From Arthrobacter subterraneus (lineage in GTDB: Bacteria > Actinomycetota > Actinomycetes > Actinomycetales > Micrococcaceae), in assembly GCF_900099735.1 (NCBI RefSeq), contig NZ_FNDT01000010.1:62001-126000 (forward strand): a DNA stretch of 64,000 nucleotides. Reading direction: 5' to 3'. The position numbers and the translations under genes were made by a program. Positions 1 to 64,000 of this stretch are shown in pieces. Under the pieces are notes generated by a model that was not told the origin of the DNA, did not search any database, and saw only the letters and a list, made by a program, of their open reading frames with translations. How positions within the stretch are numbered: the stretch's first letter is position 1; each line of letters begins with the position of its first letter.

Positions 1-1047
1 GATGACCATGTTGAGGGCCGCAGAACGTCCGCGGCGGTCGCCCTTGTGGAAATTGTCGATGAGGTTCTGGTCATTGGTGAACGAGTGGACGGTCTCCACG
101 TGGCCGTGCACCACACCGAACTCGTCGTTGATGGCCTTCAGTACCGGGGTGATGGCGTTCGTGGTGCAGGATGCCGCGGTGACAATGCGGTCCCCGGCGG
201 TGATGTCGGTGTGGTTGATGCCGTGGACGATGTTCTTCAGCGAACCCTTGCCCGGAGCGGTCAGCAGCACCTTCGCGACGCCCTTGCTCTGCAGGTGCTG
301 GCTGAGGCCTTCCTCGTCGCGCCAGCGGCCGGTGTTGTCCACCACCAGGGCGTCCTTGATGCCGTACTCGGTGTAGTCGATTGTTGCCGGGTCATTCGAG
401 TAGATGACCTGGATCCGCACGCCGTTGGCGGTGATGGTGTTGGTTTCCTCGTCCACCTGGATGCTGCCTTCGAAGGAGCCGTGTACCGAGTCCCGGCGCA
501 GCAGGCTCCCGCGCTTCATGAGGTCGTTGTCGGCCCCCTTGCGCACCACGATCGCCCGCAGGCACAGGCCGTGACCGCCACCCGCCTTCTCGATCAGCAG
601 GCGGGCCACCAGGCGCCCGATGCGCCCGAAACCATAGAGGACGACGTCGGTGCTCGTGCGTGCGTCGGCACCGCGCTTCCCCACGACGTCGGCCAGCTCC
701 GCCCGGAGGAACTCCTCCAGAGTAGGACCGCCGGCCTCCTCCTGGCTCAACTTGTACTTCTGGTTCAGGCGGGCCACATCGATCGAGGCAGCGCCAAGGT
801 CGAGCTCAGCGAGGGTGCGCAGCAGGGGAGCGGTTTCCTCCAGGAGCAGCTCTTCCTTGCTCATGCGCCGGGCAAAGCGGTGCGCCTTGAGGATGCCCAT
901 GGTGGACTTGTTGATGAGGCTGCGCCCGTGGATGCTCGTGACCACGTTGTTTTCACGGTAGAGGCGGCCGATGACGGGAATCATCCCTTCGGCAAGTGCT
1001 TCCCGGCTCATCCAGGTGCCGCGGGTGTCGACAAGGTTGTGATCCAC
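1..1047 (-). CDS. gap: Glyceraldehyde-3-phosphate dehydrogenase, long actinobacterial form (C-terminus outside window)
   Basis: This enzyme interconverts glyceraldehyde-3-phosphate and 1,3-bisphosphoglycerate in glycolysis or gluconeogenesis. The reverse-strand translation has an unusual N-terminal extension of about 125 residues (containing REALAEGMIPVIGRLYREN), then a Rossmann start VLYGFGRIGRL. The catalytic motif SCTTN follows, then HGHVETVHSFTNDQN and DRRGRSAALN. The extension identifies the long GAPDH type found in Arthrobacter-like actinobacteria, about 480 residues in full; 349 codons are visible. I chose the GTG at 1047 because it follows AGAGAGGA at a usable distance; the ATG at 1011 is an alternative. 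The reading frame runs off the left edge, so this is a partial gene and not a broken one. Confidence 0.93.
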   Translation of the reverse strand, partial: MDHNLVDTRGTWMSREALAEGMIPVIGRLYRENNVVTSIHGRSLINKSTMGILKAHRFARRMSKEELLLEETAPLLRTLAELDLGAASIDVARLNQKYKLSQEEAGGPTLEEFLRAELADVVGKRGADARTSTDVVLYGFGRIGRLVARLLIEKAGGGHGLCLRAIVVRKGADNDLMKRGSLLRRDSVHGSFEGSIQVDEETNTITANGVRIQVIYSNDPATIDYTEYGIKDALVVDNTGRWRDEEGLSQHLQSKGVAKVLLTAPGKGSLKNIVHGINHTDITAGDRIVTAASCTTNAITPVLKAINDEFGVVHGHVETVHSFTNDQNLIDNFHKGDRRGRSAALNMVI

Positions 1048-1329
1048 GATGATCAGGTCCTCTCTCTGCCGGTTGTTCCGGCATTTTCGCCAACTGACCA
1101 CGGTGATGGATGCGGGCTGGCCCGCGCAGTCGGCATTTTTTAGATGTGGGCCGCTTGAGAACCTACCGACAACGACGTCGGCGGCGGGCTGCGGCGATGC
1201 ACCTAGGATAGCCGTCCTGGTTTGCAGGGCATCGCGGAAGGGCAGATCTGTGATGAACGGCATACCGGGGGATCGTTCTTCAGTCGGGCTACGTTGGTAC
1301 TTGCAGACACGTCGGAAAGGACGGACACC

Positions 1330-1590
1330 ATGGCTTCATTCGGATCGCTCGGCAAAATCGCCAGGAACCTGGCACGCAACCCCAAGGTCCGGGAGGCGCT
1401 CAACAGCCCTCAGGCAAAGCAGGTCGGCGGCAAGGTTGTGGACCGGGTGGCGGAGGTTGCTGACCGCGCTACCAAGGGCAAGCACCAGGACAAGATCGAT
1501 AATGCGCGGGACCAGGCGCACAAGCATCTCCGCAATCCCGGCGACGGGCCGCAGGCCCCAGGGGGTGACACCGGGAATCCGCGCCTTTGA
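1330..1590 (+). CDS. Small MT0933/Rv0909-like antitoxin family protein
   Basis: This is an 86-residue, charged, helical protein. The start at 1330 has a good ribosome site (GGAAAGGA). The middle and end (VVDRVAEVADRATKGKHQDKIDNA) resemble the MT0933-like family, annotated as antitoxins in mycobacteria. Those proteins share a Lys/Asp-rich repeat of the form KxTGGKYxDKID. The C-terminus is Gly/Pro-rich and probably disordered. No toxin gene is adjacent: the next gene downstream is an oxygenase. It is therefore an orphan, and toxin neutralisation is a family label only. It could equally be a small stress or DNA-associated protein. Confidence 0.7.
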   Translation: MASFGSLGKIARNLARNPKVREALNSPQAKQVGGKVVDRVAEVADRATKGKHQDKIDNARDQAHKHLRNPGDGPQAPGGDTGNPRL

Positions 1591-1702
1591 GCTCCATCGC
1601 GACGCGTCCCGGACGGGCCCCTTCCTGCACATGAACACCGCGGCGAAACATTGCGTCACAAAGAGGAGTATCAGCTAAGGGCGCTCGCGGTACTCTCCCT
1701 AG

Positions 1703-2740
1703 ATGAAGCAATCCCAGCAATCGATTCCCGTGCTCGACCTCAGCACCGCCCGCCGCCCGGATGGATCGTTTGACCCTGGGTTCATCACCCGGCTGCGGGA
1801 GGCAGCTCACGTGGTGGGCTTCTTCCAGATCACCAATTACGGGGCCGGCCCATCCCAGGTTGACGGACTTTTCGAGGTGATGAAGCAGTTCTTCGACCTT
1901 CCGCTGGAGCAGCGGCTTGCGCTCGACAACCGCAACTCCCCGCACTTCCGCGGCTACGCTCGGTTGGGCACCGAGGTGACCCGGGGCCGGGCCGACTCCC
2001 GCGAGCAGATCGATTTCTCTCCCGAACGTGAGCCCGTAGCGGACTACCCTGCTGACCAGCCCTTCTGGCTTCTTCAGGGCCCCAACCAGTGGCCCCGGGA
2101 GATCCTTCCCGAAATGGAGCGCCGGGCAATGGAGTGGGCTGGGCTGATGTCCGACGTCGGCGCGGAGCTGCTCGCCGCGATCGCCGTGGCCCTGGGCCAG
2201 CCTGAGGACTACTTCGCGGAGCTCTTCGAAGACACCCCGGCCTGGATGGCGAAGCTGGTGCACTATGTCGGCGGGCTCGAGGGCGCAGGGGATCAGGGGG
2301 TGGGCCTGCATGCGGATTACGGATTCGTGACGCTGCTGCTGCAGGACGAGGTGGGCGGCCTCGAGGTGCTGCCGCCCGGTGCGGAGGCGCCCATTCCAGT
2401 GGAGCCGATCCCCGGCGCGCTCGTGGTGAACCTCGGTGAGATGTTGGAGGTCGCCACCGGGGGCTACCTCCTCGCAACCATCCACCGGGTCCAGGCGCCG
2501 CCGCCCGGGGTGGACCGTTATTCGGTGCCCTTCTTCTGGTCGCCCCGGCTGGATGCCGTGGTGCATCCCGTGCCGCTGCCGCCCGAACTGGCAGCTGATG
2601 CCCGCGGTATCTCCGACGACCCCGACAACCCGATGCTGTCCACCTACGGCATGAACGTCCTCAAGGGGCGGGCACGCGCGCATCCGGACGTCGCCGAAAT
2701 CCACCATCCGGACCTCGCCCGGAATATCTCACAGCGCTAG
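1703..2740 (+). CDS. Isopenicillin-N-synthase-like 2-oxoglutarate/Fe(II) oxygenase
   Basis: This 345-residue soluble enzyme belongs to the non-haem iron oxygenases related to isopenicillin N synthase. The N-terminal DIOX_N region starts at about residue 8 (IPVLDLSTA). The iron-binding HxD lies in GLHADYGFVTLLLQDE and the distal His in LATIHRVQAP. The conserved RYSVPFF-type block (here DRYSVPFFWSP) binds the 2-oxoglutarate carboxylate in relatives. No substrate can be deduced; plant and bacterial members act on hormones, amino acids and antibiotics. There is no clear Shine-Dalgarno. TACTCT at 1691-1696 sits six bases before the ATG, so the message may be leaderless. The flavin reductase gene follows 67 bp downstream on the same strand. 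Confidence 0.85.
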   Translation: MKQSQQSIPVLDLSTARRPDGSFDPGFITRLREAAHVVGFFQITNYGAGPSQVDGLFEVMKQFFDLPLEQRLALDNRNSPHFRGYARLGTEVTRGRADSREQIDFSPEREPVADYPADQPFWLLQGPNQWPREILPEMERRAMEWAGLMSDVGAELLAAIAVALGQPEDYFAELFEDTPAWMAKLVHYVGGLEGAGDQGVGLHADYGFVTLLLQDEVGGLEVLPPGAEAPIPVEPIPGALVVNLGEMLEVATGGYLLATIHRVQAPPPGVDRYSVPFFWSPRLDAVVHPVPLPPELAADARGISDDPDNPMLSTYGMNVLKGRARAHPDVAEIHHPDLARNISQR

Positions 2741-2807
2741 GTCGCTGAGGAAAGCAGGCCGACTGCCGGACTGGTCCGGCGGCAACCTGCTACCCAAGGA
2801 GATTTTC

Positions 2808-3911
2808 ATGACGAAGCACTCCCCGCTCTGGGCGCCGATGCGTCTGGGCAACACCGATCTGCAGAACCGTGTTGCGCTGGCACCGATGACCCGGGTCAGC
2901 GCCTCGGAGGACGGCCACGCCACCGATCGCATGGGCACCTACTACGAGGGTTACGCGCGCGGCGGATTTGGATTGCTGATCACTGAGGGCATCTACCCTG
3001 ATACCCGGCACAGCCAGGGATACCTGTTCCAGCCGGGAATAGCGACGCCGGAGCAGGCTGCATCGTGGGCCACCGTGGTGGAGCGCGTCCACAAAGCCGG
3101 CTCCCGGATCTTTGCGCAGCTCATGCACGCCGGGTCACAGTCGCAGGGCAACCGTTTTGTCGGGTCTTCGATCGGGCCGTCGGCCATTGCACCGAAGGGC
3201 GAACAGCTCGCGTTCTACCGCGGGGAAGGAGCCTACCCCGTCCCGTCGGAGATCACCCGCGAGCAGCTCGCGGAGGTCAAGGACGGATTCGTGAGCGCCG
3301 CGCTGCGGGCACAGGAGGCCGGGTTCGACGGTATCGAGATTCACGGTGCCAACGGCTACCTGCTGGACCAGTTCCTCACGGACTACCTGAACGAGCGCAC
3401 CGATGAGTACGGCGGATCCGTGGAGAACCGCGTCCGGTTCCCCGCAGAGGTAACCCGGGCGGTCCGCGAGGCGGTGGGCCCAGGCATGACCGTGGGTATC
3501 CGCATCTCCCAGGGCAAGGTAAGCGACAACGAGCACAAATGGGCCGGCGGCGCCGAGGACGCACGGGTCATCTTCGAGGCACTGGCCGCCACCGGCATCG
3601 ATTTTGTGCACACCACCGAATACCGTGCGGCAGCACCCGCCTTCGGCGACAGCGGGCCGTCGCTTGCGACGCTCGCAAAGAAGCACACCGGGCTCCCGGT
3701 GATCGCCAACGGGAACCTCGATGATCCGGACGCCGCGACGGCCCTGCTGGAGGATGGCACGGCCGATGTCGTGGCGCTCGGAAAGGCTGCGCTCGCGAAC
3801 CGTGATTGGCCGCGGCGGGTGCGCAGCGGCGTCGGGCTGGCTGAACTGGACGGGAGCATCTTCGCGCCGGTTGCGGACGTGAAGGACTGGGAGTTGGAAC
3901 TCCCCGCCTAG
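2808..3911 (+). CDS. Old Yellow Enzyme family NADH:flavin oxidoreductase
   Basis: This 367-residue FMN-dependent TIM-barrel enzyme is of the OYE/NemA kind, which reduces activated alkenes, quinones or nitro compounds with NAD(P)H. Features seen include the N-terminal PMRLGNTDLQNRVALAPMTR, the substrate-contacting HAGSQSQ, the conserved GFDGIEIHGANGYLLDQFL and the segment SVENRVRF. The FMN-phosphate region is PVIANGNL to ADVVALGKAALANRDWPRRV. AAGGAG lies eight bases before the ATG. The stop overlaps the end of the convergent RNase Z gene by four bases. The physiological substrate is unknown. Confidence 0.9.
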   Translation: MTKHSPLWAPMRLGNTDLQNRVALAPMTRVSASEDGHATDRMGTYYEGYARGGFGLLITEGIYPDTRHSQGYLFQPGIATPEQAASWATVVERVHKAGSRIFAQLMHAGSQSQGNRFVGSSIGPSAIAPKGEQLAFYRGEGAYPVPSEITREQLAEVKDGFVSAALRAQEAGFDGIEIHGANGYLLDQFLTDYLNERTDEYGGSVENRVRFPAEVTRAVREAVGPGMTVGIRISQGKVSDNEHKWAGGAEDARVIFEALAATGIDFVHTTEYRAAAPAFGDSGPSLATLAKKHTGLPVIANGNLDDPDAATALLEDGTADVVALGKAALANRDWPRRVRSGVGLAELDGSIFAPVADVKDWELELPA

Positions 3912-4819
3912 GGTGCAGCGGCGCGGCGGCGCTTTGGGAGCGGTATCCGGTCCAGGTCATTTGCCGCGATGACCTGTGTGCCGCTCCCGCCGGAACCGAC
4001 GACGGCGGCCCTCGCTTGGGCGGCCAACACGTCCACATCCGGATAGCGGGAGGAAAAGTGCGTCAGCACCAGCGTTCCCGCCTTGGCGTTGCCCGCCAGC
4101 GCCCCGGCCTGGCCTGCGGTGAGGTGTAGATACTGGTCTGCCAGGGCGGCGTCGTCGTCGCTGAAGGTGGACTCGGCGACCAGCAGGTCAACGCCGTCCG
4201 CCAGCGCGTCGGCGCCCTCGCACTCAGCGGTGTCCATGACGAAGGCAAAACTTTGACTGGGACGCGGCACGCTGACGTCCCGGAGCGTGATGTTGCCGAT
4301 CCGCCCCTCCCGCTGGAGGCGGCCGACGTCGGGCCCGGTGATCCCGGCGGCGGCAAGCCGTTCCGGCAGCAGGGTACGCGAGGAGGGCTCGGTGAGACGG
4401 TAGCCGTACGCCTCGATCCGGTGCCGCAACGGCTGGACCTCGAGCCCACCGGCAATGGGTCCCGCTGCTCCGTGCGGCGTGAGCCTCAGGTCAAGGCCCG
4501 GTGTCGCGAGGGAGACCAGGGCACGGACCGTTTCTTCCCCCGAGTCCGGGTAGTGCAGGTGCACGGGGTGGGTGACGCCGTCGAGCACCATGCGGGACAG
4601 GACGCCTGGCAGGCCGAAACAGTGGTCACCGTGGAGGTGGGTGAGGCAGATGCGCGTGATGCCGGACGCACTGACCCCCGCGTGGGTCATCTGGCGCTGG
4701 GTGCCCTCACCCGGATCGAACAGCAGGCCTTCACCGTCCCAGCGGAGCAGGTACCCATTATGGTTGCGCGTGCGGGTCGGGACCTGGGAGGCGGTACCGA
4801 GAATCACGAGTTCGCGCAT
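3908..4819 (-). CDS. rnz: Ribonuclease Z (tRNA 3' processing endonuclease)
   Basis: RNase Z cuts tRNA precursors after the discriminator base to remove 3' trailers. The protein has 303 residues, usual for the short bacterial form, with a metallo-beta-lactamase fold. MRELVILGTASQVPTRTRNH at the start is characteristic. The zinc motif HLHGDH is at residues 61-66, followed by CFGLPGVLSRM. Later metal ligands appear as the Asp in VMDTAECEGAD and the His of LVLTHFSSRY. The gene is monocistronic and convergent with the OYE gene, overlapping it by four bases. Confidence 0.95.
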   Translation of the reverse strand: MRELVILGTASQVPTRTRNHNGYLLRWDGEGLLFDPGEGTQRQMTHAGVSASGITRICLTHLHGDHCFGLPGVLSRMVLDGVTHPVHLHYPDSGEETVRALVSLATPGLDLRLTPHGAAGPIAGGLEVQPLRHRIEAYGYRLTEPSSRTLLPERLAAAGITGPDVGRLQREGRIGNITLRDVSVPRPSQSFAFVMDTAECEGADALADGVDLLVAESTFSDDDAALADQYLHLTAGQAGALAGNAKAGTLVLTHFSSRYPDVDVLAAQARAAVVGSGGSGTQVIAANDLDRIPLPKRRRAAAP

Positions 4820-4928
4820 GGATCGAGTCTGCCACCGTTGGAACCCGATTGAGGATCATGGAAACCTACGGGGAATGTCTGCACGGTAACGTTGGCGCAT
4901 CAAGCGTGAATGATGACAGGAGGAAATC

Positions 4929-5177
4929 ATGGACACCGAAATCGACGACAACCAGAACCCGGTTCAGGACGGTCTTCAGAACGCGCATAATCCCATCTCG
5001 CGGGACCCCGAGCGCACCGAGAAAGAGCAGGTAGAGGATCGGGCCGCGGAGAAGGCCGAGGAGGAAGCGGAGGGTGCTGCTGAGGGCGTCAATGAAGCAG
5101 CCGGTCCTGCGGAGGATAAAGACAAAGAAGGCGGCGACGACCGCGACCTGACGACGGAGACCAGCCCCAGCGACTAG
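4929..5177 (+). CDS. Small, very acidic hypothetical protein
   Basis: This is an 82-residue protein with an AGGAGG ribosome site seven bases before the ATG. More than a third of its residues are Asp or Glu, with Ala/Lys runs such as EKAEEEAEGAAEGVNEA, so it should be largely disordered or a charged helix. There is no signal peptide or membrane segment. I do not recognise a family. It stands alone between divergent rnz and the next small gene. It is probably a real gene because of the strong ribosome site and clean actinobacterial codon use, but no function can be assigned. Confidence 0.65.
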   Translation: MDTEIDDNQNPVQDGLQNAHNPISRDPERTEKEQVEDRAAEKAEEEAEGAAEGVNEAAGPAEDKDKEGGDDRDLTTETSPSD

Positions 5178-5352
5178 GGCAGAGGCTCCATTCGGTAACC
5201 ATCAGCAGCCTGATTTCCCCCACGACCGGACCGCAGAAGGTAAGCTTACGAACGATCGAGTGTCTATCCGGGGGTAAGCCGGTTCCCCGGGTGTTCCCCA
5301 GAGCATGGGCATAAACCATTTCCCGGTTGCACGTTCTGAAACAGGCCTGAGC

Positions 5353-5607
5353 ATGACGCAACATACCCAACAACACAGCACCTGGCTGGCGGCACACGAG
5401 GCCGAGGTGAGCGCCGATGATCTGTGGGTGCACTATTACAGCGTGGGCGGAAACGTTGGGGCCTTTGAGCTGGAAGCCTACCTGCACGGGATGTACCCCC
5501 TGCCGGTACGGGAGCGGAACACCATTGCGCTGGCTCTCAACGAACTGATTGATGACCTGCCGCAGCGTCGAAAAGCGGAATTTATGGACGGCCCGGAGCA
5601 GGACTAG
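5353..5607 (+). CDS. Small conserved-looking hypothetical protein
   Basis: The protein has 84 residues from the ATG at 5353; an in-frame ATG at 5305 would give 100. I prefer the later start because the first 16 residues look like untranslated leader, though neither has a strong ribosome site. The body contains DDLWVHYYSVGGNVGAFELE and ERNTIALALNELIDDL, a compact helical protein with aromatic residues at the N-terminal side. I believe similar short proteins are common in Arthrobacter, but no function is known to me. There are no metal or nucleotide motifs. It ends 17 bp before the stop of a convergent VOC gene. Confidence 0.6.
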   Translation: MTQHTQQHSTWLAAHEAEVSADDLWVHYYSVGGNVGAFELEAYLHGMYPLPVRERNTIALALNELIDDLPQRRKAEFMDGPEQD

Positions 5608-5623
5608 CAACTCACGCGCAGCC

Positions 5624-6022
5624 TCACTGCGGTTCGTAGCCAATCAGCCAGTGCAGTCCATGGCGGTCAATGACCTGCCCGTCCGAGGCGGCCCACGGCT
5701 TCGGCGCGAGCGGGTCAACCACCGACCCGCCATCAGCGAGCCTGTCGAACCACTGGTGCAGGACCTCGGGCTCGGCGGTACCCAGCAGTGAGAGCATCAG
5801 ACCCTGGAAACGGACGGGGGTGTCGCCCGGTCCTGCATCCGATCCGGCCATGGCTACGGTTCCGCTGAGCGTCCCGTGCGCGATCGCATCCGGCGGGCCG
5901 TCACTTCGGCCGAACTCCGCGAGGGTATGCAGGGACAGCTCACCGCCGAAGACATCCGCATAGAAGGTCAGAGCCTGCCGGGCCGTTCCGGGGAAACTCA
6001 CGTAGATCTGGGGAGCTGTCAT
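5624..6022 (-). CDS. VOC family (PhnB/glyoxalase-like) protein
   Basis: This 132-residue protein is of the vicinal-oxygen-chelate fold, PhnB-like subgroup. The start QIYVSFPGTARQALTFYADVFGGELSLHTLAEF and the end GQVIDRHGLHWLIGYEPQ are typical of this group. VOC proteins bind metals or small ligands and include glyoxalases and resistance proteins; this subgroup is mostly uncharacterised. It precedes nothing in an obvious operon: the MFS exporter stop lies 21 bp upstream on the same strand, so co-transcription is possible. Confidence 0.85.
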   Translation of the reverse strand: MTAPQIYVSFPGTARQALTFYADVFGGELSLHTLAEFGRSDGPPDAIAHGTLSGTVAMAGSDAGPGDTPVRFQGLMLSLLGTAEPEVLHQWFDRLADGGSVVDPLAPKPWAASDGQVIDRHGLHWLIGYEPQ

Positions 6023-6043
6023 GGAGACAGCATACGCAGGGGT

Positions 6044-7312
6044 TCAGGCTGGGGTGGCGGCCCGTTCGTCCGGGACCTCGAAGGCCCTCCACCCGTCCCG
6101 GCGGAACACCGGCGTACCGAGCAGGAGTACGACGACGGTGAGCACCACTGCCCCGATCATCACCACGGACATGGACAGTGCATCTCCTCCGAGTACGCCC
6201 ACCAGGGGGCTGACTATTCCCGCTACTCCCGATTGCAGCGCCCCAATGACCGCGGCTGCCGTCCCGGCCATCTGGCCATAGGAGTTCAGGGCCAGCACCG
6301 ACGCGTTCGCCGGGATCATCCCCTGCGTGCCAAGTACCAGCCATAGCGCTGCAAGGAGTCCGATGACACCGCCGAATCCTGTCGCGGCGACGGCAACGAG
6401 GACCAGCGCAAACACGAGTTGTGCCACGGCGGCCGTCCGGAGGAGTTTGGCCGGCGCGATCTTGCGTACCAGGGTTGCATTGACCTGCGCCGAGAGCACC
6501 AGCGCCACACCGTTCAGCGCAAAGATGAGCGCGAATTGGCCCTGGCTGAGCCCGTACTGTTCCTGGAACACAAAGGGCGAGCCCACTACGTAACTCATGA
6601 TCACACCCAGCCCAAGTCCGGGAATGACCGCGAGGGACATGAAGCGCCTGTCCCGGAGGAGCTGCCAGTACCCGGCGGTGACGTTCCGGACGTGCCCTGA
6701 CCGGCGCCTTTCCGATGGAAGCGTTTCGGGCATGAAGCGCCACACAATCAGTACCAGCAGTACGCCGATCAGTGCCAGGGCGTAGAACACCGCCCGCCAG
6801 TGCCAGATTCCGGCGATAGCCTGCCCCATGGTGGGGGCGAAGAGCGGGGCAACCCCGATCACCAGCATGAGGCGCGAGAGCAGACGCGCAGCGTCAGATC
6901 CCACAAACCTGTCACGAATCACCGCGATAGCGACGACGGCGGCCGCCGCATTGAAGAACCCCTGAAGCACGCGCAGCACAATCAGCGTGCCGATATCCGG
7001 TGCGATCGAGCAGAGCAGTGAAATCACCACGTGCATGGTGATCCCGATGATGAGCGGCAGCCGGCGCCCGAACCGGTCGGAGAGGGGGCCAATGACCAGT
7101 TGGCCCACGCCGCCGCCCAGGAGCATCCCCGAAAGGGTGAACTGCACGGCCGCCTGGCTGGCCCGCAGATCTTCGGCCACCACGGGAAGCGACGGAAGAT
7201 ACATGTCCGTGGTTACCGCGGGCAGCGCGGCAAGAGCACCGAGCATGAGGATGTACTTGATTCCGGGCACGTACCGTGGGGAGCGGACCTGTGGCGGAGG
7301 CGGGTTGGTCAC
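6044..7312 (-). CDS. Bcr/CflA-type MFS multidrug exporter
   Basis: This 422-residue, 12-segment major-facilitator protein belongs to the Bcr/CflA drug:H+ antiporter group. The N-terminal DMYLPSLPVVAEDL and motif A after the second helix (GPLSDRFGRRLPLIIG) are diagnostic. Motif C-like glycine/proline content is in LVIGVAPLFAPTMGQAIAG. The start is GTG at 7312. Substrates of this family include bicyclomycin, chloramphenicol and peptides or amino acids, but none can be deduced here. It is followed 21 bp later by the VOC gene on the same strand, and the two might act together in resistance. Confidence 0.9.
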   Translation of the reverse strand: MTNPPPPQVRSPRYVPGIKYILMLGALAALPAVTTDMYLPSLPVVAEDLRASQAAVQFTLSGMLLGGGVGQLVIGPLSDRFGRRLPLIIGITMHVVISLLCSIAPDIGTLIVLRVLQGFFNAAAAVVAIAVIRDRFVGSDAARLLSRLMLVIGVAPLFAPTMGQAIAGIWHWRAVFYALALIGVLLVLIVWRFMPETLPSERRRSGHVRNVTAGYWQLLRDRRFMSLAVIPGLGLGVIMSYVVGSPFVFQEQYGLSQGQFALIFALNGVALVLSAQVNATLVRKIAPAKLLRTAAVAQLVFALVLVAVAATGFGGVIGLLAALWLVLGTQGMIPANASVLALNSYGQMAGTAAAVIGALQSGVAGIVSPLVGVLGGDALSMSVVMIGAVVLTVVVLLLGTPVFRRDGWRAFEVPDERAATPA

Positions 7313-7380
7313 CTGAGCAACTCTAATCCGCTTTCACGCTGAGCGGTGGAGGAAATTGAAACGTTACTGCCCGGCCGGAC

Positions 7381-8820
7381 TCAGCGCCGCTGGACGGCCC
7401 GCAATGACACCGGCTCCACGAGCGTGCCGGCTTCCTCCCGCATCCACCACAGGCCGTTGGCACGCTTTTCCTCCCGGGTGGAGAAACGGTAGCGGAACAT
7501 CCGCGCCCGCACGTACCGCGGGCGCTCGCCGTTGAACGGGTCGTACCGCAGGAGTTTCAGGATCTTCGGATCCGCCTGCAGAAGCTTCACCAGCAGCGGC
7601 GTGAACCAGCCGCCGTCGGACCCTAGCGCCAGGAACCACATGAGCCAGTCCAGGCGCAGGTGGTAGGGAGCATACTGGCGGGGCATGCGTGACGGGTCGC
7701 CCGGCTTGCCCTTGAATTCGTACTCCTCCCAGCGGGAGCCCGGTGCGCCGTCGTCGGCTGTTCCCTCGATGATCACTTCATACCGGACCTTGGTGACGCT
7801 CCCGAAGGCACCGTAGGCATTGACCAGGTGGAATCGGTTGAAGCTGGCGTTCATCAGCTGCCGCTTCGCGAACAGGTTCAGCAGCGGCTGCCGGCTCAGC
7901 CAGACGATCAAGGCGGTCACCAGCACGACGACGGCCGCGAACCAGACCGGCGTGGTGCTGTAAGCGGGCGCAATGGTGAGGCCGAGGGTCTCGTAGAAGG
8001 AGTCAGGGACTGCGCCGAAAGCGAGGACTATGGTGATCCAGTTGAGCCAGGCGAAGTTTCCGGAGATCACCAGCCACGCCTGGGTGACGATGATGATGAC
8101 CGCGGCCCATCCGGCGACCGGCTGCGGAGCGAAGAGGAAGAACGGCACCACCAACTGGGTGAAGTGGTTTCCGGCGACTTCGGCCTTGTGCAGCGGCTTC
8201 GGGAGCAGGTGGAAGAAGCGGCTGGCCGGATTCGGCATCGGCTGGGTCTCGTGGTGGTAGTAGAGGGCGGTGAGGTCGCGCCAGGACCGGTCGCCGCGCA
8301 TCTTGATCATGCCCGCGCCGAACTCAAGACGGAACACCAGCCACCGGATCACCAACAACACCAGGAACGGTGGCGCCACCTCGTTGGACCCGAGGAACGC
8401 GACCAGGAACCCGGCTTCAAGCAGCAGGCTCTCCCAGCCGAAGCCATAGAACACTTGGCCGATGTTCACGACCGACAGGTACAGCGCCCACAGAGTCAGG
8501 AACGCGAGCATCGGCAGCCACGGTGGTCCGGACTGCGGTATTCCGATCACCAGCAGCGCGGCGACCCCGACACCGATCCAGCACACCGCCAGCAGCAGCC
8601 GATCCGAGTAGCGCCAGCGGAAGAACGTGGGGCCGGCCCGCTTTCCGGCCCGCTCGATGAACCGCGGGGCGGGCAAAAGACCGTTCTCACCGAGCAGCGC
8701 CGGAAACTGGTTGATCGCGGAGATGAACGCGATCAGATAGATGGCAGCGACACCGCGCTGGAGGATCTGCCTCCCCACCTCGTACCCCTCGGCGTCGAGC
8801 ACGCCGCCCAACCACTCCAT
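7381..8820 (-). CDS. Lipase maturation factor (LMF1-like) family membrane protein
   Basis: This 479-residue integral membrane protein has about 9-10 hydrophobic segments in the first 320 residues. A soluble C-terminal part (from about residue 335, NRFHLVNAYGAFGSVTKVRYE) then follows, with GTADDGAPGSRWEEYEFKGKPGDP and HLRLDWLMWFLAL. These are hallmarks of the LMF family. In vertebrates LMF1 helps lipases fold in the ER. Bacterial homologues are common in actinobacteria with no established role. No lipase gene is nearby. The gene is monocistronic and divergent from the damaged SLC13 permease. Confidence 0.88.
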   Translation of the reverse strand: MEWLGGVLDAEGYEVGRQILQRGVAAIYLIAFISAINQFPALLGENGLLPAPRFIERAGKRAGPTFFRWRYSDRLLLAVCWIGVGVAALLVIGIPQSGPPWLPMLAFLTLWALYLSVVNIGQVFYGFGWESLLLEAGFLVAFLGSNEVAPPFLVLLVIRWLVFRLEFGAGMIKMRGDRSWRDLTALYYHHETQPMPNPASRFFHLLPKPLHKAEVAGNHFTQLVVPFFLFAPQPVAGWAAVIIIVTQAWLVISGNFAWLNWITIVLAFGAVPDSFYETLGLTIAPAYSTTPVWFAAVVVLVTALIVWLSRQPLLNLFAKRQLMNASFNRFHLVNAYGAFGSVTKVRYEVIIEGTADDGAPGSRWEEYEFKGKPGDPSRMPRQYAPYHLRLDWLMWFLALGSDGGWFTPLLVKLLQADPKILKLLRYDPFNGERPRYVRARMFRYRFSTREEKRANGLWWMREEAGTLVEPVSLRAVQRR

Positions 8821-8908
8821 GATTCAACGAAACTCCTGCAGGATGGGGAGCGTCAAGGGGGCTAAAACTGTGACGCACTGCACCATCCCCAAATGATGTG
8901 GAGTGGAT

Positions 8909-10593
8909 ATGCCTTTCAAGCCGCAACCGGCCGGTAAAGACACCCGGCGCACGAGTTCCCTGTCCGGGGGCTCCATGAATCCTCCCGGTCCGCAGGAGCT
9001 TCAGGACCGGGATGTCGAGTTCAAATCGCCCGGCGAGCGTGCCCCCGCCGAGGATCCCAAGACCCACCGGATCAAATGGACCGGGTTTGCTGTTGGTCTT
9101 GGCCTGGCACTGCTTGTCTACTTCGTGATGCCCGCCGATCTGGCGCATCCGGCCAAACTGACGGCTGCCACGGCAGTACTCATGGGCGTGTGGTGGATGA
9201 CCGAGGCCATTCCCATCCCCGCCACGGCGCTCCTTCCGCTGATCATCTTCCCCGTTCTGGGGGAGGACGTGGCAGTGGACGACGTCGGCGCCTCCTATGG
9301 CAGCAACATCATCTTCCTCTTCATGGGCGGCTTCCTTCTTGCCCTTGCGATGCAGCGCTGGAATCTGCACCGCCGCATCGCGCTCCAGACGGTGCGCGTG
9401 ATGGGCACCAAACCGGCACAGATGGTCGCAGGATTCATGGTGGCCACCGCCTTCCTCAGCATGTGGGTCTCCGATACGGCAACCGCCGTCATGATGCTGC
9501 CGATCGGCGTGTCCGTCCTGCTGCTGCTCCCCAATCTGCTGGCCGACGCCGCGGCGGAAGGCAAAGCGGACGGTCATGCGCGTGGGACGGCATCTGATCC
9601 GGACCTGGAGGGGGCGGATCCGCAGAGTGCGGAAGTCAAGGACGCCATCATCAAGTCCAACTTCGGCACCGCTCTCATGCTGGGTATCGCCTACGCAGCC
9701 TCCATCGGTTCGCTCGGCACGATCATCGGGACCCCGCCCAATACGCTCCTCGTCGGGTACTGCAGGAGGAACATGACATCAGCATCGGCTTCGGGCAGTG
9801 GATGCTCGTGGGGGTTCCCCTATCCGTGGTGATGCTGACCATCGCCTGGTTCCTGCTCACCAAAGTCCTGTTCAAGCCCGAGATCGACCACATTCCGGGC
9901 GGCAGGGAGCTGATCGGCAAGGAACTCGCCCAGCTGGGACCCATGTCCAGCGGCGAAAAGCGCGTGCTCGCGATCTTCGCCCTGGCCGCCCTCAGCTGGG
10001 TCTTTGTACCGGTCATCTTCCCGTCCGCGCCCATCGACGACGCCGGGATCGCCATGGTGGTGGGCCTGCTGCTGTTCCTGCTGCCGGCCAGCGCGGCGCG
10101 CGGCGTACGGCTGCTCGACTGGGATTCCGCCGTCAAGCTGCCGTGGGGTGTCCTCCTGCTGTTCGGCGGCGGGCTGGCCCTTTCCTCCCAGTTCTCCTCC
10201 TCGGGCCTGACCGAGTGGATCGGCGAAAGTGCGGGAGCGCTGGGCGCCGTGCCGGTGCTCCTGATCGTGTTGATCTTCGCGACCGGCATCATCTTCCTGA
10301 CGGAACTCACCAGCAACACCGCGACTGCGGCAACGTTCCTGCCCGTCGCCGGTGGCGTAGCGCTGGGCCTGGGGCTGGATCCGATGCTCCTGGCCATTCC
10401 GGTGGCGCTGGCGGCAACCTGTGCGTTCATGCTGCCGGTGGCCACACCGCCTAATGCCATCGCGTTCGGCTCCGGCTACGTGACCATTGGGCAGATGATC
10501 CGCGGCGGCCTGTGGCTCAACCTGATCGGCATTGTGCTGATCACCCTGGTGACCATGACGCTGGCGGTGTGGGTGTTCTCCATTACCTACTAG
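8909..10593 (+). pseudogene. SLC13/DASS sodium:dicarboxylate (or sulfate) symporter, broken by a 1-base deletion
   Basis: Two reading frames together form one divalent-anion:sodium symporter. The first (to 9832) has a hydrophilic N-terminus, then TEAIPIPATALLPLIIFP, SNIIFLFMGGFLLA, SMWVSDTATAVMMLPIG and SLGTIIGTPPNTLLVGY. The second carries FLTELTSNTATAATFLPV and LPVATPPNAIAFGSGYV. Right after the GGGTAC of 9755-9760 the frame shifts. Adding one C after 9760 would join them as GTPPNTLLVGY-LQEEHDISIGFGQW with no other change. The first frame otherwise ends in a tail with no family resemblance. This is either a genuine inactivating mutation or a sequencing error. I chose the ATG at 8909 because GGAG lies five bases upstream. 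Confidence 0.88.
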
Positions 10594-10615
10594 CGGCCGC
10601 GGACCGGCGGATTAC

Positions 10616-12286
10616 TCAGTGAGGCTTTCGCGCCGCTACCGGGTGCGGGGCGATGGTGATCGACGTGACCTCCTGCAGCTTCGGAGCGTCATGGTGCCCA
10701 TCGATGACGACGCCGGTGTCCCACCGCAGCTTCAACCCCTCCGCGGTCACCTCCAGGCTTGCGAGGTTGTTGTCGAACCATGGGTTCTTCAGCGTTGACC
10801 AGTGGAATGGCGGGTGTGGGGAGAACCGGGCGAGTACCCCACCGAGCGGGCCGGCAACCCGCCGCGACATCACCGCCGCAACCCAGCGGAGGGCGGGACG
10901 GAGCGGGTTCCGGATCGGAGAACAGACCGCCTGCAGCACCCGCGACTGCATGGGCCGGTCCACTTCCTCAATATAGGAGAAGTGGACATCCCCGGACAGG
11001 AAAGTCACGGTCTCGGGGGCAACGCCCCGCCTGCCCTCGGCAACCTCGGTTGTCATGGCGGCAATGGCACGGAAGCTGTCGGGGAATGCCGCCCAGTGCT
11101 CAAGGTCGATTGCCTGCCGGATCCACTCACCCGCCAGGGCGAGGCGTTCGCCCCAGCGGCCGTCGGCCAGCACAGCGTTCCAGTCTTCGATGTGATGGAG
11201 CCCGCGGGGGAGAAGGAACGGCAGGGACGTGGCGATGAGCAGGTGCCGCCGGTCGCCCTGCATCCGCTCGTCGAGCCACTGCAGTTCCTTCGGGTCAATC
11301 ATGGAACGCCTGCCGGGTTCCAGTACCCGGGCCGCCCGGGAATCGAGGACGATCAGCCGGGTGTCACCGAAATCCCGGCAGAAGCTCCAGCGGTAGCGTT
11401 CCGGGTCCCGGTCAGCTTCATCGACGACCGCCTCGACGATGGGGCCGAGTTCGATCTCACCAGGCCCAGGATGGGACTGGATGGCCTGCCAGATTTCGTC
11501 GGCCGCTCGCTCCTCGGGTGAGAGGTTGCCGAGGTGCTGGTACACCCAGTAGGACGCCAGTCCGGAGACGATCCGATCCCGCCACTACGGGATCGTCGCG
11601 ACCTTCTTCTTCCAGAGCAGCGACGAGTTCCAGTCGTCCCGGATGTCATGGTCATCGAAGATCATGGCGCTCGGGACGGTGGACAAAAGCCACCGGATTG
11701 CCGGCCCGGACCAGGCCAGCCGGTAGATCTGGGTGTACTCCTCGTAGTTGCGCAACTCCGCATCCAGCTTGGTGCTGATGCCGCGGTCGTTCCGGATGAT
11801 CTGACGCATTTCACTGCTCGGCAGGTCGGCGTACACCTGATCGCCCAGGAACGCGATGAGATCCGGTGCGGCTTGCTCTCCCCGGTCCGCGAGGTGCAGG
11901 GCGAACGCCAGTAACGAGTCCACGCCGTGGGATTTGTGGGCGGCGAGGTCATTCACTTCGCTGGTTCGGCAGGAACCGTAGGAAAGGCGGAACGGCCGGT
12001 CGGGGTCAATCGTGCGGATCACGGGGGCAGGAAACGGTGACTCTTCCTCAGGCCACACCCGCTCGCCGTCGATCTCGACCGTGTAGGGCGAACTGGATCC
12101 GGGCTCCAGGCCGTCGACCTCAACAAGTGCGTAGTGGTGCCCATGTACGGAGAAGGTGGCAGCTTCCCATTCCCTGCCGGCAGAACTCACCCGGACCCGT
12201 GCGGCTGTGCGCGTTTCCACCCACACGCTCGCTGTTGTCTCGTCGACAAACCGGAGCATAGGGCCAAGTATCAGCGAGCTGTCCAT
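10616..12286 (-). pseudogene. PhoD-like metallophosphatase interrupted by an in-frame amber codon
   Basis: A 557-codon frame encodes a PhoD-like phosphatase but contains TAG at 11587-11585. The first part has an N-terminal Fn3-like domain (to about residue 95), then LSYGSCRTSE, IAFLGDQVYADLP and MIFDDHDIRDDWN, the metal-ligand blocks of this family. The second part has SYWVYQHLGNLSPEE, RLIVLDSRAAR and LSGDVHFSYIEE. Both parts lie in the same frame, so a single base change (most simply TGG to TAG within TIP-W-WRDRIV) accounts for it. PhoD relatives hydrolyse phosphodiesters or phosphoesters. No signal peptide is seen, unlike secreted PhoD. If the stop is real, the product would lack the second half of the metal site. 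Confidence 0.87.
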
Positions 12287-12334
12287 AGGTCAGTTCTACC
12301 CGCGTGTTGGGTAGCCGCGCCATTGCAGGCACGC

Positions 12335-13036
12335 TCAGCCGACGTAGTCCTCCCAGAGGCGGTCGACGTCGTCGTTCTCCGTGGCCGCCCCGCGCAGCAG
12401 CAGCTTTCCCGTTGATTCGAGGTGCCGGCGCATTGCGCGTGCGGCGGCCTCGGCGTCACTATGCTCAACGGCGGTGAGGATGGGCAGGTGCTCGGCGTAG
12501 ACCTCCTCAAGCGACCGGGAGGTGCGGATCGTGGACATTCCGACGAGGCGGGTTGCGTCACGAAGGTTCGCAATGATGCGGATGGTGCGGCTGTTGCCCG
12601 CAAGGTTGAGCAGGAGGCCGTGAAGGTGCTGGTCGTGGAGGAGGAAGGTGCCCTCGTCGCCGTCGAGCACCGCCTGCTGCATGGCCTCGCGTTCCTTCTC
12701 GAGTGCCTCGCGGTCCTGGGGGCCGGCACGCCGCGCCGCGTGGGCAGCGGCCGGAACCTCAAGGGCCACCCGAACCGCCATGATCTCGGCGAGCTCGCGG
12801 GCGCCGGGCAACACCACGCGGAACCCGCGGTTCTTCTCGATCGTCACCATCCCGGTCTCCGCCAGCCGCAGCAGGGCCTCGCGGACCGGGCTGCGGGAGA
12901 CGGCCAGCCGGTCCGCCAGCTGGTACACCGAGTACAGCTCACCGGGTACAAACGTGCCGTTCCGGATGCCGTCACGCACCGCTTCGATGGTGCGTTCGGT
13001 GAGTGACGGCGGTCGCGGCGTCGGTGCGGCAGGCAT
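12335..13036 (-). CDS. GntR-family regulator, FCD (FadR) subfamily
   Basis: This 233-residue transcription factor has a winged helix at about residues 10-75 (YQLADRLAVSRSPVREALLRLAETGMV) and an all-helical FCD ligand domain. FCD metal ligands appear as the Asp/His pattern HDQHLHGLLLNLAGN and AEHLPILTAVE. Members of this subfamily often sense carboxylates and repress neighbouring catabolic genes. It is transcribed divergently from the D-2-hydroxyacid dehydrogenase fusion, with only 52 bp between starts. A 12-bp perfect palindrome lies against that gene's start, which makes it the likely regulator of the neighbour (LldR/GlcC-like logic). The ligand is inferred, not shown. Confidence 0.9.
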   Translation of the reverse strand: MPAAPTPRPPSLTERTIEAVRDGIRNGTFVPGELYSVYQLADRLAVSRSPVREALLRLAETGMVTIEKNRGFRVVLPGARELAEIMAVRVALEVPAAAHAARRAGPQDREALEKEREAMQQAVLDGDEGTFLLHDQHLHGLLLNLAGNSRTIRIIANLRDATRLVGMSTIRTSRSLEEVYAEHLPILTAVEHSDAEAAARAMRRHLESTGKLLLRGAATENDDVDRLWEDYVG

Positions 13037-13074
13037 GCACCCAGCCTAGCCGTGTGCGCGGGGCCTGCGTAGTA

Positions 13075-13086
13075 GTAACATGTTAC
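13075..13086. promoter_or_regulatory. Palindromic candidate operator GTAACATGTTAC
   Basis: This is a perfect 12-bp palindrome just ahead of the ATG at 13089 and in the short divergent space facing the GntR gene. FCD-type GntR proteins bind short palindromes containing GT-N-AC. TAACAT (13076-13081) could also serve as a -10 element for a transcript starting at or near 13089, so repressor binding would block the promoter. Binding is inferred from position and symmetry. Confidence 0.55.
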
Positions 13087-13088
13087 CC

Positions 13089-15968
13089 ATGGCGACGACG
13101 CTCACGGCACCCAGGTCCCTTGTATCCGAACTGCAGTCGCGCGGTGTTGCGGATGCGCGGGCTGACGCAACCTCCCGCGCCGTCTACTCCAGCGACGCCT
13201 CCCTCTACCGGATCCAGCCCGCCGCTGTCGTCTTCCCGCGGCACCTCGACGAAGTCCTCACCACCCTCGAAGTGTGCCGCGAACGCGGAATCCCGTTCAC
13301 CTCACGCGGCGCCGGCACGTCCCTGGCCGGAAACTCGATCGGCCGCGGGGTCGTCATCGACTTCAGCCGCCACCTCAACCGGGTCCTGGAGTTCGACGCC
13401 GAGAGCCGGACCGCCGTTGTGGAACCCGGCGCCGTGCATGCCACGCTCCAGAAGGTGGCGCTCGCCCATGGCCTCCGGTTCGGTCCTGACCCGTCGACGC
13501 ACACGCGCTGCACCGTGGGCGGCATGATCGGCAACAACGCGTGCGGATCGCGGGCGCTCGCCTATGGCCGGACAGCTGACAACGTCACCCATCTCGAGGT
13601 GATGACGGGATCGGGCACCAGGCTCCGGCTGGGAGCCGGGGACGCGCCGTCGTCCGCTGAAACGGACGCGCTTCGCTCGCTGGTGGGCGAGAACCTTGGG
13701 ACCATCCGCACGGAACTGGGCCGGTTTGGCCGGCAGGTGTCGGGCTACTCGCTGGAGCATCTGCTGCCGGAGCGCGGATTCGACCTGCGCCGGATGCTCG
13801 TGGGCAGCGAGGGGACGCTCGCCGTGGTGCTTGAAGCGGGCGTCCGGCTGGTGACCGACGCGCCGCACAAGACCATGGTGGTGCTTGGGTTCGCGAACAT
13901 CGGCGACGCCGGTGACGCGGTGACCGCCGTGCTGCCGTTCAAGCCCACCGCGTGTGAGGGGCTGGATTCGCGGATCGTGGAGGTGGTGCGCTCGCGGAAG
14001 GGGCCGCAGGCAGTGCCCGAACTGCCCGGTGGGGCGGCCTGGCTGTTTGTTGAGATCTCGGGTGACGACGCCGCCGAGGTCGCCGACCGGGCAGCAGCGG
14101 TCAGCCGGACCGGCGCCGCCACGGACTCACGCATCATCACCAACCCCGCCCAGGCGGCAGCGCTGTGGCGGATCCGCGAGGACGGCGGGGGGCTTGCCGG
14201 CCGCTCGCCGGCAGGTGCACCGGCCCACGCGGGGTGGGAAGACGCGGCCGTCCCGCCGGAACGGGTGGGGGACTACCTCCGGGAATTCGACGATCTCCTC
14301 CTGACCCACAACCTCACGGGATTCCCGTTCGGCCACTTCGGAGACGGCTGTGTGCATGTGCGCCTGGACTTCCCGTTCCAGCGCGACGACGGCGCCGCCG
14401 CCTTCCGTGCCTTCCTCACCGACGCGGCACGGCTCGTGGCCTCCTACGGTGGATCCCTCTCCGGCGAACACGGCGACGGCCGTGCCCGCAGCGAGCTTCT
14501 GCCGTACATGTATACGCCGGCCGCGCTCTCGCTCTTCGGCAAGGTCAAGGGCATCTTCGACCCGGACAACATCCTCAACCCCGGCATCCTGGTGGATCCC
14601 GAGCCACTCGACGCCAACGTTCGGGTTGCAGAGGCAGGACCACTGCGCTCCGGCCTCGCCTTCGGTTATGAGCACGACGACGGCGACTTCAGCCAGGCGG
14701 TCCATCGCTGTACCGGCGTGGGCCAGTGCCGCGCCACGCAGCGGAACAGCCATACCGTGATGTGCCCGTCCTACGTGGCGACGCTGGAAGAGAAGGACTC
14801 CACGCGCGGCCGTGCCCGGGCGCTGCAGGAGATGATCAACGGAAGCGTCACCGGCGGCGCGGCCGCCGGCCACAAACAGGGCAAGCCTAACTGGCGGGCG
14901 CCGGAGGTCCATGATGCACTCGACCTCTGCCTGTCCTGCAAGGGCTGCGCCTCGGATTGCCCCACAGGAATCGACATGGCCTCCTACAAAGCGGAGGTCC
15001 TGCACCAGAGCTACAAGGGTCGGATCCGGCCGGCGTCGCACTATTCGCTCGGCTGGCTGCCACGGTGGGCTTCGCTCGCATCGGTTGCGCCGCGGGTGGT
15101 GAACGCCCTGATGAGCCTGCCCGGCCTCGGGAAGCTGGGGCTGCGGGTAGCAGGCGTGGACCAGCGCCGAAAAATCCCCGCCTTCGCCCCGCAGACGTTT
15201 CACAAGTGGTTCGCCGGCCGACCCGTCAACGCGTCCGGGGGTCGACCGCCCGTACTTCTCTGGGCGGATTCCTTCACCAACAACTTCTCCCCAGAGGTCG
15301 GCAAGGCGGCGGTACGGGTGCTCGAGGACGCAGGCTACGAGGTGCGCATTCCGGAGAAGCCGGTGTGCTGCGGGCTCACCTGGATCTCGACCGGGCAGCT
15401 CGACAGCGCCCGGAAGATCCTGCGCTCATCCGTGAACACCCTGAAGGAGTATGCCGAGCAGGGGATTCCCATCGTGGGGCTTGAACCCTCGTGTACCGGT
15501 GTGCTCCGCTCGGACTCGATCGAACTGCTGGGCCGTGCGGAAGCAGGGAAGGTTGCCGCGGCCACGCACACCCTCGCGGAATTGCTTGCGCAGACGCCCG
15601 GGTATGAGTCGCCGTCCTTGGAGGGGACCACCATCGTTGCGCAGCCGCACTGCCACCATCACGCTGTAATGGGGTGGAGCCCGGATGCGGCGCTGCTGGA
15701 AGGCGCGGGCGCCTCGCTGCAGAAGCTCGGGGGCTGCTGCGGCCTGGCTGGGAATTTCGGGGTCGAACGCGGCCACTATGAGATTTCCGTTGCGGTGGCC
15801 GAGCAGCAGCTGCTGCCGGCGGTCCGCGCCGCAGCCGATGACGCCGTCGTCCTTGCTGACGGCTATTCCTGCCGGACCCAACTGGAGGACCTCAGCGAGC
15901 GGAAGGGAATTCATTTGGCGCAGCTGCTGGATCAGGCACAAAGTGCGCAGCGACCCGCCAAAGCATAA
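13089..15968 (+). CDS. FAD/Fe-S D-2-hydroxyacid dehydrogenase (GlcD-GlcF/YdiJ-type fusion)
   Basis: This 959-residue fusion enzyme probably oxidises D-lactate, D-2-hydroxyglutarate or a similar D-2-hydroxyacid and passes electrons to the respiratory chain. An FAD_binding_4 domain comes first (SRGAGTSLAGNSIG and TVGGMIGNNACGSRALAYGRT), followed by an FAD-oxidase C domain ending with GEHGDGRARSELLPYMY. A ferredoxin-like cluster motif CLSCKGCASDCP lies at about residue 613. Two CCG domains follow (CCGLTWISTGQLD and GCCGLAGNFGVERGHYE), as in GlcF. A second in-frame ATG at 13080 lies inside the palindrome. I prefer 13089, which fits a leaderless message downstream of TAACAT. The divergent GntR regulator supports induction by substrate. 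Confidence 0.9.
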   Translation: MATTLTAPRSLVSELQSRGVADARADATSRAVYSSDASLYRIQPAAVVFPRHLDEVLTTLEVCRERGIPFTSRGAGTSLAGNSIGRGVVIDFSRHLNRVLEFDAESRTAVVEPGAVHATLQKVALAHGLRFGPDPSTHTRCTVGGMIGNNACGSRALAYGRTADNVTHLEVMTGSGTRLRLGAGDAPSSAETDALRSLVGENLGTIRTELGRFGRQVSGYSLEHLLPERGFDLRRMLVGSEGTLAVVLEAGVRLVTDAPHKTMVVLGFANIGDAGDAVTAVLPFKPTACEGLDSRIVEVVRSRKGPQAVPELPGGAAWLFVEISGDDAAEVADRAAAVSRTGAATDSRIITNPAQAAALWRIREDGGGLAGRSPAGAPAHAGWEDAAVPPERVGDYLREFDDLLLTHNLTGFPFGHFGDGCVHVRLDFPFQRDDGAAAFRAFLTDAARLVASYGGSLSGEHGDGRARSELLPYMYTPAALSLFGKVKGIFDPDNILNPGILVDPEPLDANVRVAEAGPLRSGLAFGYEHDDGDFSQAVHRCTGVGQCRATQRNSHTVMCPSYVATLEEKDSTRGRARALQEMINGSVTGGAAAGHKQGKPNWRAPEVHDALDLCLSCKGCASDCPTGIDMASYKAEVLHQSYKGRIRPASHYSLGWLPRWASLASVAPRVVNALMSLPGLGKLGLRVAGVDQRRKIPAFAPQTFHKWFAGRPVNASGGRPPVLLWADSFTNNFSPEVGKAAVRVLEDAGYEVRIPEKPVCCGLTWISTGQLDSARKILRSSVNTLKEYAEQGIPIVGLEPSCTGVLRSDSIELLGRAEAGKVAAATHTLAELLAQTPGYESPSLEGTTIVAQPHCHHHAVMGWSPDAALLEGAGASLQKLGGCCGLAGNFGVERGHYEISVAVAEQQLLPAVRAAADDAVVLADGYSCRTQLEDLSERKGIHLAQLLDQAQSAQRPAKA

Positions 15969-16019
15969 CGGTTGCATAACACAATAAGCGTATTTACCTG
16001 TTGAGGTTTTGATTGCGGT

Positions 16020-16081
16020 AATTGTTGGAGGGCCTTGATTGCCACTCGCAACAATTGGGCGCGGTTGGCGACGACGCCAAC
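16020..16081 (+). promoter_or_regulatory. Upstream region of the helical surface protein with two inverted repeats
   Basis: The 136 bp between the dehydrogenase stop and the surface protein start is unusually AT-rich for this genome. It holds two perfect inverted repeats: AATTGTTG (16020-16027) with CAACAATT (16049-16056), and GTTGGCG (16064-16070) with CGCCAAC (16075-16081). A GGGGAG ribosome site precedes the ATG at 16105. The repeats may be regulator sites or leader hairpins; nothing more specific can be said. Confidence 0.35.
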
Positions 16082-16104
16082 GTCCACTCGTACAGGGGAG
16101 AACC

Positions 16105-17343
16105 ATGAAAGCACGCAAGCAGCTTCTCGCTGCAGGATCCACCGTCACGCTCGTTGCGGGCGGTGCTTTTTTTGCCGCGACGCCGGCCGCAGCCGTTCAC
16201 GAATCGCCGGAGTGCCTCACGGCGCAGAGCCAGTTCACAGCTGCCCTCAATAATGCAGGGATTACCGCGGACCTGGAGGTGCAGCTCGCCGTAGCGCTGC
16301 AGAACCTCATTGACGCGCAGGAAACGCTTGATCTGCTGACGGTGGAGGGTGCGCTCACCGTGGAGGAGCTCGAAGTCCTGGTGACCGAGGCGCTACTGAC
16401 TGTCGAAACCGAGCAGCTTCCGAACCTCAATGCCATCATTAACGCCAACGCGTCTGCGGGCAGCGCAGTAGGAGAAGCCCAGGCCCTCCTCGAAGTTGTG
16501 TTGGGCGGACAAATCGATCAGGTGACGGCGGATGCGCTGCTGGAGCTGGGTATCGACGTTGAGGATTTCCTCCTCGCTGCAGCGTTGGATATTGACGGTC
16601 TTACTGCGGCCATCAACGCCGCTGTCACAGGGGGCGACCTCACACAGGTCGAAGCAGATGCGCTCCTCGGCGACCTGGCCGACGGTGAGTTGACCCAGGC
16701 CTCCGTTGACGCGCTGTTCGACGTCGGCATCGTTTCCAGTGAATTCCTGCTTGAGGCAGAGGTTGACCTCGTAGCGCTCGAGGGTGCCCTTCGCGACGTC
16801 ATAGCTGACCTTGAGATCCTCGTTGACGACGCAGCAACGGCACAGTTGCTGGTCGACCTCCTGGCCAGCGGCGATATCGAGGGATTGCTCGCTCTTGAAG
16901 CCGAGCTGGACGCGCTGCTTGGTGACGTGGACCTTAGCGCCCTGATTGATCTGCAGAACCAGATCGTCGCGGCCGACGCAGTTCTCCAAGCCGAGGCAGA
17001 CCTTGCTGCGGCGGTCGCCGTCGTCGAAGGCCTCCTCATTCAGCTCGAAGGGCTGGACATCGACCTGCTGGAGCTGGAGGCACTCTTCAACGCGGCGATC
17101 GATGCCTGCACCGAAGCAGGAGCCGTGGGCGGCGTTGGCACCGACGGCGGTACCGGAACCGGGACCGGCGGCGGCGCAGTCACCACGGGCGGGGGCACCG
17201 GTAGCGCTAATCGCGGAATGAACGTTCAGACAGCCGCAACAACAACCGACACCGACCCCGCTGGGATCGGCGTCCTCGCAGCAGGTCTGGGCTTCATGGT
17301 TGTCGCCGGAACGCTGGCAGCCCGCCGCGTCAGCAACAGCTAG
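16105..17343 (+). CDS. Secreted all-helical surface protein with a C-terminal NVQTA sorting signal
   Basis: This 412-residue protein is exported and probably wall-anchored. Residues 1-30 form a signal peptide (MKARKQ, hydrophobic core, ATPAAA). Residues 35-335 are rich in Ala, Leu, Asp and Glu and should form a long helical domain. It has an internal duplication: GQIDQVTADALLELGI near 135 and GELTQASVDALFDVGI near 194, each followed by FLL. The only cysteines, 37 and 335, bracket the domain and could form a disulfide. A Gly/Thr-rich linker (340-370) leads to GMNVQTA (371-377), then a hydrophobic segment (about 386-405) and the tail ARRVSNS. This is the plan of a sortase substrate, but without LPXTG. 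The sortase gene lies directly downstream. The ectodomain family is not recognised. Confidence 0.85.
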   Translation: MKARKQLLAAGSTVTLVAGGAFFAATPAAAVHESPECLTAQSQFTAALNNAGITADLEVQLAVALQNLIDAQETLDLLTVEGALTVEELEVLVTEALLTVETEQLPNLNAIINANASAGSAVGEAQALLEVVLGGQIDQVTADALLELGIDVEDFLLAAALDIDGLTAAINAAVTGGDLTQVEADALLGDLADGELTQASVDALFDVGIVSSEFLLEAEVDLVALEGALRDVIADLEILVDDAATAQLLVDLLASGDIEGLLALEAELDALLGDVDLSALIDLQNQIVAADAVLQAEADLAAAVAVVEGLLIQLEGLDIDLLELEALFNAAIDACTEAGAVGGVGTDGGTGTGTGGGAVTTGGGTGSANRGMNVQTAATTTDTDPAGIGVLAAGLGFMVVAGTLAARRVSNS

Positions 17344-17360
17344 CATTACGGGACACGTCG

Positions 17361-17397
17361 GGTGAGGGGTGCCGTCCAGCGGACGGTGCCCCTCACC
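17361..17397 (+). promoter_or_regulatory. Strong intergenic hairpin between surface protein and sortase
   Basis: A 17-bp stem (17361-17377 with 17381-17397) closed by an AGC loop starts 18 bases after the surface-protein stop. Every position pairs, with two G-U wobbles. No U-tract follows, so it is unlikely to be a full terminator. It could attenuate the downstream sortase gene or stabilise the 3' end of the upstream message. The second sortase locus has a hairpin in the same place. Confidence 0.75.
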
Positions 17398-17427
17398 GCA
17401 CCACCACAGGGAAAAGATCGCAGGAAC

Positions 17428-18096
17428 ATGAGTACTACCGACACCCGGACCCAACCGGAGGGTCGTAAGCGGCTGGTCCTTGCCGCCGTCGTGCTCCTGC
17501 TCTTCCTGGCTCTGGTGGTGGCTGCGCTGCAGCTGTTCTCCGGCCCGGGAGCGTCCCCGACCACGGCTCCGACGGCGGTTTCGGCAACGTCCGCCCCGGC
17601 AAGTCCGACCCCCTCACCGGTTCCATCGGCGCCCGCACCGCCGCCTGCCCTGCCGACCGCGTCCGCGCCGACCGCGCTCATCATCGAGTCGGCGGATATC
17701 AACGTCCCGGTGTTGCCGCTCACTCCCACGGAGGCGGACCTGGCTGCACAGTCGCTCGTCCCGCCGGAGACCCTCGACGGCTACTGGCTCACCAACTACG
17801 GCGCGCCCGGTGAGGGGTCCAAGGACACCGTGTACGTCACGGGCCACAGCTGGGAGGGCCGCGAAAGCCCCTTCAACCGGCTCAGTTCCGACGTTGAAGT
17901 GGGAGACTCCGTGACACTCACGACCGCCGAGGGGGAGATCGACTACGTGGTGGACACCATCACCACCCACAACAAGGACACGCTGAAGGACAGCGACATC
18001 TGGGACATCGTCCCCAATAGGCTCGTACTGATCAGCTGCTACACCGAGGACCTGTGGGGAAAGAACGTGATTGTCACTGCGACCCCGATATCCTAG
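17428..18096 (+). CDS. Sortase paired with the NVQTA helical surface protein
   Basis: This 222-residue membrane-anchored transpeptidase has a TM segment at about residues 15-37. A Pro/Thr/Ser/Ala-rich stalk (40-82) and a sortase beta-barrel domain follow. The catalytic His is H140 in VTGHSW and the nucleophile is C204 in LISCYTED. The Arg normally found a few residues after the Cys is absent: the segment reads LWGKNVIV and the aligned position is Gly/Lys. Domain length and layout are closest to class E/F actinobacterial sortases. The ATG at 17428 (MSTTDTR) is chosen over upstream GTG codons that would place the start inside the hairpin. It shares a near-identical C-terminal block with the sortase at 28287-29015. 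Its likely substrate is the protein encoded just upstream. Confidence 0.9.
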   Translation: MSTTDTRTQPEGRKRLVLAAVVLLLFLALVVAALQLFSGPGASPTTAPTAVSATSAPASPTPSPVPSAPAPPPALPTASAPTALIIESADINVPVLPLTPTEADLAAQSLVPPETLDGYWLTNYGAPGEGSKDTVYVTGHSWEGRESPFNRLSSDVEVGDSVTLTTAEGEIDYVVDTITTHNKDTLKDSDIWDIVPNRLVLISCYTEDLWGKNVIVTATPIS

Positions 18097-18139
18097 ATGA
18101 CCGTTACCGGGGCAGCGGAGACGAAGGTAGGGGGACGTT

Positions 18140-18952
18140 CTGACCATCAATCTGGTGTTGGCGCTCTTCGCCGGGGCAGTGCTGGTGCTCTCGGCGTTCT
18201 CAACCCTGACGCAGAGGGTCAGCTTGCCCGGCCCTGTACTCGCACTGCTGTTCGGGGCTTTGATCGGCCCTTATGCCCTGGGCATCCTAACCATCGAGGA
18301 CTTTGGAGTTCCGACCGGCACACTGCTTGAGGAGGCCGCGCGCATCACCCTCGCCATCGGACTGACCGGTGTTGCCCTTCGGCTGCCGCACGGCTACTGG
18401 CGGAAGAACCTGCGCTGGATCGCCGCCATCATCCTCCTGGGCATGGTCGGCATGCTGGTCGTGGCCACGGGCGTGCTGTGGGCGCTCCTCGGGATTCCGT
18501 TCCTGCTGGCACTCCTGCTGGGCGCCATCATCACCCCGACCGACCCTGTGGTCACCACACCCATCGTCACCGGTTCCCTGGCCGAGGACCGCATCCCCGA
18601 ACGTGTCCGCCACAACCTCTCCGCCGAGAGCGGCATCAACGACGGACTCGGCTATCTCTTTGTGATGCTGCCCATCCTGCTGCTGACAAAGCCCGGGGTG
18701 GCAGGGCAGGAACTGCTCGTGAAGGTGCTGCTGTGGGAGGTGCTGGGGGCCGCGGTATTCGGTGTACTCGCCGGATTTCTGCTGGCCAGGCTATTCGTTT
18801 GGACGAAGGGCGCCGGGTTGATGGAGGAGTGCTGCCCGCCGCCGTCGTTCCGGAAGGCCGTACGTGTCCCGCCAGCCAGCGTTCGGCCTGGCGTACCAGC
18901 AGTTTCTCCTTCGATCTTCCGACGATGCCCACTCCGTCAGGGGGCCCTGTGA
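18140..18952 (+). pseudogene. Truncated Na+/H+ (CPA1/NhaP-like) antiporter
   Basis: About 225 residues match the N-terminal half of a cation:proton antiporter. Seen are LPGPVLALLFGALIGPY, the helix segment ITPTDPVVTTPIVTG and AESGINDGLGYLFVMLPIL, the ion-binding core region. After LLARLFVWTKGAGLMEE (about 18826) the similarity stops abruptly. The frame runs on as about 40 Cys/Pro/Arg-rich residues unlike any antiporter. A full protein would need roughly 200 more residues. The start is also unclear: GTG at 18155 lacks a near ribosome site, while AGGGGGA sits just before a CTG at 18140. This looks like a deletion remnant. Its end overlaps the convergent ROK gene by 16 bases. Confidence 0.8.
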
Positions 18953-20175
18953 AGCTCGATCTCCAGCGCGTTGCGCCGCACCCTGTCCAGTGCGGCGTTC
19001 ACCGCGCCGGTCAGCACAATGTCGCCGGCCAGCGATGACGCCACCACCCGGGGCGGAAAGTGCGACGTCGCTGCCACCTTTTGCTCGATCTGCTCCGCAA
19101 GGCGCGCTATGGACGGCGCCACGGCGCCGCCGATAACCACGGTGTCCGGATTGAGCAGGGACGCGAGGGTAGAGATGACGCGGGAAAGCCGCTCGGCGAG
19201 GCGCTCCACGATCTCGAGAGCGACGGCGTCACCCGCCTCCGCTGCGGCGAACACGGCCTCGGCGGATGGCTTGGTCTTCTTCGACATGCCTTTGGACAGC
19301 ACGGTCCGGCGGCCTGCTGCAACGGCATCGGACGCCCACGCGCGGGCCAGCGGAGCGATGGCTTCCGGGCTGCCCACGCCTTCCACCAGGTCGAGGTAGT
19401 GCATTTCGCCCCCGCCGCCCAGCGAACCGTGCAGGAGATGTCCGTCCTCGATGATTCCGGCGCCGAACCGTTCGCCGGCAAGGAGCACCAGAAAACTGCC
19501 GTCCGGATCGACCGTGCCGTTGTAGCGCTCCGCGAGAGCCGCGAGGTTGGCATCATTTTCGATGAAGGACCTCCAGTGCGGGCGGCCGGCAAGCACCGCG
19601 GCCCGGTCAACGGACATCCGTTCCCAGAACGGGTTGCCGGTGGGGATGGTCCCGCGGCGGCTGACCGGGGCGGGGATGCCGAAGCATACTGTCAGCACCT
19701 GCGCGGGATCGATACCGCCGTCGTCGAGCGTTGTATCAATGGCGCGCTGCAGCGCCGCGGTCCGGGGGGCGGGATCGGGATCGTCAAGATCGGCGGCGAA
19801 CGCGGCGCCGCCGCGCCCCTTCACGTCCCCGCGCAGGTTCGCGGCGACGCTGCGGATACCGCTGTATCCCGCGTCGACGCCGATCACATAGCCCGCGTTG
19901 TCATTGAGGGCGAAATGCCGGGCGGGCCTGCCCTTGCCGGTTGCGGCCCGCGCCGGCTCCTCGACAATCCATGCGTCACGGAGAAGGTCGTCGCAGACCC
20001 CCAGAACGGTGGCCCGGGTGAGCGACGTTGAGCTGATGAGCTCGTTCGCCGTGAGAGTGCTGCCGGAGGGGACCTGCCAGATCGTGTCGAGGATCAGGCG
20101 CGCGTTGGAACGCCGCAGCATGTTGGTCGACGATGCGGCCGCGGGGGCTGCGCGCCGGGATTCGGGTACGTTCAC
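18937..20175 (-). CDS. ROK-family transcriptional regulator
   Basis: This 412-residue NagC/XylR-type regulator has an N-terminal winged helix at about residues 25-85 (ELISSTSLTRATVLGVCDDLL). A ROK sugar-kinase-like domain follows, with GVDAGYSGIRSVAANLRG, the sugar-site block FIENDANLAALAERY and the glycine-rich GGGGEMHYLDL. The Cys-rich zinc motif CxCGxxGC found in many ROK proteins is not evident here, as GGGEMHYLDLVEG replaces it. It probably senses a sugar. No sugar genes are directly adjacent, so its target is unknown. It is convergent with the antiporter remnant. Confidence 0.88.
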   Translation of the reverse strand: MNVPESRRAAPAAASSTNMLRRSNARLILDTIWQVPSGSTLTANELISSTSLTRATVLGVCDDLLRDAWIVEEPARAATGKGRPARHFALNDNAGYVIGVDAGYSGIRSVAANLRGDVKGRGGAAFAADLDDPDPAPRTAALQRAIDTTLDDGGIDPAQVLTVCFGIPAPVSRRGTIPTGNPFWERMSVDRAAVLAGRPHWRSFIENDANLAALAERYNGTVDPDGSFLVLLAGERFGAGIIEDGHLLHGSLGGGGEMHYLDLVEGVGSPEAIAPLARAWASDAVAAGRRTVLSKGMSKKTKPSAEAVFAAAEAGDAVALEIVERLAERLSRVISTLASLLNPDTVVIGGAVAPSIARLAEQIEQKVAATSHFPPRVVASSLAGDIVLTGAVNAALDRVRRNALEIELHRAP

Positions 20176-20205
20176 CTACCCAGTTAACACGCTGGGGCGT
20201 CGGGA

Positions 20206-20952
20206 CTACTTTTTCTGCCGGCGGCTTCCGCCGTGCCAGTCCTCCTCGATCCCGGTCTCGGCGTCGGTGATCCCGAAACTGCGCAGCTGGGGCCGCTCCC
20301 GGAGGCTGCGCTTCAGCTCGGCGAAGCCGGGGAACCGGGCCAGGGCCACCACGTGGTCCCACAACTCGGCGGCTTCGCTGCGGGAGGGGAGCCTGCTGAT
20401 GACCGGGCCGAAGAAGGCCACGCCTTCCGGCGGCTCGAAGTGGATGATCGGCGTGCCGACGTCCTTGCCGGTCCGGGAGAGCGCGTCGTCGGTTTCAGAC
20501 TGGATGACGGCGTCGAGGGAGCCGTCGTCGAGCGCGTCCGCCAGCGACGGCGGCAGGCCGGCTTCCGCGAGGATCGGTTCCAGGAATTCGCGGGTGCCGT
20601 GGTGGCCCGTGGCGCCGGACTGGGACTCCTCGTCCCGTTCCGTATCAAAGATGTGGGCGCCGAGGCGCGCATACAGCGTGCCGACGGCGTCGGGCCCGTG
20701 TTCCTGGCGGGTCCGCGCGGCGACGCGCAGCAGGCGCAGGCCGGCGGTGTGGCCGGCCTCGTAGCCTTCGGGGAAGTGTGAGTCGTAGTCGACCGACGCG
20801 TTGAGCAGGCGCAGCGAGATGAAGCGCCATTCGACGTCGTAGCCGCGTTCTTCCATCACCAGGCGGACCCATTTGCTAGTCATCCAGGCGAAGGGGCAAA
20901 CAGGGTCGAAGTAGAAGTGGATGTCGGCGTTCTTCTCAGTGGCAGCGTCCAT
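20206..20952 (-). CDS. DsbA-like / Rv2466c-type thioredoxin-fold protein
   Basis: This 248-residue thioredoxin-fold protein belongs to the group of the mycothiol-dependent nitroreductase Rv2466c. The start [19 protein letters not shown] places the redox motif at residues 19-22 as C-P-F-A, so only the first active-site Cys is present. Rv2466c itself has CPWC. Single-Cys variants usually use a monothiol mechanism with mycothiol or have lost redox activity. The helical insert and [23 protein letters not shown] are typical of the subgroup. It is encoded just downstream of the damaged VOC gene on the same strand. Confidence 0.85.
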
Positions 20953-20974
20953 TCGGCCACTATAGGGGCGGGAG

Positions 20975-21404
20975 CTAGCCGAGTTCCACGCCGCCGTTGT
21001 CGTTGATGCGCCAGGCGGGGTTGTGGGCGATTTCCCAGATCACGCCGTTCGGGGTCCTCGACATGGGCATGGAAAATCCCGCCGAACCGGCTCTGCTGGG
21101 GTTCCTTCAGGACGGTGCCGCCCGCGCCGGTCATGGCCCCGACCGTGCTCCGGACGGCGTCCGAGCTGTCCACGTTGTGGGAGAGGGTCATGCCGGAAAC
21201 AGCCGGGGCGGTGGTGCCGCCGAGATCCTCGGCGAACTTGGCGGCGTCGAACAGTCCCAGAAGAAGCCCCGGCGCTACCTGGTAGAACAGGATCTCGCCC
21301 GGCACATCGAGTTTGGGTTCCCAGCCGAGGCCCTCCTGATAGAAGCTGCGGGCGGCGTCGAGGTCCCGGGTGGCGAGAGTGATGAAATGAAGCTGCTGGT
21401 CCAT
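20975..21404 (-). pseudogene. VOC family protein with a 1-base insertion near the C-terminus
   Basis: The start [21 protein letters not shown] and the metal-site-like [18 protein letters not shown] mark a glyoxalase/VOC-fold protein of about 142 residues. After [11 protein letters not shown] the frame is lost. In the next frame the expected ending [19 protein letters not shown] continues to TAG at 20977-20975. One extra C in the CCCC run (plus-strand G run 21052-21055) explains this exactly. As sequenced, the frame would run on into the neighbouring DsbA-like gene. Homopolymer position makes a sequencing error plausible, and a recent mutation is the alternative. Confidence 0.85.
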
Positions 21405-21461
21405 GGTGGGGAGCCTAGTATGGCGGGGGACCTTCATCCAGACTGTGAAAGCGAGACACCT

Positions 21462-21773
21462 ATGTCGATTGTTGTTACCGCGGTTTTTACGCCCAGTGAG
21501 GGCGCCTTCGACCAGGTGGTCGAGGCGCTGCGCCCTGCCATCGCTGAGGTGCATGAGGAGCCCGGTTGCCTGCTATATGCCATTCACGAGGCACCGAACG
21601 GTGACATCGTCATGATCGAGAAGTGGGAATCGGTGGAGTCGCTTGACGAGCACGGCGCCGGCGAGGCCGTGCAGCGCCTGGGCGCCTCCCTTGAGGGGCT
21701 GCTGCAGAAGCCGGTCGAGGTCACCCGGTTGACGGCTATCCCGGCCGGGACGGCCGCCCAGGGCGAGCTCTAG
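21462..21773 (+). CDS. Antibiotic biosynthesis monooxygenase (ABM)-fold protein
   Basis: This 103-residue ferredoxin-like dimeric alpha/beta protein is of the YgiN/ABM type, which often acts as quinol monooxygenase or on small reactive compounds. Typical segments are [34 protein letters not shown] and [16 protein letters not shown]. The conserved EPGC and the EKW-type strand fit the family. The start at 21462 is chosen because it begins the conserved first strand; the ribosome site is weak. It is divergent from the VOC gene and convergent with the luciferase-like gene. Confidence 0.88.
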
Positions 21774-21795
21774 TCGGTCAACACCCCGGCGGGTC

Positions 21796-22818
21796 TCAAA
21801 CCTTCCGTTCCCACCCGATCGCAGAGGCAACATGCTCCGCGATATTGCGAAGGAGTTTGGCGTTGTAGTCCACGCCGAGCTGGTTGGGCACCGTCAGCAT
21901 GAGTGTGTCGGCGGCGCGGACGGCGTCGTCGTTGGCCAGTTCCGCGGCGATCCGGTCGGGCTCTCCGATGTAGCTCTTCCCGAATCGGGACATGGCGCCG
22001 TCGAGCACGCCCACCTGGTCGCGGGTCTCCCGCAGGGCGCTGAGCGCGAAGTACCGGCGGTCCTCGTCATCGACGATGGGTATGACGCTCCGGCTGACGG
22101 AAACCCGTGGTTCGAAGTTGTGGCCGGCGGCGGCCCATTCCTCGCGGAAGAGCTGGATCTGTTCGGCCTGCAGCTGGTCGAACGGTACGCCGGTGTCTTC
22201 GGTGAGAAGGGTGGAGCTCATGAGGTTCATTCCCTGTCCGGCCGCCCAGACGGCGGTCTTCCGGGTGCCCGCGCCCCACCAGATTCTCTCGCTGAGTCCG
22301 GGGGAGTGCGGCTGCACGGGGAGGAGTCCGGAGCCCTGGCGGGGGTCCGCCTGGGCGATCCCGGCGCCGCTGATGGCGTAACGGAATACCTCCGTGTGCC
22401 GGCGGGCCATGTCCGCGGGCTCTTCGCCGTCGGCCGGTACGTAGCCGAAGTTCGCTGCGCCGTTGAGCGCAGGTTCGGGGGAGCCCCGACTGATGCCGAG
22501 CTGCAGCCGGCCGCCGCTGATCAGGTCGGTTTCCGCTGCTTCCTCGGCCATGTAGAGCGGGTTCTCATAGCGCATGTCCACCACGCCGGTGCCGATCTCA
22601 ATCCGCGAGGTGCGGGCTGCGATCGCCGACAGCAGCGGGAACGGCGCAGCCTGCTGGCGGGCGAAATGGTGGACGCGGAAAAACGCGCCGTCGATGCCGA
22701 TCTCCTCGGCCGCCTCAGCGAGTTCGATGCCCTGGATGAGCGATTCACGCGCGGTGCGCGTGCGTGACCCCTCCAGCGGGGACCAATGGCCGAAGGACAG
22801 GAATCCGATGCGCTTCAT
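21796..22818 (-). CDS. LLM-class (bacterial luciferase-like) flavin-dependent oxidoreductase
   Basis: This 340-residue TIM-barrel flavoprotein starts MKRIGFLSFGHWSP. It contains the family blocks IELAEAAEEIGIDGAFFRVHHF, SRIEIGTGVVDMRYENP and LQLGISRGSPE, where the last contacts flavin. Members oxidise or reduce varied substrates using FMN or F420; neither cofactor nor substrate can be fixed here. I use the ATG at 22818 because the 42 preceding codons look like leader. It lies downstream of xylB on the same strand and may be in its transcript. Confidence 0.87.
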   Translation of the reverse strand: MKRIGFLSFGHWSPLEGSRTRTARESLIQGIELAEAAEEIGIDGAFFRVHHFARQQAAPFPLLSAIAARTSRIEIGTGVVDMRYENPLYMAEEAAETDLISGGRLQLGISRGSPEPALNGAANFGYVPADGEEPADMARRHTEVFRYAISGAGIAQADPRQGSGLLPVQPHSPGLSERIWWGAGTRKTAVWAAGQGMNLMSSTLLTEDTGVPFDQLQAEQIQLFREEWAAAGHNFEPRVSVSRSVIPIVDDEDRRYFALSALRETRDQVGVLDGAMSRFGKSYIGEPDRIAAELANDDAVRAADTLMLTVPNQLGVDYNAKLLRNIAEHVASAIGWERKV

Positions 22819-22888
22819 ACCGGCCACAACCAAGGACGACGGCGGCGCATTCCTTGTGTGGGTCTTCCCTCCGCTGATGCTGTGAGGC

Positions 22889-24277
22889 TTAGGCTGTTGC
22901 CGCCCGCTCCCGGTACCTGCCCAGCACCTCGGGGGTGGGCTCAATGTCTGCCAGTTCGACGCCGGTTGTCCGCCAGGCGGGCAGCGCGCCGGTAAGCGCT
23001 CCAGCTGCCTGCCGGGCGGCGCCGTCGGCCACGTACTCGCCGGGTTCCGGAACGGATACCGGCAGTCCGAAGACGGCGCCCACCGAAAGGCGCAGTGCTT
23101 CGGAGCGGGCGCCGCCGCCTACGAAGATGATGCGCCGCGCCACAACCCCGACGTCGGTGAGCGCCTTGAGTCCGTCCGCGAGGGAGCAGGCAACGCCCTC
23201 GACGGCCGCCCGCGCCACGTTGGCCGGCGTGTAGTTCTGCAGCGTCAGGCCGTGGAGTGATCCGGTGGCGTCCGGGAGGTTGGGGGTGCGCTCGCCGGAG
23301 AAGTATGGCACCAGGGTCAGCCCCTCCGCTCCGGGGGGAGCCTGCAGAGCGAGGCGCGCGAAATCTTCATGGTTCACGCCCAGCAGGCGTGCGGTCGCGT
23401 CAAGCACCAGCGTGGCGTTGAGCGTGCACACCAGCGGCAGGTAATTTCCGGTGGCGTCGGCGAAACCGGCCACCAGGCCGGTGGAGTCCGACGTCGGACT
23501 CTCGGCCACCGCAAAAACCGTGCCTGACGTGCCGACGGACACGACGACGTCGCCCTCCGCCGCACCGACCCCCAGTCCCGCTCCGGCGTTGTCACCGCAG
23601 CCGGCTCCGATGAGCAGTCCGTCGGGTGTCTTCCGGAACTCAAGCGGCCCGAGGACCTCCGGCAGGATGGGGACGTGCCCGAGGGTGCTTTCGAGAACGT
23701 CCGCCAGGTACCCGGTGGACGGTGCCCAGTAGCCGGTACCGGAGGCATCCGAGCGGTCGGTGGCCAACGCCCTCAGCCCGTCTTCGCCCGAGCCTGGGCC
23801 GTAGCCGGCGAGGCGCCAGCTGAGCCAGTCGTGGGGGAGGCAGACCGCCGCCGTCCGCGCGGCGTTCTCCGGCTCGTTGTCCGCGAGCCAGCGGAGCTTT
23901 GTCGCGGTAAGGGACGCCACGGGCACGGTACCGGTGGTCTCGGCCCACCACTGCGCGCCTCTTTCCTCAACGAGAGCCGCCGCGGCCGGGGCGGACCGGG
24001 TGTCATTCCAGAGCAGGGCCGGGCGGACCACCCCGCCGTCGGCGTCCAGGCACACCATGCCGTGCTGCTGTCCGGCAACGGACACGGCGGCGACGTCGTC
24101 GAGCCCGCCCGCCGCCGCGATGGCTTCCTGCAGGGCCGTCCACCAGGCGTCGGGGTGGACCTCGGTGCCGGGCGGGTGCTGCGCTGAGCCCTGACGCACC
24201 AACTCGCCGGTGTCCGCGTCACGGATCACCACCTTGCAGGACTGCGTTGAGCTGTCCACTCCGGCTACCAGGGCCAT
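22889..24277 (-). CDS. xylB: Xylulokinase
   Basis: This enzyme phosphorylates D-xylulose to xylulose-5-phosphate for the pentose phosphate pathway. The 462-residue FGGY kinase has the N-terminal phosphate loop [17 protein letters not shown], the substrate segment [13 protein letters not shown] and the nucleotide site [42 protein letters not shown] lies near the C-terminus. The length is usual for the actinobacterial enzyme. It is downstream of xylA on the same strand, with palindromic element 1 between them. That element may reduce read-through, giving less kinase than isomerase. Confidence 0.94.
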
Positions 24278-24299
24278 AACATCTTCCTTCGCTGCTGCT

Positions 24300-24364
24300 G
24301 TGAAGTTTTGTCGCCTAACTGCTGCTAAACCGCGTCAAAACGTCAGTTAGGCGACAAAAACTCC
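24300..24364. repeat. Palindromic element 1 (GTCGCC/GGCGAC family) between xylA and xylB
   Basis: A perfect 16-bp inverted repeat (24306-24321 with 24344-24359) with a 22-base loop lies about 30 bp after xylA. Its outer part, TTTTGTCGCC/GGCGACAAAA, and its flanks GTGAAG and ACTCC are shared with element 2 at 26898-26964. The inner stem differs but stays complementary (TAACTG:CAGTTA). T-tracts on both sides would let it act as a terminator in either direction. Shared sequence plus compensatory change argue for a repeated unit and not a chance hairpin. Confidence 0.8.
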
Positions 24365-24391
24365 GCTGTGGGGTGGGTGTGGAGTCTCTTG

Positions 24392-25582
24392 CTAGGCGCG
24401 GGCGCCCAGGAGGTGCTCCATTGCCAGCTGGTTCAGCCGGACAAACGCGAAGGAACGCTCCGAGGCCTTGTCTACGTCGAAGTCCTCGAACGCGGTGCGG
24501 TCGGACAGGAGGTTCGCGGTTGTCTCGCCTGCAGATAGCGTGGTCTCACCGAGTTCGACGACGCCGGAAACCTTGAGCGCCTCCTGCACCTCGGCGTCGG
24601 CGCGGAAAGCCAGCGCGCGCTCCTTGAGCAGGAGGTACATCGCCACGTTGGCCTTCGCGGACTCCCAGACGCCGTCGTAGCCATCGGTGCGGGACGGCTT
24701 GTAGTCGAAGTGCCTCGGGCCGTCGTAACGGGGACCGCCGTTGGGGAACCCGTTCTCGAGGAGATCCACCGTGAAGAAGGCGCTGGTCAGGTCGCCGTGG
24801 CCGAAGACGAGGTCCTGGTCGTACTTGATGGACTTCTGGCCATTGAGGTCGATGTGGAACAGCTTCCCCGCCCACAGGGCCTGCGCGATTCCATGATTGA
24901 AGTTGAGTCCGGCCATCTGCTCGTGACCCGTTTCAGGGTTCACGCCCACAATGTCGCCGTGTTCCAGCTCGGCGATGAATGCCAAAGCATGCCCGACCGT
25001 CGGCAGGAAGATGTCGCCGCGGGGTTCATTGGGCTTGGGCTCGAGTGCCAGGCGGATCCCGTATCCCTTCTCCTTGATGTAGCCGGCGACGGTGTCCACG
25101 CCCTCTTTCATGCGGTCGAGGGCTGCGGCGAAGTCCTTGGACCCGTCATATTCGGCACCCTCGCGGCCGCCCCACATCACGAAGGTTTCCGCGCCGAGCT
25201 CGGCTGCGAGGTCAATATTGGTGAGGACCTTCCGCAGCGCGAATCGCCGGATGGAGCGGTCGTTGCTGGTGAAGCCGCCGTCCTTGAAGACCGGGTGGCT
25301 GAACAGGTTGGTGGTGACCATGGGGACCTTGAGCCCGGTCTGATCGAGTGCTTCGCGGAAGCTGGAATGGATGCTCGCCCGCTGCTGGTCGGTCGAGCCG
25401 AACGGCACGAGGTCGTTGTCGTGGAACGTGATGCCGTATGCACCGAGTTCGGCAAGCCGGTTGACTGCTTCAACTGGATCGAGCGCCGCACGGGTGTCGG
25501 TGCCGAAAGGGTCGGTGCCGGTCCAGCCGACGGTCCAGAGGCCAAAGGTAAAGCGATCCGCGGGGGTGGGCTGAGGTGACAT
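24392..25582 (-). CDS. xylA: Xylose isomerase
   Basis: This enzyme interconverts D-xylose and D-xylulose. The 396-residue TIM barrel is the usual class I actinobacterial size. It shows [17 protein letters not shown] at the start, the catalytic-base region [24 protein letters not shown], the metal ligands in [29 protein letters not shown] and [14 protein letters not shown]. It is divergent from the ROK regulator with a 146-bp shared control region, and is followed by palindromic element 1 and xylB. There is no xylose transporter in the immediate neighbourhood. Confidence 0.97.
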
Positions 25583-25728
25583 GAAGTACTCCGCACTGAG
25601 TTGAGATGGATAAGTTCGTGACTAAAACATATAGCTAAGACGGGCGGGCGTCAACGGCTGGTGCCGAAGTGTTTCCCAATGACGGTGCTATGTTTACGTC
25701 CAGTACAAATTGACGGCAGGGGAGTCGA
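25583..25728. promoter_or_regulatory. Shared xylA / ROK-regulator control region
   Basis: The 146 bp between divergent xylA and the ROK gene contains an AT-rich patch at about 25608-25642 (around GACTAAAACATATAGCTAAG). This stands out from the GC-rich surroundings and lies 30-60 bp ahead of xylA, where a promoter and ROK-repressor operator are expected. The ROK gene side has GGGGAG as ribosome site. I cannot define exact half-sites. Confidence 0.5.
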
Positions 25729-26901
25729 ATGAGCGAGCGCAGCGGCACGGAGGACCTCCGCCGTCGTAATCTCTCGGCGGTCCTCACCGAGGCGCACCGG
25801 CACGGACCGCTGACGCGCGCGGCGCTTGTTCAGCGGTGCAGTCTGACGCGCTCGACCATCGGAGCGCTCGTCGGCGAGCTGTCAGCTCTCGGCCTGGTCT
25901 ATGAGACGGACGCCGCCGCAGCGCGCGTGGGCAGGCCAAGCCCTCTGGTCCATGCGAGTGAGCGCGTCGTGGCGCTCGCCGTCAACCCGGACGTGGATGC
26001 CGTGACGGTCGGGGTCGTCGGGCTCGGCGGGAAAGTACACCGGCGCATCCGCTACAGCACGTCGTCGGTACCCACCCTGCGTGAAGCAGTCAACATCACC
26101 CGCGCGGTAGTCGAAGGACTCTCGGTGGAACTGGCCGGAGCCGAGCATGTGGCCGGCGTCGGTCTGGCCGTTCCGGGGCTGGTCAATGCGGGTGCAGGCG
26201 TTGTGCGTCTGGCTCCGCATCTCGGCTGGAAGGAGGCCGACGTCGTCGGGCCTTTCCAGGAAGCGCTCGGCATGCCGGCGGTGGCGGCCAATGATGCGAC
26301 GCTGGGGACCCTGGCCGAGAGCATCTTCGGTGCGGCCGCGGGATACCGCGATGCGCTCTATCTGAACGGCAGCGCGTCGGGGATCGGTGGAGGGGCCATC
26401 GTCGGCGGCGTGCCGCTGGGCGGAGCCTCCGGGTATGCCGGCGAGTTTGGGCACATGGTGATCAGGCCGGACGGCGAAGCGTGCCACTGCGGACGCCGCG
26501 GCTGTCTCGAGACAGAGGTCAATCTGGAGCGGCTGCTGAAGGTGGTCGGGCTGGAGCGGGCCGACGGCGATCAGCTCGAGGACGCGCTTGGCCCCGGGCT
26601 GCCGTTTCCCGTGCTCCGCGAGATCCGCCGCCAGACAGACCTGCTCGCGGTCGCGCTCAGCAATCTCGTGAACGTTTTCAACCCTGAGGTCATTGTGCTG
26701 GGCGGGTTCCTGGGCGTGCTGCTCGATGCGGACCGGGAGCGGCTGGGTACGGCCGTTGCCCAGGGCCCGATCAGCGGCCTCGGTGCCGAAGTGCGCCTTG
26801 AACGTGCCGCCCTCGGGTCCGAGCTACTCCTCGTCGGTGCAGCGGAGGCCGTGTTCGCCGGTCTCCTCACCGAACCCAGGAGCATCGCCTCCCACCCGTG
26901 A
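25729..26901 (+). CDS. xylR: ROK-family regulator, probable xylose repressor
   Basis: This 390-residue regulator has a winged helix at residues 10-75 (ALVQRCSLTRSTIGALVGELSALG). A ROK domain follows with a sugar-kinase fold: GVGLAVPGLVNAGAGVVRLAPH, NDATLGTLAESIFGAA, and the zinc motif CHCGRRGCLE. Divergent placement from xylA and family precedent suggest it represses xylA and xylB until xylose binds. Its TGA stop is part of palindromic element 2, so the element may have supplied the present 3' end. A GGGGAG ribosome site precedes the ATG. Confidence 0.88.
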   Translation: MSERSGTEDLRRRNLSAVLTEAHRHGPLTRAALVQRCSLTRSTIGALVGELSALGLVYETDAAAARVGRPSPLVHASERVVALAVNPDVDAVTVGVVGLGGKVHRRIRYSTSSVPTLREAVNITRAVVEGLSVELAGAEHVAGVGLAVPGLVNAGAGVVRLAPHLGWKEADVVGPFQEALGMPAVAANDATLGTLAESIFGAAAGYRDALYLNGSASGIGGGAIVGGVPLGGASGYAGEFGHMVIRPDGEACHCGRRGCLETEVNLERLLKVVGLERADGDQLEDALGPGLPFPVLREIRRQTDLLAVALSNLVNVFNPEVIVLGGFLGVLLDADRERLGTAVAQGPISGLGAEVRLERAALGSELLLVGAAEAVFAGLLTEPRSIASHP

Positions 26902-26964
26902 AGTTTTTGTCGCCGTTCTGCCGTTAAAGCGCCCGGATAACAGCAGAACGGCGACAAAAACTCC
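26898..26964. repeat. Palindromic element 2 between convergent ROK and EamA genes
   Basis: A perfect 20-bp inverted repeat (26902-26921 with 26943-26962) with a 21-base loop fills the 69 bp between convergent genes. Outer sequence and flanks match element 1: GTGAAGTTTT-GTCGCC on the left and GGCGACAAAAACTCC on the right. The inner stem GTTCTGC:GCAGAAC differs from element 1 but is fully paired. With T-tracts on either side it can serve as a bidirectional terminator. Confidence 0.82.
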
Positions 26965-26970
26965 AGTGGG

Positions 26971-27855
26971 TCAGGGCGCCGGGGGAGCTGCGGCTTCCGG
27001 TCCCGGTGGACGCCGTCGTCGTACCCCGACGGTCACTCCCACCGACGCAGCCGTGACCAGGATCAGGGCAATAATCTCGCGGGTGCCAAGCGCCTGTGCC
27101 AGCACCAGCAGCCCCGCGAGAGCCGCCATCGCCGGACCCAAAGCGGACAGCACCCCGAACACCCGCGTGGACAGCCGCTGCAGGGCGAGCATCTCGAGCG
27201 CATAGGGGAGTGCGCTGGACAGCAGCGCCACGCCCACGAATACCGGCAGTACCACCGGCGAGGCCAGCACCCCGCCGAGCGCGGCCGTGGCTCCGAACGG
27301 CATCGCGATGACGGCGCCGATCGCCATCGATACCGCCAGCCCCTCCACGCCGGGGACAAGCCGCCCCACCCGCGCGCTGGCCAGGATGTAGACCGCCCAG
27401 AACGCACCGGCACCGAGGGCAAAAAGGATGCCGGCAAGCGGCAGGTCACCGCCGTCGTCGAACCCCAAAAGAACGACGCCGGCAAACGCCAACAGTGCCC
27501 ACGCCGCGTCAGCGATGCGCCGGGTTTGGACCAGAGCAAGCAGGAGGGGGCCCGTGAATTCCAGCGTCACGGCAACGCCGATCGGAATGACACCGATGGC
27601 GAGGTAGATCAGGCTGTTCATCCCCGCGAGTGCGATGCCCAGCACCGTAGCGGCGGCCCACTGCTCGCGCTTCCAGCCGCGCACGTTCGGACGGACGGCG
27701 ATGAGCAGAATCAGCGCGCCGAACACCAGACGGAGCAGCACCGCGCCGGTGGGTCCCACCGCATCGAACTGGGTCCTCGCCAGCGCCGCCCCGAACTGTA
27801 CGGAGAGGACGGCCGCGATCATCAGCACGGGAGCGGGAATGGAAGAGGTGCGCAT
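26971..27855 (-). CDS. EamA/RhtA-type transporter (DMT superfamily)
   Basis: This 294-residue protein has ten hydrophobic segments in two five-helix halves, as in RhtA-like exporters of threonine, homoserine or other metabolites. The blocks SVQFGAALARTQFDAVGPTGAVLLRL, GVAVTLEFTGPLLLAL and SSALPYALEMLALQRL are typical of the RhtA group. The C-terminus is a short Arg/Pro/Ala-rich tail. The substrate is unknown. It is convergent with the ROK gene and followed by the Hpt-like gene's region on the opposite side. Confidence 0.88.
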   Translation of the reverse strand: MRTSSIPAPVLMIAAVLSVQFGAALARTQFDAVGPTGAVLLRLVFGALILLIAVRPNVRGWKREQWAAATVLGIALAGMNSLIYLAIGVIPIGVAVTLEFTGPLLLALVQTRRIADAAWALLAFAGVVLLGFDDGGDLPLAGILFALGAGAFWAVYILASARVGRLVPGVEGLAVSMAIGAVIAMPFGATAALGGVLASPVVLPVFVGVALLSSALPYALEMLALQRLSTRVFGVLSALGPAMAALAGLLVLAQALGTREIIALILVTAASVGVTVGVRRRRPPGPEAAAPPAP

Positions 27856-27890
27856 ACCTCCATTCTGTCCGGCTCAACCGGCCGGCCGGT

Positions 27891-28262
27891 TCACCGCTCC
27901 GTGTTGACGTACTTTCGAGTCAGCTCCCGGATGGTCGCGGCGGCGCAATCCTTCATTTCGGGCAGACCTTCAGCGACTGCACCGAGGTCTCCGCGCTTCA
28001 GGGTGGACTCGAGATCCGCTGTCAGCCGGGCCAGCCGGGTGGCGCCGATCATGGTGGCGGTGATCCGCACGCTGAGCAGCGCGTCGAGGGAAGCTGCTGC
28101 GTCTCCGCCCTCCACCGTGTGGACCAACCGGAGGTATCTGTCATCCCAGTAGGCGATGAAGTCCCGGACAAAGGAGCGGGCCGGGGCAGGGTCGTCGAAC
28201 TCGTCCTCCAGTCTCCGCAGCACGCTCCAGGTCACCAGCGGAGGGCGTTTGTTTGCTGCCAT
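27891..28262 (-). CDS. Hpt-like four-helix protein lacking the phospho-accepting His
   Basis: This 123-residue all-helical protein resembles the histidine phosphotransfer (Hpt) fold: SLDALLSVRITATMIGATRLARLTADLE aligns with the usual H-x-L-K-G-S-S-x-x-x-G-A pattern. The His position is Leu63 or nearby, and no His occurs there; the only His is residue 48. Actinobacterial relatives annotated as Hpt-domain proteins are known, but this one should not accept phosphate by the usual mechanism. It begins 24 bp after the second sortase on the same strand, so it may be the third gene of the surface-protein operon. The perfect palindrome AACCGGCCGGCCGGTT touches its stop codon. Confidence 0.65.
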   Translation of the reverse strand: MAANKRPPLVTWSVLRRLEDEFDDPAPARSFVRDFIAYWDDRYLRLVHTVEGGDAAASLDALLSVRITATMIGATRLARLTADLESTLKRGDLGAVAEGLPEMKDCAAATIRELTRKYVNTER

Positions 28263-28286
28263 GAGTGTCTCCGATCAAGGTGGGGG

Positions 28287-29015
28287 TCAGGGAACCGGGG
28301 AGGCGACAACGACGACGTTCTTCCCCCACAGGTCCTCGGTGTAACAGCTGATGAGGACCAGCCGGTTTGGAAGAATGCGCCAGATATCGCTGTCTTTCAG
28401 CGTGGATTTCAGGAAGGTGGTCACTGAATCGACCCGATAGGTCAGGACGCCCGTGGCCGTAGTCACCGTGAATGTTTCCCCGGGCGTTGCGCCGCTGCTC
28501 AGCCGGTTGAAGGGGGCATCCCGGTCCTCCCAGCTGTGTCCGATGACGTAGGTTGTGTTGGTCGATCCGTAACCCGGGGTGCCGAAGGATGAAAGCCAGT
28601 ATCCATCGAGCGTGAACGGCGGCACGAGGGACTGGGTTTCCCGGGACGCCTGGTCGATTTCCATGGGATACACCGCGACGTCGATGCCCGCCGCTGCATA
28701 CTCGATCCGTAGCGGAGGGGAGGCGAGCGGTCCCTGAATTTCGGTGGGAACCGGTGGCGGAGGAGCCGCTTCTGCCTGCTGCCGTGGAACGGAGCGGTTC
28801 ACGGGCTCAGGGGTGAGGGCGTCGTCGGGCACGGTGTCGACGATCCGGACCGCAACGGCAGGCGTGTCGGTGAGTACTTTGGCGGTCGACGACGACGGTA
28901 GGGAAAGTGCGAGGAACGCCAGCAGCAGCGTGAGGATCACCGCGGTGGTCTTCGACGCCGGTGCCGCGCGGTGGTGCGCTGAATGCCCGGGCGTCGAACC
29001 CTGGTGGGTGTTCAT
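28287..29015 (-). CDS. Sortase paired with the collagen-like NVQTA surface protein
   Basis: This 242-residue protein has one TM segment (about residues 24-42), a Pro-rich stalk (65-100) and a sortase domain. The catalytic His is H160 in VIGHSW and the Cys is C224 in LISCYTED. As in the first sortase, the following segment is LWGKNVVV and no Arg occurs between the Cys and the C-terminus. From LKDSDIW to the GKN block the two proteins are almost identical, whereas the N-terminal halves diverge. The ATG at 29015 follows GGGAAAGGGC and is preferred over an upstream frame extension. The gene follows its presumed substrate after a hairpin, the same order as the first locus. Confidence 0.9.
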   Translation of the reverse strand: MNTHQGSTPGHSAHHRAAPASKTTAVILTLLLAFLALSLPSSSTAKVLTDTPAVAVRIVDTVPDDALTPEPVNRSVPRQQAEAAPPPPVPTEIQGPLASPPLRIEYAAAGIDVAVYPMEIDQASRETQSLVPPFTLDGYWLSSFGTPGYGSTNTTYVIGHSWEDRDAPFNRLSSGATPGETFTVTTATGVLTYRVDSVTTFLKSTLKDSDIWRILPNRLVLISCYTEDLWGKNVVVVASPVP

Positions 29016-29047
29016 GCCCTTTCCCTTCGCCGTAGGTAAAAGGGGAG

Positions 29048-29087
29048 GCGGGGAGTGTGCACAGCCTCCGCGGTACACACTCCCCGC
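29048..29087 (-). promoter_or_regulatory. Intergenic hairpin between collagen-like protein and sortase
   Basis: A 15-bp stem (29048-29062 with 29073-29087), one G-U wobble in the transcript, closes a 10-base loop. It starts 17 bases after the surface-protein stop and ends before the sortase ribosome site. No U-tract follows. Position and strength match the hairpin at 17361-17397 although the sequence is different, suggesting a conserved role in setting the substrate:enzyme ratio. Confidence 0.75.
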
Positions 29088-29103
29088 GTCCGGTTGGAGA
29101 AAC

Positions 29104-29946
29104 CTAGTTCCTGATCAGGTTTCTCCGTGCTGCCCAGAGAGCAGCGAGAACCAGGAACGTCACGAACCCGCCGAGCAGCAACGGTGTTTCTTCCGCTGCA
29201 GGCTCAGCTCCGCCCGCTGTTTGTACGTTGAAGCCCTGGTTGTTGACCGCGCCGGCAGCAGGCGCTGGCTGCATTGCCGGACCTGCCGGACCTGCCGGAC
29301 CAGCCGGACCTGCCGGTCCTGGCTGCCCCGGCTGTCCCGGCTGTCCTGGTTGACCCGGTTGCCCTGGCTGTCCTGGTTGTCCAGGCTGGCCCGGTTGCCC
29401 TGGTTCCCCTGGAGGACCTGGAGGGCCTGGAGGGATTGCCGGCCCTTCAACCGGCACGGGTACGCAGCCGTTGTTGTAGGTTGCTTGTCCGGTGGCGTCC
29501 CAGTTCAGTCCTGCGGGCAGGGCGGTGTTGGGCGGGATGATGTCTGCGCTGTGGTCGCCGTGTCCTTCGAGCCCGTTGAGGCTGATGCGGATTGCCTCGT
29601 AGGGGTGGGTGGCGGAGCCGGTGGCGTGGCAGATGTCGATCTTTTTGTCGACCGGTGGGATGGCTGGCCCCTCGACCGGCTTGCAGCCGTTCTTGTAGGT
29701 CGCTTGGCCGACGGCGTCGTAGTTCAGGCCGGCGGGCAGATAGCTGTTGGGCGGAATGATGTCTCCGCCGTGGTCGCCGTGTCCCTCAAGTCCGTTCAGG
29801 TCCACCTTGTTCGTCACATACGGGTTGCCTTCTGACCCGGTGGCGTGACAGATTTCAACTTTCTCTCCAGGTGTAGCAACCGCGGTCGGCACAACACCCA
29901 GCGACAGCAACCCCAGGATGCCCAGGGCTGCGAATAGACGCCTCAT
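29104..29946 (-). CDS. Collagen-like surface protein with duplicated HGDH repeats and NVQTA sorting signal
   Basis: This is a 280-residue secreted protein. Residues 1-25 are a signal peptide (MRRLFAALG to AVAT). Two copies of a 60-70 residue repeat follow (about 31-91 and 104-164), each with ICHATGS, LNGLEGHGDH, DIIPPN and LPAGLN, ending in ATY-NGC. Each copy has two Cys and several His, suggesting metal or disulfide stabilisation. Residues 174-224 are 17 uninterrupted Gly-X-Y triplets (GPP, GEP, GQP, GPA), a collagen-like stalk. Then come GFNVQTA (238-244), a hydrophobic segment and the tail ARRNLIRN. The HGDH repeat occurs in many secreted bacterial proteins, but its function is not known to me. 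I chose the ATG at 29946 because GGAG precedes it and the signal peptide begins there. Confidence 0.88.
   Translation of the reverse strand: MRRLFAALGILGLLSLGVVPTAVATPGEKVEICHATGSEGNPYVTNKVDLNGLEGHGDHGGDIIPPNSYLPAGLNYDAVGQATYKNGCKPVEGPAIPPVDKKIDICHATGSATHPYEAIRISLNGLEGHGDHSADIIPPNTALPAGLNWDATGQATYNNGCVPVPVEGPAIPPGPPGPPGEPGQPGQPGQPGQPGQPGQPGQPGQPGQPGPAGPAGPAGPAGPAMQPAPAAGAVNNQGFNVQTAGGAEPAAEETPLLLGGFVTFLVLAALWAARRNLIRN
29275..29427 (-). repeat. Collagen-like Gly-X-Y triplet repeat tract
   Basis: This tract of 153 bp encodes 17 Gly-X-Y triplets, with a run of GQP triplets followed by GPA triplets. Nine-base repeats within it make slippage, and thus variation in stalk length between strains, likely. 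Codons vary between copies, so the tract is not a fresh perfect tandem expansion. Confidence 0.9.
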
Positions 29947-30382
29947 TTCATTACTCCATTCACCTCTGACATGGCACTGGTGACCGCGCGACACACGGTG
30001 GAGTTTGGACGGGAAGGCCGGACATTCGCCGTTGTGCGGGTCCTGAGCGGCCTTCATGAGGCTTGCCAATCCTGCGTCACTTGTCAGATGAATGCAGTAA
30101 GGGAGCCTCCCCCACCCGCGAAGTCATCAGTCGTACCTGCTCAACGTAGAAGTGGAGGGACAGGAAAACATCAGTACCGATTACCCGTTTAATTGGCCCG
30201 AGGACTACTCGAACGCAATGTGCTACTTGCTTTAGGGCACTATTTGGGCGTCGACTACTTGTTCAGCGGCTGTCAGGCCCAGACTTCCCAAATCCCGCAG
30301 CGTCCTCTAATCTGGGAACTCATAAACGAACGCTATTCGTTTTATGTTACGCGGCACGACTGCCGTGGTTAGAGAGGACACC
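29947..30382. promoter_or_regulatory. Control region between surface-protein locus and polyamine operon, with operator-like repeat
   Basis: The 436 bp between divergent genes has lower GC than its surroundings and no gene I can support. The clearest feature is a perfect 7-bp inverted repeat, AAACGAA (30324-30330) and TTCGTTT (30336-30342) with a 5-bp spacer, about 40 bp before putrescine oxidase. This is the layout of a TetR- or GntR-type operator. TATGTT directly after it could be a -10 element. The surface-protein side has only the GGAG ribosome site; its promoter could not be pinned down. Confidence 0.5.
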
Positions 30383-31774
30383 ATGAGGATCATCGAAAGC
30401 GACGTCGTCGTCGTTGGAGCCGGCCCGTCCGGACTGATGGCAGCGAGGGAGCTGCGTAAGGCCGGCCACTCCGTTACGGTCCTGGAGGCCAGGGACCGCG
30501 TGGGAGGGCGCACGCACACCGATACCATCGACGGCGCGGTGCTGGAGGTCGGTGGGCAGTGGGTGTCCCCGGACCAGACGGCGCTGATCGGCCTCCTCGA
30601 CGAGCTGGGACTGCAGACCTACTCCCGCTACCGGGACGGCGAGTCCGTATACATCGGGACCGATGGGAAGGCCGTCCGCTACACCGGCGAGATGTTCCCG
30701 GTCAGCCGCCGGACCGGCGCGGAAATGGCCCGCCTCATCGAGGAGCTGGACCGGTTGGCCGCGCAGATGGATCCGAGGGCGCCATGGGATCACCCGCAGG
30801 CCCGCGAACTGGACACGGTCTCGTTTTCCACCTGGCTGCGGCAGCAGTCCGCCGATGAGGAAGCCTGCAACAACATCGGCCTGTTCGTCGCCGGCGGCAT
30901 GCTCACCAAGCCCGCCCATTCCTTCTCCACCCTGCAGGCGGTGCTGATGGCCGCCTCCGCGGGTTCCTTCTCACACCTCGTCGACGAGGATTTCATCCTC
31001 GACAAGCGTGTGGTCGGCGGAATGCAGTCCGTTTCAGAACGGATGGCAGCGGAGTTGGGGGACGACGTCGTACTGAACAGTCCCGTGCGCACCCTCCGCT
31101 GGAGCGCGGCGGAGGACGGAACCACAAGCGTGGCCGCCATCTCGGAGGAGGTCACGGTGAACGCCCGCTACGCGGTCATGGCCGTCCCGCCGAACCTCTA
31201 TTCCCGGGTCTCCTTCGAGCCGCCCCTGCCGCGCCGGCAGCACCAGATGCACCAGCACCAGTCGCTCGGTCTGGTCATCAAGGTCCACGCCGTGTACTCC
31301 ACGCCGTTCTGGCGCGAAGACGGACTCTCCGGCACTGGATTCAGCGCCGGCTCCATCGTCCAGGAGGTCTACGACAACACCAACCACCAGGACTCCCGCG
31401 GCACCCTCGTCGGGTTCATCTCCGATGAAAAGGCCGACGCGATGTTCGAACTCGACCCTGAGGAACGCCGCCGGCGGATCCTCGAATCGATCGCCGGATT
31501 CCTGGGGCCGCAGGCGCTGACACCCGAGGTGTACTACGAGTCCGACTGGGCCTCCGAGGAATGGACCCGCGGCGCCTACGCCGCCAGCTACGACCTCGGC
31601 GGGCTCACCCGCTACGGCCGGCACCAGCTGACCCCTGTCGGCCCGATCCACTGGTCCAGCTCCGACCTCGCGGCCGAGGGCTACCAACACGTGGACGGCG
31701 CCATCCGCATGGGTCAGTACACCGCCTGGAACATTGCCGCGGCGCTTGCCAAGCAACGCGCCCTCATCGGCTAG
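30383..31774 (+). CDS. puo: Flavin monoamine oxidase, probable putrescine oxidase
   Basis: This enzyme oxidises putrescine (or a related amine) to 4-aminobutanal with release of ammonia and H2O2. The protein has 463 residues from the ATG at 30383. The FAD-binding start is DVVVVGAGPSGLMAARELRKAG with LEARDRVGGRTHTDT. The substrate-side blocks VGGQWVSPDQTALIGLLDELGL and YESDWASEEWTRGAYAASY are typical of Rhodococcus and Micrococcus putrescine oxidase. The C-terminal FAD block is GAIRMGQYTAWNIAAAL. The GAGAGGA ribosome site is well placed. It is first in a three-gene operon with agmatine deiminase and an amidase, which supports putrescine as substrate. Confidence 0.88.
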   Translation: MRIIESDVVVVGAGPSGLMAARELRKAGHSVTVLEARDRVGGRTHTDTIDGAVLEVGGQWVSPDQTALIGLLDELGLQTYSRYRDGESVYIGTDGKAVRYTGEMFPVSRRTGAEMARLIEELDRLAAQMDPRAPWDHPQARELDTVSFSTWLRQQSADEEACNNIGLFVAGGMLTKPAHSFSTLQAVLMAASAGSFSHLVDEDFILDKRVVGGMQSVSERMAAELGDDVVLNSPVRTLRWSAAEDGTTSVAAISEEVTVNARYAVMAVPPNLYSRVSFEPPLPRRQHQMHQHQSLGLVIKVHAVYSTPFWREDGLSGTGFSAGSIVQEVYDNTNHQDSRGTLVGFISDEKADAMFELDPEERRRRILESIAGFLGPQALTPEVYYESDWASEEWTRGAYAASYDLGGLTRYGRHQLTPVGPIHWSSSDLAAEGYQHVDGAIRMGQYTAWNIAAALAKQRALIG

Positions 31775-31782
31775 GGGCCCCC

Positions 31783-32841
31783 GTGACTGGAATGACAAGC
31801 ACCACCGTCATGCCCGCCGAATGGGCCCGGCATGAGCGCACCTGGCTGGCGTTCCCGCCCGCCAATGACACGTTCGGCGCACCCGGGAGCGAGAGCCTGC
31901 GCCGGGCACGTGAGGCATGGTCCCGCGTCGCGAGAACAATTGCCCGCTACGAGCCCGTGACCGTCCTCGCCAACCCAGACGACGCCGACACCGCCCGGAC
32001 ACTGCTCGGCGCCGACATAACGGTCACCGAAACAGTGCTCGACGACGCCTGGCTCCGCGATTCAGGGCCCACCTTCGTGCACCGGAGCAGCGGCGCCGTG
32101 AGTGCCGTGAACTGGGTCTTCAACGGCTGGGGTGCGCAGCACTGGGCTGCGTGGGAGAACGACCAGCACGTGGGTCGGGCCGTCGCGGCCTCCGCCGGGA
32201 CACCGGTCGAGGACAGCCGCCTGGTCAACGAGGGCGGCGGCTTCCACATCGACGGCCGCGGCACCGTGCTCCTGACCGAGACCGTCCAGCTGGACCCGAG
32301 GCGCAACCCGGGAGCCACCCGGGAATCGGTCGAAGCCGAGATTCACGCCCGGCTGGGCACCCGGCACGCCATCTGGCTGTCTCGCGGCCTCGGCCGCGAC
32401 TACGAGGAGTTCGGCACCCGTGGACACGTGGACATTGTCGCCGCGTTCACGCCGTCGGGCGCAGTCCTCCTCCACAGGCAGGACAACCCAAACCACCCCG
32501 ACTACGAGGTGACGCGGCTCCTGAAGAAAGAGCTTGAACAGGAAACCGGCGCCGACGGCCGCCCCCTCGTAATCATCGACGTCCCGGCCCCGACAGTGAC
32601 CACCGACGACGACGGCTTCGTGGACTACTCCTACATCAACCACTACGTGTGCAACGGTGCAGTGATCCTGTGCGCCTTCGATGACGCCAACGACGCCGTT
32701 GCCGCCGACATCCTCGGCCGCGCCTACCCGGGACGCACCATCGAATTGGTCGACGCCCGCGACATTTTCTCCTTCGGCGGCGGCATCCACTGCATCACCC
32801 AACAGCAGCCCGCGCCGCTCGAAAACAAGGGGGAGCGGTAA
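31783..32841 (+). CDS. aguA: Agmatine deiminase
   Basis: This enzyme converts agmatine to N-carbamoylputrescine and ammonia. The protein has about 352 residues of the guanidine-modifying fold. Conserved blocks include MPAEWARHERTWLAFP, DDAWLRDSGPTFV, LVNEGGGFHIDGRGTVLLTE, RGHVDIVAAFTPSG (catalytic His/Asp) and SFGGGIHCITQQQP (catalytic Cys). The GTG at 31783 has AGGGG upstream; the ATG at 31792 is the alternative. It follows putrescine oxidase by eight bases, and its TAA overlaps the ATG of the amidase, so translation is probably coupled. Confidence 0.93.
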   Translation: MTGMTSTTVMPAEWARHERTWLAFPPANDTFGAPGSESLRRAREAWSRVARTIARYEPVTVLANPDDADTARTLLGADITVTETVLDDAWLRDSGPTFVHRSSGAVSAVNWVFNGWGAQHWAAWENDQHVGRAVAASAGTPVEDSRLVNEGGGFHIDGRGTVLLTETVQLDPRRNPGATRESVEAEIHARLGTRHAIWLSRGLGRDYEEFGTRGHVDIVAAFTPSGAVLLHRQDNPNHPDYEVTRLLKKELEQETGADGRPLVIIDVPAPTVTTDDDGFVDYSYINHYVCNGAVILCAFDDANDAVAADILGRAYPGRTIELVDARDIFSFGGGIHCITQQQPAPLENKGER

Positions 32842-34541
32842 TGGGATTCAACGTCGTCGAAGCAGGCATCGCGGACCTCCGCGAAGCCCTTGAAACGGGC
32901 CAGGTGACCAGCGAGGAACTCGTCGAGTCCTATCTGAACCGCATCGCGGCCTATGACCACGCGGGTATCCGGCTCAACTCCGTGATTGTGATGAATCCGG
33001 AGGTCCTGGCGAAAGCCCGCGCCTCGGACGAGCGCAGAAAAAACGGGAAAACGCTCAGCCCGCTGGACGGAATCCCGTACACGGCCAAGGACAGCTACCG
33101 GGTCAAAGGCCTCACCGTCGCCGCGGGATCCCCGGCATTCCAGGGTCTCATCGCACAGCAGGACGCCTTCACCATCGGCCGGCTCCGGAGCGCCGGAGCC
33201 ATCCTGATCGGGCTCACCAACATGCCACCGATGGCCAACGGCGGCATGCAGCGCGGCGTCTACGGCAGGGCGGAAAGCCCCTACAACGCCGAGTATCTCC
33301 CGGCCGCGTTCGCCTCCGGTTCTTCCAACGGGTCCGGCACGGCGACGGCGGCCAGTTTCGCAGCGTTCGGACTGGCGGAGGAAACGTGGTCCTCCGGCCG
33401 CGCCCCGGCATCGAACAACGGACTGTGCGCGTACACGCCCTCGCGGGGAGTCATCTCCGCCCGGGGTAACTGGCCGCTGGTGCCGACCATGGACGTGGTG
33501 GTCCCGCATGCGCGCACCATGGCGGACCTGCTCGAGGTCCTCGACATCATCGTCGCCGATGACACCGAGACCCGCGGCGACTTCTGGCGCGTCCAGCCCT
33601 GGGTGTCCATTCCGCGTGCGTCCGAGGTGCGCCCGCCCTCTTACCTGTCCCTGGCGGCAGGTGCCGGCGCGCTGAAGGGGAAGCGCTTCGGTGTGCCGCG
33701 CATGTACATCAACAAGGATCACGACGCCGGCACCGCGCCAATGCCCGGAATCGGCGGCCCCACAGGCCAACGGATCCAGACGCGCCCATCCGTCATTGCG
33801 CTCTGGGAGGCGGCGCGGTGCGACCTGGAACGCGCGGGCGCGGAGGTGGTCGAGGTCGACTTCCCGGCGGTGTCCAACTACGAGGGCGATCGGCCGGGAG
33901 CGCCAACCATCCGGACACGCGGCTTGGTGAGCCCGGAGTACCTCCAGCGGGAGATCATGGACCTGAGCGCGTGGGCGTGGAACGACTTCCTCGACGCGAA
34001 CGGGGATCCGCAGATGCCGAGCCTCAAGCAGGTTGACGGCGCGGCCATCTTCCCGGCACCGGACGGCGCACTCCCGGACCGCTACACCGGGTTCGACGAC
34101 GACATCGCCGAGTACCCCGACGTCATCCGCGCCAACGAGGGCCTGCAGCTGGCCGACATCCCGCACCTCGAGGAAGGCCTGCGCGGACTGGAGGAAACCC
34201 GCCGGACTGACCTCCATGACTGGATGGACGAGCACGGACTGGACGCCGTGATTTTCCCGGCAGCGGCCGACGTCGGCCCCGCTGACAGCGACACGAACGT
34301 CGCCTCGGCGGACCTCGCCTGGCGCAACGGCGTCTGGGTGTCCAACGGCAATCTGGTCCCGCGCCACCTGGGCATCCCGACGGTCACGGTGCCGATGGGC
34401 GTGATGGCTGATACCGGCATGCCGGTGGGGCTCACCTTCGCAGGCAAGGCCTACTCCGACAATGACCTGCTGCGCCTCGCGGCGGCTTTCGAGGCAACCG
34501 GGTCGCGGCGGGTGGCTCCACCGAGGACGCCGGCGCTCTAA
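32841..34541 (+). CDS. Amidase-signature enzyme in the polyamine operon
   Basis: This 566-residue amidase-signature protein carries the Ser-Ser-Lys triad region. The Lys lies in IPYTAKDSYRVKGL, the cis-Ser in ASGSSNGSGTATAASFAAFG and the nucleophile region in EETWSSGRAPASNNGLCAYTPS. The last block departs somewhat from the usual GTDxGGSIR. C-terminal LGIPTVTVPMGVMADTGMPVGLTF is typical. Standard N-carbamoylputrescine amidase is a nitrilase-family enzyme and is absent here. The operon position suggests this unrelated amidase hydrolyses N-carbamoylputrescine to putrescine, or processes another polyamine amide. Start and stop of the preceding gene overlap (TAATG). Confidence 0.85.
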   Translation: MGFNVVEAGIADLREALETGQVTSEELVESYLNRIAAYDHAGIRLNSVIVMNPEVLAKARASDERRKNGKTLSPLDGIPYTAKDSYRVKGLTVAAGSPAFQGLIAQQDAFTIGRLRSAGAILIGLTNMPPMANGGMQRGVYGRAESPYNAEYLPAAFASGSSNGSGTATAASFAAFGLAEETWSSGRAPASNNGLCAYTPSRGVISARGNWPLVPTMDVVVPHARTMADLLEVLDIIVADDTETRGDFWRVQPWVSIPRASEVRPPSYLSLAAGAGALKGKRFGVPRMYINKDHDAGTAPMPGIGGPTGQRIQTRPSVIALWEAARCDLERAGAEVVEVDFPAVSNYEGDRPGAPTIRTRGLVSPEYLQREIMDLSAWAWNDFLDANGDPQMPSLKQVDGAAIFPAPDGALPDRYTGFDDDIAEYPDVIRANEGLQLADIPHLEEGLRGLEETRRTDLHDWMDEHGLDAVIFPAAADVGPADSDTNVASADLAWRNGVWVSNGNLVPRHLGIPTVTVPMGVMADTGMPVGLTFAGKAYSDNDLLRLAAAFEATGSRRVAPPRTPAL

Positions 34542-34551
34542 CGGACCGCTT

Positions 34552-34902
34552 CTAGAGCGTCGTAACGAGCCCGGCCACCTTTTCGAGCGCGCCCGGAACC
34601 AGGGAGTAGTACGCCCAGGTGCCCCGCTTCTCGCGGTGCAGCAGGCCGGCCTCAACCAGGATCTTCAGGTGGTGGGAGACGGTCGGCTGCCCGAGATCCA
34701 GCGGCTCCGTCAGGTCGCAGACGCACGCCTCGCCGGACTCGCCGGCCTTCACGATGGAGAGCAGCCGCAGCCGGTTCGGGTCAGCCAGTGCCTTGAATAT
34801 GGCGGCCCGCTGCTGCGCATCCTCGCTGCTGAGAGCGGGCTGATCCGACGGGAGGCAGCAGGCGGCGTCCAGCGTCGTTTCAAGGGTTTGCGCAGTGTTC
34901 AT
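34552..34902 (-). CDS. arsR: ArsR-type arsenite-responsive repressor
   Basis: This 116-residue winged-helix repressor releases DNA on binding As(III) or Sb(III). Recognition helix: GQPTVSHHLKILVEAGLL. Candidate metal ligands are the N-terminal Cys15-Cys16 pair and Cys60/Cys62 in ACVCDL. The N-terminal Cys pair matches the site described for Corynebacterium glutamicum ArsR, which uses Cys15, Cys16 and Cys55. It is divergent from acr3 with an inverted repeat in between, giving self-regulation and control of the resistance operon. I start it at 34902 since the upstream extension runs into acr3. Confidence 0.92.
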   Translation of the reverse strand: MNTAQTLETTLDAACCLPSDQPALSSEDAQQRAAIFKALADPNRLRLLSIVKAGESGEACVCDLTEPLDLGQPTVSHHLKILVEAGLLHREKRGTWAYYSLVPGALEKVAGLVTTL

Positions 34903-34923
34903 GAACCCATTATGCACCTTGGA

Positions 34924-34962
34924 TTGACAATGATCGATATAGCTGGTGGTATTCATATCGAT
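34924..34962. promoter_or_regulatory. ars operator/promoter region
   Basis: An 8-bp perfect inverted repeat, ATCGATAT (34933-34940) and ATATCGAT (34955-34962), lies between divergent arsR and acr3. TTGACA at 34924-34929 is a good -35 for acr3. Repressor bound to the repeat would cover both promoters. The assignment to ArsR is by position. Confidence 0.7.
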
Positions 34963-34990
34963 TCCCATCAATCTATCTCGCAGGAGACGC

Positions 34991-36088
34991 GTGAGCACCC
35001 AGACTGCACCCTTGCCCCCCGGAGGCGCGCCGGCCGCCGTCGTCGGCAAGCTGTCCACCCTCGATCGCTTCCTTCCCGTCTGGATCATCGCCGCAATGGT
35101 CCTGGGGCTGGTCCTCGGTGCGCTGATCCCCGGGCTGAATATGGCGCTGGAGGCTGTGAAGATCGGTGAAGTGTCGCTGCCGATCGCCGTCGGGCTGTTG
35201 GTCATGATGTATCCGGTGCTGGCCAAGGTCCGCTATGACCAGACGCACCGGGTGATGGCCGACCGCAAACTGATGGCGGCATCTCTTGCACTCAACTGGC
35301 TGCTGGCGCCGGCCTTCATGTTCGCCCTGGCGTGGATCTTCCTGCCCGACCTGCCCGAATACCGCACCGGCCTCATCATCGTGGGCCTCGCCCGCTGTAT
35401 CGCGATGGTGATGATCTGGAATGACCTCGCGTGCGGTGACCGTGAGGCCGCCGCGGTGCTGGTGTTCATCAACTCGGTGTTCCAGGTCCTCGCGTTCGGC
35501 GCCCTCGGCTGGTTCTACCTCCAGCTCCTGCCCTCCTGGCTCGGTCTTCCCACCACCAGCGCCGACTTCTCCTTCTGGGCCATCACCGCCTCCGTCCTCA
35601 TCTTCCTCGGGATCCCGCTGCTGGCCGGATTTCTCACCCGCACCGTCGGCGAGAAGGCCCGCGGCCGCGACTGGTATGAGAACACGTTCCTGCCCAGGCT
35701 CGGCCCGTGGGCGCTGTACGGCCTGCTCTTCACCATCGTGCTGCTCTTCGCGCTGCAGGGTGAGACGATCACCGCCCGCCCGCTCGACGTCGCCCGGATC
35801 GCCCTGCCGCTGCTCGTCTACTTCCTCGTTGTTTTCGGGGCCGGTATGCTGACCGGCAAATGGCTCGGTCTCGGTTATGCGAGGACGACGACGCTGGCCT
35901 TCTCCGCCGCTGGAAACAACTTCGAACTGGCCATCGCGGTGGCGATCGGCACCTTCGGGGTCACCTCCGGGCAGGCCCTGGCCGGCGTCGTCGGACCGTT
36001 GATCGAGGTGCCCGTCCTCGTTGCGCTTGTCTATGTTGCCCTCTGGGTGCAGAAGCGATTCTTCGCTCCTGCACCGCTGTCCGCCTAA
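34991..36088 (+). CDS. acr3: ACR3-family arsenite efflux permease
   Basis: This 365-residue membrane protein with about ten helices exports As(III). Characteristic blocks are LSTLDRFLPVWIIAAMVLGL, the conserved ARCIAMVMIWNDLACGD containing the essential Cys of ACR3 proteins, FINSVFQVLAFGALGWFY and TLAFSAAGNNFELAIAVAI. The start is GTG at 34991 with an AGGAG ribosome site. It is first in an operon with arsC and trxB and is divergent from arsR. Confidence 0.95.
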   Translation: MSTQTAPLPPGGAPAAVVGKLSTLDRFLPVWIIAAMVLGLVLGALIPGLNMALEAVKIGEVSLPIAVGLLVMMYPVLAKVRYDQTHRVMADRKLMAASLALNWLLAPAFMFALAWIFLPDLPEYRTGLIIVGLARCIAMVMIWNDLACGDREAAAVLVFINSVFQVLAFGALGWFYLQLLPSWLGLPTTSADFSFWAITASVLIFLGIPLLAGFLTRTVGEKARGRDWYENTFLPRLGPWALYGLLFTIVLLFALQGETITARPLDVARIALPLLVYFLVVFGAGMLTGKWLGLGYARTTTLAFSAAGNNFELAIAVAIGTFGVTSGQALAGVVGPLIEVPVLVALVYVALWVQKRFFAPAPLSA

Positions 36089-36105
36089 CCCTTCAGGAGA
36101 CCCTC

Positions 36106-36537
36106 ATGACTTCAGAGACCACAGATTCCGCCAAAAAGCCTTCCGTCCTTTTCGTCTGCGTGCACAACGCCGGGCGCTCCCAGATGGCGGCGGCGTTCCT
36201 CACCACCCTGTCGAAGGGTGCCATCGAGGTCCGCTCCGCCGGATCGCAGCCGGCCGAGAAGATCAACCCGTCCGCGGTGGAAGCCATGGCGGAGGTCGGC
36301 ATCGACATGAGCAGTGAGATTCCGAAGGTCCTCACCACCGAGGCCGTCAAGGAATCCGACGTCGTCATCACCATGGGCTGCGGCGATGAGTGCCCGTACT
36401 TCCCCGGCAAGCGCTACGAGGACTGGGTGCTGGAGGATCCGGCGGGCAAGGGCGTCGAATCCGTCCGGCCCATCCGCGATGAAATCCGTGGCCGCATCGA
36501 AGGGCTCATCGAATCCCTGATCCCCGCAACGAAGTAG
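36106..36537 (+). CDS. arsC: Arsenate reductase, low-molecular-weight-phosphatase type
   Basis: This enzyme reduces As(V) to As(III) for export by Acr3. The 143-residue protein has the P-loop CVHNAGRS near residue 18 and the downstream [18 protein letters not shown], where the Cys pair takes part in thiol relay. The arrangement is closest to mycothiol- or thioredoxin-linked ArsC of actinobacteria, and the adjacent thioredoxin reductase gene fits either. AGGAG lies well placed upstream, 17 bp after acr3. Confidence 0.93.
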
Positions 36538-36550
36538 CAGGAGAACACTC

Positions 36551-37528
36551 ATGGCCACGCAACAGTTGATCATCATCGGATCCGGGCCCGCCGGGTACAC
36601 GGCTGCCATCTACGCGGCACGCGCAGGGCTGACACCTTTGGTGCTGGCCGGATCCGTCACCGCCGGCGGCGCGCTGATGAACACCACCGAGGTGGAGAAC
36701 TTCCCCGGTTTCCCCGCAGGAGTGCAGGGCCCGGAACTGATGGAAGGCCTGCAGGAGCAGGCGGAAAAGTTCGGTGCGCAGGTAGTGTTCGACGACGTCA
36801 CGGAGGTCGATCTGACCGGTCACCTCAAGCGCGTAGTCACCGGCGGCGGAGAATCCCACGAGGCTGTTGCGGTGATTCTCGCGACCGGGTCCGCGTACAA
36901 GGAGCTCGGCCTGCCGGAGGAGAAGAAGTTCAGCGGGCACGGCCTGTCCTGGTGCGCCACCTGCGACGGATTCTTCTTCCGGGACCAGGACATCGTTGTT
37001 GTCGGCGGCGGTGACTCGGCCATGGAGGAGGCAACGTTCCTCACCCGGTTTGCCCGGTCAGTGACCGTGGTGGTCCGCCGCGACGAGCTGCGTGCCTCCA
37101 GGATCATGGCGCAGCGTGCCAAGGACAACCCGAAGATCAGTTTCGCGTGGCATTCCGCGGTCACGGCCATCCATGGCGATGACAAGGTCACCGGCGTGAC
37201 GCTCACGGATACCCGCAGCGGTGAAACCCGCGAGCATGCCGCGACCGGCATTTTCGTAGCGATCGGGCACCTGCCCCGCACGGAACTTGTGGCCGGGCAG
37301 ATCGACCTCGACGACGAAGGCTACATCAAGGTCGATTCCCCCACCACGGTCACCAACCGGTCGGGCGTCTTTGCCTGCGGCGACGCGGTGGACCACCGGT
37401 ACCGGCAGGCCATCACCGCGGCCGGCACCGGATGCGCAGCAGCGCTCGACGCCGAACGGTACCTTGCGGCGCTTGAGGATGCGGACAGCATCGCGACCGC
37501 CATGGTCGAGGAACCGACGCACGGCTAG
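36551..37528 (+). CDS. trxB: Thioredoxin-disulfide reductase of the ars operon
   Basis: This 325-residue FAD/NADPH enzyme has [22 protein letters not shown] at the FAD site, the redox-active [10 protein letters not shown] and the NADPH site [51 protein letters not shown] is near the end. Its place directly after arsC, 13 bp away with its own AGGAG site, suggests it renews the thiol donor during arsenate reduction. It may be a second, arsenic-dedicated copy beside a housekeeping trxB elsewhere; this is inference. Confidence 0.92.
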
Positions 37529-37594
37529 AGCGGATGCGGCTCGTCCCCGTCGGCAGGCCTGCCATTGCCGAGCGGTCATGGCATGCTGGGAGGC

Positions 37595-38143
37595 GTGCCT
37601 ACACGACCACCATCACGGGTTCTCTTCTACGGGGTGACAGGGAGCGGTAAGTCGTCGGCTGCGCACGCCTACGCGAAAGCATCGGGTTTGCCTGAGTACT
37701 CGGCGGACGATGACATCGGTTGGTTCCCGGGGTGGCAGCAGCGGGCAGTTGAAGAACAGCGCCGGCTAGCTGCGGACATCGCTTCCCGTGAGGAGTGGGT
37801 TCTCGACAGTGCCTATGCCACGTGGCGGGATATGGTCCTTCCCCGCGCGGAGCTCATTGTGGCATTGGACTACCCGCGCTGGGTTTCGCTGTCCCGGCTC
37901 CTTCGCCGGTCTCTCTACAGGGCGGTGAACGGTCAGCTCGTCTGCAACGGGAACACCGAATCCTTCCGGCGTCTGCTGGCCAGGGATTCCATCATTTGGT
38001 GGCACTTCCAGAGCTTCACGAGAAAGCGTCAGGTCATCCAGGCGATGAAAGCCGATCCGGCCCTTCCCCCGGTCATTGTATTCAAGAGACCGCGGGACCT
38101 TAGCCGGTGGTTGTCTCACGTGCACAGCGCCAGTGCCGCCTGA
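37595..38143 (+). CDS. P-loop nucleotide-binding protein (adenylate-kinase-like / FlaR-type)
   Basis: This is a protein of about 182 residues with a Walker A motif VLFYGVTGSGKSSAAHAYA at its start and a kinase-like lid region. WVLDSAYATWRDMVLPRAELIVALDYPRWVSLSRLLRR resembles topology-modulation or adenylate-kinase-like proteins. The phosphate acceptor is unknown. The start is unsure: GTG at 37595 begins the conserved fold but sits only one base after GGGAGG. Upstream ATG (37583) or TTG (37565) codons are possible. It is probably a separate unit from the ars operon. Confidence 0.8.
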   Translation: MPTRPPSRVLFYGVTGSGKSSAAHAYAKASGLPEYSADDDIGWFPGWQQRAVEEQRRLAADIASREEWVLDSAYATWRDMVLPRAELIVALDYPRWVSLSRLLRRSLYRAVNGQLVCNGNTESFRRLLARDSIIWWHFQSFTRKRQVIQAMKADPALPPVIVFKRPRDLSRWLSHVHSASAA

Positions 38144-38192
38144 GCGTTGCAGTTCTCAGGGGTATCAGAGTCGCGAGTAGCGCGTGAGGCAG

Positions 38193-38693
38193 TCAATGGC
38201 TAAACGGTTCGCGGGTTAGGCGGACGATCGGCACCTGTGTTCCAAGGAGGTCATGCATTTTGGAAGCGCCGTCCGGGAGGAAGCCGTTGCGGCGATAGAA
38301 TGCGTCTGCTCGGGGATTGTCGGAGGCCATCCACAGGAAAGCGGGTTCATCCTTCAAGGCTGCGTCCAACAGTTGTTGTCCAACGCCGGTGCCGTGGTGC
38401 GCGGCGAGGACGTAGAGGCCTTCGAGTTCCAGCGGCCGGGGTGCTTCGCGATCAATTTTGCGGCTCGCCGCGGCCCACCCGACGCCGGTGCCCGTTCCTG
38501 TCTTTGCGACCCAGACCCCTGTTGTTCCTCGTCCGATGATTTCGGCCCATCGCGCGGCTCGCGTCTCAACGTCCAATCTGGCAAGGGTTTCGCGCGGAAT
38601 GAGGTGAGCGTAGGTTTCTTGCCAGGCTTGAATGTGGACCTGCGCGATGTTGTACGCGTCCTCCTGGTCACCCTTGACGATGGTTATTGTCAT
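38193..38693 (-). CDS. GNAT-family N-acetyltransferase
   Basis: This 166-residue acetyltransferase shows VHIQAWQETYAHLIP, LEGLYVLAAHHGTGVGQQLLDAAL (the acetyl-CoA pyrophosphate loop Q/R-x-x-G-x-G/A appears as HHGTGVGQQLL) and ADAFYRRNGFLPDG. The substrate cannot be told from sequence. It is convergent with the P-loop gene and just downstream of the UPF0303 gene on the same strand. Confidence 0.9.
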   Translation of the reverse strand: MTITIVKGDQEDAYNIAQVHIQAWQETYAHLIPRETLARLDVETRAARWAEIIGRGTTGVWVAKTGTGTGVGWAAASRKIDREAPRPLELEGLYVLAAHHGTGVGQQLLDAALKDEPAFLWMASDNPRADAFYRRNGFLPDGASKMHDLLGTQVPIVRLTREPFSH

Positions 38694-38731
38694 TCCTCGC
38701 CTGTTCCTGATAGCGGAGGAAGGCGACGCTC

Positions 38732-39280
38732 CTACGCCGCAGCCTTCTTCTTCCGCCGGGTGAACTTGGTCAGCCCCTCGACGACCAGTTCATGATCGGC
38801 TTTCTGTGGAAGACCGGAGACAGTGACGACGGCGACCGGTCCGGTTCCGCGCACAATGATCGGGAAGGCTCCGCCATGTGCGGCGTACGCCGACTCATCG
38901 AACCAGGCGTTGTCCTCCATCCGGCGTCCTCCGAGCCGTCCGCGCAGGCTGACCAGCAGGGACGGGACCCCGTAGCGCTCAACGGTGCGGGCCTTCTTCT
39001 CGACCCAGAAGTCGTTGTCCAAAGTCGCCCCTGGCAGCGAGACATGGAACAGGATGTGTGTTCCGCGGCGGATGTCGACGGCCACTGGCATGTCCCGTTG
39101 AGTGGCAAGCTCCACGATCAGCAGGCCAAGGGCAAGCGCGTCCTCCTGGTTGAATTTCGCTAGTTGAAGCTTGCGGGTCTCTTCCTCGATACGGCCGATC
39201 AATGCTTCGAGGGCGGGCTGGGACTGCTCTCCGGAGGCGTCCGGGTCGAACTCAACCTCTGAACTCTGGTTCTCAGTCAC
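38732..39280 (-). CDS. UPF0303 / HbpS-like haem-degrading-domain protein
   Basis: This 182-residue protein has the UPF0303 pattern: LLIVELATQRDMPVAVDIRR, HVSLPGATLDNDFWVEKKARTVERYG and AAHGGAFPIIVRGTGPVAVVTVSGLPQKADHELVVEGL. Related proteins bind haem or flavin-like ligands or serve as redox sensors, but the cytosolic UPF0303 members have no settled role. The C-terminus is a Lys/Arg/Ala tail. The start is GTG at 39280; the ribosome site GAGGAGAGAG is somewhat distant. Confidence 0.85.
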   Translation of the reverse strand: MTENQSSEVEFDPDASGEQSQPALEALIGRIEEETRKLQLAKFNQEDALALGLLIVELATQRDMPVAVDIRRGTHILFHVSLPGATLDNDFWVEKKARTVERYGVPSLLVSLRGRLGGRRMEDNAWFDESAYAAHGGAFPIIVRGTGPVAVVTVSGLPQKADHELVVEGLTKFTRRKKKAAA

Positions 39281-39394
39281 GTAGCGTCTCTCTCCTCGGC
39301 GGCGGACTCAATGTACGAGCCTATCGGAACGCCGGAGAGCACTGTTGGAGGGCAATGTCCCCTTGCGGATCCGAGACCGATCGGGACGGGCAAA

Positions 39395-39437
39395 GGCCGG
39401 GGCGCCTTCACAATGATGTGAAGGCGCCCCGGCCGGT
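39395..39437 (-). terminator. Rho-independent-type terminator of the MatC-like transporter gene
   Basis: A perfect 18-bp GC-rich stem (39395-39412 with 39417-39434) and a four-base loop lie 26 bp after the transporter stop. On the minus strand it is followed by TTT. It would also weakly block plus-strand transcription, which reads GGTTTT beyond the stem. Confidence 0.85.
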
Positions 39438-39459
39438 TTTCCGAGCGCGACGGCCGGTT

Positions 39460-40818
39460 TTAGCCGATGCCGAGCTGAACGAAGACGAACCAGACCAGCA
39501 GCGGCACGACGGCGATCATGGCGATCGCCCAGAGCAGCAGGGCGCGGAAGAACATCCGCTCATCCTTCGGCTGGGCGCTGGCCATCAGCAAAGCGCCGCT
39601 GGTGGACATTGGACTGACATCCACGACAGAGGAACTGATGGCGATGGCGGTGACCACGCCGATCGGGGTCAACATCGGGTCCAGGGCAATCGGAGTGACG
39701 ACAGGGCTGATGACGCCCAGCGTTCCGGTGGTCGACGCGAACGCAGAAACCATTCCGACGACGTAGCTGGTGACCAGAGCGGCGATGGAGCCGTTGCCGA
39801 GGCTCTCGATGCCCGCCTGCAGTTCATCAAGGGCGCCCATCGCTTCAAGCATGCCCACGTAGGTGACGATGCCGGTGACCAGGATGATCGCGCTCCAGGG
39901 CATGCTCTCCATGGCAGGTTTCTGCACTCCGGGGTTCACCGCGATCAGCACGAGCGAGAGGATCAGTGAGGCGACGCCGACGTCGATGCCGAACACGGTT
40001 GTCAGCACCAGCAGCGAGACCAGGGCAACGAGCGTGAGGATGCGCATGGGCGTGACTGGAACCTTGGTGACCGTCCGGGTTTCCGTGCGCACGGCCGTGA
40101 GAGTAGCGGTGCCGGCAGGTGTGCCACCGCCGGAGGGTGAGATGCCCGCACCGGATGTACCGCCGTCGTCGTTGGTTCTGGCAGCGCTGCCGCCATCTTC
40201 GCGCTTGGCGGCACGGCGCTTCATGATGCTCTGAATCACTACATAGGCAATGAGGGCGAGCACAGCGTTGAAGAGGAAGCAGTACACGAAGAGCTTCCAG
40301 GAATCACCGGACGCACCGGCACTGTCCAGCATCTGGTTTCCCAACACGCCGAACGGGTTCACCGGTGAGAATGCCCCTGCGTTGGCGCCCTGAACGATCA
40401 CCAGGCCCATGGCGAGCGTGCTGATTCCAAAGCGCATGCCCAGCGCGAGCGCAACAGGTGCCACGATCGCGATGGCAGCGGGCGTGAAGGCGCCCGCGGC
40501 GGCCAGCGAGGCCGTGAGCAGGAACATCAGGATGGGAACCAGCACCTTGCGGTCCCCGGCCAGCCGCTCACACCAGTAGGCGAGCAGGTCGATGGTCCCG
40601 GTGACCCGCACAATCGCAAAGAGCAGTGTGGCTCCGACGAGGATGAAGAAAAGACCGGCGGGGAATGCACCGATCACTTCCTTGATATCGAGCCCGGCCA
40701 GCAGCGGTCCGACAATGAAGGCCGCGACGACGGCGATCAGTCCCGCGTTGACACGAGTGAATGATCCCCAGGCGAAGGCAGCGATGAGAACGAGGAAGGC
40801 AATGAGGGCGAGTGACAT
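39460..40818 (-). CDS. MatC-type dicarboxylate carrier
   Basis: This 452-residue membrane protein begins with the MatC_N-like region (LIAVVAAFIVGPLLAGLDIKEVIGAFPAGLFFILVGATLLFAI). Two transporter halves are separated by a hydrophilic Gly/Ala/Ser-rich loop at about residues 205-255. Segments AGAFSPVNPFGVLGNQML and TTGTLGVISPVVTPIAL carry the discontinuous-helix prolines of ion-coupled dicarboxylate carriers. Genetic linkage with a maleate-isomerase-like gene ten bases upstream suggests uptake of maleate or a related C4 acid. Transcription ends at the hairpin 39395-39437. Confidence 0.87.
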   Translation of the reverse strand: MSLALIAFLVLIAAFAWGSFTRVNAGLIAVVAAFIVGPLLAGLDIKEVIGAFPAGLFFILVGATLLFAIVRVTGTIDLLAYWCERLAGDRKVLVPILMFLLTASLAAAGAFTPAAIAIVAPVALALGMRFGISTLAMGLVIVQGANAGAFSPVNPFGVLGNQMLDSAGASGDSWKLFVYCFLFNAVLALIAYVVIQSIMKRRAAKREDGGSAARTNDDGGTSGAGISPSGGGTPAGTATLTAVRTETRTVTKVPVTPMRILTLVALVSLLVLTTVFGIDVGVASLILSLVLIAVNPGVQKPAMESMPWSAIILVTGIVTYVGMLEAMGALDELQAGIESLGNGSIAALVTSYVVGMVSAFASTTGTLGVISPVVTPIALDPMLTPIGVVTAIAISSSVVDVSPMSTSGALLMASAQPKDERMFFRALLLWAIAMIAVVPLLVWFVFVQLGIG

Positions 40819-40827
40819 GGTGCTGCC

Positions 40828-41640
40828 CTACTTCACAGCCGGAACGAGGTCGCCGGCGAGAAGACGCCCGGCACCCGAAATCGCCGGCGTGTGGCCGAGG
40901 GCCTTGAGGATCTCATAGGTGGTTGCGACGGCGGCAGTGATTACCGGCACCCCGAGCTGATCCTCAGCGGTCTGAACCGCAGCCAGCGACGGCATCTGCA
41001 CGCACGCCGAGAGAATCACAGCGTCAACGCCCTCGCGATTCAGCTTCTGGGCAATGCCGGGAAGCTGCTGCGGGTCCAGACGTCCCACTTCGAGATTGTT
41101 GTCAACGGACAGGGAAACCGAATCGACAACCTCGATGCCGGCGCCTTCGATGTAATCGGCGACGGTCTGGGTGAGTGCCGGAACGTACGGGGTCACCATG
41201 GCGATGCGGCGCGCGCCCATCTCCTGGAGAGTGCGGACGAGTGCACCGGCGCTGCTGGTGACCTCGGCCGGGTGTCCGTTGTTGGCCGCAGCGTCGGCGA
41301 TCGTCTGCTCTGATCCGACGTGCGCGTTTGGCCCCTGCGCCATGACGGCGACAAGGCAGGCGTAGGCGATCACGTCGACGTCGGCGTCGGACACCGACGC
41401 GGCGCAGTCAGCAGCCTTGCCCACCATGGCGGCGAGCTCTTCCCGGTTGACCCTCTTCATACCGGCCCGGGCGGAGTGAAAGGTGTAACGGTGTCCGGTG
41501 GCTTGGGACTGGCGCCGGAAAAGCTCCGGCAGTTCCGTTTCCATCGTGGTGTTGGAGCTCGGGACAATAAGCCCAATACGGGAGGTGTTCGCCGGCGCCT
41601 GGGCCGGTTCTGTTTCGCAACATGCAGCAGCGGTGTTCAT
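40828..41640 (-). CDS. Maleate cis-trans isomerase-like Asp/Glu racemase-superfamily enzyme
   Basis: This 270-residue enzyme has RIGLIVPSSNTTMETELPE at the start of the fold, as in maleate isomerase. It has two well-placed cysteines: C95 in IAYACLVAVMAQ and C213 in ILSACVQMPSL. Maleate isomerase uses such a pair to convert maleate to fumarate without cofactor. Arylmalonate decarboxylase and hydantoin racemase are related alternatives. The first 18 residues are a Cys-containing extension, and a later start is possible. It is followed by a dicarboxylate carrier and faces an IclR regulator, which supports use of maleate or a related acid. Confidence 0.87.
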   Translation of the reverse strand: MNTAAACCETEPAQAPANTSRIGLIVPSSNTTMETELPELFRRQSQATGHRYTFHSARAGMKRVNREELAAMVGKAADCAASVSDADVDVIAYACLVAVMAQGPNAHVGSEQTIADAAANNGHPAEVTSSAGALVRTLQEMGARRIAMVTPYVPALTQTVADYIEGAGIEVVDSVSLSVDNNLEVGRLDPQQLPGIAQKLNREGVDAVILSACVQMPSLAAVQTAEDQLGVPVITAAVATTYEILKALGHTPAISGAGRLLAGDLVPAVK

Positions 41641-41676
41641 ATGCGTCCTTCACGACGTTGTGTTTGTGGCTCCACA

Positions 41677-41720
41677 CCCATAAACCCGTGTGGTGGGTTG
41701 TTATCCCATAATGTGGGTTG
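41677..41720. promoter_or_regulatory. Repeated motifs in the maleate-gene / IclR control region
   Basis: The divergent spacer has CCCATAA twice (41677-41683 and 41705-41711) and TGGGTTG twice (41694-41700 and 41714-41720). These form overlapping direct and inverted repeats such as CCCA-TAATG-TGGG. IclR regulators bind paired imperfect palindromes in just such spacers. The assignment is by position and repetition only. Confidence 0.55.
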
Positions 41721-41793
41721 CATCACGACATGTCAAAACGGCCTGTGTTCCGCTACTACGATGGACGCGTCGATTCTCTTGAAAGGCCTCTCC

Positions 41794-42570
41794 GTGGCAT
41801 CAGATAGCACCCGTGGTTCCGCGCCTATTCTGGTGCTGCAGAAGATCAGCCAGATCCTCGACTGCTTCACTCCGGAGTCCCCGGAGCCGACGCTTCAGCA
41901 GCTTGCCCGGCAAACCGGGCTCCCTTCGAGCACGTGCCAGCGGCTGGTTCAGAGTCTGGTTCACGAGGGTTATCTGGACCGCGACGGCGACCGGTACCGG
42001 ATTGGCATCCGACTGGTCCGCTGGGCTTCAACCGGGACCACCGGCATGGACATCGTCCAGCTCACCAAACCGATCCTCCAGAGCCTGCGTGATGAGACCG
42101 GCGAGACTGCCTGCCTCTACGTGCGCGACGGCGCCTTCCGGACCATCGTCGCTGTGGCCGAGACCCGCCATGTTGTCATGCGTCCTTTCGCGGTTGGCAT
42201 GGTGATGCCGATCCACGCGGGAGCGCCGGGCAAGGTCTTCCTCGCCTATGATCCTGATGCCCGTGCAACCCTTGAGGGGAGTGAACTCGCCAAATTCACC
42301 TCCGATACTCCGGACAGCCTGGCTACCCTGGATGCTCAGGCGGAGGTGACACGGAAGCAGGGATTCTTCGCGGCGTTTGGTGAACGGCACAGTGATGTCG
42401 GCTCTATTGCAGCGCCGGTGTTCAATGTCGCGGGGACCCTCGTGGCCGTCCTGGGCCTGGGCTTTCCCACCCAGCGGGTAACCGAGAGCGATGTCCAACA
42501 GTTGGGGCCGGTGGTGGCAGCGGCGGCTCAGGCCGCGAGCCATGCCCTCGGCTATGTTGAGCGTGCTTAG
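41794..42570 (+). CDS. IclR-family transcriptional regulator
   Basis: The protein has about 258 residues, with a winged helix at the N-terminus (LQQLARQTGLPSSTCQRLVQSLVHEGYL) and an IclR ligand domain with GETACLYVRDGAFRTIVAVAE, MPIHAGAPGKVFLAYDP and FGERHSDVGSIAAPVFN. I favour GTG at 41794 since GAAAGG precedes it; the ATG at 41761 has no ribosome site. Divergent placement suggests control of the maleate isomerase and carrier genes in answer to the substrate or an intermediate. Confidence 0.9.
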   Translation: MASDSTRGSAPILVLQKISQILDCFTPESPEPTLQQLARQTGLPSSTCQRLVQSLVHEGYLDRDGDRYRIGIRLVRWASTGTTGMDIVQLTKPILQSLRDETGETACLYVRDGAFRTIVAVAETRHVVMRPFAVGMVMPIHAGAPGKVFLAYDPDARATLEGSELAKFTSDTPDSLATLDAQAEVTRKQGFFAAFGERHSDVGSIAAPVFNVAGTLVAVLGLGFPTQRVTESDVQQLGPVVAAAAQAASHALGYVERA

Positions 42571-42674
42571 AGGAGCAAGCCCGCGCGTGGTGACGGGGAA
42601 TACGATTTCGTTCGCTGGCGTTGCCTACCCCCGGAACAATGCACGTCGTCAAACTTGATGTTCAGGAGTTATTC

Positions 42675-43721
42675 ATGCCCACTACGGTTTCTGCCTACGC
42701 CGCTCCCTCGGCCACCGAGGACCTTGTCCCCACCACCATCGAACGCCGCGACGTCGGGCCCGACGACGTCCTGATCGACATCAAGTTCGCCGGCATCTGC
42801 CACTCCGACATCCACACCGTCCGCGGCGACTGGGGTCCGCAGCAGTTCCCGCTGGCACCCGGCCACGAAATTGCCGGCATCGTCACCGAAGTCGGCTCCA
42901 ACGTGAGCAAGCACGCCGTCGGCGACCGCGTGGGAGTCGGCTGCATGGTCAACTCCTGCCGCGAGTGCAAAAACTGCCAGGCCGGTGAGGAGCAGTACTG
43001 CCTGAACGGCAACGTCGGCACCTACGGCGCCGTGGACCGCGACGGAACCATCACCCAGGGCGGCTACTCCACCCATGTTGTGGTGACCGAGGACTTTGTT
43101 GTCCGGATCCCCGAAGGTATCGAGCTGGACGCCGCCGCCCCCCTGCTCTGCGCGGGGATCACCACCTACTCGCCGCTGCGGCACTGGGGTGCCGGACCCG
43201 GCAAGAAGGTCGCCGTCGTCGGGCTTGGCGGGCTTGGCCACATGGCGGTCAAGATCGCCCACGCCATGGGCGCGGAAGTGACCGTTCTGTCCCAGTCGCT
43301 GAAGAAGCAGGAGGACGGGCTGCGCCTCGGCGCGGACGCCTACTACGCCACCAGTGATGAGAACACCTTCACGGAACTGGCGGGCTCCTTCGACCTGATC
43401 ATCAACACGGTCAGTGCGTCCCTGGACATCAGCGCCTACCTCGGACTGCTGAGCCTCGACGGTGCACTGGTCAACGTGGGCGCGCCCGCGGAACCGCTTC
43501 GCGTGCAGGCGTTCGCGCTCATCGGTGGCCGGCGGTCCTTCGCCGGATCCATGATCGGCGGCATCCGCGAGACCCAGGAAATGCTCGATTTCTGCGCCGA
43601 GCACAACCTCGGCGCCGAGATCGAGCTCATTCCGGCCGACAAGATCAACGACGCCTACGAGCGCGTCCTGGCCTCGGATGTGCGGTACCGGTTCGTCATT
43701 GACACGTCGACGCTGAACTAG
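42675..43721 (+). CDS. Zinc-dependent NAD(P) alcohol dehydrogenase (cinnamyl-alcohol-type MDR)
   Basis: This 348-residue medium-chain dehydrogenase has catalytic zinc ligands in [15 protein letters not shown] and [13 protein letters not shown]. The structural zinc site is [15 protein letters not shown], with the nucleotide loop [31 protein letters not shown] at the start and [19 protein letters not shown] near the end mark the CAD/YjgB-like subgroup acting on broad aldehydes and alcohols. AGGAG precedes the ATG at 42675. It ends 17 bp before a strong terminator. Confidence 0.93.
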
Positions 43722-43738
43722 CCCTTAGGGGAACTGAC

Positions 43739-43780
43739 AGCGGCCTGCCCGAGCAGCTAGTGCTCGGGCAGGCCGCTTTT
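43739..43780 (+). terminator. Rho-independent terminator after the alcohol dehydrogenase
   Basis: A perfect 17-bp GC-rich stem (43739-43755 with 43761-43777) with loop GCTAG runs into TTTT on the plus strand. It stands between convergent genes and may also end the minus-strand permease-prefix gene, although the minus side has no T run. Confidence 0.9.
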
Positions 43781-43800
43781 GCTTTTGTCTGCAGGCCCGG

Positions 43801-45153
43801 TCAGGTGAAGCTGAAGACCGGCGGAAACACAACGACGACGACGGCGGCCCACGCGCCATAGACCGGCAGGTACCGTGTCTGCCAGTCTTCAAGCTGCCCG
43901 AAGGGCCGGCGTCCCCTGATGAATCCGATTGTGAGCCAGTCGGCCCGGACCAGGTGAACCAGGAGAAGGACGTTCAGTCCGAGGGCAGCGATCTTGTTGG
44001 GACTGAGTCCAAACTCGGCGATCCTGGTCAGCATCGCCGTCAGCATTACGGCATCTACCGCCAGTGCGGCCCCGACCAGCAGAAGCTGCAGCCCATCGGA
44101 CAGCCCAGGCCGTGCAAGGGAATTTCGCGCAGAAATCGAATAGAGCAGCAGGGCCAGCACCAGGATCAGGATCGCGTCCATGAGGATCAGCAGTTCACGA
44201 TCCACGTTCACCAGGCCACCGGAGGCTGCGAGGACGCCGAGTAGCGCCAGCAGCATCAGGATGGTGAGCGGTGTGAAGATGCGTGTCAGGACCGGCGCGA
44301 TGTTCTCGACGACGTTCTGCTTCGCTTCCACGAGCCAGGCTGCGACCACCAGCGCGCCGGGTACCGCGAAGGGCAGGATCCATTCGGCAAGGACCGGTTC
44401 AAAGTCGGTGCCGATGAGGGAAAAGGCGCCGAGCGTGAGTCCGATCAGCACCGCTCCGCCCAGTGCCAGGAGCGTGTAGTAGATCGCGAATTCGCCGGTG
44501 AACCGGACAAAGTCCATCCGGCGGCTGTCCGATTGCCACCGTCCGCCGACGTACGCCAGTCCCGCCAGCATCCACAGGATTACCGGCGCATGCAGCACCG
44601 CCAGCCACTCCGTGGAGCCGCCGGGGGAGAAGGGGTACACATTGACGACCACGGCGAGGACCGCGAAGGGGATGGCGAGCGCCGACAGGACGGCCAGGGT
44701 CAGCCGGCGTTTCCACGCGAAATAACCCGTGAGGAACGGGAAAACCAGCAAACCAAGGTTCCGTGCAAAGACGTTCTCGTTTTCGATGAGTGAAAAGCCG
44801 ACCTTCACCGCGATGCCGGCACCCACCGCCAGCGCCAGAACAACGGCGAGTTCGCGCCAGGGGGGCGTGCCGCCGTCGTCGTCTCTTGTTTCGGGGAGGA
44901 GGACGAGCTGCTTCCACAGCCGGTCCGAATGTTCGCGCGCGAATTCGCGCGAGACGGCGTCGAGGTTGCCGAGGCGCCGGATGGCCACGAGGAAGGCCTC
45001 CTCGTCATCGAGGCCGGTGGCTTTCCGCTCGGCGATCTGTTCGCGGAGGTGGTCTTCGAGCTCGTCGACGTCAGCGGCGGAGATGGCCTGACTGCGCTGG
45101 ACGTAGCTGCGCCACCTATCGATCTGCGCCTCAAGTTCTGCGTGCGCCATCAT
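43801..45153 (-). CDS. Permease-prefix-domain-1 multi-spanning membrane protein
   Basis: This 450-residue protein has an N-terminal soluble helical domain (residues 1-85: LEAQIDRWRSYVQRSQAISAADVDELEDHL and RRLGNLDAVSREFA), the permease prefix domain 1. About 10-11 membrane segments follow. Such proteins are regularly encoded directly after PadR-like regulators, as here with a 4-base overlap. They may sense or respond to envelope stress, but their biochemical role is not established. There is no ABC ATPase in the neighbourhood. Confidence 0.85.
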   Translation of the reverse strand: MMAHAELEAQIDRWRSYVQRSQAISAADVDELEDHLREQIAERKATGLDDEEAFLVAIRRLGNLDAVSREFAREHSDRLWKQLVLLPETRDDDGGTPPWRELAVVLALAVGAGIAVKVGFSLIENENVFARNLGLLVFPFLTGYFAWKRRLTLAVLSALAIPFAVLAVVVNVYPFSPGGSTEWLAVLHAPVILWMLAGLAYVGGRWQSDSRRMDFVRFTGEFAIYYTLLALGGAVLIGLTLGAFSLIGTDFEPVLAEWILPFAVPGALVVAAWLVEAKQNVVENIAPVLTRIFTPLTILMLLALLGVLAASGGLVNVDRELLILMDAILILVLALLLYSISARNSLARPGLSDGLQLLLVGAALAVDAVMLTAMLTRIAEFGLSPNKIAALGLNVLLLVHLVRADWLTIGFIRGRRPFGQLEDWQTRYLPVYGAWAAVVVVVFPPVFSFT

Positions 45154-45512
45154 GCCCGCCCTTCAGCCGCCGAGGGCGGTCGCTGTGTGGTGTGCCAGAC
45201 CTGCCGGAGCGCGTCGGCGACGACGGTCCACTGCTGCTGGCGTTCCGCGAGCGCTTCCATGCCGGCCTGGGTGATTGCGTAATGCTTACGACGGCGGCCG
45301 GCCTCGGAGGTGCCCCATGAGGAGTCCACGTAGCCGAGCCGTTCGAGGCGGTGCAGGAGCGGGTAGAGCATTCCGTCGCTCCATTGCATGCTGCCGCCGG
45401 AGAGCTCGCTGACGCGTTTGAGGATGGCGTACCCGTAGAGGTCTCCTTCGGCCAGAATGCCGAGAACGAGGGGTGTGGCGGAGGCTGCCACGAGGTCTTT
45501 GTCGATGCGCAT
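45150..45512 (-). CDS. PadR-family transcriptional regulator
   Basis: This 120-residue winged-helix repressor shows LVLGILAEGDLYGYAILKRVSEL, the recognition and wing region MQWSDGMLYPLLHRLERLGYVDSSWG and RRRKHYAITQAGMEALAERQ. It is fused translationally (4-base overlap) to the permease-prefix gene and probably controls both through the repeated TACCTA sites immediately upstream. The inducer is unknown. Confidence 0.93.
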   Translation of the reverse strand: MRIDKDLVAASATPLVLGILAEGDLYGYAILKRVSELSGGSMQWSDGMLYPLLHRLERLGYVDSSWGTSEAGRRRKHYAITQAGMEALAERQQQWTVVADALRQVWHTTQRPPSAAEGRA

Positions 45513-45524
45513 GACGTCTCCGTA

Positions 45525-45566
45525 TACCTAGAGCTATTAGGTAGAAAAGCATAGCAGTGCTAGGTA
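45525..45566. promoter_or_regulatory. PadR operator candidates (TACCTA/TAGGTA half-sites)
   Basis: A perfect 6-bp inverted repeat TACCTA (45525-45530) and TAGGTA (45538-45543) with a 7-bp spacer lies 13 bp ahead of padR. A third half-site TAGGTA occurs at 45561-45566. The region is locally AT-rich and is the only place a promoter for the padR operon can be. Self-repression is likely. Confidence 0.65.
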
Positions 45567-45625
45567 TGTTGCGCTTCGGTTCACAAGCCTACGGTGGAAG
45601 CCCATACAGAGTTGAGGGGTGCGTC

Positions 45626-45829
45626 ATGGCCGAACTTCGCATCGAGCAGTGGTGGATGCTGCTGGACACCAGCGACAAGGAATGGTTCCGCGAAAACCTG
45701 CGGGCTCCGGAGGTTGACCCCCAGGCGGCGAGCGCGGTGCGGGAGGCCGGCGGGCCCGATCTGACCGGTTCGACGCTCCCGCCGCGGGACTGGGATTTTA
45801 TCGAAATCCAGTCGGAGTTTGTGGACTGA
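45626..45829 (+). CDS. Small hypothetical protein
   Basis: This is a 67-residue protein with GAGGGG upstream of the ATG at 45626. It has LRIEQWWMLLDTSDKEWFRENLRAP at the start and an acidic, Trp-containing end (WDFIEIQSEFVD). There is no membrane segment or known motif. The 199 bp after it (45830-46028), before the rbsD stop, contain GC-rich partial hairpins but no gene I can support. Confidence 0.55.
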   Translation: MAELRIEQWWMLLDTSDKEWFRENLRAPEVDPQAASAVREAGGPDLTGSTLPPRDWDFIEIQSEFVD

Positions 45830-46028
45830 CGGTCCAGGAGGACTGCAAGATAGTGACGGTCGGGTCCGCGATGCCGGGCCGCTTCCCCCAAGTACTCGGC
45901 CAGCTTTCGGCGCGCCGCTGGCAACACGCCGTCATTCCCGGCCCGTCCCAACCAGAAAGTGGGGAATCCGGGCCGGGTATAACCGGGCTGGGCGCCCGGC
46001 CTAGGCACCAGCCTCGCAGACAACACCC

Positions 46029-46412
46029 CTAGAACGTCACCCCGCAACGCAGCGCCACGTTGGCAAACGGCGTCGCTTCACCGGTCCGGATGATGAGCCG
46101 GGCCTCCGCGAGCAACTCCTTCAGCTCCTCGTGGCTCACGATGGCGGGGGCGAGTCCCTCACCCCGCACAGCGTCCTCCACCGCGGTCGCGGACGCTTCC
46201 GAGGCGATGATGGACCCCTCGACTTCGACGTCGGCGAGCACCGCCCGCAGCACATCGACAAACCGCGGCATTCCCTTGACCAGGGCGAGGTCGACGACGG
46301 CGGCAGAGTCGGGAAGCGGCATGCCGCAGTCCGTGATCATCACCAGATGCCCGTGGCCCAGGGTGCTCAGCCGGGCGTTCACCGGTCCGTTCAGTATTCC
46401 GGTTTTCTTCAT
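46029..46412 (-). CDS. rbsD: D-ribose pyranase
   Basis: RbsD speeds interconversion of ribose pyranose and furanose forms, supplying ribokinase. The 127-residue protein has KKTGILNGPVNARLSTLGHGH with the conserved His, ITDCGMPLP, DLALVKGMPRF and the C-terminal FANVALRCGVTF. It is the last gene of the rbs operon, overlapping rbsK by four bases. Confidence 0.95.
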   Translation of the reverse strand: MKKTGILNGPVNARLSTLGHGHLVMITDCGMPLPDSAAVVDLALVKGMPRFVDVLRAVLADVEVEGSIIASEASATAVEDAVRGEGLAPAIVSHEELKELLAEARLIIRTGEATPFANVALRCGVTF

Positions 46413-47347
46413 GCCCGCACTCCCGCCTCGGACGGTGCCTCCGGGAGGACGTCGGACAGCGACGGATAGGAGGGCTGTGCGCCCTCCGCGCCGACCGCAA
46501 ACGCGCCGACCCGCACCGCGAAGGTGACGGCGTCGGGAAGTGGATCGCCGGCAACCAACCGGGCTGCCAGTGCACCAACAAACGCGTCTCCGGCGCCGGT
46601 GGTGTCCACCACGGAAACCCGCGGTGCCGGAACTTCGAGCACGCCCGATGACGTTGCCAGGAGCGCACCGGCGCCGCCCAACGTCATCACGACAGACCCG
46701 AAGCCGCAGGCAAGGAGCGCACGGGCGGTTTCCGCGTGGTCCGACGGCGCAGGTGCACCGGTCAGCTGCGCGAGCACCAGCGCACCCTCATGTTCGTTGA
46801 CCACGAGCGGGTCGGCACGCAGCAGGGTCGAGCGCTCCAGCTCGACCACCGGTGCCAGGTTGATCAGCACCCTGCCCCGGGCCGCAGCAACCGCTGCGGC
46901 AACCGAGGCGGCAGGAATCTCGCCCTGCAAAACCAGCACACCGGCGTCGGAAATCAAGCCCGCAGCCGAAGACACGAGTGAGGGTGAAACCTCCCCGTTG
47001 GCACCGGGAATGACCACAATAGTGTTCTCACCGTCGTCGTCGACTTCCACAATGGCGACGCCGGTGGTGGTCTCAAGACGTTCGACGCCATCGGTATGGA
47101 CTCCGGCAGCGAGCAGACCGGAGAGCGCGACGTCGGTGTAGGCGTCCCTGCCCACAGCACCGACCATGGTGGTCGGTGCTCCCAGCTTCGCCGCAGCTAC
47201 AGCCTGATTGGCGCCCTTGCCGCCGGGCATCACCGTCATGGTCCGTCCCAGCAGGGTTTCGCCCGGCTGGGGGTGGCGTTCCAGTGTTACTACGAGGTCG
47301 GCGTTGATGGACCCTACAACGACGACGCCCGGCGGCCGTGTGCTCAT
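46409..47347 (-). CDS. rbsK: Ribokinase
   Basis: This enzyme phosphorylates ribose to ribose-5-phosphate. The 312-residue PfkB-family kinase has VVGSINADLVVTLERHPQPGET, GGKGANQAVAAAKLG (substrate glycines) and the catalytic VDTTGAGDAFVGALAARLVAG with the anion hole and base Asp. It overlaps rbsB at its start and rbsD at its end by four bases each, so translation is coupled. Confidence 0.96.
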   Translation of the reverse strand: MSTRPPGVVVVGSINADLVVTLERHPQPGETLLGRTMTVMPGGKGANQAVAAAKLGAPTTMVGAVGRDAYTDVALSGLLAAGVHTDGVERLETTTGVAIVEVDDDGENTIVVIPGANGEVSPSLVSSAAGLISDAGVLVLQGEIPAASVAAAVAAARGRVLINLAPVVELERSTLLRADPLVVNEHEGALVLAQLTGAPAPSDHAETARALLACGFGSVVMTLGGAGALLATSSGVLEVPAPRVSVVDTTGAGDAFVGALAARLVAGDPLPDAVTFAVRVGAFAVGAEGAQPSYPSLSDVLPEAPSEAGVRA

Positions 47348-48288
47348 TTGGTGAATTCACCGACATTCTCCGAGTTCACGGTGGTGACCGGAACGGGGAT
47401 GGTTGCTTCGACAGTCTCGCCGGCGAGGAGCTGCTGGAGTACCTCGACGGAGCGCTTGCCGAGCTCGGCGGGCTGCTGCGCGATGGTGGCAGTCATGGTG
47501 CCTTCCTCGATGGCAGCCAGTCCGTCCTCGGTGCCGTCGAAGCCAACGACCATGACCTCGGATCCGGCGCGGTCGCCGAGAGCCTGGATGGCGCCGAGTG
47601 CCATTTCGTCGTTCTCGGCGAAGATGCCGGTGACGTCCGGGTTGGCCTGCAGCAGGTTGGTGGCAACGTTGAGGGCTTCGGCGCGGTCGAAGTTGGCGGT
47701 CTGCATGGCAACCACCTCGATGTCCGGGTAGGCCGAGATGCCCTCTTCGAAGCCGGCACCGCGGTCACGGCTGGCAGAGGTTCCGGCGACGCCCTGGAGG
47801 ACGATGACCTTGCCCTTTTCGCCCATGGCCTTGGCGAGTTCGTCTGCTGCCTGCTTGCCGCCGGCAACGTTGTCGCTGGAAACCAGCGAGCCCACCTCGG
47901 CACCATTGACTGCACGGTCGACTGCGACGACGGGGATGTCCCCCTCGATCAGCGGCGCAACCGAGGCGGCTGCGGCGTCGGAGTCCACCGGGTTGATGAT
48001 GACACCGTCGGTGCCGCTGGTGGCGGCGGTGGCGAGCTGGTTGGTCTGGGTTGCGGAGTCATTCTGCGCATCGACCACTTCGAGTTCGATGCCTGCTTCT
48101 TCAGCGGCGGCTTCGGCGCCGTCGCGCAGTTCGACGAAGAACGGGTTGTTCAGCGTGGAAAGGGCGAGCGTGGCGGACGCCGATCCCTCGGCGCCTTCTT
48201 CGCCGCCGCGGTTGCAGGCAGTGGCGGAGAACGCCAGGGCCAGGGACACAGTCAGGACGGCAGCCTTGCGGGGTGCGGAGAACTTCAT
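47344..48288 (-). CDS. rbsB: Ribose ABC transporter substrate-binding lipoprotein
   Basis: This 314-residue periplasmic-binding-protein-fold lipoprotein has a signal peptide ending in the lipobox FSATAC. An Asn/Arg/Gly/Glu linker and a two-lobe sugar-binding domain follow (ALSTLNNPFFVELRDGAEAAAEEAGI, VDAQNDSATQTNQLATAATSG, NPVDSDAAAASV). The match to E. coli RbsB blocks is strong. AAGGAAA precedes the ATG at 48288. It delivers ribose to RbsC/RbsA. Confidence 0.94.
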   Translation of the reverse strand: MKFSAPRKAAVLTVSLALAFSATACNRGGEEGAEGSASATLALSTLNNPFFVELRDGAEAAAEEAGIELEVVDAQNDSATQTNQLATAATSGTDGVIINPVDSDAAAASVAPLIEGDIPVVAVDRAVNGAEVGSLVSSDNVAGGKQAADELAKAMGEKGKVIVLQGVAGTSASRDRGAGFEEGISAYPDIEVVAMQTANFDRAEALNVATNLLQANPDVTGIFAENDEMALGAIQALGDRAGSEVMVVGFDGTEDGLAAIEEGTMTATIAQQPAELGKRSVEVLQQLLAGETVEATIPVPVTTVNSENVGEFTK

Positions 48289-48334
48289 TGTTGTTTCCTT
48301 TTCTTGGATTGGTTGGACGGAGTAAGTGCTTGTT

Positions 48335-49318
48335 CTAGTGCGGTTGGTTTTTGCGCCGCAGGGAGTCGATTCCAACAGCAACGGCGATGACCAGGCCGAT
48401 GACCACCTGCTGCCAGAAGGAGGAGACGTTGAGGAGGTTGAGGCCGTTACGGATCACCACGAGGACCAGGGCGCCGACCAGGGTGCCGCTGATCCGGCCG
48501 ATACCGCCGGCAAGCGAGGCGCCACCGATGACGACGGCGGCAATCGCGTCGAGCTCATAACCCGCGGCGGCCTGTGGCTGGGCGGAGTCGAGGCGGCCGG
48601 ACAACAGCAGGCCGGCGAGGCCCGCGAAGAGTCCGGAGAGCGCGAAGACGGTGATGAGCACTTTTCGGACGGGCACACCGGAGAGCCGGGCAGCTTCCCG
48701 GTTGCCGCCGACGGCGTACATGTAGCGGCCCATGACGGTGAAGTTGAGGATGAACGCGGCAACGAGGCCGGCGAGAACCAGGACGATGATCGGCATCGGA
48801 ATCGGGCCGATGTTGCCGCCGAGGAAGGAAACGTCGGGAGCGGTGCCGATGGGCCGGCCGTCTGAGATGACCAGCGTCAGGCCACGGGCGACGCTGAGCA
48901 TGGCAAGGGTCGCGATGAAGGACGGCAGCTTGCCGTAAGCCACGGCAAAGCCGCTTACCGCACCGCTGAGGGCGCCGATCAGGAGGCCTCCGACAAGAGC
49001 TACCCATCCCGGCATGGAACCCTGCGAGAACATCCACGCGGATCCCATGGCCGAGAGCGCCGCGACCGAGCCCACCGAGAGATCAATACCCGCGGCGACG
49101 ATTACGAAGGTCAGCCCGAACGCGAGCACCGCGATGACGGATGCCTGGATGCCGATGTTCAGCAGATTGGGGCCGGTGAGGAAGTCCGGCGTGGCGATGA
49201 AGAGAGCCAGGCCGAGGACGAACAGGCCCACGAGTGCGCCGTTGTCGGCCAGGAACCTCCCTATCCGGGATCCTCCGGGCGCCTTCTTGGGCGCCTGCGC
49301 CGTTGCAACCTTATTCAT
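48335..49318 (-). CDS. rbsC: Ribose ABC transporter permease
   Basis: This 327-residue BPD-2-type permease has eight to ten membrane segments, including NLLNIGIQASVIAVLAFGLTFVIVAAGIDLSVGSVAALS and the cytoplasmic ATPase contact YAVGGNREAARLSGVPVRK. VIGGASLAGGIGRISGTLVGAL is typical of RbsC/XylH proteins. It overlaps rbsA by eight bases and is followed 46 bp later by rbsB. Confidence 0.95.
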   Translation of the reverse strand: MNKVATAQAPKKAPGGSRIGRFLADNGALVGLFVLGLALFIATPDFLTGPNLLNIGIQASVIAVLAFGLTFVIVAAGIDLSVGSVAALSAMGSAWMFSQGSMPGWVALVGGLLIGALSGAVSGFAVAYGKLPSFIATLAMLSVARGLTLVISDGRPIGTAPDVSFLGGNIGPIPMPIIVLVLAGLVAAFILNFTVMGRYMYAVGGNREAARLSGVPVRKVLITVFALSGLFAGLAGLLLSGRLDSAQPQAAAGYELDAIAAVVIGGASLAGGIGRISGTLVGALVLVVIRNGLNLLNVSSFWQQVVIGLVIAVAVGIDSLRRKNQPH

Positions 49319-50876
49319 GACCGTCCTCCATCAGCTTGTCTTCAAGATCGCGCTGTACATCGCGCACCGCCAGCGACATCACGGCATCCTGCGTGGCGTC
49401 GTCGGCGCTCAATTCTCCGGAAATATGTCCACCGCTCATCACGAGCACGCGGTCGCTCATGCCGAGCACTTCGGGCAGTTCGCTCGACACCATGACGACG
49501 GCGCCGCCAGCTGCGGTGATTGCGTTCATCAGTTCGTAAATCTCGACCTTGGCGCCGACGTCGACTCCGCGGGTTGGTTCATCCAGCAGCAGCACTGTCG
49601 AGTTGGCGACGATCCAGCGTGCGAAGACCGTCTTCTGCTGGTTGCCGCCGGAAAGGGAACCCACCACCTGGTCGAGGTTGTGCATGCGGATGCGCAGCTT
49701 GTCGGCCACATCCTGTGCCCTCTTGCGCTGGCCGGAGCGGTCCACGAGTCCGGACTTCGCCGTCGTCGACAGCGTGGCGTAGCCGATGTTCTCGTTGACT
49801 GCTGCGCCCAACACCAGTCCGTGCGCCTTCCGGTCTTCCGGAACATGCCCGACGCCGGAACGAATGGCAGCGCCGATGCTGGACTTGGGCAGATCCTTGC
49901 CGCGCACACGGACGGAACCCGTGGCATAGGGGTCGACGCCGGCGATCGCCCGGATCACTTCGGTGCGGCCTGCGCCCACCAGCCCGGCCAGGCCGACGAT
50001 CTCACCGGCCTTGACCGAGAAGGAGACGTTGTTGACCATTCCCTTGGTCGAGAGACCCTCCACTTCGAGGAGTGTGTCCGCTGGGCCGCGGTACTCGCGG
50101 CGGCGGGGGAATTGCTGCTCGATGGAACGGCCCACCATGAGGCGGACCAGTTCATCCTCGTGCGTGTCGGCGGGTACCTCGGCAACGAACTCGCCGTCGC
50201 GCAGCACCGAGACTGAGTCTCCGATGGCGGCGATCTCGTCCAGATGATGCGAGATGAACACCATGCCCACGCCGCGCTCGCGCAAATCCTCGACCACGGA
50301 GAAGAGCGCGGAAATCTCACGCTTGGTGAGCGCCGCCGTCGGCTCGTCGAGGATCAGCATGCGCGCATTGAGGCTGAGCGCCTTGGCGATCTCGACCAGC
50401 TGCTGGCGGGCGATGCCGAGCTCGCCGACCTTGTGGTCGACGTCGATGTCGAGACCGATCTTGTTCAGGGCATCCCTGGCGACTTTCCGCATCTGCCTGC
50501 GGTCCACGAGGCCGAAACGGCGGGGGAAGCGGCCCATGCAGATGTTTTCTGCAACGGTCATCGAGCCTACGAGGTTGAGTTCCTGGTGGATGGTCGCGAT
50601 GCCGAGGGCCTCGGAAGCGTTGGTATCGGGAAGCCGTACTTCCTTGCCGTCCACGAGGATGCGCCCGCCGTCGGGCTGGTAGACGCCGGCCATCATCTTG
50701 ATAAGCGTGGATTTCCCGGCGCCGTTTTCTCCAAGGAGCACCTGCACCTTGCCGGGACGCACATTGACAGTTACGCCTTTGATGACCGTCACGGGTCCGA
50801 AGGACTTGGTGACATTTTCCAGCGTCAGGATCGGCGTGCCGGCTGGGGGATTGTTGGTCACAGGGGTGTCGCTCAC
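49311..50876 (-). CDS. rbsA: Ribose ABC transporter double ATPase
   Basis: This 521-residue fused ATPase has two nucleotide-binding domains. The first has Walker A GENGAGKSTLIKMM, signature LGIARQQLVEIAKAL and Walker B MLILDEPTAAL. The second has the Walker A-like GLVGAGRTEVIRAI, signature LSGGNQQKTVFARWI and Walker B VLLLDEPTRGVD. The degenerate second Walker A is usual in RbsA. It overlaps rbsR by four bases, and the whole operon is read from the rbsR promoter. Confidence 0.96.
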   Translation of the reverse strand: MSDTPVTNNPPAGTPILTLENVTKSFGPVTVIKGVTVNVRPGKVQVLLGENGAGKSTLIKMMAGVYQPDGGRILVDGKEVRLPDTNASEALGIATIHQELNLVGSMTVAENICMGRFPRRFGLVDRRQMRKVARDALNKIGLDIDVDHKVGELGIARQQLVEIAKALSLNARMLILDEPTAALTKREISALFSVVEDLRERGVGMVFISHHLDEIAAIGDSVSVLRDGEFVAEVPADTHEDELVRLMVGRSIEQQFPRRREYRGPADTLLEVEGLSTKGMVNNVSFSVKAGEIVGLAGLVGAGRTEVIRAIAGVDPYATGSVRVRGKDLPKSSIGAAIRSGVGHVPEDRKAHGLVLGAAVNENIGYATLSTTAKSGLVDRSGQRKRAQDVADKLRIRMHNLDQVVGSLSGGNQQKTVFARWIVANSTVLLLDEPTRGVDVGAKVEIYELMNAITAAGGAVVMVSSELPEVLGMSDRVLVMSGGHISGELSADDATQDAVMSLAVRDVQRDLEDKLMEDGHE

Positions 50877-51886
50877 GATGCTGTGCCTCCTGGAAGGGAT
50901 GGGGTGGATCCGCGGACTATGAGGCGGCTGGGCAGGATGACTGATTCCGGTGTTTCTCCGGCAATGACCTGGGTGAGCAGGTCGACGGCGAGGCTGCCCA
51001 TGGCGTTGACGTCATGGGCAATCACGGTGAGCGCCGGGTTGATGAGGCTGAAGGCTTCGATGTCGTCATAGGCGACGAAGGCGATGTCTTTTCCGATGGC
51101 AACGCCCCGTTCGTTGCAGACGCCGACAGCGCCGATGCTCATGAGGCTGTCCGCGGCGAGCAGCGCGGTGGGAGGCTGGGGGAGTTCGAGCAGGCGTCGG
51201 GCGCCTGCCGCACCGCTGGCTGACTGGAAGTCGCCGAAGAAGATGAGAGCGCCGTCGTCGTCTGCGTTGGTCTCCGCGAGCGCGGACTGAAAGGCTGCGA
51301 GGCGCTCGCGGCCGGTGGAGGTCGACTGTGGGCCTGCGATGTAGCCGATGCGGCGGTGGCCGAGACCGGTCAGGTGGCGCACTGCTTCCTGGATGCCGGT
51401 GGCGTTGTCCGGCGTGACGCTGGGAACGGTGGTGTCCGGGATGACGCGGTCCACGAAGACTGTGGGGACGCCGCTGTCGAGGACCGCCTGCAGGTCGGCG
51501 AGGTCTCCCTGTGGTGCTGCGATGAGGCCATCGACGCGCTGGGTGAGCATGATGTCGAAGTAGCGGTCCTGCTGCTCGGTGTCCTCGTTGGCGTTGCCGA
51601 AGAGCGTGAGGTACTTGAAGTCGCGGGCACGCTGCTCGACAGCGTGAGCGAGATCCGCGAAAAAGGGGTTGCGGACGTCGGGGAGCACAAGGCCGATGGT
51701 CTGCGTGCTGGTCTTGCGCAGCGAGCGGGCCTGGGCGTTTGGCCGGAAACCGAGTGTGCTGGCTGCTTCATGGACGGCGGTGCGGGCCACCTCGGAAGTG
51801 GAGGGGTGGCCGGAGAGCACGCGGGAGGCTGTCGCCACTGAGACGCCCGCCATGTCGGCGACGCTCTTGATCGTCACTGATCGCAC
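50873..51886 (-). CDS. rbsR: LacI-family ribose operon repressor
   Basis: This 337-residue regulator starts VRSVTIKSVADMAGVSVATASRVLSGHP, the LacI HTH with hinge. A sugar-binding domain like RbsB follows (QTIGLVLPDVRNPFFADLAHAVEQRA, FVDRVIPDTTVPSVTPDNATG). The GTG at 51886 has AGGAG six bases upstream and is preferred over the more distal start at 51925, which would lie on top of the operators. It is the first gene of the operon it presumably represses; ribose is the likely inducer. Confidence 0.93.
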   Translation of the reverse strand: MRSVTIKSVADMAGVSVATASRVLSGHPSTSEVARTAVHEAASTLGFRPNAQARSLRKTSTQTIGLVLPDVRNPFFADLAHAVEQRARDFKYLTLFGNANEDTEQQDRYFDIMLTQRVDGLIAAPQGDLADLQAVLDSGVPTVFVDRVIPDTTVPSVTPDNATGIQEAVRHLTGLGHRRIGYIAGPQSTSTGRERLAAFQSALAETNADDDGALIFFGDFQSASGAAGARRLLELPQPPTALLAADSLMSIGAVGVCNERGVAIGKDIAFVAYDDIEAFSLINPALTVIAHDVNAMGSLAVDLLTQVIAGETPESVILPSRLIVRGSTPSLPGGTAS

Positions 51887-51910
51887 CTGTGCTCCTGCTT
51901 TTCCGGGCCG

Positions 51911-51938
51911 TGGAATCGTTTCCATGGAATCGATTACA
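51911..51938. promoter_or_regulatory. Two tandem LacI-type operators ahead of rbsR
   Basis: TGGAATCGTTTCCA (51911-51924) and TGGAATCGATTACA (51925-51938) abut each other. Both fit the LacI/CcpA-type pattern TGNAANCGNTNNCA in one or other orientation, with a central CG. They sit 25-52 bp before the rbsR start, ideal for autoregulation of the rbs operon. Confidence 0.82.
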
Positions 51939-53567
<1,629 letters not shown>

Positions 53568-53596
53568 CCGGCGAACCCGTGGATCGCCGCGCGCTG

Positions 53597-54502
53597 CTAC
53601 GGCAGCGGCGCCTCTTTCCACTGTGTCGGCGGCAGTCCGCGGACCGGCGTGCGCGCCAGGAAGAGGCCGCCGGCGTCGGGATACTGTGCCCGTTCCTGCG
53701 CGGAGAGGTCGCGTGAGGCGCTGGTGACCACTGCGATGTCCAGCGCCGCCCCCGCTAAGGTGACGCTCGAGGAGTGTGGGGCGTTGATGCGCAGGCCGAG
53801 GTCGGGCCGCCGGTTGCCGTTCGCGTCGTACACCCGCACTCCGCCGCCGCCCCAGATGGCCACCCACAGGCTCCCGTCGGCGTCGACCGTGAGACCGTCA
53901 GGGAACACACCGTCGTCGAACGTAAGGAACTCTTCCCGTTGCCCCACAGCGTCGGCGCTGTAGGAGCGGCGGTAGATCTTCCTGGCGGGGGTGTCGGTGG
54001 AGTAGAAGACGGAACCGTCCGGCGACCAGCCGAGTCCGTTGGAGAGCTGCAGGTCGTCGTCGAGCGTGGTGACGGATCCGTCGTGCTCGAGGCGGATGAG
54101 GCGGTTGGTGTCCGGCCCGGAACCGTCCAGCCACAGCGTTCCGGCAACCAGGCGGCCTTGCGGGTCGATCTTGCCGTCATTGAAGCGCTGGCCTTCAGGC
54201 ACCTGGATGGAGCCGCGGCGGATGGTCCCGTCCGGGTCGACGACGGCGAGCTGCCGGGTGAGCGCCACCAGTGTGCTTCCGCCGTCGAGCGGGCACGCGC
54301 AGCCCACATATTCTCCAAGTTCGACCCGCCGGACTGGCCCGAGGGCGGGGCCGCCGGCCGGTTCCGTGAGTTCCGCCGAGAGCAGGAGCCCGGCCTCGAT
54401 GTCCACCCAGGTCAGGCGGCCGGTGGCGGGGTCCCAGACCGGCCCCTCGCTCAGGATGTAGATTCCGGCGTCCGCCGGCAATGCTTCCGTTTCAGATCTC
54501 AT
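53597..54502 (-). CDS. SMP-30/gluconolactonase/LRE family lactonase
   Basis: This 301-residue six-bladed beta-propeller has SEGPVWDPATGRLTWVDI (metal Glu), FNDGKIDPQGRLVAGTL (Asn/Asp), SNGLGWSPDGSVFYSTDT (Asn) and PDGLTVDADGSLWVAIWGGG (Asp), the Ca/Zn site of sugar-acid lactonases. In this cluster it may open an aldonolactone or uronolactone. It lies 63 bp after the Ldh-family gene on the same strand and is probably the last gene of that unit. Confidence 0.9.
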   Translation of the reverse strand: MRSETEALPADAGIYILSEGPVWDPATGRLTWVDIEAGLLLSAELTEPAGGPALGPVRRVELGEYVGCACPLDGGSTLVALTRQLAVVDPDGTIRRGSIQVPEGQRFNDGKIDPQGRLVAGTLWLDGSGPDTNRLIRLEHDGSVTTLDDDLQLSNGLGWSPDGSVFYSTDTPARKIYRRSYSADAVGQREEFLTFDDGVFPDGLTVDADGSLWVAIWGGGGVRVYDANGNRRPDLGLRINAPHSSSVTLAGAALDIAVVTSASRDLSAQERAQYPDAGGLFLARTPVRGLPPTQWKEAPLP

Positions 54503-54565
54503 GGGGCCGCTCCGGCTGGCTCGGTGGTTTCAGAGGGATGTCCTTGGCACTCTATGTCCAAAACA

Positions 54566-55639
54566 TCAAAGGTGGAACGGCGCCTCATTATGCGTGCAGA
54601 TGTCGCGGATCTGGCCCACGAGGGCGTCGCTCAGCGGGATGCCGCCCTCCAGCCGTTCGGCCCGGACGGTCCGCTCGATATCACCGGGCACCAGCACCGG
54701 GCGGTCCGGAGACGCCGGCGGTTCGGCCCGCAGTGTGTCGACAATCTGCGACACCGACGCCGCGAACTGCTCCCGATCCCCGAAGAATGCCGGGTCAATC
54801 ACTAGGCAGAAGTGTCCGATGTCGTTCGGGTCCGACGGCTCCCGCAACGGCGCAAAGGTGGCTCCGGCGAGCGCGCCGGCCAGGATCTGCACCATGAGCG
54901 CAAGCCCGTACCCCTTGTGGCTGGACAGCGCTTCCGTGCCGCCCAGCGGGCTCAGCCCGCCGTGTTGCTGCTCGCGCAGCTGGCTGTAGGCGGCGTGGGA
55001 ATCGGTGACCGGCTGGGCGAGCCCGTCAAGCACCCACCCCGCGGGAAGCGGCTTGCTGAGATAGTCGTAGACCTTCACCTTGTTCATAGCCACCGTGCTG
55101 GTGGACATGTCGAGGAGAAAAGGCTCGTCGGCGTTGGCGCTCGGCGCCGCAAACGCAAGCGGATTGGTCCCGAGCACGGGCCTGGAACCGCGGGTGGGGA
55201 CCACCGTCTTGGTGGGAGTGGTCGAGGTGACCAGACCGATCTGCCCGGAGTCGACGGCGATCCGCGCGTAATACCCGGCCGCACCGAAATGATGGGAACG
55301 CTTCACGGTCACCACCCCGACGCCGGTCTCCCGCGCCTTGGCGGTGGCCAGCTGCATCGCCGTGACCATGGTCGAGTGGCCGAGGTTATGGCCCCCATTG
55401 ACGACGGCGGTCGATGCACCTTCCCGCTCGATGACCATCTCCGCGCCGGTGTCCAGCTTCCCTGCGTCGATCAGCCGCTGATACATGGGCAGCATGGAAA
55501 TGCCGTGCGAATCAATGCCCAGCAGATCGGTGTCCACCATGACTTCCGCGGTGATTTCCGCCCGCTCCGGAGCCATGCCCCAGGCGGCCAGAACCGAAAG
55601 GATCTGCTTCCGGACGGTGTCTGCTGCGTATTGCTTCAT
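54566..55639 (-). CDS. Ldh-family (malate/L-lactate dehydrogenase-like) NAD(P) oxidoreductase
   Basis: This 357-residue enzyme of the YlbC/YiaK/ComC family is unrelated to Rossmann lactate dehydrogenases. Seen are MVDTDLLGIDSHGISMLPMYQRLI with the catalytic His, TAVVNGGHNLGHSTMVTAM, VKRSHHFGAAGYYARIAV, GTNPLAFAAPSANADEPFLLDMSTSTVAMNKV and SHKGYGLALMVQIL. Family members reduce keto-acids such as 2,3-diketogulonate. Since no KduD gene is seen next to kduI, kdgK and eda, this enzyme could do that reduction; this is inference. A palindrome GTTCCT-AC-AGGAAC lies 22 bp before the start. Confidence 0.88.
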   Translation of the reverse strand: MKQYAADTVRKQILSVLAAWGMAPERAEITAEVMVDTDLLGIDSHGISMLPMYQRLIDAGKLDTGAEMVIEREGASTAVVNGGHNLGHSTMVTAMQLATAKARETGVGVVTVKRSHHFGAAGYYARIAVDSGQIGLVTSTTPTKTVVPTRGSRPVLGTNPLAFAAPSANADEPFLLDMSTSTVAMNKVKVYDYLSKPLPAGWVLDGLAQPVTDSHAAYSQLREQQHGGLSPLGGTEALSSHKGYGLALMVQILAGALAGATFAPLREPSDPNDIGHFCLVIDPAFFGDREQFAASVSQIVDTLRAEPPASPDRPVLVPGDIERTVRAERLEGGIPLSDALVGQIRDICTHNEAPFHL

Positions 55640-55661
55640 GGATGCCTCTTGTCAGTCCCCG

Positions 55662-55675
55662 TTCCTACAGGAACA
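55662..55675. promoter_or_regulatory. Inverted repeat GTTCCT-AC-AGGAAC ahead of the Ldh-family gene
   Basis: Perfect 6-bp arms separated by two bases lie in the 125-bp spacer between kdgK (downstream end) and the Ldh-family gene. Size and position fit a regulator half-site pair for a GntR or IclR protein of the uronate cluster. No regulator gene of this cluster is inside the window. Confidence 0.5.
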
Positions 55676-55764
55676 AGAGTAGGCGGCATCTCGGCATCTG
55701 TACCCGGGACAAAATATCGACTGGTTGCCCCGGCAGTGCTGCGCCCGGGACTCTCGAAAGACGT

Positions 55765-56736
55765 CTAGCGAATGACCGGTTCAGTCGCTTCAAGCAGCGG
55801 CAGTTCAGATCGATGCGGCATGCCCTCCCAGTCGCCGGGAACCAGGCAAGCGAAGGCTCCGGCCCGTACCGCCGTCAGCAGCCGCTGGGGAACGTTCTCC
55901 CCGGCAAGCAGTTCGGAAAGATAGCCGGCGACGAAAGCGTCTCCTGCTCCCACGGTGTCGACGGCTTGGACGGGGATCGCGGGCTGATGGTGCCTTTCGC
56001 CGTCGACGAGGGCCGCGCAACCTGCGGCACCGAGCTTGATCACTGCCTGGCTTGGACCAAGCTGAACGATGCGCTCGGCGAGCAACAGCGGATCATCATT
56101 GCGTTCCACCGCGATGGCTGCCTCATCGTCGCCAGCAAAAACGATGTCGGACTGAGAGATCAGCGCGAGATAAGCCGAGCGTGCGGTGTCCGCTGACCAT
56201 AGTGATGAACGGTAGTTGAGGTCAAAGGAAACCGCGACGTTCGCGGACCGTGCACAGTCTATGGCGTACTGGACCGCGTCGGCAGCAGATGCGGACAAGG
56301 CTGGTGTGATTCCTGTCAGGTGCAGCAGCCGTGCCTGAGGAAAAAGGTCTGCAGGAATATCATCCCTGCAGAGTCGGGAGCCTGCGCTGTCGTTGCGGTA
56401 ATAGGCGACCCGGATGGTGCCGGGAGTTCGTCGCTCCTTGACCATGATGCCAGTTGGGGCCGATTCATCCAGGACAGCCAGCACGCTGAGCCCCTCTGCG
56501 CGTAACTCCCTCTCAATGAGTTGTCCAAAGCTGTCGTTCCCAATCCGGCCGATCCACGCTGTAGGAACTCCGAGGCGTTTCAACGCGATAGCAACGTTGC
56601 TCTCGGCCCCCCCGATTCCCATGGTGAGGGAGCGCGCGTGTGAGAGGGGGCCAACGCCCTCCGTCTTGAGCAATGCCATGGTTTCGCCCAGTGTGATGAC
56701 ACCCAGCGCTCGGTCAGCACCGCCATCGGGAATCAT
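55765..56736 (-). CDS. kdgK: 2-keto-3-deoxygluconate kinase (PfkB family)
   Basis: This enzyme phosphorylates KDG to KDPG. The 323-residue kinase has GVITLGETMALLKTEGVGPLS, the early glycine block MGIGGAESNVAIALKRLGV, SFDLNYRSSLWS and the catalytic VDTVGAGDAFVAGYLSELLAGE. The 4-base overlap with eda gives tight coupling of two successive steps. Other PfkB sugar kinases are possible, but the context makes KDG the likely substrate. Confidence 0.92.
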   Translation of the reverse strand: MIPDGGADRALGVITLGETMALLKTEGVGPLSHARSLTMGIGGAESNVAIALKRLGVPTAWIGRIGNDSFGQLIERELRAEGLSVLAVLDESAPTGIMVKERRTPGTIRVAYYRNDSAGSRLCRDDIPADLFPQARLLHLTGITPALSASAADAVQYAIDCARSANVAVSFDLNYRSSLWSADTARSAYLALISQSDIVFAGDDEAAIAVERNDDPLLLAERIVQLGPSQAVIKLGAAGCAALVDGERHHQPAIPVQAVDTVGAGDAFVAGYLSELLAGENVPQRLLTAVRAGAFACLVPGDWEGMPHRSELPLLEATEPVIR

Positions 56737-57407
56737 GGTTTTGCCTCTTTCCGGATTGACCGAATCACCGCAACAGCCTCTTGGGTCAGTGACCGGATGA
56801 TAGAAAAATTCCGCGACTGAATCGCAGAACGCGGAACCATCCAGCTGCCGCCGACGGCGCAGACATTGGGCAGACTGAGATAACCGGCAACATTTCCGAC
56901 GTCGATTCCCCCGGTGGGAATCACCCGAACCGACTTAAACGGGCTGGCAATGGCCTTCACCGCTTCCGGTCCGCCTGAGGTCGACGCCGGAAAGAATTTC
57001 AGCGTGGTCAGGCCCATTTCGAGACAGCCCTGAATCTCCGTGGCGGTCACAGCGCCAGGTATGACAACGATGCCGCGGTCCTGGCAGTGTTGCACAATCT
57101 TGGGGCTGAACCCGGGCGAGACGATGAACTTTGCGCCCGCCTCAATCGCGCTGTCCACGTGCTCAATGGTGGTCACTGTACCGGCTCCGAGCTGAACAGC
57201 GTCGATTCCTTCAGTGAGCCCGGCGTCACGCACCGCCTTCAGCGCGTCCGCTGCTGCCGGGGTACGAAAAGTGATTTCGGCTATGGGCAGTCCGGCTTCG
57301 CGGAGGGTAGTCAACAGAGGCACTGCGTCGTCGGCGTCATCAAGAACGATGACGGGAACCAGCCCCAGGTCGCCAACCGTGGTGAGGACCTCTTCTGGAG
57401 CCGTCAT
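56733..57407 (-). CDS. eda: KDPG/KHG aldolase
   Basis: This enzyme splits 2-keto-3-deoxy-6-phosphogluconate into pyruvate and glyceraldehyde-3-phosphate. The 224-residue class I aldolase has LPIAEITFRTPAAADALKAV, GAGTVTTIEHVDSAIEAGAKFIVSPGFSPKIV, VIPGAVTATEIQGCLEMGLTTLKFFPASTSGG (the Schiff-base Lys in TTLKFFP) and VRVIPTGGIDVGNV. It overlaps kduI and kdgK by four bases each. Confidence 0.95.
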   Translation of the reverse strand: MTAPEEVLTTVGDLGLVPVIVLDDADDAVPLLTTLREAGLPIAEITFRTPAAADALKAVRDAGLTEGIDAVQLGAGTVTTIEHVDSAIEAGAKFIVSPGFSPKIVQHCQDRGIVVIPGAVTATEIQGCLEMGLTTLKFFPASTSGGPEAVKAIASPFKSVRVIPTGGIDVGNVAGYLSLPNVCAVGGSWMVPRSAIQSRNFSIIRSLTQEAVAVIRSIRKEAKP

Positions 57408-58237
57408 GCCATGTCCGTAACGCTGACGCTGTCCATGTCGTTGTACGTCGTGTTCTCACCGGCCGTGGCCCAGACGAACGTGTATGCCCCGGTGCCCGCC
57501 CCAAAGTGCACGGACCAGCTCGGAGATATGACGAGTTCGCGGTTCGCGACCACAAGGTGGCGGGTCTCGCTTGGCTCACCCATGAAGTGGAAGACCCGAT
57601 CCTCGGGGTCCAGATCGAAGTACAGGTAGCACTCAGTGCGTCGGTCATGGGTGTGAGCCGGCATGGTGTTCCACGCGCTGCCCGTGTGAATCCGTGTGAA
57701 TCCGAACGCTATCTGCGAACTCTTCGTTCCGCCTTCATGGATGCACTGGTTCAGGGTGCGGCGGTTAGCGGCGTCCTCCGAGCCCAGTTCGACCACATTC
57801 ACCATGTCCGGGGTGATGAGGGTTGTGGGAAGGTCCTGGTGCGACGTCGCAGTAAACACGTAGAAGGCAGCGGGTTCGTTCGAGTCCACGGAGGCGAAGG
57901 AAATGTCATTCGTTCCACGGCCGAGATACATGGTTCCGGTGTGAGGTACCTCGTACTGGTTCCCGTCCGCATGCACGACGCCGGGACCTCCGACATTGAT
58001 GACGCCGGCTTCGCGCCGCTGCAGGAGGTGTTCCGCACTTATCAGGTCAGGAACCGGTAGATGCAGTGGGTCATCGAGGGGAACGATGCCCAGAGCGAGG
58101 ATCCGGTCGTGGTGGGTATGCACTCCGTTGACCTGGCCGGGCTGGAACAAATCCTCGCGAAGGAACGCTTCACGAAGGTCCGCCGTCGTCATCAGGGCAA
58201 CATCGTCAGGGTTATGGGCGTATCGGTCGTCGATCAT
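57404..58237 (-). CDS. kduI: 5-dehydro-4-deoxy-D-glucuronate isomerase
   Basis: KduI isomerises the linear keto-uronate released from unsaturated pectin or glycosaminoglycan fragments. The 277-residue bicupin protein has HTHHDRILALGIVPL, YEVPHTGTMYLGRGTNDISF and the zinc site MPAHTHDRRTECYLYFDL. AGGAGG precedes the ATG at 58237. The upstream frame extension belongs to the GH105 gene's end. It overlaps eda by four bases, the strongest sign that the cluster handles unsaturated uronides. Confidence 0.95.
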   Translation of the reverse strand: MIDDRYAHNPDDVALMTTADLREAFLREDLFQPGQVNGVHTHHDRILALGIVPLDDPLHLPVPDLISAEHLLQRREAGVINVGGPGVVHADGNQYEVPHTGTMYLGRGTNDISFASVDSNEPAAFYVFTATSHQDLPTTLITPDMVNVVELGSEDAANRRTLNQCIHEGGTKSSQIAFGFTRIHTGSAWNTMPAHTHDRRTECYLYFDLDPEDRVFHFMGEPSETRHLVVANRELVISPSWSVHFGAGTGAYTFVWATAGENTTYNDMDSVSVTDMA

Positions 58238-58253
58238 GCGTCCTCCTGCTGAT

Positions 58254-59351
58254 TCATGGGTTGGTGTTTTTGGTGGTTTCGCGCCAGGCGGCGATTGCCT
58301 CGAGGGCCAGACCCTGGCCCCACGGCTGAATCCGGTCATCGCGGATGACCGAATAGCCGAACGGGATCAGCTGCAGGACGGTGCCTGCGCTTACCCGGGT
58401 GAGCACGCCGTCCTCGACGTACGCGAGGGCGCCACGGATTGCACGCTCACCGGCTTGGCGCAATGTGCTTGAGGACTGCCCCTGGGAAGTGCCCTGCAGC
58501 AGCGCGTCAGTCCGCAGCATGGCCGCGCCGATGCCGGCGGCCGCGGATGTTTCAAGCACACCTCGGACTTCCAGCTGCCCGTCAACGAGAACGTCCCACA
58601 CTCCGTGTTCGGGCTGGAGCGCTGCCAGCGCGTTCAATTGCTGCTGAAGCCGTTCCCGAACCTCAGCGATTCCGTCAGCTGCGGGGGCGAGCGCGAGGAG
58701 ATCGGCTGCAGCAAGAGAGGTCCAGGCATTGGCGCGTCCCCAGAAGTTATCGATGCGGGCGCCGCCGTGGGTGCCATGGACGAAGAGACCGGTGGCGTCA
58801 TCCTGCAGCAGCTCCGCATGGGCGATCCACTGGTTGACTGACTCCTGCACCAGTTCCGGCCGTTCCAGGGTGATGCCCGCCCGCAGCAGGAATTCCCCGG
58901 CCATGTAGACGGTGTCGGCCCACACACCACCGGGCCAGTGCTCCAGCGCTCCATTCGGTGCGCGGGTGGCTTCCGGGGCAACCTTGTACCAGCGGACGCA
59001 GGCCTCAAGCAGCTCCTCGGTAGCCGGGCTGGGCGCCCGGCGGTGTAGCTCAGCGATCGCTGCGCCCGGAGCGAGGTTGTTGACGTGCTCCAGTACCGGG
59101 GGGCTGTCAATGAAGGAACTCGTGAAGGAGGTGATGAGCTCCGGGGTTTCGGTGCCGCGGGCGACTGCTCCCCGCCCGAGTGCCAGCAGGCATACGCCTT
59201 CGCCCCAGAACCAGCGCTTGATGCCCAGGCCCTCCGTGCCGGAAATTAATGAGTTTTCCAGGCCACCGAGGTTCGCAATGAGTTTCTCCCGGGACAGCGG
59301 TTTCAGCGGCGGAGCTGAAAGCTCGGCTGAGGTGGTATCTTCACCGGCCAT
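58254..59351 (-). CDS. GH105/GH88-like unsaturated glucuronyl/rhamnogalacturonyl hydrolase
   Basis: This 365-residue (alpha/alpha)6-barrel hydrolase is of the YteR/UGL type, which removes the unsaturated uronic acid left at oligosaccharide ends by polysaccharide lyases. Seen are GVWADTVYMAGEFLLRAGIT, the acidic region around HGGARIDNFWGRANAWTSLAAADLL, and PEHGVWDVLVD. There is no signal peptide, so it acts on imported oligosaccharides. It overlaps the 926-residue protein gene by 11 bases at the start and lies 17 bp ahead of kduI. The product would feed KduI directly. Confidence 0.88.
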   Translation of the reverse strand: MAGEDTTSAELSAPPLKPLSREKLIANLGGLENSLISGTEGLGIKRWFWGEGVCLLALGRGAVARGTETPELITSFTSSFIDSPPVLEHVNNLAPGAAIAELHRRAPSPATEELLEACVRWYKVAPEATRAPNGALEHWPGGVWADTVYMAGEFLLRAGITLERPELVQESVNQWIAHAELLQDDATGLFVHGTHGGARIDNFWGRANAWTSLAAADLLALAPAADGIAEVRERLQQQLNALAALQPEHGVWDVLVDGQLEVRGVLETSAAAGIGAAMLRTDALLQGTSQGQSSSTLRQAGERAIRGALAYVEDGVLTRVSAGTVLQLIPFGYSVIRDDRIQPWGQGLALEAIAAWRETTKNTNP

Positions 59352-62121
59352 TGGAGGCTCCTCCTACCAGGTCAAGGGGCGTGCCGGCGGTGTCGAGTGG
59401 GTAACTCGCAACCATCCCGGAGATGGCGTCGGCAATCTCCAGCGTCAAGGACTTGCCACCCCACCTCACCTCGGTGACGGCATCGCCGAACTCCGCGTGC
59501 ACGGCGGGGTTGTCCAGATGGGGCTCGTGTTCGGGAAGGCCGTCCACCAGGCCTGCGGGTATTCCGTCCACCAGGAACGCAGTGTCGAAGGTGACCTCAA
59601 GGGTCGGTTTGTCCGCGCGTTCGAACCGCACTCCCGGGTCATCCTCTCCTCGCGGGTGCCACTGAAGTGTACTGGAGGTGACAAGGTGAACCCACTGAGC
59701 GAAGTCGCCGTCAGCGCCGACGCGCCCGACCAGGGAGACCCATGCAGAGCCGCCCTCGGCAGGGAGCCACTCCTGCCACGCTGTTTCGCCCGCAAGGACC
59801 GGCCGTACGCCACCGGGTGTCGCGACGGCGACATAGCCTTCCCCACGGCGGGCTATGATCCAGTCGCCGGCGACCACGTGCTCATCGGTCTGCGCGATGG
59901 GTAGCCAAAGGTGCGTGGTGCGCTGCGGATCGGTAGTGGTGAACCGCTGCATGTGCACCAGCGCGTCACGGTGCTGGTGCACGCGGCCGAGAATACGGTG
60001 GCCTGCCCAGGCATTCGGACGGGCAGAGGAGCCGGTGTCGGAATTGGCCGGGTGAGTGACGAAAACCTGCAGCTCGCGGCCGAGGGTAGCACCCCAGATG
60101 TGCTCCTGGAGTCCGGGCAGGCCCGCGCGGTAATCCTGGACGCTGGACAGCATCACTTCGGGGGTCTTGTAGATGCGCAGATCGGAGCGGTAGGGGCGCT
60201 CCAAAAGGTCCCGCTCGTAGGCGAGTTCGCCGCGATACACCTGCCGTCCCCACCATTCATCCGGCTGGTTGCCGGCGAGTTCGCGAACGACGTCAGGAAT
60301 TTCGTATTTGCGCGCCAAGGCAAGCGCTGTGACCGGTAATACGGCATCGTTCAGGGTCCCGACGCCGGCGATCAGGCGGAGGACCGGTGAGGTTTCCTCG
60401 AACCGGGAGCTGCGCAGGGTGTGCACGTAGGACCGGCCGTGGGCAGCGCCATGCGTTCCGCGCCAGGAGTTGGTGGCCAGTGTTACGAGGGCCTTGTCCA
60501 GCAGGGTGCGGGAGGCCTTGACCAGCGATTCGTCCTGACCAAGTTCAATCAGTGTGCACAGCGCGTAGCTGTCGATGGCGAGGTAGGCGTTGGAGTCGAA
60601 CTCGCTGAAACCTCCCCTCAACTTGCGGGTGAGCCAGCCTGCCGCGCGTGCCCGCGCTTCGTCGGCGTGCTCTGCGCCGGTGCGGCCGTCGACGCTGAAT
60701 ACCCTGTCCGCGAAGGTCTCCCCTGCGAGGAGCTCGGCGACATGCCACACGAACTGGTGGTTCTCGGTGAAGTAGCACATGGCATCCAGGCCCGGTTGGG
60801 TAATCCAGTACTTCATGCCTGTGATTGCTGCCGCAACATCCTTTCGAACGGCGGCATCCCACTGGCTTTCCGGGATCCAGTGCCAGGCAAGAAGCAGCGA
60901 GACGACCTCGAAGTCGGCGCAGTCACCCCGGGTGAGCACACGGTGAAGCGCGGATTCGAGGTCGCCGGCACCCACCGTCGTCGTCGTGTCAAGCGCGTAA
61001 CGTCCCAGCAGACCGGCTACACCGGATTCGCGTGGTGGAGCGTCACCGCCGCCGGTGACGTGTTCGAGAACCTCCTGCCGCCAGGATTCCGGGTTACCGA
61101 TGGGTTCACTGGCGCTCAGAGGCGGCAGGACCGCCACCCGCATCCGGAGAGTCTGAGGACAGCGGGCGTCATCGAGACCCACTTCGACGATGCTCTCGCC
61201 GCTGGAGAGCATCGAGGCGCCGGCGGTACGGGCGACGTCGGCACCCTCGTCCTCTTCCTCGGGTGCGTCCTCCAGCAGATAGGTCACAGTTCCGGTAGAG
61301 TCGGCGCGCAAATGTTGCCAGGAAGCATCCTCACCGACGCGTAGCCGAAGCGCGGTTCCGGCGGGTGCCTGAAGCGTGCCTTCGCTGCCTTCCTGCGCCC
61401 AGGACGGCGACGCGATCTGCGCCAGGATGGTTTCGGCCAAGCGTGCGGCTATCTCGTCGGCACCCGGTGAGGGTATGACGACGCGGACAGGCAGCCCGAT
61501 CACGCGCAGCCGGGCGATCTGGCGACATTCGCGGAAGGCAACTTGCCAGGTAGCGAGGTGCACCGTCGTCGTACGGGAGCGCAGCCGGACCCGGACTGAG
61601 TGCACCTCCGGCTCCATATAGGACACCTTGCCGCTCTGAAGGACCACTTCACCGTCCAGCCACAGAACGAACGGGCCGGTGGTGTGCAGTTCAAGGGTGC
61701 GCCAGTCACTCTGGTCGACCTCCAGGACCGTGCTTGCGAGCGAATAGCGGTATTCGGGGGTGAAGCAGAACGCCGACCAGTCCAAGAGGCCGTCTTTTCC
61801 GGTGCGCGTCCTGCGCCAGGTGGCGTCAAATGTTGACCCATCAGCCGACCATCGGATGCTGCCGCGCTCGGTGGGCTGGGGGAGTTCCTGAGCTGTCTGG
61901 ATGGGGTGGGCCTGGTAGAGACGCTCCTTGAGTTCACCGACGTCGGGACCGTTGGTGAGAACCCACCGGCCCTGGCCCCACGGTTCGCCGTCGGGTGAGA
62001 GGAAGTTCTCCAGGTCCTCACAGGGCGCCGCCCAAGCGGGGGAAACCAGCCAGTCACGGACGGTGCCATCCGGGTCCGTGTAGTGCACGGTCCTGTTCGT
62101 AGGCAGCGAAGCTTCACTCAT
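59341..62121 (-). CDS. Unrecognised 926-residue protein in the uronate cluster, possible polysaccharide-active enzyme
   Basis: I do not recognise the family. The first 340 residues are beta-rich with Trp/Asp patches (SIRWSADGSTFDATWRRTRTG, TTGPFVLWLDGEVVLQSGK), like carbohydrate-binding jelly rolls. Residues 390-640 are helical, with CYFTENHQFVWHVAELLAGE, GGFSEFDSNAYLAIDSYALCTL and SWRGTHGAAHGRSYVHTLR. These resemble the His/Asn/Tyr-bearing alpha-toroid of heparinase/alginate-lyase-like enzymes. A beta-rich C-terminal half follows (about 650-926). No signal peptide or membrane segment is seen, so it is cytosolic. Translation overlap with the GH105 gene and the nearby ABC permeases suggest it cuts imported uronate oligosaccharides. 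A lyase is the best guess, a glycosidase the alternative. Confidence 0.75.
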   Translation of the reverse strand: MSEASLPTNRTVHYTDPDGTVRDWLVSPAWAAPCEDLENFLSPDGEPWGQGRWVLTNGPDVGELKERLYQAHPIQTAQELPQPTERGSIRWSADGSTFDATWRRTRTGKDGLLDWSAFCFTPEYRYSLASTVLEVDQSDWRTLELHTTGPFVLWLDGEVVLQSGKVSYMEPEVHSVRVRLRSRTTTVHLATWQVAFRECRQIARLRVIGLPVRVVIPSPGADEIAARLAETILAQIASPSWAQEGSEGTLQAPAGTALRLRVGEDASWQHLRADSTGTVTYLLEDAPEEEDEGADVARTAGASMLSSGESIVEVGLDDARCPQTLRMRVAVLPPLSASEPIGNPESWRQEVLEHVTGGGDAPPRESGVAGLLGRYALDTTTTVGAGDLESALHRVLTRGDCADFEVVSLLLAWHWIPESQWDAAVRKDVAAAITGMKYWITQPGLDAMCYFTENHQFVWHVAELLAGETFADRVFSVDGRTGAEHADEARARAAGWLTRKLRGGFSEFDSNAYLAIDSYALCTLIELGQDESLVKASRTLLDKALVTLATNSWRGTHGAAHGRSYVHTLRSSRFEETSPVLRLIAGVGTLNDAVLPVTALALARKYEIPDVVRELAGNQPDEWWGRQVYRGELAYERDLLERPYRSDLRIYKTPEVMLSSVQDYRAGLPGLQEHIWGATLGRELQVFVTHPANSDTGSSARPNAWAGHRILGRVHQHRDALVHMQRFTTTDPQRTTHLWLPIAQTDEHVVAGDWIIARRGEGYVAVATPGGVRPVLAGETAWQEWLPAEGGSAWVSLVGRVGADGDFAQWVHLVTSSTLQWHPRGEDDPGVRFERADKPTLEVTFDTAFLVDGIPAGLVDGLPEHEPHLDNPAVHAEFGDAVTEVRWGGKSLTLEIADAISGMVASYPLDTAGTPLDLVGGASNGR

Positions 62122-62171
62122 GAGATGCGTTATTCCTTTGCAAGTTCGGAAGGGTGTGTCGGCAGGTGCAT

Positions 62172-63065
62172 TTACTTAATGCCGGTGTTGGCAATGCCGG
62201 TGGTGATCTGCTTCTGGAAAAACAGGAACAGGATGATGACCGGCAGTATGCTCACCACACTCATCGCGATGATGAGGTTGAAGGGAACGGTTTCCTGGGC
62301 CGTGAAACGTGCCAGGGCCACGGGCAGGGTGTAGGTACTCTCGCTCTGCGCGACGACCAGCGGCCAGAGGAAATCGTTCCACCGCCACATGATGGAGAGA
62401 ATGGCAACAACAGCAAGTGCCGGCCGGCAGATCGGCAGAACGATGCGGAGGAAAATCTTGAATTCACCTGCACCGTCAACGCGCGCAGCCTCGATCAGCT
62501 CATCCGGAATGGACAGCATGTACTGGCGCAGGATGAAGACCCCGGTGGGGGTTGCCGCGGCCGGGATGATGAGCCCCCATAATGTGTCGACCATCCCGAA
62601 GGACGCCACAACCTGGTACACCGGGATCAGAATCACCTGCAGCGGGATCATGATCGTCGCGAGCGTGAGCAGAAACAGGGCGTTTCGGCCGCGGAAGTTG
62701 TATTTGGCCAGCGCATAGGCAGCCATTGAGTTGATCATCAGAGTGAGCAGCGTCGCCGCAATGGTGACGATAACGCTGTTCATCAGATAGGTTCCGAAAT
62801 CAAACCGCGTGAGCGCGTCAGCGTAGTTCGTGAGCCCCCAGGAATCCGGCAGCAGAGACGGTGGCCGCTGTGAGAGCTCGGTCGGTGTTTTGAAGGAGCC
62901 GAGAACCAGCCAGACGATCGGGATGAGCGCCACGAGCGCTGAGGTGACCAGAATGACGACACGCAGGGCGTCGGTTGCGGTGACCTTTCCCTTGCCCGTT
63001 GAGGTCCAGGTATGCTTTGGGCCCGTATCCTGCGACGACGGTGCGACGGTTGGCGCGGTGCTCAT
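62172..63065 (-). CDS. Carbohydrate ABC transporter permease, MalG/AraQ-type
   Basis: This 297-residue permease has six membrane segments after an N-terminal Thr/Ser-rich tail. LPDSWGLTNYADALTRFDFGTYLMNSVIV is the usual start of the permease domain. The EAA loop EAARVDGAGEFKIFLRIVLPICRPAL contacts the ATPase. Its start overlaps the stop of the partner permease by four bases. Substrate is inferred from the uronate genes that follow. No ATPase gene lies in the window; many such importers share MsmK-type ATPases. Confidence 0.94.
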   Translation of the reverse strand: MSTAPTVAPSSQDTGPKHTWTSTGKGKVTATDALRVVILVTSALVALIPIVWLVLGSFKTPTELSQRPPSLLPDSWGLTNYADALTRFDFGTYLMNSVIVTIAATLLTLMINSMAAYALAKYNFRGRNALFLLTLATIMIPLQVILIPVYQVVASFGMVDTLWGLIIPAAATPTGVFILRQYMLSIPDELIEAARVDGAGEFKIFLRIVLPICRPALAVVAILSIMWRWNDFLWPLVVAQSESTYTLPVALARFTAQETVPFNLIIAMSVVSILPVIILFLFFQKQITTGIANTGIK

Positions 63066-63973
63066 ACTGCCTCCCTCTTGCGGCCGATCACGTAATTGCC
63101 GATAGTGATTGCGAATATTGCGCAGAAAAGCAGAACGCTTCCCGCAGCGGCGTCGCCGTACCGGATGGGCGAGACAAAACCGTTCTCATAGATGTACTGG
63201 ACGATCAGCGTTGTGGCGCCGACCGGACCGCCACCTGTCAGGGTGTAGATGTAGTCGAACGCCTGGAACCCGTGGATGGTGGAGAGCACCACCACAACGA
63301 GGACGCTGGGCTGAAGCAGCGGAAGGGTGATATTCCTGAACTGGCTCCAGCGGGAGGCGCCGTCTATGCCTGCAGCCTCGTACAGCGTCGGATCGATGCT
63401 CTGAAGTCCTGCAAGGAGGATCAGCATGTAGAAGCCCACCTGCATCCAAGCGCCAACCACGATGACTGCTATGAGTGCCAGCGTGTTATCGATCAGCCAT
63501 GGTATTTCCGGTACGCCGAAAGTGCCAAGAAAGGTGTTCAGCAGACCGTTCTTGCGCTCCAGCATCCAGTTCCAAACCAGGCCGACAACCACCGGTGAGA
63601 TGAGAACCGGGATAAAGAAGGCTGCTCGGAAGAAGGAGCGACCGCGGCGCTGCTGATCCACAAGCACAGCGAGCATGATGCCGATGACGATTGACAGCAG
63701 AACAAAAGTTACCGCATAGACGACGGTATTGATCACGATGCCCCAGAATTCTCCGTCGCCGAGAATCTGCTGATAGTTCCCCGTTCCTTCCCAGCGGAAC
63801 GTCCGTCCGTTTGACGAGGAGTAGAGCGAGATGTTGAAACCGTTGATGGCAGGCCAGATCGTGAAAAGCGCAAAGATTGCCATGTTCGGCAGCAGAAACA
63901 GGTAAGGGGCCACACGCAGGCTCAGCGGCGGCTTCCGACGCCGCTGAGCCTGCTTTATGGGTGCCTCAATCAT
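63062..63973 (-). CDS. Carbohydrate ABC transporter permease, MalF/UgpA-type
   Basis: This 303-residue permease has a short basic N-terminus (KQAQRRRKPP), six membrane segments and the EAA loop EAAGIDGASRWSQFRNITLPLLQPSVL. It pairs with the MalG-type permease directly downstream. The substrate-binding lipoprotein gene would be expected just beyond 64000. Transported substrate is probably an unsaturated uronate oligosaccharide, by context only. Confidence 0.94.
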   Translation of the reverse strand: MIEAPIKQAQRRRKPPLSLRVAPYLFLLPNMAIFALFTIWPAINGFNISLYSSSNGRTFRWEGTGNYQQILGDGEFWGIVINTVVYAVTFVLLSIVIGIMLAVLVDQQRRGRSFFRAAFFIPVLISPVVVGLVWNWMLERKNGLLNTFLGTFGVPEIPWLIDNTLALIAVIVVGAWMQVGFYMLILLAGLQSIDPTLYEAAGIDGASRWSQFRNITLPLLQPSVLVVVVLSTIHGFQAFDYIYTLTGGGPVGATTLIVQYIYENGFVSPIRYGDAAAGSVLLFCAIFAITIGNYVIGRKREAV

Positions 63974-64000
63974 GGGGCAAGTTCCTCCACGAGCGATTCA

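Follow-up and report, generated by a model that had tools for sequence, protein, structure and literature searches.

Two substrate-sortase modules in the window

The window, meaning the whole 64,000-nucleotide stretch of Arthrobacter subterraneus DNA analyzed here, carries two modules in which a substrate gene is followed by a sortase gene. Module 2 occupies 28287-29946 on the minus strand. Its first gene, substrate 2 (29107..29946; ATG at 29946 and stop at 29104, placed from the list of open reading frames and start codons), encodes 280 amino acids with a signal-peptide-like start, two Cys/His-rich repeats (ICHATGS...GHGDH..DIIPP; about 29455-29865), a collagen-like Gly-x-y stretch (29275..29430; Pfam PF01391, residues 173 to 224, E = 1e-9), and a C-terminal sorting signal (29107..29241), in which NQGFNVQTA is followed by a hydrophobic helix and an ARR tail. 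The NVQTA itself lies at 29215-29229, and the translated protein ends in NQGFNVQTAGGAEPAAEETPLLLGGFVTFLVLAALWAARRNLIRN. Sortase 2 (28287..29015, minus strand) has 242 residues when read from the ATG at 29015, a GTG at 29078 being a possible alternative start; its key residues are His160, Cys224, and Arg218, with Asn233 in the usual Arg place. The sequence-only reading had described here a collagen-like protein that ends in GFNVQTA, a transmembrane segment, and an ARR tail and is followed by a sortase, and this arrangement was borne out.

The Cys/His-rich repeats gave no Pfam match above the cut-off. They are related to repeats in 16 other linked substrates and could bind metal. An Hpt-like gene (27891-28262, minus strand) begins 24 bp past the sortase 2 stop codon; its Pfam Hpt match (E = 6.7e-4) is below the cut-off, and by eye its phospho-His place looks replaced. 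On plasmid pAsp15-1 (locus L211), an Hpt gene 29% identical to that of the window adjoins a pair consisting of an ice-binding substrate with NVDTA and a sortase; among the other loci searched, which had short flanks, there was no Hpt gene. Opposite substrate 2 and sortase 2, the GC-rich repetitive DNA contains a 363-residue antisense open frame (28744-29835, plus strand), which is unlikely to be a real gene. A terminator scan found four terminators where 1.9 were expected; all four are on the plus strand, so none belongs to the module 2 pair.

The gene order is the same in module 1 (16105-18096, plus strand). Substrate 1 (16105..17343) is a secreted, helical protein that ends in NRGMNVQTA, a hydrophobic helix, and an ARR tail (NRGMNVQTA..ARRVSNS), with NVQTA at 17221-17235; a single-sequence model was all-helical, with a pLDDT of 45 that is too poor for interpretation. 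Sortase 1 (17428..18096) has 222 residues from the ATG at 17428, with GTG 17362 also possible, and its key residues are His140, Cys204, Asn213, and Arg198.

The two sortases are 62% identical across 134 amino acids. As the sequence-only reading had noted, they are nearly the same from LKDSDIW through GKN (26 of 28 residues), and their N-terminal stalks differ. It was also right that the substrate ectodomains are unrelated (best E = 0.54, no alignment), but not that only the motif is shared: the last 40 residues of the two substrates align (15/40, E = 3e-6), so the whole sorting signal, beyond its five letters, is common to both. The sortases are paralogous and fall in separate subclades of one class-F-like clade. 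Module 2, whose sortase belongs to a subclade with Phe or Tyr before the Asn, is not a recent copy of module 1, and the sortase tree gave no support to a local duplication. When six neighbor proteins were compared with 83 loci, most of which had just 1.5 to 3 kb of flank for such a conserved-operon comparison, the neighbors of module 1 recurred in L035 only and those of module 2 nowhere.

The enzymes are divergent sortases

We built a structure model of sortase 1 on 8 sequences (pLDDT 72), and Foldseek matched it to sortases A, C, and D with E values down to 1e-8 and query TM scores of 0.55 to 0.65 among the matches listed. The Pfam Sortase model PF04203 detected 54 of 75 homologs at E ≤ 0.1 (best, 4.4e-14); at full length, neither sortase 1 nor sortase 2 reached it at that threshold. 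At E ≤ 0.01, the NCBIfam general sortase model matched 65 of the 75, the class F model 60, and the class C model 6, and class B was absent from the seven NCBIfam families that the homologs matched. The window sortases scored 18 to 30 bits against the class F and general models, whose cut-offs are 166 and 39 bits. For class F (NF033748, cut-off 166 bits), sortase 2 scored 26 bits and the sortase 1 core 30 bits, full-length sortase 1 had no match at E ≤ 1, and the best of the 75 homologs reached E = 6e-10. Sequence searches of the PDB with single sortases gave nothing useful, and a sortase profile gave weak class C and D matches only (E ≥ 0.027); a class F sortase from the same genome likewise had no PDB match. 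The catalytic His and Cys were present in all 76 homologs, and the residues invariant across the 75 to 76 sequences were H, C, K, W, P, and N. The window pair belongs to a divergent branch of true sortases, for which transpeptidase activity is predicted.

The A. subterraneus genome holds four further sortases, two of class E and two of class F, all above their class cut-offs. Since those four score as standard members and the window copies are divergent, the window pair does not represent the housekeeping enzyme. The two class F enzymes (L089 and L090, on contigs C13 and C20) are above the NCBIfam cut-off, and each gene lies directly after one for a secreted protein ending in ..GGADTGVE..; these units are a second dedicated-pair system within the genome.

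The usual position of the catalytic Arg is Asn

The catalytic Arg is placed nine residues past the Cys in SrtE1 (C320/R329; available text of PMC5148588) and in Filifactor alocis SrtA (C191/R200; available text of PMC13257024), and the class E sortases of the A. subterraneus genome (L087 and L088) also have Arg nine residues past the Cys. At this position, the start of beta8, all 76 NxQTA sortases have Asn. Most have R at Cys-6 (71 of 76) and K or R at Cys+8 (72 of 76), and the five that lack R at Cys-6 all have K at Cys+8. We rejected the Cys-6 Arg as an invariant catalytic Arg on account of these five. Our guess is that the catalytic Arg may have moved elsewhere in these enzymes. A sortase missing the usual catalytic Arg is expected to be impaired, which is a point against the explanation that we favor below.

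Among 17 class F loci (L161-L176 and L090), Asn also occupied the matching last-strand place, located by eye, in 14. Eleven of these 14 had Arg at Cys-4, L171 had it at Cys-6, and L172 and L173 had neither; L174-L176 had Arg in the last strand and Thr at Cys-4. Class F loci thus had Arg at Cys-4 (11/17) or in the last strand (3/17), never at both. Relocation of the catalytic Arg is a possible account of this pattern, and L172 and L173 speak against a simple relocation rule.

Distribution of the sortases

Small two-gene units of this kind occur in soil bacteria related to Arthrobacter. Our main survey covered 295 genomes of the Micrococcaceae, the family of the window. Sortase matches at E ≤ 1e-10 were found in 57, of which 50 carried NxQTA-type enzymes (70 genes) and 7 carried distant relatives only; the line between the two, set at E = 3e-22, is consistent with the tree positions of the six distant loci included there. 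Together with six loci from named genomes, the family survey gave 76 loci. This set left out L001-L004 (L004 being the window itself), L028, which was refetched as L079, and L086, which had no sortase match; L038 and L046, whose sortase cores are identical, were both counted.

An order-level profile search matched 18 of 396 genomes at E ≤ 1e-15. Eight were same-family genomes at E ≤ 1e-69, and the other 10 were weaker (E = 6e-35 to 3e-16), one of them from the same family (G026). In a phylum-wide sample of 396 genomes, only the genome of the window and one family member matched. In a plasmid collection, the one matching record came from Arthrobacter sp. TMP15; this plasmid encodes an ice-binding substrate, and its NxQTA-clade sortase is annotated as class F in RefSeq.

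The sorting signal and its linkage to the sortase gene

At 72 of 74 assessable loci, the gene directly upstream of the sortase gene encodes a protein with G-x-N-x-[QD]-T-A or a close variant of it; contig ends truncate L077 and L078, and the 72 comprise 71 same-strand upstream genes found by script plus L073, found by profile. L009 and L069 had no linked substrate. The motif forms among the 71 were NVQTA (27), NAQTA (12), NIQTA (9), NVQTG (4), NMQTA (4), NVDTA (3), NVDTR (3), NIQSA (2), NLQTA (2), and five single forms. Gly two places before the Asn, the Asn itself, and T or S at the fourth motif place were each present in 69 of 71, and a median of 44 residues separated the Asn from the protein end. 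A strict G-x-N-x-[QD]-[TS]-[AG] pattern matched 65 of the 71 and none of the 80 other C termini used as controls, which likewise had a helix and a basic tail and came from the window or the fetched loci. The signal is wider than the NVQTA first read, being G-x-N-[VAIML]-[QD]-[TS]-A in most. One of the 71, L042 (G222:C27), has GLNIQTA followed by a poor hydrophobic stretch (hydropathy 0.84), perhaps because of signal decay or a sequencing frame error.

These counts are partly circular, since the linked substrates were chosen by motif pattern and in turn served to train the signal profile (from which L042, L070, and L076 were omitted); genome co-occurrence and trans substrates, described below, are less so. 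LPXTG was not found at the signal in any of the 71 linked substrates. The signal model NF058571 (GVDTG_CTERM, cut-off 29 bits) detected 21 of 66 signals at E ≤ 1, none reaching the cut-off, with L072 the best (E = 4.6e-6, 26.8 bits), substrate 2 at 16.2 bits, and substrate 1 without a match at E ≤ 0.1. The general LPXTG anchor model TIGR01167 detected 12 of 66 at E ≤ 1; among 20 signals scanned singly, L047 (21.2 bits) and L072 (18.5 bits) passed its 15.9-bit cut-off, and the two window signals were absent from the matches.

The signal is borne by different ectodomains. Among 90 ectodomains (71 linked and 19 unlinked), 36 had the helical N-terminal domain of substrate 1, 17 had the Cys/His (CH) repeat of substrate 2, and 37 had neither at the cut-off used. 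Three were ice-binding proteins (PF11999, best E = 6.5e-65), and of the 71 linked substrates only substrate 2 had a Pfam collagen match.

The sequence-only reading had called for a search for further NVQTA proteins in the same genome. The exact back-translated motif occurs three times genome-wide, and we rejected the third occurrence, which lies inside isoleucyl-tRNA synthetase. The signal profile gave one further strong match, GMNIQTA in a 319-residue protein on another contig (G000:C38, E = 3.5e-12), whose N-terminal region, including the signal peptide, is 36% identical to substrate 1 over 86 residues. No sortase gene lies beside this orphan. Another match (G000:C30) was rejected as a multispan membrane protein, and 22 weaker ones (E = 0.03 to 7) were left unread. 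One orphan signal was thus found, but the motif and signal-profile searches found no third NVQTA/sortase pair in the A. subterraneus genome, so that in this single genome the refuting condition named in the sequence-only reading is survived only by half.

The signal co-occurs and co-varies with the sortase

The signal profile matched 49 of the 295 genomes, 47 of the 50 with an NxQTA-type sortase versus 2 of the 245 without. Both exceptions lack the motif, one having a GTGLVQTA protein and the other no motif at all; three sortase genomes (G028, G084, and G096) had no signal match at E ≤ 1e-5. Of the 89 signals, 64 were linked to a sortase gene, all 64 upstream on the same strand. The 25 unlinked signals fell in 12 of the 50 sortase genomes (23 signals) versus 2 of the 245 others. 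We read 21 of the 25; 19 were in sortase genomes, and these had N (17) or D (2) at P4, the Asn position of the motif.

In a tree, 75 NxQTA rows formed one branch (SH-aLRT 99), with sortase 1 grouping with L034-L036 (99) and sortase 2 in another subclade, of 19 members (96). The tree was built quickly, from few columns and with no bootstraps; branches outside the clade are long, and L078 was left out. Signal and sortase distances were correlated (Mantel r = 0.46 for 71 pairs; 0/5000 permutations), also after dereplication (r = 0.36 for 44 pairs; 0/5000). The residue before the Asn, P5, was Phe or Tyr in 19 of 19 substrates of the sortase 2 subclade. Among the 52 others it was never Phe or Tyr and in one case Trp; in signals of the sortase 1 type it was mostly L, M, I, or V. 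This split may be one event inherited by one subclade. At L079, the ectodomain has CH repeats of the substrate 2 type, but the sortase lies outside the sortase 2 subclade and the signal is LNIQSA, with Leu at P5, so that the signal follows the sortase. In genome G206, two trans proteins (L205 and L210) have GFDVQTA and GFDVQTG, with Asp for Asn and Phe at P5. Both linked sortases of that genome lie outside the sortase 2 subclade, and the Phe of its trans proteins does not fit the P5 rule.

Among the sortase positions that distinguish the subclades are N182, D184, and D190 (sortase 1 numbering), which lie between two model strands, just before the strand that ends in the Cys. This region probably corresponds to the beta6/beta7 loop. 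In SrtE1 and SrtB that loop touches the substrate, according to the available text of PMC5148588, and in the NxQTA enzymes it may read P5.

Relation to known sortase systems

Class F is the best class-level HMM relative, matching 60 of 75 clade members. In the tree, the NxQTA branch is joined with a sister clade and lies toward class F, in a region where long branches meet and class F itself is not resolved as one clade. Class F loci resemble the NxQTA loci in the Asn at the matching last-strand place (14 of 17) and, in the A. subterraneus genome, in the sortase gene following the substrate gene. The differences are the scores of the window copies (26 and 30 bits against the 166-bit cut-off), an Arg before the Cys that is mostly at Cys-4 in class F (11 of 17) but at Cys-6 in the NxQTA clade, and a signal of N-x-[QD]-T-A instead of the ..TG.. 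of GVDTG-type signals. Among the class F loci L161-L176, the sortase gene is preceded at five (L162, L163, L166, L167, and L168) by one for a protein that ends in G[VI][ADE]TG or GPIDTG, L169 is one of the A. subterraneus pairs, and at the rest no such protein or a different end was seen. Cutibacterium acnes SrtF has LPXTG specificity, according to the available text of PMC13257024, whereas the linked substrates of the NxQTA clade lack LPXTG.

The order-level sister clade (L145-L147, L149, L151, and others) shares the Arg at Cys-6 and the Asn in the last strand, and the gene order is the same where a substrate was seen (L145, L146, L147, and L149). Those four substrates end in ..SNTGVE.. or ..SATGVE.., with a Thr-Gly cleavage site, not NxQTA. 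The Thr-Gly signals of class F and of the sister clade suggest a likely history in which, within the class F lineage, the signal changed from x-x-T-G to N-x-Q-T-A, cleavage following the T in each. On such a history the likeness to class B would be convergent, and so it looks: NPQTN-type signals share N at P4, Q at P2, and T at P1 with NxQTA, but NPQTN has Pro at P3, where NxQTA has V, A, I, M, or L, and the NxQTA P1' residue is mostly A. NVQTG is among the motifs studied for Clostridioides difficile SrtB in the part of that literature available to us. Class E sortases share a genome with the NxQTA enzymes, and both signals lack Pro at P3; however, the LAXTG reported for class E (available text of PMC5148588) has Leu at P4, and class E has the canonical Arg at Cys+9.

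Judged by title and abstract in the open-access literature, we found no description of the NxQTA tag and its enzyme as a pair, although Di Girolamo 2019 and Malik and Kim 2019 could hold part of it. Searches for NVQTA, NXQTA, NVXTA, and N-X-Q-T returned no paper, and those for NAQTA, NIQTA, and GVDTG returned papers that were unrelated by title. The available text of PMC13251363 calls the roles of class F sortases unknown, reports no phenotype for a quadruple class F deletion in Actinoplanes, and describes a substrate screen with LPXTG-like patterns, which N-x-Q-T-A would not meet.

Dedicated sortase-substrate pairs as the preferred explanation

The fold, the His/Cys pair, the gene order, the conservation of the motif, its co-occurrence with the sortase, and the co-variation of signal and subclade were all computed here. 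We put at roughly 0.85 the probability that each module is a dedicated sortase-substrate pair whose enzyme cleaves N-x-Q-T-A between T and A and belongs to a clade branching near class F. The best reading of the NxQTA system is a new variant of class F. The sequence-only reading had held that NVQTA is a true sortase recognition signal, and the comparative evidence, comprising gene order at 72 of 74 loci, genome co-occurrence, in-trans substrates, and signal/subclade co-variation, strongly supports it.

In the mechanism that we propose, the N-terminal signal peptide would export the substrate, and the C-terminal helix and ARR tail would hold it in the membrane. The neighboring membrane-anchored sortase would bind G-x-N-x-Q-T-A, with N at P4, T at P1, and A at P1', and His140/Cys204 (sortase 1) or His160/Cys224 (sortase 2) would cut between T and A. 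An acyl-enzyme would presumably form, and a cell-wall nucleophile would then receive the substrate, so that the sortase transfers it to the wall. The P5 residue may tune which paralog acts, with L, M, I, or V favoring the sortase 1 type and F or Y the sortase 2 type. For the orphan GMNIQTA protein, we predict that sortase 1 acts on it in trans.

A bolder proposal goes further and makes the clade a separate sortase class, defined by Asn at P4 and cleavage between T and A, in which P5, via the beta6/beta7 loop, sets two orthogonal channels in this organism and the Arg is replaced by Asn, its role being taken by a basic residue elsewhere; we consider this doubtful. It is unlikely that the enzyme instead polymerizes its substrate in a pilus-like manner, or releases it as a protease, with no anchoring to peptidoglycan. 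Each unit has one enzyme per substrate, as in class C pilus sortases, the collagen-like, repeat-rich substrates could form fibers, and class C sortases are among the top Foldseek matches listed; however, we noted no further substrate gene next to the pairs (the loci being read without a pilin-motif search), class C profile scores are low, with a match at E ≤ 0.01 in 6 of 75 members, and the trans substrates are of several lengths.

Less probable again is that the C terminus is a mere tail anchor inherited with the pair and that the sortase is inactive or acts on something else. The Asn at the canonical Arg place in 76 of 76 enzymes would suit such a reading, as would the common ancestry of signals and sortases that travel together, but the motif places are kept in 69 of 71 substrates (in genes picked by pattern) against a mean column identity of 34% for the whole signal, ectodomains as different as ice-binding, CH-repeat/collagen, and helical ones bear the signal, and in L079 it goes with the sortase and not the ectodomain. 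That a housekeeping class E sortase processes the signals, with the neighboring enzyme as an accessory, is highly improbable: classes E and F are each represented in the genome by two sortases that score well against their HMMs, but the signal tracks the NxQTA-type sortase (47 of 50 versus 2 of 245 genomes), genomes without the signal are expected still to have class E sortases, and these are the enzymes reported to read LAXTG.

Read as dedicated pairs, the NxQTA clade offers about 70 enzyme-substrate pairs to learn from and a natural experiment in specificity shift, from Thr-Gly to Thr-Ala cleavage with a new P4 and P5. It also allows a test of whether a sortase is able to function when Arg is missing from the usual place, and its signals are possible orthogonal tags for peptide ligation.
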